A stretch of DNA of 37,305 nt from a virus. The translations under genes were made by a program, and so were the position numbers. The stretch spans positions 1 to 37,305 of the IMG/VR virus record IMGVR_UViG_3300038309_000185. One strand, given 5' to 3'. Below are positions 1 through 37,305 of this stretch, one piece after another (positions within the stretch are counted from its first letter, which is position 1; each line of letters starts with the position of its first letter). Under the pieces are notes generated by a model. That model searched no databases, was not told where the DNA came from, and saw only the letters and a program-made list of their open reading frames with translations.

Positions 1-150
1 GAGGGGCCTGGCGCGGATGCTGGTGCTGCTGAGGGGCCTGGCGCGGATGCTGGTGCTGCTGAGGGGCCTGGCGCGGATGCTGGTGCTGCTGAGGGGCCTG
101 GCGCGGATGCTGGTGCTGCTGAGGGGCCTGGCGCGGATGCTGGTGCTGAT
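1..150. repeat. 30-bp tandem repeat, left end (5 units)
   Basis: Five head-to-tail copies of a GC-rich 30-bp unit that begins GAGGGGCCTGGCGCGG and ends GGTGCTGCT; the last copy ends GGTGCTGAT. The same unit recurs at the right end of the window (37222-37305), so the two ends probably join in the genome. Two plus-strand frames and all three minus-strand frames stay open through the unit because 30 is divisible by three. No start codon with a good ribosome site was found, so coding is unproven. Confidence 0.95.
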
Positions 151-154
151 GGTG

Positions 155-184
155 GCGGCTATCCAGTGATCACTGGATAGCCGC
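155..184. other. Perfect 30-bp palindrome beside the terminal repeat
   Basis: Two 15-bp arms meet with no spacer: GCGGCTATCCAGTGA is followed at once by its reverse complement. It sits 5 bp beyond the last repeat unit and 12 bp downstream of the stop codon of the minus-strand gene at 197-529. It could be a cruciform, a packaging or recombination site, or a transcription stop for the minus strand. No U-rich tract follows on that strand, so a classical intrinsic terminator is not supported. Confidence 0.9.
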
Positions 185-196
185 AACTATTTTAAT

Positions 197-529
197 TCAA
201 TAATCCCAATCTTGCCAGACTACAACCTTGTTTTTATCATCAAATTGCATAGGATAATATTCCAATATCCCACGTTCTTCCATTTCTGGAAAGATATCTT
301 CATATGTATTTATTATTCTGTCACAGGGTAAACACCAAACAGACGGGATTTCTGCATACGTGCAACCTCTTAAATGGTTTATTTGCCGCTGCCATTCATC
401 AGCATGGAGTTCAACCCCTGAAAACAGATCAACAATAGCATTATGATATAGTTTATCAATACCTTCTTTTTCCAGCATATCCATGAACTCTTGCCCCCCA
501 CTCCAAAAATACTCAGTTGTTTCTTCCAT
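197..529 (-). CDS. Hypothetical early protein (110 aa)
   Basis: I do not recognise the family. The protein is acidic and rich in Glu, Asp and aromatic residues (ends VVVWQDWDY), soluble, with no signal peptide or membrane segment. It has a C-x2-C pair (WCLPCDR) near the middle. The ATG at 529 is chosen because GGAGTGACGAA lies just upstream, the same ribosome-site style as the early gene at 33762-34100 (GGAGTAACGAA). Its leader carries a 12-bp-stem hairpin (548-576), as the early genes at 33.7-36.2 kb do, so it probably belongs to the same early cassette set continued across the window ends. Function unknown; small acidic early phage proteins often act on host targets, but nothing here shows that. 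Confidence 0.7.
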   Translation of the reverse strand: MEETTEYFWSGGQEFMDMLEKEGIDKLYHNAIVDLFSGVELHADEWQRQINHLRGCTYAEIPSVWCLPCDRIINTYEDIFPEMEERGILEYYPMQFDDKNKVVVWQDWDY

Positions 530-547
530 TTCGTCACTCCTTCTCAT

Positions 548-576
548 TCATGGGGCCGGCCTATCCGGCCCCATGA
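548..576 (-). promoter_or_regulatory. Leader hairpin before the 110-aa gene
   Basis: Perfect 12-bp stem (TCATGGGGCCGG with its complement) and a 5-nt loop between the gene ending at 584 and the start at 529. Its position and stem length match the CCATGG hairpins of the 34-36 kb cassettes, but the stem sequence differs. The GGGGCCGG/CCGGCCCC core is the same as in the plus-strand hairpin at 5147-5172. No U-tract follows. Confidence 0.6.
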
Positions 577-583
577 CCCGCTC

Positions 584-766
584 TTACGTCAGGGGTATAA
601 TCACTGCCCATGCCGGCAGCGTGGCCTTCACCTCATCCAGCAGTGCATAGGTAAAAAATATGGGCTCGTCATCCAGCATCAGCTCCAGCCCCGCATCTAT
701 CACTGCGTTTGCTAGGACTTGGATGAGGGCCTCATCCTGGCGCGGAACGTGTATCTCGTACAGCAT
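584..766 (-). CDS. Hypothetical early protein (60 aa)
   Basis: Small acidic protein starting MLYEIHVPRQ. No family recognised and no membrane segment. The ATG at 766 is chosen because AAGGAG lies 7-8 nt upstream; a longer reading from 802 has no such site. The C-terminus is IIPLT, like the PLTA, PLAV and PLTL ends of three genes at 34-36 kb, whose last codons contain the -35 box of the next promoter. Here the corresponding bases (CTGACG) are a degraded version. A degenerate promoter and leader module lies upstream at 785-837. Probably an early gene of the same cassette family; function unknown. Confidence 0.65.
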   Translation of the reverse strand: MLYEIHVPRQDEALIQVLANAVIDAGLELMLDDEPIFFTYALLDEVKATLPAWAVIIPLT

Positions 767-784
767 GTCTATCTCCTTCCGTCC

Positions 785-837
785 ATGGCCAAATGCGACC
801 ATGGGTACAGCCTCGCAGGTTATGGTTAGCGTGTCAA
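785..837 (-). promoter_or_regulatory. Degenerate copy of the early promoter-hairpin module
   Basis: On the minus strand TTGACACGCTAACCATA matches the -35 and spacer of the modules at 34-36 kb. A weaker leader hairpin then follows, formed by two CCATGG sites about 10 nt apart. The -10 box expected 17 nt after TTGACA is poor (GAGGCT), so activity is doubtful. It precedes the 60-aa gene. Confidence 0.5.
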
Positions 838-1362
838 CTATGCAGTTACTATACAGTCTCGCTTCCGCCTGACACGTAACTATATACGAAAAACCCGGAT
901 ACGTAGCTGGCCAGTCTGGAGGTCCACCTTGCGTTATCGTTGCGCAGAATGGATATTATGTTAAATACATAACGCGCGCGCTCTAAGTGCGGCCGCGCCT
1001 CGGGCCCTGGCCCGAGCGCAGACCCTCTGCGCGTCTCGCGCGCGCGCTCTAAGTGCGCCGGGAAACCTCGCAACGCGCGGAAAGCGCGTGCGTTCTAGAC
1101 CCCCGGGGGCACATTGCCCCCCCGGCCCCTCGGCCCCAATGTCAATGGCCGTTCACACCCACAATTTTTTTTTTTTTTAGTACCTATATTGGTTACCGCG
1201 GTGGAACATTCAACATTACAACGTTTCATATAAGCAACTAAGGGTCGCCGCCTATCGGGCGTATTACGGGAACAGCCCCGCGAATGCTGTCATGGCCGCC
1301 GCTGTTACGGGCGCACCTGGTATATCACCAGTTTACCCAACAATAGCATTACAGGGGGGACT
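838..1362. other. Structured intergenic region before the virion block
   Basis: About 525 bp with no supportable gene. It holds a 19-bp direct repeat, CGCGCGCGCTCTAAGTGCG, at 973-991 and 1039-1057. It also holds adjoining GC hairpins at 999-1016 (8-bp stem) and 1016-1032 (7-bp stem, CCC loop), another at 1105-1121 (7-bp stem) and a run of 14 T at 1165-1178. An AT-rich inverted repeat (TTATGT / ACATAA) lies at 956-972. It separates minus-strand early genes from the plus-strand virion operon, so promoters for the latter should lie here. TATATT (1185-1190) and TATAAG near 1230 are possible -10 boxes, but neither has a convincing -35. Confidence 0.6.
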
Positions 1363-2433
1363 ATGGCAGTCGCATCATATCCAGCGAATCACCCGCTCGC
1401 GGTTAAACTGTGGAGCAAGGCGCTCAACCAAGAAGCGCTTAAGAAAACCTATGTGTGGAAGTTTCTGGGGAAGGATACCAACTCTCTTCTTCAGATCAAA
1501 GACGATACTAGCAAGACCAAAGGTGACAGAATCACCATTGGCCTGCGCATGCTGCTGTCTGGTGGCGGCGTAATCGGCGACGGTACGCTTGAGGGCCAAG
1601 AAGAAGGGCTTACTACCTACAGCGATAACATCCTGCTAAACCAGCTTCGCCACGCGGTTCGCTCTGCTGGTAAGATGAGCGAGCAACGCATCCCGTTTGA
1701 AATCCGTGAAGAAGCCCGCGCTGGTCTGGCCGATTGGTGGGCTGACCGTTACGACTTCTGCTTTTTCAATCAGATTTGCGGGAATACGGCTGTGCCGGAT
1801 ATCCGGTACACTGGTAACAACGCTATCGTGCCTTATGATGAGCCCCACATCTACCGGCCAAATAATCGGGCTACGGATGAAGAGCTTGTCGCTGGCGACG
1901 AAATGAACCTTCAACTCGTTGAAGCGTTGGTCGAGCGGGCCAAGATCATGACGCCTATGATTCGCCCAGTCAAGGTCAACGGGGACGACTTCTGGGTGCT
2001 CTTTGTCCACCCATCCCAAGCTTATAACCTCCGCACTCAAGCAGCTACCGAGTCTGGTTCTTGGTACGACATTCAGCGGTTTGCAATGGCTGGCGGCGAT
2101 GTTAAGAACAACCCCATCTTCACTGGGGCGCTTGGTATCTATAACGGGGTTATCCTGCATGACAGCGCCCGTATCCCGCTGGGCGTTCACTCGGAAACAG
2201 GTTGCCCTGTTCCCGATACACGCCGTGCTGTGTTCTGCGGAGCGCAAACTGCGGCCATCGCCTTCGGCAGGGATACCACGTCTAAGGATAGGTTCTCCTG
2301 GGTTGAAGAACTGTTCGACTATGGGAATCAGCTCGGTGTAAGCGCCGGTGCAATCTTCGGTCTGAAGCGGTTTGTCTATAACGACGCTTCGTTCTCGTCG
2401 ATTGTAGTGCCAACTTACGCAGTCAAGCACTAA
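1363..2433 (+). CDS. Major capsid protein, N4-gp56 family
   Basis: Builds the icosahedral head. The 356-aa protein matches my knowledge of the N4-gp56 major capsid family (HK97-like fold). The basic N-terminus is followed by a segment on ordered capsid assembly (KGDRITIGLRMLLSG) and the family-like WWADRYDFCFFNQICGN stretch near residues 125-141. Length is within the family's usual 330-410 aa. The ATG is preceded by AGGGGGGA. It is the first gene of the plus-strand virion operon. Scaffold and portal, normally its direct neighbours, lie on the opposite strand at 17.7-20.4 kb. No maturation protease is recognisable. Confidence 0.88.
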   Translation: MAVASYPANHPLAVKLWSKALNQEALKKTYVWKFLGKDTNSLLQIKDDTSKTKGDRITIGLRMLLSGGGVIGDGTLEGQEEGLTTYSDNILLNQLRHAVRSAGKMSEQRIPFEIREEARAGLADWWADRYDFCFFNQICGNTAVPDIRYTGNNAIVPYDEPHIYRPNNRATDEELVAGDEMNLQLVEALVERAKIMTPMIRPVKVNGDDFWVLFVHPSQAYNLRTQAATESGSWYDIQRFAMAGGDVKNNPIFTGALGIYNGVILHDSARIPLGVHSETGCPVPDTRRAVFCGAQTAAIAFGRDTTSKDRFSWVEELFDYGNQLGVSAGAIFGLKRFVYNDASFSSIVVPTYAVKH

Positions 2434-2442
2434 GGGGGGCTA

Positions 2443-2970
2443 ATGGCTACTTTCACATCGGATAGAATCATACGGCATCCGTTCACGGGTGCCATTGTAT
2501 ACCAGCCTAGGTACGTCTATGAAGCAATGGCTTCGGATACTGCGCGGGTCAAGCTCCCCCAGACCATGGCTACATATGATATAATCGAACTTACGGCAGT
2601 GCCCCCGAGAAGCACACTTCTCGGATTCCACCTCGCTTTCACCCCCGCGTCTGGCCATACGCTGTCGGGCGGTAACTTCTTGCTGCGGGCCATTGAATCC
2701 AATATTGAGGATGCCCCCGAAAACTTTTACATCCTGGAAAACATCACTATGGATGCTCCAGTGGGGCACTGGTCCCCCAAGGTGGAAAGCAAGTTCTTTG
2801 GGTATAAGGTTAAAGGACAGGCAGACATGGATAAATATAACGTGCTTGTCGAAGACCTTCAGCCCTTGGCGATCCAATTGGTTAGCATGGGGGAACAGCC
2901 GAGTATCCCAGAAGGGAGCACCCTGGAGTTCACCGTTATGTTTCAGTGTGGGTATAACCCAGAAGGCTAA
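2443..2970 (+). CDS. Hypothetical virion protein following the capsid gene (175 aa)
   Basis: Family not named with confidence. The protein looks beta-rich, with alternating hydrophobic residues (DIIELTAVPPRSTLLGFHLAF) and many Pro and Gly, and has no membrane segment. A strong ribosome site (AAGGGGGG) lies in the 9-bp gap after the capsid stop, so it is co-translated with capsid. A small beta-rich protein directly after an N4-gp56 capsid gene is often a virion protein, for example a head decoration or stabilising protein. That role is inferred from position only. Confidence 0.7.
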   Translation: MATFTSDRIIRHPFTGAIVYQPRYVYEAMASDTARVKLPQTMATYDIIELTAVPPRSTLLGFHLAFTPASGHTLSGGNFLLRAIESNIEDAPENFYILENITMDAPVGHWSPKVESKFFGYKVKGQADMDKYNVLVEDLQPLAIQLVSMGEQPSIPEGSTLEFTVMFQCGYNPEG

Positions 2971-2973
2971 TCA

Positions 2974-3582
2974 ATGGCGTCCGATGCCTTTCAAGCCCTG
3001 TACAACAGGATAGCCTTTGAAATGGCCCGCCAGGATATGCTGGGCGGGCCTATCGAGGGAGCGGTATCGGATGCCATACATTGGTATCAGGTCATTCCGT
3101 ACACTTTCTTCGAGAAGGTGGCGGAAACGACCACTATAAAGGGCGAAAAGTTTTACGAACTGCCCAAAGATTATGTTAAAATACATACAGTAAAACTGCT
3201 CATTTTCAGGTCTATATACCCGCTAAATGAGCGTGATTGGGACTACATAGAGAAAATAGACTGGGGGCACAATTACTGGCGCGGGCAGCCCATGGATTGG
3301 TGTACGTTTAATGATACCATCCGGCTGTACCCTATACCGTATGATTGCTGGCCTATGTTTATATCATACAGCAGTAAGCGCAGTGTTGACGATGATGCCT
3401 GGCCGACGCTGTTTGAAAGTTTGATAAGGCAAAGGGCGAAGTACCTTTTAGCCAGGGGTGTGTTACTAGATACTGAAGCTGCGGGGGCGTACTTGGAACT
3501 TGCCGCCCAGGAAGAGTATCGAATGAATGCCGAGGCGACCCGTCGCATGACGACAAATAAGATACACCCGTCTTACTTTTAG
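2974..3582 (+). CDS. Head-tail adaptor, P22 gp4-like
   Basis: Likely forms the ring between portal and tail. The 202-aa protein has a helical N-terminus with a run of small-residue and aromatic positions. A central YELPKDYVKIHTVKLLIF segment and a WPMFISYSS segment follow, then a long C-terminal helix of the type LIRQRAKYLLARGVLL. This pattern and size suit the P22 gp4-like adaptor family of podoviruses. It begins 3 bp after the previous stop (AGAAGG ribosome site). The tail hub gene lies 1.9 kb downstream, separated by four unusual small genes. Confidence 0.65.
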   Translation: MASDAFQALYNRIAFEMARQDMLGGPIEGAVSDAIHWYQVIPYTFFEKVAETTTIKGEKFYELPKDYVKIHTVKLLIFRSIYPLNERDWDYIEKIDWGHNYWRGQPMDWCTFNDTIRLYPIPYDCWPMFISYSSKRSVDDDAWPTLFESLIRQRAKYLLARGVLLDTEAAGAYLELAAQEEYRMNAEATRRMTTNKIHPSYF

Positions 3583-3592
3583 GGAGGGGGCC

Positions 3593-3865
3593 ATGTTCAA
3601 AGTTACTGCTATCTTTACTCTAATAGCGGACCTCGCTAAGGCCCTGATGGGGTATAAGAATAATAAGCGCGATTATAGAATGGATAAGCGGCACAGTGGG
3701 GAAAGCTGGGAAGAAAAGCATCCTGCTATAGAAAACCTAGAGCCGCGTAAGCCGGAAGAAACCCCAAAAAAGGAAGATACTAAAGATACAAACCATCCGT
3801 TGCTCCCCCGCAAAGACGAATGGTTCAAGAAGCTGCGGGAAAGGAGGGATCATGGAAGGAAATAA
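3593..3865 (+). CDS. Hypothetical small basic protein (90 aa)
   Basis: A hydrophobic N-terminus of about 20 residues (MFKVTAIFTLIADLAKALMG) may be a membrane-associated helix. A highly charged Lys/Glu/Arg-rich tail with PEETPKKEDTKD follows. The family is not recognised. The start has a strong AGGGAGGGG ribosome site 10 bp after the adaptor gene. The 3' end overlaps the next gene by 14 bp. It belongs to the cluster of small, membrane-seeking proteins between adaptor and tail hub. Confidence 0.65.
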   Translation: MFKVTAIFTLIADLAKALMGYKNNKRDYRMDKRHSGESWEEKHPAIENLEPRKPEETPKKEDTKDTNHPLLPRKDEWFKKLRERRDHGRK

Positions 3866-4217
3866 CGGTTTTGGCTTTGGTAGCATCCTTGATACGCTTA
3901 TCAAGGCGGTCTCCGAAAACATTAAAGATGACGTGAAGGAGGTCATGGACCTTCCGAAGGCCGCCATGGGCGGGCTCGGTGACGTCAAGGACGCTGTTTT
4001 TGATTTTTCAGGCGGTGCCCTTGACCACGTCAAGCGGATTATGCATGCCGTGAATGGCGCGGTGCTTGCCCTGGCCAAGGAGATTTTTGACCTCGTCAAG
4101 CTTCCTCCGGAGCATGCGCTTAAGCTCCTCCGTGCGCTTAATGCTGAGCTTTTGAGGTTGACGAAGGAAGTTTTGTCCATGGTAACGCATGTGCTTCCTT
4201 TCGCGCCTGGTAAGTAA
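3852..4217 (+). CDS. Hypothetical amphipathic-helix protein (121 aa)
   Basis: Almost entirely predicted amphipathic helix: SILDTLIKAVSENIKDDVKE, then VLALAKEIFDLVKLPPEHAL, then LLRLTKEVLSMVTHVLPFAP. The helices are broken by Gly or Pro-Pro. There is no signal peptide and no recognised domain. A clear AAAGGAGG ribosome site lies inside the end of the preceding gene, so the pair is translationally linked. The KLPPEHALKLLRAL stretch resembles the Leu-Pro-hydrophobic helices of the next three small genes. Position suggests a virion or assembly protein that may contact membrane; this is inference. Confidence 0.65.
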   Translation: MEGNNGFGFGSILDTLIKAVSENIKDDVKEVMDLPKAAMGGLGDVKDAVFDFSGGALDHVKRIMHAVNGAVLALAKEIFDLVKLPPEHALKLLRALNAELLRLTKEVLSMVTHVLPFAPGK

Positions 4218-4242
4218 AAAGCGGAACAGGAGACTACGCGAA

Positions 4243-5136
<894 letters not shown>

Positions 5137-5146
5137 TAAATACCAC

Positions 5147-5172
5147 TAAGGGGCCGGGATTCCGGCCCCTTA
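5147..5172 (+). promoter_or_regulatory. Intercistronic hairpin in the virion operon
   Basis: Perfect 11-bp stem TAAGGGGCCGG with a GATT loop in the 51-bp gap between the genes ending at 5136 and starting at 5188. No U-run follows, so it is more likely an RNA-stability or processing element, or a weak attenuator, than a full terminator. It shares the GGGGCCGG/CCGGCCCC core with the hairpin at 548-576. Confidence 0.65.
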
Positions 5173-5187
5173 TGGCGGGGCATAGAC

Positions 5188-5466
5188 ATGTGGAGTACTC
5201 CTATCGAGCTTCCGCCGTCCTATCCGTTAGTTCCAGAATATACGGGTGAGCTACCGCAATTCCCCAACATATATACACCAATTGTCCCGCAAGAACCGGA
5301 CAGCCCGGCATTGTATTACCATCCCGGCAGCGACCCTTGGCCCCCGTTTCACCCCATTCGCTGGGTCGTTACCTCATCCATAAGATTTGTGCGCGATGTT
5401 ATCTTAAGGCTCCCCAGATTTATTTTCGGGATTATAATTACATGGCTAAGGGCGTTGGTCAGATAA
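5188..5466 (+). CDS. Hypothetical small protein with hydrophobic basic C-terminus (92 aa)
   Basis: The N-terminal half is Pro/Tyr-rich (ELPPSYPLVPEYTGELPQFP) and looks like an extended arm. The C-terminal 35 residues alternate Arg and bulky hydrophobics (IRFVRDVILRLPRFIFG), the same Leu-Pro-basic-hydrophobic style as the 297-aa protein upstream and the 66-aa protein downstream. The last base of its TAA is the first base of the ATG of the tail hub gene (TAATG), which suggests coupled translation. No known family. Probably a minor virion or membrane-contact protein. Confidence 0.65.
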   Translation: MWSTPIELPPSYPLVPEYTGELPQFPNIYTPIVPQEPDSPALYYHPGSDPWPPFHPIRWVVTSSIRFVRDVILRLPRFIFGIIITWLRALVR

Positions 5467-6974
5467 TGCCATTCGGGGATTACGCCCCCGACTTGGCAAA
5501 GATACGCCCCGGCGGGCTCATGGAAGCGGCCAATGTTTGGCGGTCCAGGATCGCCTACCACCCCATACCCTCACCGGTTTACACGGACACCTTTCCAACT
5601 AGGGTCAGAAACGCTGTTTTGACTCAAGCAGTCAAATACGGCGGTACGGATGATGCCTATCAGTTTTTTGTTGGTACAGATGGCTATATATTCGAAGTAA
5701 CTAAAGATGGCATTGTGGATAGGTCCAGACATTGGGCTGAATTGGGGCATTATGAGCCTGGCAGATGGGAGTTTACCCAATACGGGGACGATCTTATCGC
5801 GGTAAACCCTAGAGAGAGTCTATTGCGGGTAAGGCTCGAAGATAGGTTGCCCATAAGGCAGGGTAAGCTCGGGCGGTATATTCCCGCCGATAAAACTTTG
5901 CGCCCTATAATCCCGCCACGCGCAGCGCATGTCGGGGTGATCAGGGAGTTCGTAGTGGTGGGGCGTACTTTTGACTATACCGATGGTTGGCGCAGGCAGC
6001 GTGTTAGATGGTCTGCTGCGGATGACCCGCTAAACTGGAAGCCAGAGGCGGACACACTATCTGATTTCCAAGATTTACTCGGGGACGGCGGGGACATAAC
6101 CGGAATCGTCGGTGGGGAATATGGACTTGTTTTTCAGGAAAACGCTGTTTATAGGATGACATATGCCGGGCAACCCTTGGCTTTCCAGTTCGATAAGATA
6201 GAAAGCGCCCGAGGGGCGGCTGCACCTGGTAGTATAGTTGACATAGGCAACGCCCCCGATGGCGGGCGGGCGGTGTTTTTCCTTGCCCATGATGGGTTTT
6301 TTCGCCAAGACGGACAGGCTTCCCATCCTATAGGACAGAATGTTGTTGATCGGACTATACTATCTAAGTACAATAAGGAAAGAGCAGATGAAGTATGTGG
6401 GGGGCATGACCCTACTAGACAGAGTATATGGTGGACCATACCGATTGGGTTGGATGGGTTCGATACTTGGTGCTATCACTATAATTTGGGGCTTTGGACC
6501 CATGTTCCCAGTGTGAAAGGCAGGTGGTTTGGGCTGGCATTCCGCCCCGTGCATACGCTTAACGAGGAAAAGGGCAGGCTAAACGCGGCGTTAGGATCGT
6601 TCGACGATCCTGTAAACCAGAAGCAATTTTGCGAGTTCGCGGTGATTGATGTAGATAATAGATTGGGGTTTTTTAACGGCCCACCGTTATCCGCGACGTT
6701 TATAACGTCCGAAGCTGTACAAACAAATAACTATGCTGGGTGGATTAATTCGATTCGACCTATCGCAGATGCCAAAACTTGGGCGATGAGCCTGGGGTAT
6801 AGGCTCAATTTGGATGTTGAACCCACATGGTCCCCGCCTAGGGCACCGGATTACGACGGCGAGGCCAAGTTTCATGCTTCACCACGGTATCTACAGGTAA
6901 GACTTGATATTGATGGGCCTTGGGAAGAGGCACAGGGGTTGATATACACCATGGAAAGGCGGGGGCGGCGATGA
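5466..6974 (+). CDS. P22 gp10-like tail hub / DNA stabilisation protein (502 aa)
   Basis: Likely part of the short tail that plugs the head after packaging. It shows the pattern of the widespread podovirus stabilisation or tail tube family: the N-terminus MPFGDYAPDLAKIRPGGLMEAANVW up to about residue 25, beta-propeller-like segments with VVGRTFDYTDGWRRQRVRWS, then a GEYGLVFQENAVYRMTYAG core and an AHDGFFRQDGQASHPIGQNV segment. The ATG at 5466 is preferred over one 24 bp upstream because it overlaps the previous stop as TAATG and gives the family-like N-terminus. The stop overlaps the next start as ATGA. Confidence 0.75.
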   Translation: MPFGDYAPDLAKIRPGGLMEAANVWRSRIAYHPIPSPVYTDTFPTRVRNAVLTQAVKYGGTDDAYQFFVGTDGYIFEVTKDGIVDRSRHWAELGHYEPGRWEFTQYGDDLIAVNPRESLLRVRLEDRLPIRQGKLGRYIPADKTLRPIIPPRAAHVGVIREFVVVGRTFDYTDGWRRQRVRWSAADDPLNWKPEADTLSDFQDLLGDGGDITGIVGGEYGLVFQENAVYRMTYAGQPLAFQFDKIESARGAAAPGSIVDIGNAPDGGRAVFFLAHDGFFRQDGQASHPIGQNVVDRTILSKYNKERADEVCGGHDPTRQSIWWTIPIGLDGFDTWCYHYNLGLWTHVPSVKGRWFGLAFRPVHTLNEEKGRLNAALGSFDDPVNQKQFCEFAVIDVDNRLGFFNGPPLSATFITSEAVQTNNYAGWINSIRPIADAKTWAMSLGYRLNLDVEPTWSPPRAPDYDGEAKFHASPRYLQVRLDIDGPWEEAQGLIYTMERRGRR

Positions 6975-7171
6975 ATAGAGTGCCAGTATATCATTCCAAC
7001 CCTATTCTATGGAACAGGGCCATCGCGGAATCTCTGAACGCCGCGTTAGCACGTATAGAAGCCCTAGAGCATCCAGTATCCCTTATCAGGAAAGTGATTG
7101 ATTTTGTAATGACACTACTTACTTTGCCAATCCGGGTACTTCAGCGTGTGCTATCCTTGTTTAAGCTATGA
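6971..7171 (+). CDS. Small protein with amphipathic C-terminal helix (66 aa)
   Basis: Starts MNRVPVYHSNPILW, followed by a helix (AIAESLNAALARIEALEHP) and a hydrophobic basic tail (TLPIRVLQRVLSLFKL). The tail repeats the Leu-Pro-hydrophobic-Arg style of the proteins at 4243-5136 and 5188-5466, so three such small proteins surround the tail hub gene. ATGA overlaps at both ends make it part of a tightly coupled string. No family recognised. Confidence 0.65.
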   Translation: MNRVPVYHSNPILWNRAIAESLNAALARIEALEHPVSLIRKVIDFVMTLLTLPIRVLQRVLSLFKL

Positions 7172-7593
7172 CATGTGTAACTAGATTGGCGGAGACAATA
7201 TCTAAAGGCGCAATATATAATATATTGAAAGCAGAAAGGCATATGCACGAAACAGAAAACGCATATGCTTTGTTCAGCCGCGTTATAAGTGGTACAGCGC
7301 AATTGTGGGAGCACATATGCAACGAAAAGCCCCTGGCCCACTCTATAACATATATTGTTGATTATGACTCCGGTAAGCGTGTGCTGTTTGTTGCGGCGCT
7401 GGGCGGGGAATCGCATAGACTATGGGCGGAAAGCGCGGATAAAGCATGGGAAGAGTTCGCCATGGCGATTGGGGCGGATGAATTGCTTACTTGTGGCAGG
7501 CTTGGCTGGAGTAGAACTATGGAAAAACTCCAATGGGGAAAGCGGTCTATTGTATGGGTTAAGCCTATCCATGGGGGCGTAGATGGGGAGTAA
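7168..7593 (+). CDS. GNAT-like internal virion protein candidate (141 aa)
   Basis: The C-terminal two thirds show a pattern common to phage structural-module proteins with an acetyltransferase-like fold, as in T7 gp13 relatives. First comes a beta strand pair (SITYIVDYDSGKRVLFVAAL), then GGESHRLWAESADKAWEEFA, then a CGRLGWSRTMEKLQW segment matching the usual G-R-x-G-W motif. Enzyme activity is not implied. The gene lies directly before the ejection-protein genes. Its start overlaps the previous stop (ATGA). Confidence 0.5.
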   Translation: MTCVTRLAETISKGAIYNILKAERHMHETENAYALFSRVISGTAQLWEHICNEKPLAHSITYIVDYDSGKRVLFVAALGGESHRLWAESADKAWEEFAMAIGADELLTCGRLGWSRTMEKLQWGKRSIVWVKPIHGGVDGE

Positions 7594-7597
7594 CCTT

Positions 7598-9724
7598 ATG
7601 GGGTCCGGCGGCGGTAAACCGTACCCGGTATCCGATGCTCAGCATGATGCGGTAGCCAGTCTATATAGGGGTGTAGACAATGCCGTTAAAAATAATTTCG
7701 TTGACGCCTCTGGCAATATCGTTGCCCCTCTTCCGACCATAACCCCGGCCACGCAGTATAATACCAACGCTTGGCTCAACCAATATAATCAGGGGATGTC
7801 CCCCCGGTGGCTGGACACGGCTTATGCGCCATACTCAGACATAGTAAACGGTAACTTTGCAGGCCCGCAAAACAGCGTTGGTTATGGGATGCTCGCGAAT
7901 ATCGCGGGGTCCCCGACGATGCCGTCTTGGCTAGCTGCGCAAAGCAACGATCGAGTTTCCGCCCCCAATGTCCCGACATACAATGGGCCATACGCCACGC
8001 CGCCAAGTTACAATGCTGTAACTGGTGGCACCCGAGGGAGATCAGGTAACATTGCTTATGGCTGGCAGCAGTCTGGGATGCCAAGCCGCGCAGAAGCGCT
8101 GGGTGAGGCAGGGCGGCTAGCGGGGGGCGCGGTTAACTCGGCCGCTAGGTTGGGCTATGGGGCGCTTACCTCAGGGATCGATACGGTAGGCAGCGCGGTA
8201 CAGGGCGCTGGGAACGCAATCGGTTCAGCCGCCAATTCTGCGGCTGGAGTACTTGGTTCCGCAGCCAACTCCTTGATGGGCAATATAGGGAACGCGCTCA
8301 ACGGCGGGGCCAATACAATAAACACAGTAGCAAACGATGTGTTAGGCGCCGTACCAAAGACCCTTAACTCGGCGATGTCTGGCGCGGCGAAAGGGGTAAT
8401 GCCTGGGATTACTGCTGGGGCTTTGGCTGGGACTATCCCAGCGGTTGGTACTGCCCTTACAGGTATCGGCCTCCCGGCAGCTATACCTGTTGGGTTGGCA
8501 TCGGCTGGGCTGGGGGCGCTCGCCGGGGCTGGGCTGGGGGCGGCGGCTGGGGCCGCCCCAGCGGCGCTAAACTCTGCTACACGCACAGCTGGGGACCTGG
8601 TTAACGGTGTCACGGGTACAGTAAGTAGCGCGTTGCGCCCACCAACCATCGCCCTGACGCCTAAGTCTTCTGGTGGCCCTGCTGGTGCGCCATATAGCGG
8701 CCCAAAGAGGGCAAAGGTATCGAACGTCCCCACTAACCCAGTTTTCGGGCGGGTCGACCCTGTGGCCTCTGGCGAGATGGTAGGGCGCAACCCGGTGTAT
8801 GGGTATTTGGGGAGCACGGCTGCCGGGGCGAATGTTTACAGTAACCCCACATTCCAAAATAGGGCCATGCAGACCATCGCCAATGGGGGGCTCTTAAGTG
8901 ATTCCGGGTACTTAGGCAGCATCACTTCCGACGCTGCGCTTGACCCCATGAATAACCCGTATTACAAAGATCAAGTCACTAATCTTGAACAAAACGCCGT
9001 GGCTGATGCTTCGGCCAAGTCCGCCGCTGCCGGTCGGCGCGGAAGTGGCCTTGCAGCGGGGGTGGCGGCTAAGCAGGCCCAGGAGGCCACAACATCAGCT
9101 CTCAATCAGCAGTACCAGGCGAACCAAGCCCGGCAACTCGCAGGCAAGCAATTGGCCTTGCAGTCAACCCAGCAAGCAGCCAATCTCAACGACCAAGCAT
9201 ATAATGCGGGGAAAGAGCAGCAGATTGCCGCAAACCAAGCGGTGAATAGCGCATATCAAGGCGAGATGGGCGATTGGTTACGGGCAGCGGACCAAGAGCG
9301 CACAGCATATGACGCCGCAGCGGCAAGGCAGCTCCAGGCGTCGCAGTATGCCACCCAGGCGGATATTGACCGGGCACATACACAGCTTCAGGCCATGGCC
9401 CTCGGACCGCAGTTGCAGGGCAGCCAGAATCAATCAGCATCCTCAGCGGTCGAAGCAGCGAATCAATATTATAATTACCTCAACAACTTGAACAATCAAG
9501 CTGCAAGCCAATATGGGTGGCTAGCCCAAACAGCGGGTGGTGTGCCGGGTATTCAAATGACGGGATCGCCGGCGCAGCCGGGCTTGCTCCCGACACTTGG
9601 TAGCACGGCGGCCCTCCTTGGTACGGGGTATAACGCGATTTGGGGTAAACAACCGGCTACAGCCCAGCCAACTATAGACCCATATACTATGATGCTATAT
9701 AGTGGTTTAGGATTGATGGACTAA
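7598..9724 (+). CDS. Large Ala/Gly/Asn-rich ejection protein candidate (708 aa)
   Basis: Probably carried in the virion and ejected to help DNA cross the envelope. Residues about 160-350 are Ala/Gly-rich and suggest helices that could insert in membranes (GAGLGAAAGAAPAALNSA). The region around NNPYYKDQVTNLEQNAVADA, followed by SAAAGRRGSGLAAG and a long Gln/Ala-rich coiled-coil stretch, is typical of phage internal virion proteins. The ATG at 7598 is chosen because GGGGAG lies 7 nt upstream; an ATG at 7583 in the same frame overlaps the previous gene and has no clear site. It is the first of three such large proteins in a row. Confidence 0.6.
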   Translation: MGSGGGKPYPVSDAQHDAVASLYRGVDNAVKNNFVDASGNIVAPLPTITPATQYNTNAWLNQYNQGMSPRWLDTAYAPYSDIVNGNFAGPQNSVGYGMLANIAGSPTMPSWLAAQSNDRVSAPNVPTYNGPYATPPSYNAVTGGTRGRSGNIAYGWQQSGMPSRAEALGEAGRLAGGAVNSAARLGYGALTSGIDTVGSAVQGAGNAIGSAANSAAGVLGSAANSLMGNIGNALNGGANTINTVANDVLGAVPKTLNSAMSGAAKGVMPGITAGALAGTIPAVGTALTGIGLPAAIPVGLASAGLGALAGAGLGAAAGAAPAALNSATRTAGDLVNGVTGTVSSALRPPTIALTPKSSGGPAGAPYSGPKRAKVSNVPTNPVFGRVDPVASGEMVGRNPVYGYLGSTAAGANVYSNPTFQNRAMQTIANGGLLSDSGYLGSITSDAALDPMNNPYYKDQVTNLEQNAVADASAKSAAAGRRGSGLAAGVAAKQAQEATTSALNQQYQANQARQLAGKQLALQSTQQAANLNDQAYNAGKEQQIAANQAVNSAYQGEMGDWLRAADQERTAYDAAAARQLQASQYATQADIDRAHTQLQAMALGPQLQGSQNQSASSAVEAANQYYNYLNNLNNQAASQYGWLAQTAGGVPGIQMTGSPAQPGLLPTLGSTAALLGTGYNAIWGKQPATAQPTIDPYTMMLYSGLGLMD

Positions 9725-11484
9725 TGGCCATATATAGCGATGATCCTTACGCCCAGCCTCAGTGGCCCTTGTTTTATCCGCAAGGTATGCCTATGTACCT
9801 AGGGGCGCAGCTTGGGCCGAATACTGGACTAACCTCCCCGGATCAGCGAGAGCAAGACTTAGCGAGAACGCAAGTCTTGCGTAATATGCTTACAACTCAA
9901 ACCTTACATTCTCCAGGAACGCCATACCCGTCTTTAGCAAGTCAATCGCCTCCGGAAGCGTATGACGCGCAAACCGCAGCCTTAAAATATGGGCTAGGGG
10001 TAAATCCAGTAGACCAAGCCCCGCCAGAAAAGTCTTTGTGGGATAGGATAAGTAGCCATCTCCCGTTTGGCGGCCCACCACAGCAAGCACCTGGCTCGAT
10101 GGTGGCCCCCCAAACGGGTAATAAGTGGGCTAATGCGATCTCTTTGATTGGGCAGGGCTTGGCGGCGTCTGCTTATGGGCACCCTGAGCGTATAGGCCCG
10201 GCCATGGCCGAGGCGCAGGCCAACATTGACCGGAGGAACTACCGGGCCATGCAGCTTGAGCAGCAGGCCGCGCAGCTTGCGCAACAAGAAGCCGATGCTA
10301 AGCGGAAAGACGCTCTAGTACGGGGAATCATTGGGGAACCCCCTACGCAGGCCCCGCTTGGGGGATTACCTACTGCTGCGCAGCCACAGCAAACCGTTCC
10401 GCCCCCACAAGGCCCGGCGTTCACTCCCTCACAAGCGCCAATGTTTGCCCCCCCTCGGCAGGCGGCTATGCCCCCTCCACCGCCCCAGCAAGGCATGCCC
10501 CAGCAGGGCATGCCCCAGCAGGGCATGCCCCAGCAAGGCGCAGCGCCGTTTAGTATAGGTGGGGTAAACTTAGATCCCCGGCAACGGGCTTTAATCGCTT
10601 ACGGGTTGATGAATAACAACTTACCGCAAGTAATGAGCTACCTTAACCAGCAAGCCGAAGGCAACCGACTGTTTAATACCGTAAACACCGGAGCTGGCGT
10701 TCTTGCTCTGGATAAAAATGGGAATGTGCGTGGTAGGTATCCTTTAGCCCCTAACCCCAAGCTAATCAACCAAGGGGGACAGATACGGTTAGTGAACGCG
10801 AATAATCAAGATAGTTACGGCGCGTACCCTGTAAGTATGACGCCAAAACAACAATTCGATGCCGGACAGGCGTTGGCGAAGAATCAATTGGCCCCCGGCG
10901 CCCCTGGTGGTGGCGGTGGGTTAGCCGCAGATGGCAAACCGTTAAAGCCGCTGCCTATGGGTGTCATGCGTGATCTTGTGGCGGGTAATATGGGGCTAGG
11001 AGAATATAGTAAACTTGGGAATAATTTGTGGTCTTTTTACGCTGATAACCCAGCCGCCGGAAATGCGTCTAATGCAAAAGGCGGGCTATATGGGCTAATT
11101 CGGTGGGCGAAAAATGAAGGCGGAAGAGCTTTGGGAACGACGAAGGAAGATGTATTAAAAGCCCAAAATGCATACGAAGCGGCGTATAAAGCAATTGCAG
11201 CCTTTGCTACAGACCAAGCGATTAAGGGTACCGCAACGGAAGGCGACGTTAAAAGGGTTCTTGCTACTATACCGTCTCAATTAGATAGTCATGGTTATGC
11301 CGCTGCTAAATTAGCGGAAGTATTCGATTCTGCCATGCAAAAACAACGGGCAACTATTCTAGCCTCTGCCCCCTATTATTATGTAAAGCCCCAGCTAGAT
11401 AGGTATCTACAACTTACCAAAGATTATTCCATTTTACGCGATCTCCAAGCTCAAATGGGTGGCGGGCAGAATGGCACAAAATGA
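9724..11484 (+). CDS. Second ejection / internal virion protein candidate (586 aa)
   Basis: The N-terminus is Pro/Gln-rich. A helix with AISLIGQGLAASAYGHPERI and RAMQLEQQAAQLAQQEADAK then follows, a pattern I know from phage internal virion proteins. A Gln-Gln-Gly-Met-Pro repeat (15-bp DNA unit, 10486-10539) separates this from the C-terminal 300 residues, which look helical (EGDVKRVLATIPSQLDSHGY). The start codon abuts the previous stop (last base shared). The 3' end overlaps the next gene by 14 bp. No catalytic motif seen. Confidence 0.55.
   Translation: MAIYSDDPYAQPQWPLFYPQGMPMYLGAQLGPNTGLTSPDQREQDLARTQVLRNMLTTQTLHSPGTPYPSLASQSPPEAYDAQTAALKYGLGVNPVDQAPPEKSLWDRISSHLPFGGPPQQAPGSMVAPQTGNKWANAISLIGQGLAASAYGHPERIGPAMAEAQANIDRRNYRAMQLEQQAAQLAQQEADAKRKDALVRGIIGEPPTQAPLGGLPTAAQPQQTVPPPQGPAFTPSQAPMFAPPRQAAMPPPPPQQGMPQQGMPQQGMPQQGAAPFSIGGVNLDPRQRALIAYGLMNNNLPQVMSYLNQQAEGNRLFNTVNTGAGVLALDKNGNVRGRYPLAPNPKLINQGGQIRLVNANNQDSYGAYPVSMTPKQQFDAGQALAKNQLAPGAPGGGGGLAADGKPLKPLPMGVMRDLVAGNMGLGEYSKLGNNLWSFYADNPAAGNASNAKGGLYGLIRWAKNEGGRALGTTKEDVLKAQNAYEAAYKAIAAFATDQAIKGTATEGDVKRVLATIPSQLDSHGYAAAKLAEVFDSAMQKQRATILASAPYYYVKPQLDRYLQLTKDYSILRDLQAQMGGGQNGTK
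10486..10539 (+). repeat. 15-bp coding tandem repeat (CAGCAGGGCATGCCC)
   Basis: Three full units and part of a fourth encode Gln-Gln-Gly-Met-Pro inside the 586-aa protein. Confidence 0.9.
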
Positions 11485-13747
11485 TATGACGCAAGAGGAA
11501 ATGGAGAGGCTTTACCAAGCCTTTGCCGCGCAACAGGGGGCGCTTCAGTCCCCATCCGGCTTGCCTATGCCTCCGCAGCAGTCCCCGTCCGGCTTGCCTA
11601 TGCCTCCGCAGCAGTCCCCGTCCGGCTTGCCTATGCCTCCGCAGCAGCCCCAGCCCAGCCTCCCTATGCCCCCACAGCAGCCTCCATCCGGCTTGCCTAT
11701 GCCCTCACAGCAGCCCCAGCCCAGCCTCCCTATGCCCTCACAGCAGCCCCAGCCCAGCCTCCCTATGCCCTCACAGCAGCCCCAGCAACAGGAGCGCCCT
11801 TATCACCCAGCTACCCGAGGGCTTTTCCCCGAGGGTTTGCATTGGCTGGAGCCTTCAGCTCAGGCGCTTGGTGACTTCGGAGCAGGGCTTGGCGCGGCAA
11901 TAAACTCTACCGCCGGTATCCCGATTAGTTTGTACAACCTAGCTATGGGAAAACATGGTGACAAAGCTCTTCCTGGGGCGGGTAAACTTTGGGACCAGAC
12001 TACCCAATTATACCGGGATGAAGGGCTCAATCCGTCGTCCATCCCTGGGGTAGTGGGGCAAAACTTTATCGGGCTTATTCCAGCGGCTAGGGTCGCTAGT
12101 CTTGCCAAGGCCGTCCCATCTGTAGCGGCGATGGCGGGGGGTGGGTTAGGCTCATTGATGGCCCCTGAAGGGTCCGGGCAGCAGCAGGACGCTGCCGCCT
12201 GGGGGCAGCTTGCCGGGGCCGCCATGCCCATGATGGCTAATCTAGGGTCGCGGCTGGCGCAGTCGCCGAAGGTGTATGAAGCCGCCCGCAACGCAGCTAA
12301 TATGCTAAGATCGGCGGCACCGGAGGCGAATGTGGTGGGGCCAGCTTTGCTTACTACTGGGCGGTCTGGGATACGGGGGGCCTTAGCTAGAGCGGTGAAT
12401 ACGTTAGATCCATTTGATAGCCAACGAAAGTATGCAGCTAGGGTGTTTAATACGTTTAATGAATCCATCCCACAAGTCAACCAAACTGCCGCCGTGGGAG
12501 CATTTAACGAACGCATGAAAGCTCTAAAAAACGTTATCCGGGATGGGCTCAGCACCCCAGAACAGCGTGCTGCTGGGCAATGGATAACGCTGAAGGGCTT
12601 GCTGAAAGACGCCATTGGCGGGTCGCATCTCGACACGCCCGCCATCACAGGCGCAGTTAATGACATAGCCATGACACCTGGGCATCCATTGGAGATTATG
12701 CCGAAAACAGATGAAGTGCTAAGCGCTATAACAAACAGGGCATTATATTCCAGGGGGCCCCAAGGTACATACGATGTACCTAGTAAGCTGTCCATTAACA
12801 ATTTGTGGGACGCCAGGGATTCCGCGATAAAGTATAATATGGGCGGCCAGACATATTATAAAGACCAAGCGCAACATCTACTTAACGCAATGGACAGCGA
12901 TATAGACGCGGCGGTAAATAATGCAGGCGGTGCATATGGTCAACTATACAACCAAGCGAAGAAGGCCGCAGCAGTTTTAAGCGCATTCCGAAATGATATT
13001 TTTCAAGATAACATTGGGGCGAATCAGTTTAAGGGTGGAGTGGATAAGAAGGTAAAAGCGATGCTTTCTTTCGGCAAAAATAGCCAAGACTGGACTAAGC
13101 AGTTTATAGAGGGTAAGCCTCTTCCAGAGTCAGTTGCCCAGGCTATAGGGCCGTTCGCGGACGCTGTACGGCAAGCTATTGGGCCAATGCCAGAAGAAGG
13201 GGCGCAACAGATTAAAAACGTACTCGCCAGGGCGATGTTAAGCCGCCCCTACAACCTGAATTATAACCGAGCTGCCTTAGGCAATGATCTTGATTTACAC
13301 GGTATTTATCAAAACTTAACCAATAGAGAGCTTACTGGGAGTCGTACAAGTTCTATTCTGAATCGAGATTGGAATAACTTCGTCCTTGGCCCGGCTAAAG
13401 CAACTGCGCTAGAGAACTACGCAGAGGCTAATAGGGGTATCATGCAGCGCGGGTTGCTTAATAATATAGGTGACACCGGCAACGCCCTCCGCTCTATTGG
13501 GCACGCGACTGCTAATGCTGGGCTGGCACTTGCAGGGCTAATGGGCGCTGGCGGGGTGCATGGCGGGCTACCAGCAGCGCTAGCTACTCTTGGCGCGGGC
13601 GCGATTAGCCCTGCGGTGTCTGCTGCGCTGTCTAGCCCCAGGGTCGCTGAGCTTGTGCATCAGTTAAGCATGATGCCAAGGCTGCCTATGGCGTTGGGGG
13701 CTATTCCAGCTATAGCGTCCCAATCCGCGCCACAGGGGGGCCAATGA
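11471..13747 (+). CDS. Third ejection / internal virion protein candidate (758 aa)
   Basis: Residues about 25-110 are seven 11-residue units (SGLPMPPQQSP and PSLPMPSQQPQ types). Next comes an Ala/Gly-rich stretch with GLGAAINSTAGIPISLYNLA that could be membrane-active, then a long helical region (TYYKDQAQHLLNAMDSDIDA) and an Ala/Gly-rich tail. Size, composition and position after two similar genes suggest the largest ejection protein. No lytic transglycosylase motif is visible. The ATG at 11471 follows GGTGGCGGG; a GTG at 11459 and an ATG at 11486 are alternatives. The stop overlaps the next start as ATGA. Confidence 0.55.
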   Translation: MAQNDMTQEEMERLYQAFAAQQGALQSPSGLPMPPQQSPSGLPMPPQQSPSGLPMPPQQPQPSLPMPPQQPPSGLPMPSQQPQPSLPMPSQQPQPSLPMPSQQPQQQERPYHPATRGLFPEGLHWLEPSAQALGDFGAGLGAAINSTAGIPISLYNLAMGKHGDKALPGAGKLWDQTTQLYRDEGLNPSSIPGVVGQNFIGLIPAARVASLAKAVPSVAAMAGGGLGSLMAPEGSGQQQDAAAWGQLAGAAMPMMANLGSRLAQSPKVYEAARNAANMLRSAAPEANVVGPALLTTGRSGIRGALARAVNTLDPFDSQRKYAARVFNTFNESIPQVNQTAAVGAFNERMKALKNVIRDGLSTPEQRAAGQWITLKGLLKDAIGGSHLDTPAITGAVNDIAMTPGHPLEIMPKTDEVLSAITNRALYSRGPQGTYDVPSKLSINNLWDARDSAIKYNMGGQTYYKDQAQHLLNAMDSDIDAAVNNAGGAYGQLYNQAKKAAAVLSAFRNDIFQDNIGANQFKGGVDKKVKAMLSFGKNSQDWTKQFIEGKPLPESVAQAIGPFADAVRQAIGPMPEEGAQQIKNVLARAMLSRPYNLNYNRAALGNDLDLHGIYQNLTNRELTGSRTSSILNRDWNNFVLGPAKATALENYAEANRGIMQRGLLNNIGDTGNALRSIGHATANAGLALAGLMGAGGVHGGLPAALATLGAGAISPAVSAALSSPRVAELVHQLSMMPRLPMALGAIPAIASQSAPQGGQ
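11555..11785 (+). repeat. 33-bp coding tandem repeat, seven units
   Basis: Units begin TCCGGCTTGCCTATGCC or CCCAGCCTCCCTATGCC and encode Pro/Gln-rich 11-residue units in the 758-aa protein. Adjacent units are nearly identical at DNA level, with two alternating subtypes. Confidence 0.9.
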
Positions 13748-14613
13748 GCATAGATAAATGGGATGAAAACCCCAATAAAAATACCAATGCCCCCCCTAAC
13801 GGTGCCCCTAATAACATGCAGGTGCGGGACATTGGGGAAGTGTTGCGCGGCATTATGGCGAGCGTCAGGAAATGGTATGACGACCCCGACTGGGTAGACT
13901 ATGGCCACGCCGGAGTGTGGCAGTCCCCGAGGGTGTTCAAGGTGCTGGGCGACCAGACGAGTAAATATACTCCATCCAGGGCGATCAGGTTTAACCTTGG
14001 TGCGTTCGCTTCCTATGATTATGTTAACTTCTCGGAATGGCGCATCAGAGAAGGCCAGACATATGTTACTGTTTTGGGAGCGTTGCCTGCGTCTATTCAG
14101 AATATAGCTCTAGGTGTACTTACAAAGAACTCTTTGCCCATGAACTGGATGGATAGGGCTATACCTGCCGAAGGGTTCATATACAAGCCCAAGAAGGGCG
14201 AGGCATATGCTACCACTGAAGTGTACCTGAAGAACGAGGTGGATGATAAGTTTCTCTCGAAAAAGGAAGCCCCTACTGTCCTCCGCCGCGCGGATGGCGA
14301 ACTGTTAGCCCCTATAATCGAGCAGGGTATCAAGGATGCACTCTTGAGCCCAGAGAACTTCCCCTCCGTAACTACGCCAGCATCGTCCTTCGTGCGGCTG
14401 CCCCCTGACGTTTATCTGATGTTTGGGTCGGTACTCATGGCCCCCTGGGGCCAAGCCGAGCTTAGCCCAGAAGGCCCGGCCAAGATGATCATGGCGCTGT
14501 TTTGCAACCCCACACCTATGTGTACCATAGGTGTTTCGCAGGTGAAGAACGTATCTATAAAGAATAATACTGCACGGCGTGTGCAGTGTTCCTGGCTAGC
14601 ATTGGGGCAGTAA
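13744..14613 (+). CDS. Tail fibre protein (289 aa)
   Basis: Residues about 25-90 (MQVRDIGEVLRGIMASVRKW, then DDPDWVDYGHAGVW, then FKVLGDQTSKYTPSRAIRFN) match the N-terminal virion-attachment domain common to podovirus tail fibres. A central stretch (YATTEVYLKNEVDDKFLSKK) and a beta-rich C-terminal domain with two Cys and hydrophobic strands follow and could bind a receptor. The protein is short for a fibre, so it may be an adaptor to which another receptor-binding protein attaches; the Pro-rich 551-aa product of the next gene is a candidate. The start overlaps the previous stop as ATGA. Confidence 0.7.
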   Translation: MSIDKWDENPNKNTNAPPNGAPNNMQVRDIGEVLRGIMASVRKWYDDPDWVDYGHAGVWQSPRVFKVLGDQTSKYTPSRAIRFNLGAFASYDYVNFSEWRIREGQTYVTVLGALPASIQNIALGVLTKNSLPMNWMDRAIPAEGFIYKPKKGEAYATTEVYLKNEVDDKFLSKKEAPTVLRRADGELLAPIIEQGIKDALLSPENFPSVTTPASSFVRLPPDVYLMFGSVLMAPWGQAELSPEGPAKMIMALFCNPTPMCTIGVSQVKNVSIKNNTARRVQCSWLALGQ

Positions 14614-16269
14614 ATGGCAGATGATACTCCATCTCCACCATCCTTAGGCATCCCAGATTCCAGGCCGGAAACGCCCACTCTCCCTGAACCGGTTGAGCCA
14701 CCTAGGGTAGGGCGACCGCTTGCCAACCCCACTGTGCCGAACTCTAACTACGGGGACCAGTTTACGCCGAGGCCCACCCCGCCTGCCACGGTTTCACCTA
14801 GTTTAACCTCCGCCACATATTATACCATTAAGCCCGGACCAAATAACCCCTGCCCTGGAACAGGTACGTCTATTTTTGGGTTCACTAATACACGGCAAGA
14901 GTTCATCCCCTACGAAGCGTATGGGGACTATTACGATGCGTATGGCGGGTCGCCCGCTACTTGGGAAGACCCAGACACGGGTGTTGTATATATCCCTGGG
15001 CAAACTAGCGGATATAAGGGGTTGCTATACAAGTACACTGGGCAGATGGCGGATAGTAGCCCCACAATAGCCGGCCCGAGCACAGACTTAGTAAGCCCGC
15101 ATGGCACAGACCCAAAAATAGCCCCCCCTGGGTTCCCAGTTTATTCCCAAGAAGGGCAGAAGCGTACTGATACAGGAGTTAGGGTATACGTTTATGCGGT
15201 TCCGAAAGAGATGCAAGGGGTGCGATGGACTACTGGCGGGGATGCTAATCCAGACTTAGGACCAGCTGGCATATCTACTTATTTAATATATAGTGGATTT
15301 ACTTTTAACGAAGCAGACTTAGCAAAAGTAAAGGGTAAAAAACTTACTTTTATAAGGGTAGCTATAAGGGATAACGCAGGCCCTGTGAGCCACCCCTTTT
15401 TAGCTATCGGGGTTATATTCCCTGGAGAACTTCTATTCCCTTACGGCCCTATATACCCCCAAGACTTGGGTACAACTGGGCTTCGCCTATTGGACGACAC
15501 CGGGCGGCAAGGGTTTGTGGCGACGACTGAAGCTGAACTTGGGGTTTTACTTGGTAAGCGGGATAAAGAGTATTCATCCTGGGCACTTGCGCATAATAGG
15601 CAATTACTCAGGGATAGAAACGTCTTACCTGGGGTGAGCGAGCCACGGAATGACGCGGCTTCCCTTCCTGGCGATAATGTAGGACGGTACTACGTAAGGC
15701 ATCTTAGTGTTCCTTTCCCGGAAGGTGCGGACCCAACATTAGCCCAACTTTTTATCCAAGTTGGTGGACTACCGAACACTTATTCCGGGCACTCCATTGA
15801 CCGCGTTGCGCTTGAACTTGTTTACTGTGACGCCCCAGAAGGGGTCACACTATCCCCAACGCCCATAGTCACGGCAAACCATGTTGGTGGGGATGGTGGC
15901 CTTGCGGTAGCGATTGGCGAACCCCCGACTCCTACTCCGACTCCTACTCCTACCCCCAATACAGTAACCGGCGTATCTGTTACGCCTAACGGCAACCAAG
16001 CCCCTGTCGGGCAAGGTACGGTAGTTAACCCTGGGAAGCCACCTAGTGGGGTTGTCAATGTAGGGAGCGGGGTATGGGGGCTCGGTAGTGGGTTCGGGTA
16101 CCCCAATATATTCCAAGCCTTTGCCGCGCCCACGTTCCCAAGCTGCATGGGCAGACCCCACGTCAGCTTGATAAGTGTGTGGGGCGCGGCGGTCATTGGT
16201 AGGTGCTCTAACTGGGAAGACTTACCCTTGGAAGCCCCCAGTAACGGGGATTGCGGTTGTGGCAGATAA
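14614..16269 (+). CDS. Pro-rich putative tail appendage protein (551 aa)
   Basis: Not assigned to a named family. The first 70 residues are Pro/Thr-rich. A globular region of about 350 residues with many Tyr, Gly and beta-like stretches (FIRVAIRDNAGPVSHPFLAI) follows. Next is a short Pro-Thr linker (about residue 440), and a C-terminal domain that ends with Cys-containing segments (PSCMGRPHV, RCSNWED, GDCGCGR). The ATG directly follows the fibre stop. Its place after a fibre gene suggests a host-contact appendage. The Cys-rich end is shared in style with the next gene. Confidence 0.6.
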   Translation: MADDTPSPPSLGIPDSRPETPTLPEPVEPPRVGRPLANPTVPNSNYGDQFTPRPTPPATVSPSLTSATYYTIKPGPNNPCPGTGTSIFGFTNTRQEFIPYEAYGDYYDAYGGSPATWEDPDTGVVYIPGQTSGYKGLLYKYTGQMADSSPTIAGPSTDLVSPHGTDPKIAPPGFPVYSQEGQKRTDTGVRVYVYAVPKEMQGVRWTTGGDANPDLGPAGISTYLIYSGFTFNEADLAKVKGKKLTFIRVAIRDNAGPVSHPFLAIGVIFPGELLFPYGPIYPQDLGTTGLRLLDDTGRQGFVATTEAELGVLLGKRDKEYSSWALAHNRQLLRDRNVLPGVSEPRNDAASLPGDNVGRYYVRHLSVPFPEGADPTLAQLFIQVGGLPNTYSGHSIDRVALELVYCDAPEGVTLSPTPIVTANHVGGDGGLAVAIGEPPTPTPTPTPTPNTVTGVSVTPNGNQAPVGQGTVVNPGKPPSGVVNVGSGVWGLGSGFGYPNIFQAFAAPTFPSCMGRPHVSLISVWGAAVIGRCSNWEDLPLEAPSNGDCGCGR

Positions 16270-16591
16270 CGCTACCGCAATGCCGTTACCGCCCACCCCA
16301 CCACTGGAGCAGGCAAGCATCATCCATGTGGGGGGAATCTACGGCTGCGTGCTTCCGCCGCGGGCGGTCGGCATCCCAGTGGATGCGCCTAGCGTTAGGG
16401 GTTGTCCGGATATCCCGCCACCTATAATATATACTGTACTGGTGTCGGGCATATACGGTTGCCCGCCTTTGCCGGTTGACTTGTGCGGGCTTACCAATAG
16501 CGACTCTTGCCGCGCCTGGGACGCCTATGGTAATGATCTTATGGATGGATGCTGCAATCTATGCGGGCAGCCTTGTTGTGGTTGTAGATAA
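16259..16591 (+). CDS. Cys-rich small protein (110 aa)
   Basis: Starts with GTG (MADNATAMPLPP) after ACGGGGAT, overlapping the previous gene by 11 bp; the start MADNAT echoes MADDTP of that gene. The protein has two GIYGC motifs and ends with a dense Cys cluster (DGCCNLCGQPCCGCR), with about 12 Cys in 110 residues. The spacing suggests disulfides or metal binding. No family is recognised. It lies among tail-fibre genes, so an exposed, cross-linked virion appendage is plausible. A longer reading from 16175 lacks support. Confidence 0.6.
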   Translation: MADNATAMPLPPTPPLEQASIIHVGGIYGCVLPPRAVGIPVDAPSVRGCPDIPPPIIYTVLVSGIYGCPPLPVDLCGLTNSDSCRAWDAYGNDLMDGCCNLCGQPCCGCR

Positions 16592-16600
16592 GGAGGAATC

Positions 16601-17005
16601 GTGGCTAATAATCTTTTCGCGCTTGGGCGGCAGAAGTTTCTCGAAGGCAAGATTGATTGGATCAGGGATACCATCAAGATTGCGTTGATCGACACGGACA
16701 AGATTACCGTGGATATCAATGCCAATGAGATGTTTTCCGTGTTTTCCAGCACAGTAATTGGGGAATCGCAAGAGCTTAAAAACAAAAGCTCTTTCTATGG
16801 CGTAGCTAGGGCCGATGCCGTCACCTTCCCAACCGTAACGGGTAACAAGGTGGGGGCGTTGCTCATTTATAAAAGCTCTGGGGTCGAGAATACCAGCCCG
16901 CTCATTGCCTATATTGATACCGCCCAGGGGCTTCCGATTACGCCCAATGGCGGGGATATCACCATTAACTGGGATGCTGGGCCTTATGGCATATTCATGC
17001 TATGA
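16601..17005 (+). CDS. Conserved phage tail-associated protein (134 aa)
   Basis: GTG start with an excellent AAGGAGGAATC ribosome site. The pattern GRQKFLEGKIDWIRDTIKIA, then a beta region with FSSTVIGESQELKNKS, then ALLIYKSSG and a C-terminal GLPITPNGGDITINWDAGP is a common phage protein usually next to tail fibre genes. Its exact role is not known to me; it probably is a virion component or fibre-associated protein. The end of the gene runs into a ladder of 10-bp repeats that each contain an ATG. Confidence 0.7.
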   Translation: MANNLFALGRQKFLEGKIDWIRDTIKIALIDTDKITVDINANEMFSVFSSTVIGESQELKNKSSFYGVARADAVTFPTVTGNKVGALLIYKSSGVENTSPLIAYIDTAQGLPITPNGGDITINWDAGPYGIFML

Positions 17006-17047
17006 GGTTCTATGAGGTTCTATGAGGTTCTATGAGGTTCTATGAGG
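17001..17047 (+). repeat. 10-bp start-stop repeat (TATGAGGTTC) before the 162-aa gene
   Basis: Four exact copies plus a fifth copy (TATGAGGCTG) that contains the true start. ATGs fall at 17002, 17012, 17022, 17032 and 17042. Each of the first four would give a short peptide (MRFYEVL) that ends at a TGA inside a later unit. Each unit also carries GAGG about 7 nt upstream of the next ATG. The stop of the upstream gene (17003-17005) lies in the first unit. Confidence 0.9.
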
Positions 17048-17530
17048 CTGTTTGATCTCCCGACCATGAGGTCGGTTACATCGGCGGTTATTGCGACCAC
17101 AGCGCGGGAAGGCACAGCCGCGCGGCTGGAGGATATGGTTGTAGAGCTTGGCTTCCTCGGGAAGAGGATCGGGTTTGAACAGACCTTCCTTCTCCCCAAT
17201 GAATACGAGCCGGTTAGGCAGCATGGGTACGCCTGGCTTAGTGATGGCCGGGTGAAGGAACTGACTGTCTTCGCTAACGCCGCGTTTCATGCGGCGGTCG
17301 AGGCTGCTGGGGGGCATGCGTTTATCTACCCAACTCATATAGCGGTGTTTTACTCCCGTTCCAGCGGGGCGTACCATTATAAGATAGAGGAAAGTGAAGA
17401 CGCAAAGTATTCGGAACATGAACTGAAGGCGGAATACTCCAAGGTTTTTGAGAAAGCCTTCGGGGAGTATAGGAAACCATCGAGGGTAAGGGCGGCCAGG
17501 AGGGGGAAATGCGCAGGCGGGCAGGGTTAG
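17042..17530 (+). CDS. Hypothetical virion-block protein (162 aa)
   Basis: Mixed alpha/beta protein starting MRLFDLPTMRSVTSAV, with a central WLSDGRVKELTVFANAAFHA and HIAVFYSRSSGAYHYKIEE, and a basic C-terminus. The family is not recognised. Its start is the last ATG of the 10-bp repeat ladder. It overlaps a short 59-aa gene at its 3' end. Being in the fibre end of the operon, it could be a fibre chaperone or minor tail protein, but the sequence does not show it. Confidence 0.65.
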   Translation: MRLFDLPTMRSVTSAVIATTAREGTAARLEDMVVELGFLGKRIGFEQTFLLPNEYEPVRQHGYAWLSDGRVKELTVFANAAFHAAVEAAGGHAFIYPTHIAVFYSRSSGAYHYKIEESEDAKYSEHELKAEYSKVFEKAFGEYRKPSRVRAARRGKCAGGQG

Positions 17531-17688
17531 ACAATTATAGTAAGGGCACGGCGCAAAACGTAAACGCTACAAGCTCGTATACGGCGCGAAAAGAAGGTGG
17601 GGGGCTAGGTATGCCTACCGTTACCCCGAACGCCCCTAGAATCGCGTCACAGGGGCCTACACGCAGTAAAGCCCCTGTTAAGAGGTGA
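17509..17688 (+). CDS. Small basic protein (59 aa), last gene of the virion block
   Basis: ATG at 17509 preceded by an almost perfect AGGAGG (17499-17504) inside the previous gene. It begins MRRRAGLDNYSKGTAQ and ends TRSKAPVKR, so it is basic, small-residue rich, probably disordered and without hydrophobic segments. No family recognised. Shortness makes coding less sure, but the ribosome site and clean overlap with the upstream gene support it. Confidence 0.55.
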   Translation: MRRRAGLDNYSKGTAQNVNATSSYTARKEGGGLGMPTVTPNAPRIASQGPTRSKAPVKR

Positions 17689-17694
17689 TGGGAA

Positions 17695-18519
17695 TCAATC
17701 CCCGAACAACTCCTTCCACCCGCGCTCGAAGTCGGCCCCGTCCAGCTCTGCTAGCCGCTCAGCGGTCAACCCCGTAGGCCCACTGCCCCCAGTTTTCGCG
17801 CCTTTGGCAGCTTCGCGCCCCTTCACCACAGCATCCGCCTGTTGTCTCGGCACTGGGCGGTACCCCCTGGATTGCGCCAGGCCATAGATGACTTCCGCTG
17901 GGTTCTGCCCATTTTGAAGGGCCATGGCGGCAATCTGAAGTTCTTCGTTCATCAGTGCGGCGCGTATCTCATTGGGAGCGGTAACTCCGAACGCTTGAAG
18001 CTCAGCCACCCTACTATTGATCAGCGTATTGTAGGCATCCGCAAAATCGGGAGTGTGCTTGGCAAACTCCGCCGCGCTATTCTTGTATGCCGAGTCGAGA
18101 GCATTTATCTGCTGGGCCATGGCCGCTTGCTGCTGCTGCTCAGCCAGTGACCTATGGATGGCCTCGACTTTAGCGTCTGTGCCCTCCATCTTGTACCGAA
18201 GGTACTCCGCCGGGTTGTTGGCCCAGTCCGGCGGTACCTGTTGCGGCTGTAGCGCTGCCTCGAAGTCGCGCCGTAGATTGGCAAGCTCCTGCTCAATGGC
18301 CTGGCGCTTGCGGCGCTCCTCAATGAGCGCGGCTGTAGGCACGCTCTTGGGCGGTTGTTGCCGCTCTTGTTGCTGGTCTACCGGGGATGAGTCAGTTTGT
18401 TGCTCGTTGGTAGTTGGTTCGTGAGCCTCAATATCCTGCCCATGTTCCTCGCTAGGGCTATTGTCCTGCTCGGATTGCAGCGCTGCGGCTTCTGATTCAA
18501 AATTAAAATCATCCATCAT
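17695..18519 (-). CDS. Capsid scaffolding protein (274 aa)
   Basis: Guides capsid assembly and is then released. It shows the features of podovirus scaffolds: an acidic, Gln/Glu/Ser-rich disordered N-terminus (to about residue 60), a long charged helix (EERRKRQAIEQELANLRRDF), then FAKHTPDFADAYNTLINSRV, and a small basic-acidic C-terminal helix (ERLAELDGADFERGWKELF) that would bind capsid. The ATG overlaps the portal stop and has GGGGGAAA just upstream. It is the last gene of the minus block; its 3' end is 6 bp from the convergent virion block. Confidence 0.75.
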   Translation of the reverse strand: MMDDFNFESEAAALQSEQDNSPSEEHGQDIEAHEPTTNEQQTDSSPVDQQQERQQPPKSVPTAALIEERRKRQAIEQELANLRRDFEAALQPQQVPPDWANNPAEYLRYKMEGTDAKVEAIHRSLAEQQQQAAMAQQINALDSAYKNSAAEFAKHTPDFADAYNTLINSRVAELQAFGVTAPNEIRAALMNEELQIAAMALQNGQNPAEVIYGLAQSRGYRPVPRQQADAVVKGREAAKGAKTGGSGPTGLTAERLAELDGADFERGWKELFGD

Positions 18520-20363
18520 TTTCCCCCTTCATCCGAATATATCTTATTAAGATATTCCGCTCCAGTTGAGAACGCCTTAGCGCGTTCCAGTTTGGCCTTC
18601 TCTTGCATCAACTCAATCTCCGCTTGCGCTTTCGCTATATCTATTGGGCTCATCGGGGGCGTCCCCTGGGGGGCAGGCTGCGCCCGAGCTTGTTCTTTTG
18701 CGACCTCAGCCCGCGCCTTGTTTTGCTCAAATTGTTGCAGCGTTTGTTGTACCCGATCAACCACTTGAGACGGCAATGGCGAGAACCGCAAAAACTCCGC
18801 TATGACCGACGGGGGCACATCCATGTTACCCAGCATGGGTAACATGGGGGCAAGCTCTGCCCATACCCGGCTCTTGAAGGATATTGACTCCGGCGCTTCT
18901 TCCACAATGATATCGTATTCCCTATCAACGTCTCTGAGTACTGTAGTGGCTGCCGCGTAACCTAATCGGTTAAGGACCCCCTCTGGCACAAATGTCCGTA
19001 TAAAATAAATCAATACCCGGCCCAGTGCGATCCTTGCCCACCTAAGATTGTCCATATATTGGCTAAGGATGTTGGCGGTGCTCTCTTTTCGCTCCACTTC
19101 CAACACTCTAGCCTGCTGTCGGTTGGCCATGCCAAGAAACTCCAGGCTTATGCCAGTTACGTCTCGCATAGCCCCATTGGCCAGCCTGAATAATTCCTCG
19201 ATACCTTGCGGGAACGCCGACGGCGACTTTTCCTTGATCTTGTTCAAGCCACCTGGGCGCAGAAAGGTAATGCTATTCGGTTGTGCCCACTCTGCTTCCA
19301 TCCTTCTTACATCATCTACGGCGTCCAGCTCCATGAGCAGCCCGCCCTTACTGTTTGAATTGATGACATGCATCATGCTCGAAAAAAACTTGTTGACGTA
19401 CTGCTGCGGGTCGAGCATAGCCCGCACAAGTCCGTAGTATATATTATCGTTCTTGTCCAGCTTCCCTACGATGGGGATATATGTAAACCCGGATGGGAAC
19501 GGGCACTGTCCTTGCTCCAATATCATGCCGCCCAGATAGAAGGCGCGGTTGTAGACTTTCTTTTTTCTCGCTACGCTACCAGGTACCTTCTGCTCCGCTT
19601 CCACGTATGACCCGTCCGGCTGGAACACGGTATATACTTCCGTGCTTTCCCACCATTGTATTTCCTTAACGCATATCTTATTCTTGCGCTTCTCCCCACC
19701 AGTCGTAGCGCTTTCTTGGTATTTCCACATCTTGTTGGCGTCCAGGGGGCGCACAACCTCATCCAGAACATCAGGGTTGTTGTCGTAATCAATGGATACT
19801 GAGTCTGGCCACGCCTCTTCAACCTCGTCTCGGTCCATCCATCTGTTTCGCACAATGAACCTGGCGTCCTCTCCTGCTGGGCGCTCAGACCTTGGGTCGA
19901 GAAATATATCAAAGGGGGAGATAGCCTCGATTCGTATCTCCCCACCTGGGAATCTATCGTAGTCCATATAAACATGCAGCCAGCCCACGCCCGTGATAAG
20001 CGCGTCCTTAAAAGCATGGGTCTCCTGAAATGGGGAACCGCAACGATCCCGGACCCACCGAATAACTTCGGTTAGCGCCATAGCTGGGGCTTGGTCTTCA
20101 ACCCCACGGGGGACGCATACAATGTCCTGGCGGCTGTTGATCTGATCCCCGATGATGGCGTCTATATACGGAGCGATCTTGTTGAAGGTGATAACTGGGC
20201 GTAGCTGTTCTTCGAGAAAGGCCCGGTCATCCACGTCCCATTGGTCCCCGTCATAGTATTTACGGGAGACCAACGCTTCTTTAGTCCATGCTGGGTAATG
20301 GTCCCGGCACATACCCAGCCAAGTATCAAACTTAGCCTCTAATGTCTTATCGTCTTTGGCCAT
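18516..20363 (-). CDS. Portal protein, P22-like (615 aa)
   Basis: Forms the dodecameric ring through which DNA enters and leaves. The size and pattern suit P22-type portals: KYYDGDQWDVDDRAFLEEQL near the N-terminus, then LRPVITFNKIAPYIDAIIGD, DVTGISLEFLGMANRQQARV near residue 400, and a C-terminal Gln/Ala/Lys-rich coiled coil that could form the barrel. The ATG follows the terminase stop by a few bases. It is followed directly by scaffold. Confidence 0.85.
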   Translation of the reverse strand: MAKDDKTLEAKFDTWLGMCRDHYPAWTKEALVSRKYYDGDQWDVDDRAFLEEQLRPVITFNKIAPYIDAIIGDQINSRQDIVCVPRGVEDQAPAMALTEVIRWVRDRCGSPFQETHAFKDALITGVGWLHVYMDYDRFPGGEIRIEAISPFDIFLDPRSERPAGEDARFIVRNRWMDRDEVEEAWPDSVSIDYDNNPDVLDEVVRPLDANKMWKYQESATTGGEKRKNKICVKEIQWWESTEVYTVFQPDGSYVEAEQKVPGSVARKKKVYNRAFYLGGMILEQGQCPFPSGFTYIPIVGKLDKNDNIYYGLVRAMLDPQQYVNKFFSSMMHVINSNSKGGLLMELDAVDDVRRMEAEWAQPNSITFLRPGGLNKIKEKSPSAFPQGIEELFRLANGAMRDVTGISLEFLGMANRQQARVLEVERKESTANILSQYMDNLRWARIALGRVLIYFIRTFVPEGVLNRLGYAAATTVLRDVDREYDIIVEEAPESISFKSRVWAELAPMLPMLGNMDVPPSVIAEFLRFSPLPSQVVDRVQQTLQQFEQNKARAEVAKEQARAQPAPQGTPPMSPIDIAKAQAEIELMQEKAKLERAKAFSTGAEYLNKIYSDEGGK

Positions 20364-21740
20364 TTATACACCCATCCAGGAAGCCACCCTACGGTAAGGC
20401 CGTATCTCGGGCACTTCCACTGTGTCAAAAGGATTCTGATATGTTAGCATAAGTGCGTCCGCCAAGTCTGGGGACTTACCGCCCCGGCGGCGCATGCTTT
20501 CCTTGGACTCAATTGACAGTTTTCCCGTTGCGGTATATGAGTATCGTATACCCGCAAGTTCCCCTGCAAGGTCTTCATCACGCGGCATCCGCATATCCCC
20601 GCGTTCAAAAGCGGCCCTAACCCGCCACCACAATTCATCCCTCAACCTACTGTAAGCGGTGTTCTTGCTTGCCTTATTCGATACGTCAACACCGTAAACG
20701 GGCAGGCCCAGTTCGCGTAGCCGATCAACTACACCAGCTCCTATGCCGATCGTATCTACGTATATTTCCGCAGGCTTGTTCTCAGCCACCGAGTACTCTA
20801 CAGCAATGCGGTTGGCCGATTCCATGATGCTGGAACCAGACCAATGCTTCGCGCGTTCGATGATTACCCCCCGGCATCGCTTTACCAGGGCGCTCCTGTC
20901 GCTGCCGTACCTGGCAACGTCCACCCCCCATATCACAGGGCCATCCGGCAATGGATCGGGTACACCCTGTAACATGGCGTTCTCCAGCCAATCAGTGGAA
21001 ATGAGCGCGTCTTCTTCCTGAAGGGGCCACTCCCCTAGCACACGGACTCGGAAGGTATTCGACTCTTCACCATACTCTGAACGCATCTTGTTTATAAACG
21101 CATCGTCAACCATCTTGGCCTTTAGGCCATTGACGTGCATCTTATGCCATACGGGAGACTGGAAGGCTTTCCAAAAATACCCGTTCGCCCGGGTAGGATT
21201 GCCGGTAAGCACCACCTTAGCGCCTGGGGTAGACAACGCACCCTCGGCCACTTCAAATACTTGATCAGGCACACCAGACGCCTCATCAATCAAGAAGAGC
21301 ATGTTCTGTGAATGGTACCCCTGAAGGGCTTCTGGGCGCTCTGCGCGGCTGGTCTTGCCGATGGCGAATGATTCTTTCGAGTTACGGACCGACACTTTCA
21401 GCTTCGTAACCGCCACGTAATTGGTTAACGGCGGCAGCAGGTGCCTGCGCCACTTGGCAATCTCGGACCATAGCACAGTTTCAAGCTGCCCCGAGGTCGG
21501 GGCGGTAACGGCGATCCTAGCGGGGTAACGGGTGAGTAGGAACCATAACAGCGTCCAGGACAGGAACGCGCCCTTGCCGACACCATGGCCTGAGCGAATG
21601 GCTAGTTTATCCCCCTTACTAATCGCGGTAAGGGCTTCAATCTGCCACTCGTCAGGCTCGATCCCAGGAAGGAATGTGCGCACAAACATGACGGCATCAT
21701 TGCGGCATGCCTTGAGCGTCCCAGCTAAGTCAATTGCCAC
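20364..21740 (-). CDS. Terminase large subunit (458 aa)
   Basis: ATP-driven packaging motor and nuclease. Walker A is at residues 50-57 (SGHGVGKG), Walker B at 147-153 (MLFLIDE), and the coupling motif TGNP at 179-182. Nuclease acidic residues are visible in GVDVARYGSD (Asp274), IYVDTIG and KSPDLADAL. The P-loop ends GKG rather than the usual GK[ST], which is odd, although the rest of the ATPase is intact. A GTG start at 21740 is chosen (CAGGT upstream, 11-bp overlap with the previous gene); a GTG at 21770 is possible. Confidence 0.87.
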   Translation of the reverse strand: MAIDLAGTLKACRNDAVMFVRTFLPGIEPDEWQIEALTAISKGDKLAIRSGHGVGKGAFLSWTLLWFLLTRYPARIAVTAPTSGQLETVLWSEIAKWRRHLLPPLTNYVAVTKLKVSVRNSKESFAIGKTSRAERPEALQGYHSQNMLFLIDEASGVPDQVFEVAEGALSTPGAKVVLTGNPTRANGYFWKAFQSPVWHKMHVNGLKAKMVDDAFINKMRSEYGEESNTFRVRVLGEWPLQEEDALISTDWLENAMLQGVPDPLPDGPVIWGVDVARYGSDRSALVKRCRGVIIERAKHWSGSSIMESANRIAVEYSVAENKPAEIYVDTIGIGAGVVDRLRELGLPVYGVDVSNKASKNTAYSRLRDELWWRVRAAFERGDMRMPRDEDLAGELAGIRYSYTATGKLSIESKESMRRRGGKSPDLADALMLTYQNPFDTVEVPEIRPYRRVASWMGV

Positions 21741-21948
21741 TAAAGACCTGTGGCAATGTGATGACCCCACTTGCCGTCAGCGCAGCCATGAGCCCATATA
21801 CCAGGCGCTTGAGCAAGGAAATCTCCTGGGATAGCCTGGATATATCCTCGTCAACTTTTTTCCCCAGGGAGTCTATGCTGCCTTTAATCTCCACAAGAGT
21901 AATAATGGCCGGCAAAGCACCCTGGCGCTCTATATCACTCCCGGCCAT
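21730..21948 (-). CDS. Coiled coil plus membrane-segment protein, XhlA-like (72 aa)
   Basis: Residues 20-45 form a short charged coiled coil (IKGSIDSLGKKVDEDISRL), followed by one hydrophobic segment (LVYGLMAALTASGVI). This layout resembles phage holin-accessory proteins of the XhlA type, which sit in the inner membrane. The start overlaps the stop of the 66-aa membrane protein and has GGAG upstream. Together with that protein it forms a likely lysis pair between small and large terminase. Confidence 0.5.
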   Translation of the reverse strand: MAGSDIERQGALPAIITLVEIKGSIDSLGKKVDEDISRLSQEISLLKRLVYGLMAALTASGVITLPQVFSGN

Positions 21949-22135
21949 TTGGCGGTGCTCCTGTTAGTTGGTGCTTGGTAATGGCCCTGAGGCCGACGTT
22001 CAGCGCCGGGCACAGCACCCCAGCAGCGTAAAACGCTGTCTCCTGATCAATGAACCCGGACACCCCGAGCCCCGCAACGAGCAGGGCTATTGTGTTAGCC
22101 CATATCGTCTTGGACTTCCACCACTCTTTTTTCAC
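21935..22135 (-). CDS. Putative holin (66 aa)
   Basis: Starts MKKEWWKSKTIWANTIALLV: a basic, Trp-rich N-terminus, a hydrophobic helix (TIALLVAGLGVSGF), a second hydrophobic stretch (AFYAAGVLCPALNVGL) and a short basic tail. The W-K-S-K-x-x-W-x-N start and LNVGLRAITK end are a pattern I know from small phage membrane proteins often annotated as holins. The second of two adjacent GTG codons (22135) is chosen, 6 nt after AAGGAGG; the first is only 3 nt away. Confidence 0.5.
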   Translation of the reverse strand: MKKEWWKSKTIWANTIALLVAGLGVSGFIDQETAFYAAGVLCPALNVGLRAITKHQLTGAPPNGRE

Positions 22136-22526
22136 CACCAGCCTCCTTTAGCAGTCTGCTTTCTATGACTTCCCCACCCATGAATACATACCCACAAATA
22201 AATACTCCATTCTCGCGTCGCTTATCCCAATGCTCCCTGGGGCGCATGGGGCGGCATATAACAGCCCCGTTTATAGGGTCACTCGTTAAAGCCACGTAGT
22301 ATGCTTTAACGGCGGCGTCCATTGCTTCTTTTGGTATGGTCTTGATCCCGAGTGCCCCTGTGACGGGGCGGGGCAGACCATAAAAACATCCCGACGGTAC
22401 ACCAATGTCTTCTCTATTTGACAGCAGCCGGGCGACAGCAACATACAGCTTAAAAGGGCTACCAATACAGCAGGAAGCCACGTATTTAGCCACTTTGTAA
22501 GGCGTGTACCCATGATCATAGCTCAT
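22095..22526 (-). CDS. Hypothetical protein (143 aa), overlaps an alternate-frame lipoprotein
   Basis: Its C-terminal part (EAMDAAVKAYYVALTSDPIN, GAVICRPM, EHWDKRRENGVFICGYVF) looks like a real folded domain and is vaguely like the end of SleB-type hydrolases, without proof. The first 75 residues overlap a lipoprotein-like frame (22286-22519), so the true start may be internal, e.g. an ATG at 22325. It overlaps the putative holin gene by 41 bp. The start at 22526 overlaps the small-terminase stop. Confidence 0.45.
   Translation of the reverse strand: MSYDHGYTPYKVAKYVASCCIGSPFKLYVAVARLLSNREDIGVPSGCFYGLPRPVTGALGIKTIPKEAMDAAVKAYYVALTSDPINGAVICRPMRPREHWDKRRENGVFICGYVFMGGEVIESRLLKEAGGEKRVVEVQDDMG
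22286..22519 (-). CDS. Lipoprotein-like small protein, o-spanin candidate (77 aa)
   Basis: Starts MIMGTRLTKWLNTW, followed by a hydrophobic stretch and Cys residues (AVLVALLSCMLLSPGCCQIE). LLSC or SPGC could serve as a lipobox. The mature part is short, basic and Pro-containing (VYRRDVFMVCPAP, KKQWTPPLKH), as in outer-membrane spanins. Its ATG overlaps the small-terminase TGA (ATGA), the commonest gene junction in this block, which supports it. It lies inside the 143-aa frame, like nested Rz/Rz1 genes, but that product lacks an N-terminal membrane span. Confidence 0.45.
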   Translation of the reverse strand: MIMGTRLTKWLNTWLPAVLVALLSCMLLSPGCCQIEKTLVYRRDVFMVCPAPSQGHSGSRPYQKKQWTPPLKHTTWL

Positions 22527-22989
22527 CTTCTGCGTCTGGATCAGAAAGCAGCGACGCTATGCCATGGCCCCCGTATACTGGGTCCGAAGCTAGAAAAAGG
22601 TCCTGTTTCGCTACGGCTGGGCGTTTGGCCCAGCGTTCCCCGAACCTGCGTTCAAGCAGCCATGCTGCGGCTTGCCATTTATCCATAGCGGCGGTTTGGA
22701 TAGACCGAAGCAGGGCGGCCTCCATAGCCGCCTCGATATGTGCGCATTTTGCACGAAGGTCATCGTCCACCACCCCGTCCGGTGGCTTAATCTGCGCTAC
22801 TGCATCGTCTAGGGATACACCGGACTCGATAAGCTCAACCACCGCGCGGCGGTATACTTGGAATATAGTGTCTTCTTTTAGGGCCACATTAGGTTCTCGG
22901 CCTTCGTGGTCTTCCGGGTTCTCCACAATGAATACTGGCTCAAACACATTCTTGTATGTGCCCTTGTTCGGTCTTGGGTCATCCGCCAT
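22516..22989 (-). CDS. Terminase small subunit candidate (157 aa)
   Basis: Recognises the packaging site and loads the large subunit. Helical protein with residues about 40-70 like a helix-turn-helix entry (EDTIFQVYRRAVVELIESGV) and a terminal helix segment WQAAAWLLERRFGERWAKRP that is common in phage small terminases. The ATG at 22989 has GAAGGGG upstream and overlaps the previous gene by 11 bp. Lysis-type genes separate it from the large subunit (20364-21740). Confidence 0.6.
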   Translation of the reverse strand: MADDPRPNKGTYKNVFEPVFIVENPEDHEGREPNVALKEDTIFQVYRRAVVELIESGVSLDDAVAQIKPPDGVVDDDLRAKCAHIEAAMEAALLRSIQTAAMDKWQAAAWLLERRFGERWAKRPAVAKQDLFLASDPVYGGHGIASLLSDPDAEDEL

Positions 22990-23410
22990 TGGCAGCCCCT
23001 TCGGTTAAAGGATGAAGCCTTTCGGCTTCATGAATGAGCTTTTCCGCTGCCGCGATCTCGGCTTCATGTTCCATACCAATATCCAGCCGGTCGATCTTGA
23101 CACGGCAGCGAAACATAAATCTTTCCCCATCCATGATCCTAGGGACGCCCATATGCCGTACCAGGAGCTTATAAAACGCCAAAAACCCCGAGGCGGGGTA
23201 TTGCATCCTATCACAATACCATAGATAGAATCGGTACAACATCATGGGCGAGGTGACGGCATTGGTAACAAGGTCAACCTTGTTCCGCATAAAAGACACT
23301 ACGCCAGAATCTATAGGCGTAAGTTTATAAATGCTAGTGGGGCGTTGCCCCACTAGCTTAGCTAACAACCAGTTTATGTCGTATGCGCCGACTTCTTGGT
23401 TAGGGTTCAT
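22979..23410 (-). CDS. Hypothetical protein (143 aa)
   Basis: Starts MNPNQEVGAYDINWLLAKLV. Mostly helical with many aromatic residues (MMLYRFYLWYCDRMQYPASG) and a last part rich in Glu/Ala. Not recognised. The ATG at 23410 is preferred over a TTG at 23446 that overlaps the preceding gene. The coding DNA contains a perfect 11-bp-stem hairpin (23333-23357) and an 8-bp hairpin with a GAAA loop near the small-terminase start (23012-23031). Its place between replication and packaging genes gives no clear role. Confidence 0.6.
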   Translation of the reverse strand: MNPNQEVGAYDINWLLAKLVGQRPTSIYKLTPIDSGVVSFMRNKVDLVTNAVTSPMMLYRFYLWYCDRMQYPASGFLAFYKLLVRHMGVPRIMDGERFMFRCRVKIDRLDIGMEHEAEIAAAEKLIHEAERLHPLTEGAANGG

Positions 23411-23426
23411 TTCTTTTTTGGCATAT

Positions 23427-24164
23427 CTACCCCCCCAATCCTTCAATCTTTAGGTCATCAAGAGACAATGTACGCATACGGCGTTGTTTGGTTTTAGGCT
23501 GGGCAACTGGCTTGGGGGGAGCTTCTTCTTCATCTTCTTCGCTTTCCTCAGCAGAAGCGGGGGCCTCCGCTTTCGCTTCACCACCCAATTCCCCTTGTTC
23601 CCATTTAATCTTCCCTATGCGCTTAGCCTGGCCCATTGAGGACGGGTCACTAAGGGGGCTGAACCCAGCTTCTTTAGCCTCGTTGTATATTTTCTCAACC
23701 TGGCTGGGCTCAAGTTTACCAAGATACCTAAAAGAGAAACACTTATACTGGACCGCTGGGTCTTGGATTATCTCAGTAACCGCATAGTTCAGCGGTATAC
23801 CCTGGCCACGAAGCATATTTTTGTACTGCGTGAACGTTACCACGCTCTTACCAGGGAGGCGTAGCCTGGCGAGCGTCCCATCAAGCACGCAAAGCCCAAT
23901 GTTTTGGTGCCCCCGGCATGACCTATCGGCTTTTCGGGGGCAGACGTCGCAGGACTCCGCTTGGGGTTCTGGCCCCGAGATAACCCCACCTGTAGACTTA
24001 CACGCCAGCGCGGCGGGGGGCTTTCCAGGTTGATAGGGGGCAGAAAAGTATGATCGCTCAAACGGGCCTACTCCCACAATAATCGCGTCCAGGGCTTCCC
24101 CTAAACTATCCCCGGCAAGGGAAAACTCCCCCATACGAAAATCAATATACTGTACGTCGTCCAT
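23427..24164 (-). CDS. Cys-motif phage replication-block protein (245 aa)
   Basis: The Cys cluster ALACKSTGG, SCDVCPRKADRSC and LCVLDGTL (residues 55-92) suggests zinc or Fe-S binding. It precedes a conserved-looking VVTFTQYKNMLRGQGIPLNY. The C-terminal quarter has an acidic stretch (ESEEDEEEAPP) followed by a basic stretch (KTKQRRMRTLSLDDLKIEG). I know similar proteins as a widespread phage family of unknown function in replication modules. An acidic tail is also found in ssDNA-binding proteins, but that role is only a guess. GGGGAT precedes the ATG. Confidence 0.6.
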   Translation of the reverse strand: MDDVQYIDFRMGEFSLAGDSLGEALDAIIVGVGPFERSYFSAPYQPGKPPAALACKSTGGVISGPEPQAESCDVCPRKADRSCRGHQNIGLCVLDGTLARLRLPGKSVVTFTQYKNMLRGQGIPLNYAVTEIIQDPAVQYKCFSFRYLGKLEPSQVEKIYNEAKEAGFSPLSDPSSMGQAKRIGKIKWEQGELGGEAKAEAPASAEESEEDEEEAPPKPVAQPKTKQRRMRTLSLDDLKIEGLGG

Positions 24165-24166
24165 AA

Positions 24167-24526
24167 TTATCCCCTTGATGCCGTAAACCGCAAAGTATCT
24201 TCATATGTCACAACTACCCCGGGCGGTGGGCACGCATCATCAATTGCAGATGCCAACGGCCTGGCGTCAACCATTTCCCATTCTCCAGTCTTTTTAACGT
24301 ACTCTATAAACGCCCCCTTATCTACTGCTGTAACCCGTTTCGCCGTGGTTAATGATAGCGAACCGTAACTCGTCTTTAAGTAACCTACTCCTTCTTCCTT
24401 CATATGATCCTTAATAGCAGCTAAAATTAACATATACTCTCGGTCTATTTCTTCGATATCTTTCTTCAGTTCCCTTTTTTCCTCGGTAAGGTTTTTCAAC
24501 ACTTCAGCTAGCTCTTCAATTTTCAT
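24167..24526 (-). CDS. Coiled-coil phage protein of replication block (119 aa)
   Basis: Residues 1-45 form a strongly charged coiled coil (LAEVLKNLTEEKRELKKDIE). A conserved-looking domain with GYLKTSYGSLSLTTAKRVTA and a C-terminal DACPPPGVVVTYEDTLRFT follows. The style is common in phage replication and recombination modules; it could bind DNA or modulate a nuclease (Gam-like), but I cannot confirm that. The start overlaps the SNF2 helicase stop as ATGA, so the two are co-translated. Confidence 0.6.
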   Translation of the reverse strand: MKIEELAEVLKNLTEEKRELKKDIEEIDREYMLILAAIKDHMKEEGVGYLKTSYGSLSLTTAKRVTAVDKGAFIEYVKKTGEWEMVDARPLASAIDDACPPPGVVVTYEDTLRFTASRG

Positions 24527-25926
24527 ACATCCTCGCTCACTAACTTAATAACCGCTTCCAAATTGTCTACATCAGTAATCTTGTTCTCCAGTCTATCCCA
24601 TGTATCCCTCTCTACACTAGACCCCTCAATTAAAGATATCATCATCTTGAGCGATTGCCCAAGTCTCTCGATACGCGCAACAGCCTGCAACCATTGTTCC
24701 ACAGACAGAGGTGGTTGGGCGAATATTATGTGATTGGAGCACGTTAGGTCAACTCCATGCGCCATGACAGCCGGATGACAAACTAGTGCAGGAAGCCCGC
24801 CAGCCCGAAACTCAGTGATTATCTCATGCCGCTTGGCGGATGAAGTATCCCCGTAAATAGGCTCAACACCAAGCCGCTCCGCAATCGCCAAAACGATAGG
24901 GACATGCTGAGCGAAAATTATAGGAGGCGTCTCCGATTCATCCACCAATGTGTCTAACAGCTCCCATCTTGGTGCAGCGTCCACCAGCCCATACTTATCC
25001 TCATCCACTTTGGCCACACCAGCAGCGATGCGCTGGGCTTCCTGGCGCAGCGCCGCTGCGTGCAACAGGCGAGCTTGGTCACTGTCCGGCCTACTGGCCA
25101 ACGCATGCCCATGTTTTTGTACATTTTGCATTGCTAAGCGTTGCTGCGAGGTAAGCTCAACCTTGAGCCTACGCTTGATGATCGGCGGTAGATCAACGCA
25201 ATCCCGTAACCGCCTACGATGGGCAAGCTCGAAAATGGACTTTACCCTAGACTCCCAGTTTGGGGCAGGAGACCAATTAAACCCGCTGTAGTCCAGGTTC
25301 ATGGTCAAATTGCGATATGCATTCTCAGTTTTGGGCACCCTGTCTGGGCACACCAGCTTAGCCTGGCCATATAGGTCCATGGGACTATTGGTGATAGGGG
25401 TACCTGTGGCCAAGATAATGTGTTTAACGTCCTTAAGCATCCCCAACGCGCCTTTGGTACGGGCCGCATTAGTGCTCTTGAACGCCGTGCTCTCGTCCAC
25501 AATGGCAAAGTCTGGGGCCAAGGGGGCGTTGGGGAACATCTTGGGCAGGGTGCGGGCGGCATCATGATTTGCCAAGAGAACCACGCGCTGCCTTCTGGCA
25601 AGTAGCTTATCTGCCCTGGCGATGGCCGCCTGGCGTTGGTATTTATCCCCGGCCAAAGAAACGGGCGTAAAGTGTCCGGCAAACTCTGATTGGATAGTGG
25701 GTTCCCAAACAGCCTTTATGAGAGACAGCGGGCAGAACACTAATACGCGGTGCGCCCCCACGCGCTGTGCCGCCCATAACGACGTCAAGGTTTTCCCCAA
25801 CCCCATAGTATGCCATAAGAATGCCCTAGGGTGGGCTTCGAGAAATTGCAACGCTTCGACTTGATGTTTCATCGGGCGCTTGCCGGTCGCCGTACGTAGC
25901 TCAGAAATTGGAACTATGTTACTCAT
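24523..25926 (-). CDS. SNF2-family DNA helicase/translocase (467 aa)
   Basis: ATP-driven DNA translocase of superfamily 2. Motif I is HTMGLGKT (residues 39-46) and motif II is VDES (144-147). Motif III is LATGTPITN (about 173-181). Motif VI is near QAVARIERLGQS, close to the usual Q-x-x-x-R-x-x-R-x-G-Q. Length is near the minimal two-RecA-domain size, with no extra nuclease domain. It lies beside the VRR-NUC gene, a pairing common in phage replication blocks where the two may act together on branched DNA. The start has GGGG upstream, 15 bp after the nuclease gene. Confidence 0.85.
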   Translation of the reverse strand: MSNIVPISELRTATGKRPMKHQVEALQFLEAHPRAFLWHTMGLGKTLTSLWAAQRVGAHRVLVFCPLSLIKAVWEPTIQSEFAGHFTPVSLAGDKYQRQAAIARADKLLARRQRVVLLANHDAARTLPKMFPNAPLAPDFAIVDESTAFKSTNAARTKGALGMLKDVKHIILATGTPITNSPMDLYGQAKLVCPDRVPKTENAYRNLTMNLDYSGFNWSPAPNWESRVKSIFELAHRRRLRDCVDLPPIIKRRLKVELTSQQRLAMQNVQKHGHALASRPDSDQARLLHAAALRQEAQRIAAGVAKVDEDKYGLVDAAPRWELLDTLVDESETPPIIFAQHVPIVLAIAERLGVEPIYGDTSSAKRHEIITEFRAGGLPALVCHPAVMAHGVDLTCSNHIIFAQPPLSVEQWLQAVARIERLGQSLKMMISLIEGSSVERDTWDRLENKITDVDNLEAVIKLVSEDV

Positions 25927-25940
25927 TTTACCCCTACAAT

Positions 25941-26234
25941 TTAGACGCCTAAAGACTTTGATAACCGCTCTAAGTCAATATCCCCCCTTACTATAGCATA
26001 AACCCCGCCCCTGGCAAGAACCTTAGTCTGGAACACCTCCTGCCATGTGGATAGCACTCCTTTCGGGGCCTTGGCCTCAATGGCCAGAAACTTTCCCCCT
26101 GGGGCTATACCAATGAAATCAGCCACCCCGCGGTATGAGAAGCCAGAGGCAGGGACAGCAAAAAGAAATATATTACGCTGGCTAGCCCATTCTACTATTT
26201 TTCGGCGCACTACTGCCTCGGGGCCATTACCCAT
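25941..26234 (-). CDS. VRR-NUC nuclease (97 aa)
   Basis: Small PD-(D/E)XK-fold nuclease of the VRR-NUC type. Catalytic pattern: GVADFIGIAPGG (Asp39), then FLAIEAKAPKG (Glu53, Lys55), then Gln65 in WQEVF, and a final GGVYAIV strand. Family members act on branched DNA such as Holliday junctions or flaps. The ATG at 26234 lies 8 nt after GAGGG. It overlaps the end of the preceding gene and sits directly before the SNF2 gene. Confidence 0.85.
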   Translation of the reverse strand: MGNGPEAVVRRKIVEWASQRNIFLFAVPASGFSYRGVADFIGIAPGGKFLAIEAKAPKGVLSTWQEVFQTKVLARGGVYAIVRGDIDLERLSKSLGV

Positions 26235-26526
26235 CAATAAAGCCCTCTAGAATATACATAAAACAGCATATAGCATGCGCCAAATGGGGCTGGCCTGATT
26301 CGGGGTCCTCCAGTTCCCCCCTAGCGTATGCACAAACATGCCTCAACCCAGCGGCTAAGTAGCGGCGCTCTCCATCCCTTATGTGCCGCCAATTATCAGG
26401 GGCGTATTTAGCCGCACCATAGGTAAGCACGGCCACTACATCATCTAGGGCATTAAACGGGATGAGGTCATATCGGGGTTTTTCGGCGTCGCCCTTAACC
26501 CCGTCTTCTCGTAACACTAAACCCAT
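26227..26526 (-). CDS. dATP/dGTP diphosphohydrolase-like protein (99 aa)
   Basis: Resembles the phage dATP/dGTP diphosphohydrolase family (DUF5664-type). The pattern is EKPRYDLIPFNALDDVVAVL, then YGAAKYAPDNWRHI, RRYLAAGLRHVCAYARGE, and a second metal-binding-like part DPESGQPHLAHAICCFMY. In phages this family removes dATP or dGTP, sometimes to favour modified bases; here only dNTP-pool control can be inferred. The ATG at 26526 is preferred over an upstream start that would overlap the nuclease gene by about 90 bp. The protein lies next to two nucleases and a helicase. Confidence 0.7.
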   Translation of the reverse strand: MGLVLREDGVKGDAEKPRYDLIPFNALDDVVAVLTYGAAKYAPDNWRHIRDGERRYLAAGLRHVCAYARGELEDPESGQPHLAHAICCFMYILEGFIDG

Positions 26527-26527
26527 T

Positions 26528-27187
26528 TTACCCCCCTGGGGCAGACGCTCGGTTAAACTCGCATGCGAATACTGAGCAAAACCTGCATAGCCCGCTAGGT
26601 TGTGGATACCAGTCAAAGTCGGAATCGCCCAACGCAGATTGTACAGTTTTTATGCGTGAAATAAGCGCGGCTTTACAGGTCTCCATATCCTCTTTATCAT
26701 ATTCTTTAAGGTCCACCATCGAATCTTTTAGCCATATATACCCCCCTTGGATATTCTCAGGGGCATAACGGGATGAGGTTAGCACTACATAGGCGTCAAT
26801 TTGTGCAAAGCCAAAGCGCCTTTTCCCCGTCTTGAAGTCGTAAATGTAAACGGCATCTTTATCGAATATCAGTACATCAACCACGCCACGGAATATAGCG
26901 GATTCGTCGTCCCATTCCACAGGGTCAAAATTACAATCTACAGCTAGGCTTACCTCTGCGTACCTCTCTCCTGAAGGGAGAAGATCGAGCCAATCAGAAT
27001 ATGCCGCTGCGCTACCTTCGGGGGCTTTCCCAGAAGTGATGGCGATCTCCATCCCCTTGTGCACATCCAACCCATACTGGATTTCCGGGCTAGGTGGCAG
27101 GGGAATAGTATCGCCTGTCACTTTTTCTACGTAAAACCTACGTGGGCACGACTCAAACAGGCTTAAGGAAGAGTGCGAGAATACCAT
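26528..27187 (-). CDS. Cas4/RecB-like PD-(D/E)XK nuclease with Fe-S Cys (219 aa)
   Basis: Probable DNA exonuclease. It has a Cys near the N-terminus (FESCPRRFY, Cys14) and GLDVHKG (His43). The core motif is FRGVVDVLIFD (Asp104) with IYDFKTGK (Asp117, Lys119), followed by AQIDAYV (Gln129, Tyr133). A C-terminal Cys trio lies in GLCRFCSVFAC (Cys201, 204, 209). One N-terminal plus three C-terminal Cys is the 4Fe-4S arrangement of Cas4 and AddB. No CRISPR or Cas1 is present, so a recombination or DNA-end-processing role is likely. The ATG follows GGGGGAAA. Confidence 0.8.
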   Translation of the reverse strand: MVFSHSSLSLFESCPRRFYVEKVTGDTIPLPPSPEIQYGLDVHKGMEIAITSGKAPEGSAAAYSDWLDLLPSGERYAEVSLAVDCNFDPVEWDDESAIFRGVVDVLIFDKDAVYIYDFKTGKRRFGFAQIDAYVVLTSSRYAPENIQGGYIWLKDSMVDLKEYDKEDMETCKAALISRIKTVQSALGDSDFDWYPQPSGLCRFCSVFACEFNRASAPGG

Positions 27188-27188
27188 A

Positions 27189-27761
27189 CTATTTCCCCCA
27201 AATGATGCTCGGCAATAGCGCGTACAATTTATCCCCCGGGCACTCCGTTGTCCCTAAGTCACGGTGCCCATTGACCACTCTCGAAAACCATTTAGCGGGG
27301 GGTAGGTTATCTACGCAGTACATAAAATGTAGTTTATCCAAAAGCCACACTAAACTGTCCAGCATGGCTTCAGGAGGAGTGATCTTGCCGTAATCCCCCA
27401 AACAGCATATACCTACGCTCCCCTCGTTGTGCCCATAGCAATGAGCCCCGACAACTAACCGAAACATGGGGCCTTGCCGCCCCTGATAAATATGCCCGCT
27501 GGGGCATACAATAAAATTGTACCCAATATCGGACCATTCATTATGGTCCATGTGCCACGACTGAATAGATTGGATAGTAGCGTGCTCTTTATCCACACTC
27601 GGCGCGGGGCCAGCGCTATGGTGAACAATTATATACTCTAGAGGGCCGTCGAAAATTGACGCCTTCCTTTTAGGCTTCCGCGCCCCCCAGGCCGCTGGGG
27701 AATATATTACCCTATCGGCATGCTCTGCCCGCTCTTCCAATTCCGGGAACCTAGTGACCAT
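27189..27761 (-). CDS. N-acetylmuramoyl-L-alanine amidase, endolysin (190 aa)
   Basis: Cuts the amide bond between muramic acid and L-alanine in peptidoglycan. Amidase_2/PGRP pattern: YIIVHHSAGP (zinc ligand His47), SDIGYNFIVCPSGHIYQGR, and NGHRDLGTTECPGDKLY (His166, Cys174). No signal peptide or separate wall-binding domain; residues 1-40 are a short basic extension. GGAG precedes the ATG, which lies in the end of the zinc-ribbon gene. The enzyme lies in the nucleic-acid block, 5 kb from the holin candidates. Confidence 0.88.
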   Translation of the reverse strand: MVTRFPELEERAEHADRVIYSPAAWGARKPKRKASIFDGPLEYIIVHHSAGPAPSVDKEHATIQSIQSWHMDHNEWSDIGYNFIVCPSGHIYQGRQGPMFRLVVGAHCYGHNEGSVGICCLGDYGKITPPEAMLDSLVWLLDKLHFMYCVDNLPPAKWFSRVVNGHRDLGTTECPGDKLYALLPSIIWGK

Positions 27762-28218
27762 CTTTCTCCATCCTCCGATTTATTTTACGCCCACAGCCAC
27801 ATGTTTTAATACGCAGGGTAAGCAGGTCGTGCGCCCTAACTTTGGTTATGGTACCGCAATCACACATGCAGATATACCGCCTTACCCTACGCCCTGGCTG
27901 GTACTCTTCTCTGCCTATCACGGTCAATTTTGAGAACTTATCTCTTAAGTTTATAGGCGGGTGTTTTTTATTCTTTGCGGGGGGCGCAACGGTTTCTTGG
28001 TGGTTGGCCCGTTTCCCACATGTCCCCGTAAGATACTGGGTAAGATTATGCGCGCTGACTTCCTTCTCATTGCCGCATGAGCACCGCACCCACCATCTAG
28101 CCCCAGGGGTGCCTGGGCGGGAAGGCACCCGGTGTAATACTTCGAGCTGCCCAAACTTCTGCCCGGTAAGGTCATGCGGCGGGCGGCCTTTCGGGCGTGG
28201 CACTTTATTACTGCTCAT
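27751..28218 (-). CDS. Tandem zinc-ribbon DNA-binding protein (155 aa)
   Basis: Two copies of one module. Copy 1 is DLTGQKFGQLEVLHRV through WWVRCSCGNEKEVSAHNL and TGTCG (residues 16-68). Copy 2 is NLRDKFSKLTVIGREE through RRYICMCDCGTITKVRAHDL and IKTCGCG (90-143). This D-L-x-G-x-x-F-G-x-L-x-V ... C-x-C-G ... C-G-C pattern is the zinc-binding domain often joined to AP2 or HNH domains in phages; here no nuclease domain follows. A DNA-binding regulator is likely. The start overlaps the previous stop as ATGA. Confidence 0.65.
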   Translation of the reverse strand: MSSNKVPRPKGRPPHDLTGQKFGQLEVLHRVPSRPGTPGARWWVRCSCGNEKEVSAHNLTQYLTGTCGKRANHQETVAPPAKNKKHPPINLRDKFSKLTVIGREEYQPGRRVRRYICMCDCGTITKVRAHDLLTLRIKTCGCGRKINRRMEKDGH

Positions 28219-28418
28219 TGCATATCCCCTATTTTAATTGCGTTCTTAATCGCTTCGTTCAACGCTTCAGCCCATGCCTTGTACGGGTCACTGGGCGGGA
28301 GTACTCTTATGTATTCGCTCAATAAGTCAGAAACTGTAGTTAGTTTGCTTACTATATTACTCAATACATATTCACCTGATACAGGGAGTATATACTGTGG
28401 ATCATCTTTATTACTCAT
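28215..28418 (-). CDS. Hypothetical small protein (67 aa)
   Basis: Acidic, mainly helical (YVLSNIVSKLTTVSDLLSEY, then WAEALNEAIKNAIKIGDM), with no Cys and no membrane segment. Not recognised. Tightly packed between two co-directional genes, with its stop overlapping the zinc-ribbon start. Likely an early regulatory or accessory protein; function unknown. Confidence 0.6.
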   Translation of the reverse strand: MSNKDDPQYILPVSGEYVLSNIVSKLTTVSDLLSEYIRVLPPSDPYKAWAEALNEAIKNAIKIGDMQ

Positions 28419-28419
28419 T

Positions 28420-28725
28420 TTACACCCTTTTCCGCTTCATCAGTAATTTAGCAAGCCGCTTCCCTTTACTCGATAATACATGCAGGTAGGGGATATCAAG
28501 CCCCGCGCAGGTATATTGCATGTTCTTTTCGCTGTTGTGTATTTCCACAACGCCATCGGCAGACAACATGATATTTCCTTTTGGTACATCTACAATACAC
28601 CATATCCAACCAACCGTAAATGGTAAATACTTATTCAATAAATCTTCAGGGTCAAATGCGAGTTCGCCATTAACCATATAACCATTATATTCCACTAGTT
28701 CGTCTATAGTAAGCAAGTAACTCAT
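28420..28725 (-). CDS. Hypothetical small protein (101 aa)
   Basis: Starts MSYLLTIDELVEYNGYMVNG, with a beta-rich centre (VGWIWCIVDVPKGNIMLSAD) and a basic C-terminal helix (KGKRLAKLLMKRKRV). Not recognised. The first base of its ATG is the last base of the upstream TAA, so translation is probably coupled. The basic tail suggests nucleic-acid contact, which is only a guess. Confidence 0.6.
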   Translation of the reverse strand: MSYLLTIDELVEYNGYMVNGELAFDPEDLLNKYLPFTVGWIWCIVDVPKGNIMLSADGVVEIHNSEKNMQYTCAGLDIPYLHVLSSKGKRLAKLLMKRKRV

Positions 28726-28910
28726 TAGTTTACTTCTGTGCTATCATCGGACACTGTTTCCCAGTATTTTGTTGACACAATCCCATTCCATTCTCTTAAC
28801 ATAAGTATCAAGTCGAGTAAGCTATCGGAACATAACATGTACCTATTTACATAATCGTTTAATATACTGTTAAGCTCTTCCAAATAATCGCCCTTGCTAT
28901 CTTCGCTCAT
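28725..28910 (-). CDS. Hypothetical small acidic protein (61 aa)
   Basis: Acidic helical protein starting MSEDSKGDYLEELNSILNDY. Not recognised. The ATG at 28910 overlaps the polymerase stop (ATGA) and has GGGAG upstream; a GTG two codons earlier is less likely. It is the first of three tiny genes after the polymerase. Confidence 0.6.
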   Translation of the reverse strand: MSEDSKGDYLEELNSILNDYVNRYMLCSDSLLDLILMLREWNGIVSTKYWETVSDDSTEVN

Positions 28911-30604
28911 TTGCACTCCCAGTAACTTTCACCAGACTTAACTTCCCACGCCATCCAGGGCTGTGGTTTTAAGGCGGGGTCGTTCATCACGCTATCCATA
29001 ACCGTATCAACATAGTCGTCTTCTATTACATATACTATTTCATCGTGGACCAGTGCAGATGGGACGATATCTAACTCATTCGTGATAAGTAATACTGCAT
29101 CCAGCAACAAGTCCCTGGCGGATGCCTGGATAATATTTTCTGTGACTTTCCCGCCGTAGATTCCCTTAGTTACCCCGTCATCAGCCACATAGGTGTACTG
29201 CTTGTATCCCGTATACTCATCTTCTGTACACCGTATATCACGCCATATCATATGGCGGTCCGAAAATGGAACTTTGACAAACATCGGGCCGCCAATCGAG
29301 CTATACAAAACTTTGTCCAGTTCACGCCATAACTCTACAACTTTAGTTGCCCGCTGCCGATAGGCAGCCACCAACTTCTGGGCCAACGCTGGGTCTTTCG
29401 TAATCTGGCGCTGCGCCCCAGCCGCGCCCATACCGTAGCCACACCCCAGCACGGTAGCTTTGCCAATGAATCGCTCATCGGGGGTAACGGCATCGGGGGG
29501 CTTGCTGTAAATCAGCCCGGCCATGATACGATAGGCATCCCGCCCCTCGACCATATCTTGCAGCATGTCATCCTGCCCGGCATAGGCCAACAGGCACCGC
29601 GCCTCAATTTGTTTGAGGTCAGCCGCCACAATCTTGTGGCCCGGAGGGGCGACAAGGGCACGGCGCACCGGGCCACCGCGCGTCATCGCCTGCACGTTCA
29701 GCCCACCATCACCGCTCCACCGCAACGTATGCGCCCCGGCATACTTGAGCAGGACTGGAAGGGTGCGCTGCCCATTGGCATCGGGGTACCCCACGGCAAT
29801 ATCTAGGAACTTCTTAGCCTTTGCCAGTTCGCCGGGGCTACTAACCAACCGGCGCTGGCTAATATGTGGCTCCAGGTCCGGGTGCTGGGCAAGAACGTCG
29901 TCCAACACGCTATCCGCCACCGAGGGGGAGCCCTTGGCCGTCTGGGGCAGGGTAACGCCCATCTTGGATAACAGTTCGGCAAACTTCGCCGGACTGCGAT
30001 ACACGTCTTCTATGCCCGCCCGCCTATCCTCTTCGGCCTCGATGAACTCTATCAATGGGGCCGGGTCCAGGATCAACTGTGGCTCGCTGGCCATGGCCAC
30101 GGTCAGATGGATGGCCGCCAGTTCTTTCGCCAGTCGGCCCCTGGGCAGGGCCGATTTGAGCCAATTGATCAGCGTATCGTATAGCTGGGCGGTAAGGTCC
30201 GCGTCCTGTTGGTTATAGGCTCGCAGGGCTTCCCCGCCTGTTGCTATCGCAAGTTCGGTGTCACCCTTAACCCCTAGACCAAGATACGCTGACAGCTCCC
30301 GCAATGAATGCCCTGGGGGGCAGTATACCGGATCAACCGCCTGCAACAAGCGCGACATTGACGCCGTACATGCCCATTGCAACGGCGGGGGAAACCCTGC
30401 CTGAGCGTGTATCAGGGCATCGAACGTGGCATTGTGCGCGATAATAAGGGATGCAGGAATGGTCAGGTCAATGTTTTTCTGCGGGGCCGTAGCATAGGAC
30501 GTGACGCCAGTGTCGGGATGCCGAACATATGGGATTAGCCCCATAGTTTTAATGTCGTGCACTTTCGGTATGTAATGCGTTTCGTAGTCGAGTACGTATT
30601 TCAT
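28907..30604 (-). CDS. DNA polymerase, family A, with 3'-5' exonuclease (565 aa)
   Basis: Replicative polymerase. The exonuclease site is Asp6 and Glu8 (VLDYETH), His57-Asp62 (HNATFD) and Tyr130-Asp134 (YNQQD). Polymerase motif A is AADLKQIEAR (Asp329), with Lys in the place of the usual Ser or Tyr. Motif B is Arg378, Lys382, Leu386, Tyr390-Gly391 (RFIGKATVLGCGYG). Motif C is VHDE (520-522). Leu386 stands where E. coli Pol I has Phe762. No 5' nuclease domain is present and the length is short for the family. The ATG at 30604 overlaps the methyltransferase stop (ATGA); an ATG 12 bp upstream is possible. Confidence 0.9.
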   Translation of the reverse strand: MKYVLDYETHYIPKVHDIKTMGLIPYVRHPDTGVTSYATAPQKNIDLTIPASLIIAHNATFDALIHAQAGFPPPLQWACTASMSRLLQAVDPVYCPPGHSLRELSAYLGLGVKGDTELAIATGGEALRAYNQQDADLTAQLYDTLINWLKSALPRGRLAKELAAIHLTVAMASEPQLILDPAPLIEFIEAEEDRRAGIEDVYRSPAKFAELLSKMGVTLPQTAKGSPSVADSVLDDVLAQHPDLEPHISQRRLVSSPGELAKAKKFLDIAVGYPDANGQRTLPVLLKYAGAHTLRWSGDGGLNVQAMTRGGPVRRALVAPPGHKIVAADLKQIEARCLLAYAGQDDMLQDMVEGRDAYRIMAGLIYSKPPDAVTPDERFIGKATVLGCGYGMGAAGAQRQITKDPALAQKLVAAYRQRATKVVELWRELDKVLYSSIGGPMFVKVPFSDRHMIWRDIRCTEDEYTGYKQYTYVADDGVTKGIYGGKVTENIIQASARDLLLDAVLLITNELDIVPSALVHDEIVYVIEDDYVDTVMDSVMNDPALKPQPWMAWEVKSGESYWECK

Positions 30605-31164
30605 TCCTTGCCCCATTGTTCCGCCATGGCCTTGGCTATACCTACGTAGGTTCGGCTTCTGTTTTTCCAGCGATATTTGGACGGCGGCATATTATGCACC
30701 ACTGCGGCTCTCCCTGGGACTATGGCTGAGGGTTTAAGCAACGGCAACCCCTTGAGCCATAGACAGGTAGCCTTGGTCTCGCCATGCCCAAATTGCCACG
30801 GTTGAATAATTTGGTCAGGCTTCCTTATCCTTGTCGATATTACGGAAACTGGGTTCTCGATTGCAATTTTTCCTATGGGCGCGGCCATCAGATGTTGAAC
30901 GAACTCCAGCGCAGCCTCTTGCTCTGGCCGTCTCTGCGCGAACCACCGAGCCCCGGATACAGCAAGGTAAGTACATGGGGGATGGGCAATCATTAAATCC
31001 CAGCCATCGTTCAGGTGGCGGAGAACATCGCCTTGTATATGTTCCCCCGGGCATTCAGAAGGTAACAGATCACACGAAACCGCTTCGTGCCCCATCGCAC
31101 AGAACGCATCCCGCACAACGCCCGAAAACTCGCAAGCAACCAATACCCTAAACCGCTTAGCCAT
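30601..31164 (-). CDS. DNA methyltransferase-like protein (187 aa)
   Basis: Matches a common phage family with a cytosine-C5-methyltransferase-like fold. It has a SAM-site-like VLVACEFSGVVRDAFCAMGH, then DLMIAHPPCTYL (Pro-Pro-Cys at 62-64, the catalytic-Cys position) and IAIENPVS (Glu-Asn-Pro at 103-105). A final WKNRSRTYVGIAKAMAEQW follows. It is much shorter than standalone C5 methyltransferases and lacks an obvious target-recognition domain, so activity is uncertain. The ATG at 31164 gives the family-like start; ATGs at 31176 and 31185 are possible. It is first in the long minus block, under the promoter at 31195-31223. Confidence 0.7.
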   Translation of the reverse strand: MAKRFRVLVACEFSGVVRDAFCAMGHEAVSCDLLPSECPGEHIQGDVLRHLNDGWDLMIAHPPCTYLAVSGARWFAQRRPEQEAALEFVQHLMAAPIGKIAIENPVSVISTRIRKPDQIIQPWQFGHGETKATCLWLKGLPLLKPSAIVPGRAAVVHNMPPSKYRWKNRSRTYVGIAKAMAEQWGKE

Positions 31165-31187
31165 CCCCTGCCCCATGCTTGCCATTT

Positions 31188-31208
31188 CAGGGTAATGATA
31201 TTACCCTG
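31188..31208. promoter_or_regulatory. Operator-like palindrome between divergent genes
   Basis: Inverted repeat CAGGGTAAT, 3-nt spacer, ATTACCCTG, with perfect 9-bp arms. It lies in the 74-bp space between the methyltransferase start (31164) and primase-helicase start (31239). On the minus strand it surrounds the -10 box of the promoter below, so a bound dimeric protein could block that promoter and perhaps control the primase as well. Fits a dyad operator by form only. Confidence 0.75.
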
Positions 31209-31223
31209 CTAAAAACCTGTCAA
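31195..31223 (-). promoter_or_regulatory. Sigma70-like promoter for the methyltransferase-polymerase block
   Basis: Minus strand: TTGACA (31218-31223), 17-bp spacer, TATCAT (31195-31200), that is 6/6 and 5/6 matches to the consensus. The start site would fall about 25 nt before the ATG at 31164. The -10 box lies in the centre of the 21-bp palindrome. Confidence 0.75.
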
Positions 31224-31238
31224 CCTTCTGGAGGCCAT

Positions 31239-33494
31239 GTGCACTCATTAAAGCTCTTCCGCCCCTTGGCATCACAAAACGGTACCCCAATAGACTGGAC
31301 GGAAACACCGGAAGAGCTGGCCACAATATTATCCATACTCGCCAAGCGCAACAAAGACGCCCCAAAAAGCCCCAATTCTACTCCCGGGTACCTGCTGGCT
31401 GATTCACCCGATGACAATGTTGGCCGCTCTGCGCGTGACATTGTAAGCCGGTCCTGGGCCGTGCTGGACGTGGACGGCGTGACCGATGCCGATACGGCTG
31501 CCATCAAGGCGTGGCTCCGTGGCTATCCGTGCGTGGCCCAACGTAGCCTAGGTGGGCAAGGATGGCATCTGCACATACCGCTGGCGACCCCAGCCGGGCC
31601 AGCGGAATACGATGAGATCATCGCTGCGCTGGCCGCCAAGCTGCCGGGGCTGGACGCGGCGGGCTCCCGCTGGGCGCAGACGCTATATATAGGCCGAGGT
31701 GATGCCGAGGTGTGGTGCCCGGATGGTGTGCCATTGTATATCGAAGGCACCGCACATGCTGTGCGTAGCGCCGTGGACCTGGGGGATAGGTTTGCCTGTG
31801 CCCGGGGCAACGGGCGCTGCCGGTTATCCGGTAGCAGGGACGCGCTCCGCATCCGTATTGCTGGCCACCTGGGCCGTAAGCTGGCCGATGGCGAGATTGG
31901 CCAGGGAGACATCGAAACGTTCTGGGCCGCGCATTTCGCTGGGCCGGGGTACACCGCTGAACCCTCGGCAGACTCCAGCCCAGCGCTGATGGTCCGGCGC
32001 ACTATAGCCTTTGCCGAGGGCGACAAAGAGAGCGCCCCGCCGCCGCGTAAACGTGGGCGCCCGGGGAAACAGCGGGACGATCAAGGCGCAGACGCCCGAG
32101 AGGGCGTGCTGGCGGCATGGCGCGAAGAACTGGCCGGGCAGTACTATCGGTGCTCTCACGACGAAGAGATGTTCGTCAGCGCCGCCACAGGGCGCCTCAG
32201 CAGTAGGCGCAAGCTCTGCCAAAGTCTGGCCAGAAAGTTTGATCCTGACGCCGTAGAGCGCCCATTCGACGTGTTTGGCGATATGCTGGCCGTGGGGCTG
32301 GTGGACGACGTGGATATGCGCGGCGTGTTCGACGCGCCCGGGGCCGGGTGGATCGTGGAGCGTGACGGGCGCAGCATGGTCAACCGCTCCGCTCATATTG
32401 TCACACCGTCCAAGCCGCCACCAGGATGGTCCCCGGCGGGACGGTGGGGGCAATGGGTAGGCGCGTTCAGCGCCGAAGCCAAGGCGTTCCTGGGCCACAT
32501 CATAGCGCGGCCATGGGAGAAGCCAAACGTCTGCCTAGTTCTCCAGGGACCAAGCGGCGAAGGCAAGAGTAGCGTGGTGAGCGCCCTGCTCCGCGCCATC
32601 CTGCCGAATCTGCCAGACCATAACGATATCGTAGGCCGGGAGCAGGTATGCCAGCGGTCGCTGCGGGCCGTGACCGGGAGGTTCAATGGTGACACGGCCA
32701 CGAAGTTGGTAGTCTGCCTGGGTGAAGAGGATACCGCCGGGCAGGGCGGGGCCGCCAGACGGGCCGAGAAACTTGAGCAGATCAACATATTGAAAGAGCT
32801 TATCACCGATCCCGAGCTGGCCTATGAGCGCAAAGGGGCCGAGGTGATAAGGATCGAGAACCGCACCCGGTACATCATGACGACCGAGCAATACCTGACC
32901 GATCCCTCGACTAATCTGGCCATTGGTAACCGGCGGTTCCTCCATCAGCCTGTATTCGCTGGGCTCCATCTCGACCCCGCCGGAGCTGATGCGATGTTCG
33001 ATGATATCGCTGCGCACCCTGAATGGTACGCCTGGGCGCTGCTGCAATACTGGGAGCAAGCGCCGCAGGCCGTGCGGGATACGATCCTGCACGGCGTGCG
33101 GCCAAGCGGTGAGGATTTGATTGAGGGCGGGAGTGCGATGGCCTTCGGGCAGGTGATGCGGGACTGCCTGGAAGGGGCGCACGATGGAGAACTGGCCAAC
33201 CCTACCTTACCACAACACAAACTAGGCGGCACGGTACGCTCCAGCATGGGCTACGACGAGGTCAGGGCACTGTGCGGCGAGACCTACGAAATAGGCGGGG
33301 TAGTATATGTGAGGGCGGCGGCGTTCGGCGAGCTGGCCAACGTCTGGTGCGGGAAAATACTACGCGGTAAACAGATTGCGGCGTTCCACGAGGGCATGCA
33401 CGTGGGCGTGGCAAGCGAGATGCTAAAAGTAACCGCCCGGATTGACGGGGCTACCGTCAAACTCCGGGCGGTGTATAGGGTAGGGGCTAGTTAA
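31239..33494 (+). CDS. Primase-helicase: AEP-like primase plus SF3/D5-type helicase (751 aa)
   Basis: Makes primers and unwinds the replication fork. The N-terminal primase shows WAVLDVDGV (Asp77, Asp79) and GGQGWHLHIPL (His110/His112), the acidic and His motifs of archaeo-eukaryotic-type primases. A basic linker with KRGRPGKQR follows at about 270. The C-terminal ATPase has LQGPSGEGKSS (Walker A, 435-445), VVCLGEED (Walker B, about 491-498), and TRYIMTTE as a sensor-like motif, then GNRRFL. GTG at 31239 is preferred, 4 nt after GGAGG; a TTG at 31179 has no site. It is the only plus-strand gene within the minus-strand half and overlaps the convergent Sel1 gene by 8 bp. Confidence 0.82.
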   Translation: MHSLKLFRPLASQNGTPIDWTETPEELATILSILAKRNKDAPKSPNSTPGYLLADSPDDNVGRSARDIVSRSWAVLDVDGVTDADTAAIKAWLRGYPCVAQRSLGGQGWHLHIPLATPAGPAEYDEIIAALAAKLPGLDAAGSRWAQTLYIGRGDAEVWCPDGVPLYIEGTAHAVRSAVDLGDRFACARGNGRCRLSGSRDALRIRIAGHLGRKLADGEIGQGDIETFWAAHFAGPGYTAEPSADSSPALMVRRTIAFAEGDKESAPPPRKRGRPGKQRDDQGADAREGVLAAWREELAGQYYRCSHDEEMFVSAATGRLSSRRKLCQSLARKFDPDAVERPFDVFGDMLAVGLVDDVDMRGVFDAPGAGWIVERDGRSMVNRSAHIVTPSKPPPGWSPAGRWGQWVGAFSAEAKAFLGHIIARPWEKPNVCLVLQGPSGEGKSSVVSALLRAILPNLPDHNDIVGREQVCQRSLRAVTGRFNGDTATKLVVCLGEEDTAGQGGAARRAEKLEQINILKELITDPELAYERKGAEVIRIENRTRYIMTTEQYLTDPSTNLAIGNRRFLHQPVFAGLHLDPAGADAMFDDIAAHPEWYAWALLQYWEQAPQAVRDTILHGVRPSGEDLIEGGSAMAFGQVMRDCLEGAHDGELANPTLPQHKLGGTVRSSMGYDEVRALCGETYEIGGVVYVRAAAFGELANVWCGKILRGKQIAAFHEGMHVGVASEMLKVTARIDGATVKLRAVYRVGAS

Positions 33495-33765
33495 TCGGGG
33501 GCTTGCCCCTGGGCATCCACAGCATAACCGCGCGCCCAGCGTCCCGTGGTACTCCATAGCCTGCCGCGTACATCACGCCTAGGCTATGTTCAGCGGCCGC
33601 ATGCCCCTGCTTGGCCGCCTTGCGTAGCCAGTCAACCGCTTGGGCCGCGTCACGCGGTACGCCATGCCCTATGGCGTACATTACGCCAAGCTCATATTGG
33701 GCCGCCGCATGCCCATTAGCAGCGGCGGCCAGGACAGGTTCAGCCCATTTCTTAATTTCGATCAT
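33487..33765 (-). CDS. Sel1-repeat protein, short (92 aa)
   Basis: Two Sel1-type repeats: AAAQYELGVMYAIGHGVPRD through AVDWLRKAAKQGH, then AAAEHSLGVMYAAGYGVPRD. Sel1 repeats form alpha-solenoids that bind proteins. It is far shorter than most Sel1 proteins, so it may be a peptide-binding adaptor or work with its paralogues at 34172 and 35675. The ATG at 33765 overlaps the previous stop (ATGA). It has no promoter module of its own and is coupled to the 112-aa gene upstream. Confidence 0.75.
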   Translation of the reverse strand: MIEIKKWAEPVLAAAANGHAAAQYELGVMYAIGHGVPRDAAQAVDWLRKAAKQGHAAAEHSLGVMYAAGYGVPRDAGRAVMLWMPRGKPPIN

Positions 33766-34100
33766 TCCAAACCCACTACCGCACAGCCGCATGACGTAAT
33801 ATGGATTACAGCATCATAGTACCAATTGGGATTAACGGCGGAATCTATGTTATCTCTAACATAGGCGGCTAGTTTTGATGTATCGTCAATCGCCGGGAGC
33901 CCTACCTTATCCAAAAACTCATAGGGGCCTAACTCTAAAAAATTGCTTCGGATAACTTCCGGGGTAACACCAAGATTCCCGCCCATATCCCGTAAATAAT
34001 CATACAACGCCGCTGCCCCTTCAACGGACCAGTCATCACCATCGCTGGTGATAATATCGTGAAACTCTTCGGGGGTAAGCTTCCAAACTGCTATGCTCAT
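33762..34100 (-). CDS. Conserved small early protein, paralogue of the 36.3-kb gene (112 aa)
   Basis: Starts MSIAVWKLTPEEFHDIITSD, continuing GDDWSVEGAAALYDYLRDMG. This pattern is shared with the protein at 36258-36632 (FYQIITSHGDQWTHEGAQAL) and with many small phage and bacterial proteins of unknown function. Acidic, with two Cys near the C-terminus (ITSCGCAVVG). The ATG has GGAGTAACGAA upstream. It lies behind the module at 34122-34183, whose hairpin loop is inverted relative to the others. Confidence 0.7.
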   Translation of the reverse strand: MSIAVWKLTPEEFHDIITSDGDDWSVEGAAALYDYLRDMGGNLGVTPEVIRSNFLELGPYEFLDKVGLPAIDDTSKLAAYVRDNIDSAVNPNWYYDAVIHITSCGCAVVGLE

Positions 34101-34121
34101 TTCGTTACTCCTTTGCCCTTG

Positions 34122-34183
34122 CCCATGGTCGGCAATCACGCCGACCATGGGGATAGGTTACTGTGATATGGCTAGAGTGTTAA
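34122..34183 (-). promoter_or_regulatory. Early module D: promoter plus leader hairpin (inverted loop)
   Basis: Minus strand: TTAACA (34178-34183), 17-bp spacer, TAACCT (34155-34160). A 12-bp-stem hairpin follows (34122-34151) with CCCATGGTCGGC as its left arm on the plus strand. The plus-strand loop is AATCAC, the reverse complement of the GTGATT in modules A-C. The dyad around -10 seen in A-C is weaker here. It drives the 112-aa gene and the short Sel1 gene. The -35 box lies in the last codons of the gene at 34172-34693. Confidence 0.8.
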
Positions 34184-34693
34184 AGGCCCAATCTGCGGCG
34201 GGCGCGGGCGCAGGGCATTGGCCTGCATGCGCCAATGATGCGCCTGATTGAAATCCTGCGACACGCCATGCCCGGCTTCATACAATTGGGCCAGCCTGGC
34301 GCACGCGGCGTGGTACCCATTGCCCGCCGCCGCCCGGTACCATTGCACCGCCCTGGAATAGTCTTGCGGTACACCATCACCTCTGGCATAGAGCCCCGCT
34401 AGCGCATACTGCGCCAGGGCATGGCGCTGTTCTGCGGCCAAGCGGTACATGTGCGCAGCTTCTGCATAGTCTTGCGGTACGCATGAGCCCGCATGGTACG
34501 CTACGCCTAGCGTGTACTGTGCATCTGCGTTGCCATGCGCTGCTGCGCTGCGCAACAAGGGGATAGCCTTCTTCCAATTACGCCTAACGCCTTCCCCACC
34601 GTACAGATATGCCCGGCCTAGTTTGTATTGGGCAACGACATTACCACGCGCGGCATTGTGTTCAAGAGATACGATTGTTGCTGATTTTTTCAC
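34172..34693 (-). CDS. Sel1-repeat protein, four repeats (173 aa)
   Basis: Four to five Sel1 repeats (ARGNVVAQYKLGRAYLYGGE, HGNADAQYTLGVAYHAGSCV, RHALAQYALAGLYARGDGVP, GYHAACARLAQLYEAGHGVS), with the usual 36-residue spacing. No signal peptide, so probably cytoplasmic, unlike many bacterial Sel1 proteins. GTG start with GAGGAG upstream. It ends GPLTL because the next promoter's -35 lies in the 3' end. Function unknown; a protein-binding role against host factors is possible. Confidence 0.85.
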   Translation of the reverse strand: MKKSATIVSLEHNAARGNVVAQYKLGRAYLYGGEGVRRNWKKAIPLLRSAAAHGNADAQYTLGVAYHAGSCVPQDYAEAAHMYRLAAEQRHALAQYALAGLYARGDGVPQDYSRAVQWYRAAAGNGYHAACARLAQLYEAGHGVSQDFNQAHHWRMQANALRPRPPQIGPLTL

Positions 34694-34716
34694 TTCATTA
34701 CTCCTCTACTTGCTTG

Positions 34717-34777
34717 CCCATGGTCGGCGTGATTGCCGACCATGGGACAGTTTACTGTGATATGGTTATACTGCCAA
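34717..34777 (-). promoter_or_regulatory. Early module C: promoter, palindrome and leader hairpin
   Basis: Minus strand: TTGGCA (34772-34777), 17-bp spacer, TAAACT (34749-34754) inside the palindrome ACAGTAAACTGT (34747-34758). The 12-bp-stem hairpin follows (34717-34746), loop GTGATT on the plus strand. It precedes the four-repeat Sel1 gene. The -35 is inside the last codons of the clamp-like gene. Confidence 0.85.
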
Positions 34778-35605
34778 GGGCATGACCACCGCGACAACGC
34801 GGTAGTCTTCGCTGGCCAACACCAGCTTCCCCAATTTGGTTTGGGACAACTTAACCTGCCCCTTAGGGCCAAGCCATTTTAGCGCGCACCTAAGTAATTT
34901 GAGGTCAACGTGCGCGTCAATGGCCGCGCCGCTATCTGCGGCCATGACCTGTAGGGTATGGGTTCCCCCGCCGTCAACAGACACCGACAGCGCCCTGCCA
35001 TCCATCCGTAGCCTAGCATACCCACGATCAGGCGGCACACGCAGGGCCTTAGCGGTCAGTGTGACACCCGGAAGCGGGCCACACAGAACATCAGGAATAG
35101 CATCCCGCCAGTGCGGCAGTCGCTGTGTTTGAGCCTCCACATGAATGGACCATGCCTCCCCTTGCGCCAGGTGCATACGCCCGGCATCGTCATGTACGTT
35201 AACAGGCGCGTTGCCGCAAAATTGACTAAGCGCCGCCGCCCAATGCATGGCAGATACCGGCAGTTCATGGTGCGCCCCCCGGGCCGAATATATCTCGTAC
35301 GGGGACGCGCCATCGGTAGTCATCACCATTATGTACCCATTCGTTATTACGTGAGCATCGCCCTTGGACGACTGGTTAAGGATATAGGGGAATCGTATAG
35401 TAGCAAGCTCCCCCTCAATTGTTGCCCCAATTTTCCGCGCCACGGCCAAAAATTGACCCGGTGTCCACGCATGCAGGAATTGCGCCCCCCGGGGCAAGGC
35501 GGGCATGGCCGCCGTGATTGATATTTCCAAGGGCTTTACTTCTTTTATTTTGTTAGCGGCCATGACCAGGTCGACCAGATTGTCCGGATTGATGATTATT
35601 TCCAC
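34766..35605 (-). CDS. Sliding-clamp-like protein (279 aa)
   Basis: Resembles the C-terminal two domains of bacterial beta clamp (DnaN). One segment WRDAIPDVLCGPLPGVTLTA stands where DnaN has its F-P-D-Y ... P linker. A last domain with AHVDLKLLRCALKWLG, then GQVKLSQTKLGKLVLASEDY and the terminal VVAVVMPL matches the DnaN ending (yl ... MP-hydrophobic). At 279 aa it is shorter than DnaN (about 366), so it may have a reduced first domain or form a trimer like T4 gp45. No clamp loader is seen. GTG start after GGGAG; alternative functions cannot be excluded. Confidence 0.5.
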   Translation of the reverse strand: MEIIINPDNLVDLVMAANKIKEVKPLEISITAAMPALPRGAQFLHAWTPGQFLAVARKIGATIEGELATIRFPYILNQSSKGDAHVITNGYIMVMTTDGASPYEIYSARGAHHELPVSAMHWAAALSQFCGNAPVNVHDDAGRMHLAQGEAWSIHVEAQTQRLPHWRDAIPDVLCGPLPGVTLTAKALRVPPDRGYARLRMDGRALSVSVDGGGTHTLQVMAADSGAAIDAHVDLKLLRCALKWLGPKGQVKLSQTKLGKLVLASEDYRVVAVVMPLAV

Positions 35606-35625
35606 GTCATTTACTCCCTTACTTG

Positions 35626-35686
35626 CCCATGGTCGGCGTGATTGCCGACCATGGGACAGTTTACTGTGATATGGTTACGCTGTCAA
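35626..35686 (-). promoter_or_regulatory. Early module B: promoter, palindrome and leader hairpin
   Basis: Minus strand: TTGACA (35681-35686), 17-bp spacer, TAAACT (35658-35663) inside ACAGTAAACTGT (35656-35667), then the 12-bp-stem hairpin (35626-35655). It drives the clamp-like gene. The -35 lies in the last codons (Leu-Thr-Ala-stop) of the gene at 35675-36175. Confidence 0.87.
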
Positions 35687-36175
35687 GGGCACAAAAGGAT
35701 CGCGCCGCATGGCAATTTCTAATCCAGCTTCTGCCGCTGCACGGGCCGAGTCGCACCATAAGGCATTCCCTAGCCAAAACCTGGCCATCTGCATGCAGAT
35801 AGGCATGGCATCGCATCCATTGAGGTATAGCAGTCCCAGGTCAAGCGCGGCACCGGCGTGCCCATTTTCAGCGGCGGCTTTAAGCCAGTTTGCCGCCTGG
35901 CGCTGGTCCCTTGGTACGCCAAGCCCCAACATATAGCAGTGCCCCAATTCGTACTGCGCGGGCGGGGACTCTCGCTCTGCGGCGCGGGCGAACCATTTCG
36001 CCGCTTCTTTCCAATCAACTCGTTGCTGTGAATAATACCGCCCCACCTCATACTGCGCCGCGTGGTGCCCCGCTTCAGCGATTGGCAGCAATTTATCCAA
36101 AGCCGGGCGATGCCATCCCTTAGCGATAAGCTTGATAGCTTCCCTGTATTCAGCATCCATAGTTAGTTCGTCCAT
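35675..36175 (-). CDS. Sel1-repeat protein, three repeats (166 aa)
   Basis: Repeats HHAAQYEVGRYYSQQRVDWK, SPPAQYELGHCYMLGLGVPRD and GHAGAALDLGLLYLNGCD, preceded by a helical cap (MDAEYREAIKLIAKGWHRPA) and followed by a non-repeat end (RDPFVPLTA). Cytoplasmic, no signal peptide. GGAG lies 9 nt before the ATG. It is expressed from module A. Function unknown; a third Sel1 protein in one phage suggests diversification of a binding surface. Confidence 0.82.
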   Translation of the reverse strand: MDELTMDAEYREAIKLIAKGWHRPALDKLLPIAEAGHHAAQYEVGRYYSQQRVDWKEAAKWFARAAERESPPAQYELGHCYMLGLGVPRDQRQAANWLKAAAENGHAGAALDLGLLYLNGCDAMPICMQMARFWLGNALWCDSARAAAEAGLEIAMRRDPFVPLTA

Positions 36176-36199
36176 TCGTATTTACTCCATTCTTACTCG

Positions 36200-36261
36200 C
36201 CCATGGTCGGCGTGATTGCCGACCATGGGGACAGTTTACTGTGATATGGTTAGCGTGTCAA
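36200..36261 (-). promoter_or_regulatory. Early module A: promoter, palindrome and leader hairpin
   Basis: Minus strand: TTGACA (36256-36261), 17-bp spacer, TAAACT (36233-36238) inside ACAGTAAACTGT (36231-36242), then the 12-bp-stem hairpin (36200-36229). The stop codon of the upstream gene (36258-36260) overlaps the -35 box. It drives the three-repeat Sel1 gene. Confidence 0.87.
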
Positions 36262-36632
36262 ATGTTTCGAACCAAGACTTTACCATTGCCCAGGAAGGCG
36301 ATTACTGCGTCATCAAGCCAATATGGGTTTCCCGCCGTTTCCACGCGTGCCCTGAGGTAGTCTTCAGGGGAGTCTGCAAACTCTTCCCTTTCTTCGTCGG
36401 TTTCTGGCTCTGGCAAGTCCATAAACTGAAAGACTTCATCAAGGTCAATCTCCGAAAAGTCGCACCGAATGCCTACCGCTTCAATTTCGATATTCTCATC
36501 ACAAGACTCTGCTAATTCATCAAGGTATTCAAAAAGCGCTTGCGCCCCTTCGTGGGTCCATTGATCCCCATGGCTTGTGATGATTTGATAAAACTGACCG
36601 AATGTGCCTACCGTCTGAACTAATGCACCCAT
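36258..36632 (-). CDS. Conserved small early protein, paralogue of the 33.8-kb gene (124 aa)
   Basis: Starts MGALVQTVGTFGQFYQIITS, followed by HGDQWTHEGAQALFEYLDEL and IEIEAVGIRCDFSEIDLDEV. Very acidic. The same F-x-x-I-I-T-x-x-G-D-x-W-x-x-E-G-A-x-A-L pattern is in the 112-aa protein at 33762-34100. I know this pattern from a broad family of phage and bacterial hypothetical proteins. Acidity and early position allow a DNA-mimic or host-inhibitor role, which is speculative. The ATG has AGGAGT upstream. Confidence 0.7.
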   Translation of the reverse strand: MGALVQTVGTFGQFYQIITSHGDQWTHEGAQALFEYLDELAESCDENIEIEAVGIRCDFSEIDLDEVFQFMDLPEPETDEEREEFADSPEDYLRARVETAGNPYWLDDAVIAFLGNGKVLVRNI

Positions 36633-36680
36633 TGTATTTACTCCTATAATAAGCACTGGCCCTCATTAGCCAGCGGTTAC

Positions 36681-36709
36681 AGAATAGGGCATTGTGGTTA
36701 TCGTGTCAA
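36681..36709 (-). promoter_or_regulatory. Sigma70-like promoter of the first early gene
   Basis: Minus strand: TTGACA (36704-36709), 17-bp spacer starting CGATAACCA, TATTCT (36681-36686; 5 of 6 to consensus). Its spacer start is close to the CGCTAACCA of module A. The ACAGTAAACTGT dyad is absent, so this promoter may be free of the control shared by A-C. It drives the 124-aa gene next to the origin. Confidence 0.8.
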
Positions 36710-37213
36710 CTAGGCAAAAAATATACAGGCAGCATGTTTCCGGTGTTACCAGTTGCGCGAAGAAAATTGAGCCACGCGCGAAAAATGCAACTGCTGGAAT
36801 TGCGCGAGCGTTACCAGTTGGGCGCGTTACCAGTTGGGCGCGGTGAACTGGTAACAGGGTGCTAACCATATCCCTACCGCGCGAGCCCTTGCGGCGCGTG
36901 CATTGCGTGGTAGGGGGATTACGTGTAAATCCTGTTACCAGTTGAGCGCGGTTAACAGCGCGCGCGTAATTAAATAATGCCGCGCGTAAAATTGCGCGCG
37001 CGGCGTGCTCCTTTATTATTTATTTACTTATATATATTTTTTTATGTTGAACTGGTAACAAAATATAATAAACACAATATAAGGATGGTAGAAAGGCAAT
37101 AGAATCAAGGGGTTAGCAGCAGATATATGGTTAACAGCAACTGGTAATGCAACCGGCAACAACTGGTAATTATTGCGCAAGAACTGGTAACAGGCGCCGG
37201 AACTGGTAACAAC
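36710..37213. other. Probable replication origin: iterons and AT-rich DNA
   Basis: No gene. Ten copies of a 10-bp iteron are present. GTTACCAGTT lies at 36745, 36810, 36826 and 36934. The reverse orientation AACTGGTAA[CT] lies at 36846, 37050, 37139, 37161, 37182 and 37201. Eight copies are exact, two end in T. Most left copies point one way and right copies the other, around an AT-rich tract (36961-37050) that contains a poly-T run and TATATATA. This iteron plus melting-region layout is typical of initiator-bound origins. GC-rich CGCGCG blocks alternate with the iterons. Confidence 0.75.
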
Positions 37214-37221
37214 GTGCTGCT

Positions 37222-37305
37222 GAGGGGCCTGGCGCGGATGCTGGTGCTGCTGAGGGGCCTGGCGCGGATGCTGGTGCTGCTGAGGGGCCTGGCGCGGATG
37301 CTGGT
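37222..37305. repeat. 30-bp tandem repeat, right end (2 full units plus 24 bp)
   Basis: Units at 37222-37251 and 37252-37281, and 24 bp of a third unit at the window edge; identical to the units at 1-150. Direct joining of the two window ends would give one unit shortened by 6 bp, so the true copy number is probably unresolved. Confidence 0.95.

Follow-up and report, generated by a model that had tools for sequence, protein, structure and literature searches.

Promoter and hairpin-leader modules repeated before genes of a 37-kb phage genome with a podovirus-type portal

Four homologous modules, each consisting of a promoter, a stem-loop and a ribosome-binding site, stand directly before genes on the minus strand of a phage genome, and two further promoters of the same genome carry stem-loops of different sequence at the same spot. 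We propose, with middling confidence, that these are copies of a self-contained expression module whose hairpin caps the 5' end of each mRNA and thereby insulates short mRNAs. A unit of about 85-90 bp, composed of a host-type sigma-70 promoter, a stem-loop at the predicted start and the motif GGAGTAA, would have been copied within the genome, and each copy would make the gene behind it an independent transcription and translation unit. The 5'-terminal stem-loop would protect a short mRNA from 5'-end-dependent decay. It would also give the leader the same structure, and hence the same open ribosome site, before any gene.

The window, that is, the whole stretch of DNA analyzed, comprises 37,305 bases and is an entire IMG/VR virus record. 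A 30-bp tandem repeat, GTGCTGCTGAGGGGCCTGGCGCGGATGCTG, is present at either end (1-150 and 37214-37305), so that the genome is probably circular or has terminal redundancy. Its genes encode a podovirus-type portal (phrog_156), a terminase, a PolA-type polymerase and a primase-like protein, as well as a helicase, an exonuclease, an endolysin and a DNA methyltransferase. Genes were called by hand as open reading frames, in this one genome only. In this hand-made list the gene junctions outside the modules mostly overlap or abut and gaps of more than 40 nt are few. The early timing of the module genes is assumed from their position and promoter type. Adjoining the first module, the non-coding stretch 36740-37215 harbors ten TTACCAGTT/AACTGGTAA motifs that face either way; two of them form a 10-bp inverted pair (36826-36855). 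The stretch resembles an iteron region of the origin or partition type. Hairpins also occur elsewhere in the genome. A perfect 13-bp hairpin at 155-184, GCGGCTATCCAGTGATCACTGGATAGCCGC, directly follows gene 197-529 and is a possible terminator. An 11-bp hairpin on the plus strand (5147-5172, TAAGGGGCCGGGATTCCGGCCCCTTA) is located between two genes of the plus-strand block and has GGGGCCGG in common with the leader hairpin at 548-576. Perfect hairpins are even found within coding genes (12 bp at 18821-18847, 11 bp at 23333-23357), well above what is expected by chance for the genome. The modules and the genes behind them are as follows.

764..837, minus strand: module M1, TTGACA-17-GAGGCT (weak -10), ribosome site AGGAG, ATG at 766
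783-804, minus strand: M1 hairpin, CCATGGTC-GCATTT-GGCCATGG, one G-U pair
584..766, minus strand: small gene behind M1, 60 aa, no family
527..576, minus strand: module M2, leader hairpin and ribosome site without recognisable promoter, preceding gene 197-529
548-576, minus strand: M2 hairpin, 12-bp stem, 5-nt loop
36630..36709, minus strand: module M3, TTGACA-17-TATTCT, ribosome site AGGAGTAA, ATG start
36654-36675, minus strand: M3 hairpin, CGCTGGCT-AATGAG-GGCCAGTG, two G-U pairs
36258..36632, minus strand: gene A, 124 aa, match to phrog_9974 (function unknown), TGA stop inside the next -35
36173..36261, minus strand: module M4 (A of the sequence-only reading), TTGACA-17-TAAACT, hairpin 36200-36229, GGAGTAA, ATG
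35675..36175, minus strand: Sel1-repeat gene S1, 166 aa, TAA stop within TAACCATA of the next promoter
35603..35686, minus strand: module M5 (formerly B), TTGACA-17-TAAACT, hairpin 35626-35655, GGAGTAA, GTG
34766..35605, minus strand: 279-aa gene, no family match, TAA stop within TAACCATA of the next promoter
34691..34777, minus strand: module M6 (formerly C), TTGGCA-17-TAAACT, hairpin 34717-34746, GGAGTAA, GTG
34172..34693, minus strand: Sel1-repeat gene S2, 173 aa, TAG stop within TAGCCATA of the next promoter
34098..34183, minus strand: module M7 (formerly D), TTAACA-17-TAACCT (weak), GGAGTAA, ATG
34122-34151, minus strand: M7 hairpin, same stem, inverted loop
33762..34100, minus strand: gene D, 112 aa, paralogue of gene A (34% identity)
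33487..33765, minus strand: Sel1-repeat gene S3, 92 aa, ATGA overlap with gene D, no module between them

The sequence-only reading had described four minus-strand modules of common layout, and all elements that it named are present there. However, the promoter modules number six, with -35 positions at 36709 (M3), 36261 (M4), 35686 (M5), 34777 (M6), 34183 (M7) and 837 (M1). Position 36709, at which the previously described interval ends, is the -35 of M3, whose hairpin differs. A TTGACA-NNN-TAACCA core at 36709 and 837 matches the promoter motif of M4-M7, and this motif is all that M1 and M3 share with the latter. The assignment of one gene to each module also needs correction, as M7 precedes two overlapping genes (33762-34100 and 33487-33765). 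The spacer between the -35 and -10 boxes measures 17 nt throughout M4-M7, and the -10 is TAAACT in M4-M6 and TAACCT in M7. Two promoters are weak, scoring 8/12 in M7, which is missing from the computed promoter listing, and by eye 8/12 in M1 (837).

The sequence supports the view that self-contained promoter and leader units are repeated before genes, and homology stops sharply at the module edges. The best pair of modules is 95% identical over 74 nt, whereas ungapped identity outside the M4-M7 modules is 0.15-0.29, the level of chance. As copies, M4-M7 represent little more than one independent case. The genes served by the modules are unrelated or distant paralogues, such as A and D or the Sel1-repeat genes S1, S2 and S3. 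For the 279-aa protein, searches of Pfam, NCBIfam and PDB sequences gave no family, and the predicted structure (mean pLDDT 38.9) was too poor for comparison; its end, VVMPLAV, bears a faint resemblance to the C-terminal end of sliding clamps from bacteria. Four upstream genes have their stop codons inside the next promoter, three of them in the TAACCATA motif (TAA, TAA, TAG) and one, a TGA, in TTGACA. The -35 region encodes the last residues of three upstream genes (PLTA, PLAV and PLTL). A module lies between genes A and S1, whereas the paralogous genes D and S3 overlap by ATGA without one. Thus the module has spread or been lost independently of the genes.

These features also bear on the possibility that the near-identical modules are recombination joints, i.e. 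short homology patches for gain, loss and swapping of early-gene cassettes, with the hairpin as the crossover (e.g. via cruciforms or template switching). Sharp homology borders beside unrelated flanking genes, the occurrence of paralogues A/D and S1/S2/S3 behind different modules and the contrast between A-S1 and D-S3 would all be explained in this way, as would the loop of M7, which is an exact inversion of the other loops. Moreover, upstream stops inside the module would permit a clean exchange of genes. The borders and the placement of the paralogues would, however, agree with copying as well as with recombination. Homogenised regulatory repeats need not be joints, and homology needs no hairpin. 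M1 and M3 share too little sequence for recombination with M4-M7, and no exchange was seen, as no module-bearing relative was found in the collections scanned. We regard a role as recombination joint as plausible but give it a low probability.

The collections scanned yielded no relative that carries the module. Among 50,697 phage records there was no nucleotide relative of the genome, and the best portal match was 36% identical. No module-bearing relative was recovered with the hairpin pattern, the promoter combined with CATGG, the 279-aa gene, the primase or the polymerase. The promoter alone was found at 21 loci, most of them in other contexts and none in a module-bearing relative. Three related viral contigs (L032, L041 and L050) contain TTGACACGTTAACCATA and a TATTTT-like -10 region, in one copy each, with a 13-bp stem about 13 nt past the -10 position. 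A distant blastn search with one module against phages and plasmids returned chance-level matches only. The portal relative L006 (56-58% identity) is a 7.5-kb fragment without the module region, and other portal relatives are distant.

The hairpins of M4-M7 have the form CCCATGGTCGGC-N6-GCCGACCATGGG (36200-36229, 35626-35655, 34717-34746 and 34122-34151), with a perfect 12-bp stem that is identical in all four. With at most one mismatch, CCCATGGTCGGC has eight matches in the window compared to 0.33 expected, and all eight lie in these hairpins. Perfect stems of at least 11 bp are expected about 0.1 times per window. The loop is AATCAC in M4-M6 and its exact inverse, GTGATT, in M7, which would fit template switching or inversion at the palindrome and argues against a sequence-specific function of the loop. 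M1 and M3 form an 8-bp stem with a 6-nt loop at the same spot, from other stem sequences and with the use of G-U pairs. Each of the six promoters is followed, 3-6 nt past its -10, by a stem of 8 bp or more, and thus the predicted mRNA begins with the hairpin; stems of at least 8 bp occur at about 1.5% of genome positions by chance. A start 6-7 nt after the -10 would leave a stem of 6-11 bp at the 5' end of the RNA, and a canonical start could lie 1-4 nt inside the 5' arm, with a shorter stem. Folding z-scores of the strong-hairpin leaders were -4.85, -4.67 and -5.26, those of M1 (-2.36) and M3 (-1.56) were modest. Support for the latter two therefore comes from position as well as energy. As DNA palindromes the M1 and M3 hairpins are imperfect, and their G-U pairs favor an RNA hairpin over a DNA palindrome. 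The suggestion that the hairpin acts at the RNA level is strengthened by these two modules, which despite different stems still pair at the same spot via G-U.

Intrinsic terminators were considered and rejected for M4-M7, whose hairpins have no U tract and do not resemble terminators; the M3 hairpin, followed by a T-rich stretch, is terminator-like. The Shine-Dalgarno sequence is located after the stem and is not covered by the hairpin. In folds that include 20 nt of coding sequence it is fully open in M4, M6 and M7; in M1, M3 and M5 part of it pairs. GGAGTAA occurs six times on the minus strand, and five of these occurrences lie in modules, at five of the six module starts. A leaderless upstream reading frame starting from the hairpin ATG was likewise rejected: on visual inspection it is in frame with the main gene in M1 and M7, stops at GGAG-TAA in M4 and M5 and overlaps the start in M6, so that no conserved coupling is apparent.

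The leader hairpin might instead serve RNA-level regulation, as a binding site or attenuator that lets a protein of the phage or the host tune all these genes jointly. Its position is the same in six modules, its stem is perfectly conserved in four, and the M3 hairpin has a T-rich tail. However, M7 has an inverted loop and M1, M2 and M3 have loops of other sequence, which makes a sequence-specific loop binder unlikely. The strong hairpins lack a U tract, the Shine-Dalgarno sequence stays uncovered and Rfam contains no match for the hairpin. We consider such regulation quite improbable. Very little probability is also given to the view that the modules are a by-product of duplication, in which repeat copies of an ordinary promoter carry along a hairpin without special role. 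M4-M7 are indeed recent copies, and the genome has other strong hairpins, some within genes, but none of the four copies has a change in the stem, even though M7 has diverged in its other parts, and M1 and M3 carry independent stems at the corresponding position. Finally, we consider it highly improbable that a repressor silences all cassettes from a DNA operator, which would be the ACAGTAAACTGT dyad that covers the -10 or else the palindrome of 30 bp at +1. Three or four promoters do have symmetric DNA centered on the -10 or shortly after it. However, the dyad (5-bp arms, AA center) is confined to M4-M6, copies that are about 95% identical, is broken in M7 (ACAGTAACCTAT) and absent from M1 and M3, its pattern (up to three mismatches) has 28 matches compared to 17 expected, the M1 and M3 hairpins are imperfect palindromes and no regulator- or repressor-like gene was found among the proteins scanned. 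The single regulator previously suggested from the -10 palindrome thus has a weak foundation.

For the proposed capping of mRNAs by a copied module, we infer from the sequence functional promoters, early expression, a transcription start at the hairpin and a stabilising or insulating effect of the hairpin on the mRNA. Several observations count against this reading. In M2 the hairpin comes without a promoter and is thus not linked to a transcription start. The -10 boxes of M7 and M1 are weak, strong hairpins occur within genes (18821 and 23333), and the hairpin of M3 resembles a terminator.

N4-type hairpin promoters likewise comprise several early phage promoters with hairpins, but their hairpin precedes the start and is used by a virion RNA polymerase. 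This type was rejected here, as no such polymerase was seen and a hairpin downstream of the promoter is in the wrong position. A parallel for the proposed function is offered by the 5'-terminal stem-loops that stabilise E. coli mRNAs, e.g. ompA and papA, as cited in PMC3997798. In both cases a stem-loop at or beside the 5' end of the mRNA, here predicted from the -10 spacing, is followed by an open ribosome site. The E. coli examples are single genes with measured effects, whereas the present case is a repeated phage module and a prediction.

Units of a promoter and an inverted repeat before small non-structural genes are already known as PeSL and ESAS; the geometry found here differs from both. 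The promoter-early stem-loops (PeSL) of T4-type phages (Arbiol 2010, Comeau 2014) have been proposed as mediators of gene shuffling, according to PMC4503421. They resemble the present modules in combining a sigma-70 early promoter with a stem-loop in short gaps between small genes and in the presence of near-identical copies before unrelated genes; the sigma-70-type promoter in the gene gaps here is TTGACA-17-TAAACT or TATTCT. In the RB49 gaps, of which we read the sequence, the stem-loop mostly straddles the -10, e.g. GGGAGTAT-GCTATA-ATACTCCC, or precedes the promoter. It therefore cannot form in the promoter's own transcript, but can terminate the upstream gene. By contrast, the hairpin described here lies wholly downstream of the -10, at the predicted 5' end of the mRNA, and M4-M7 lack a U tract. 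The phage is also not T4-like, with 37 kb, a portal of phrog_156 and a PolA-type polymerase.

SAS/ESAS elements were described in Cluster K mycobacteriophages (PMC3203893, PMC11373665), and similar repeats in Microbacterium phages (PMC7302621). They precede a subset of non-structural genes. Like the present modules, they are repeated within the genome and consist of a promoter with an inverted repeat, followed by an unusually conserved ribosome-site motif. Such an extended motif recurs here as GGAGTAA, which differs in sequence from GGGATAGGAGCCC. In the Adephagia ESAS, as read from the sequence, 17-bp arms contain the -35 (TGTTGACATGCATACAG) and the -10 and thus span the promoter, whereas the hairpin here begins after the -10 and its arms include neither box. 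We suggest only tentatively that the modules are a third, independently evolved phage 'plug-in' module, made up of a promoter, a 5'-capping hairpin, a ribosome site and an upstream stop built into the promoter. A gene landing between two such modules would at once be insulated, transcribed and translated. If this is right, another phage lineage would join the short list of those with copied promoter/hairpin modules at early genes, and the hairpin could occupy three different places relative to the promoter. This would point to independent and repeated evolution of gene-cassette modularity and would offer a small natural part with which to test how a hairpin at the 5' end holds expression constant across genes.
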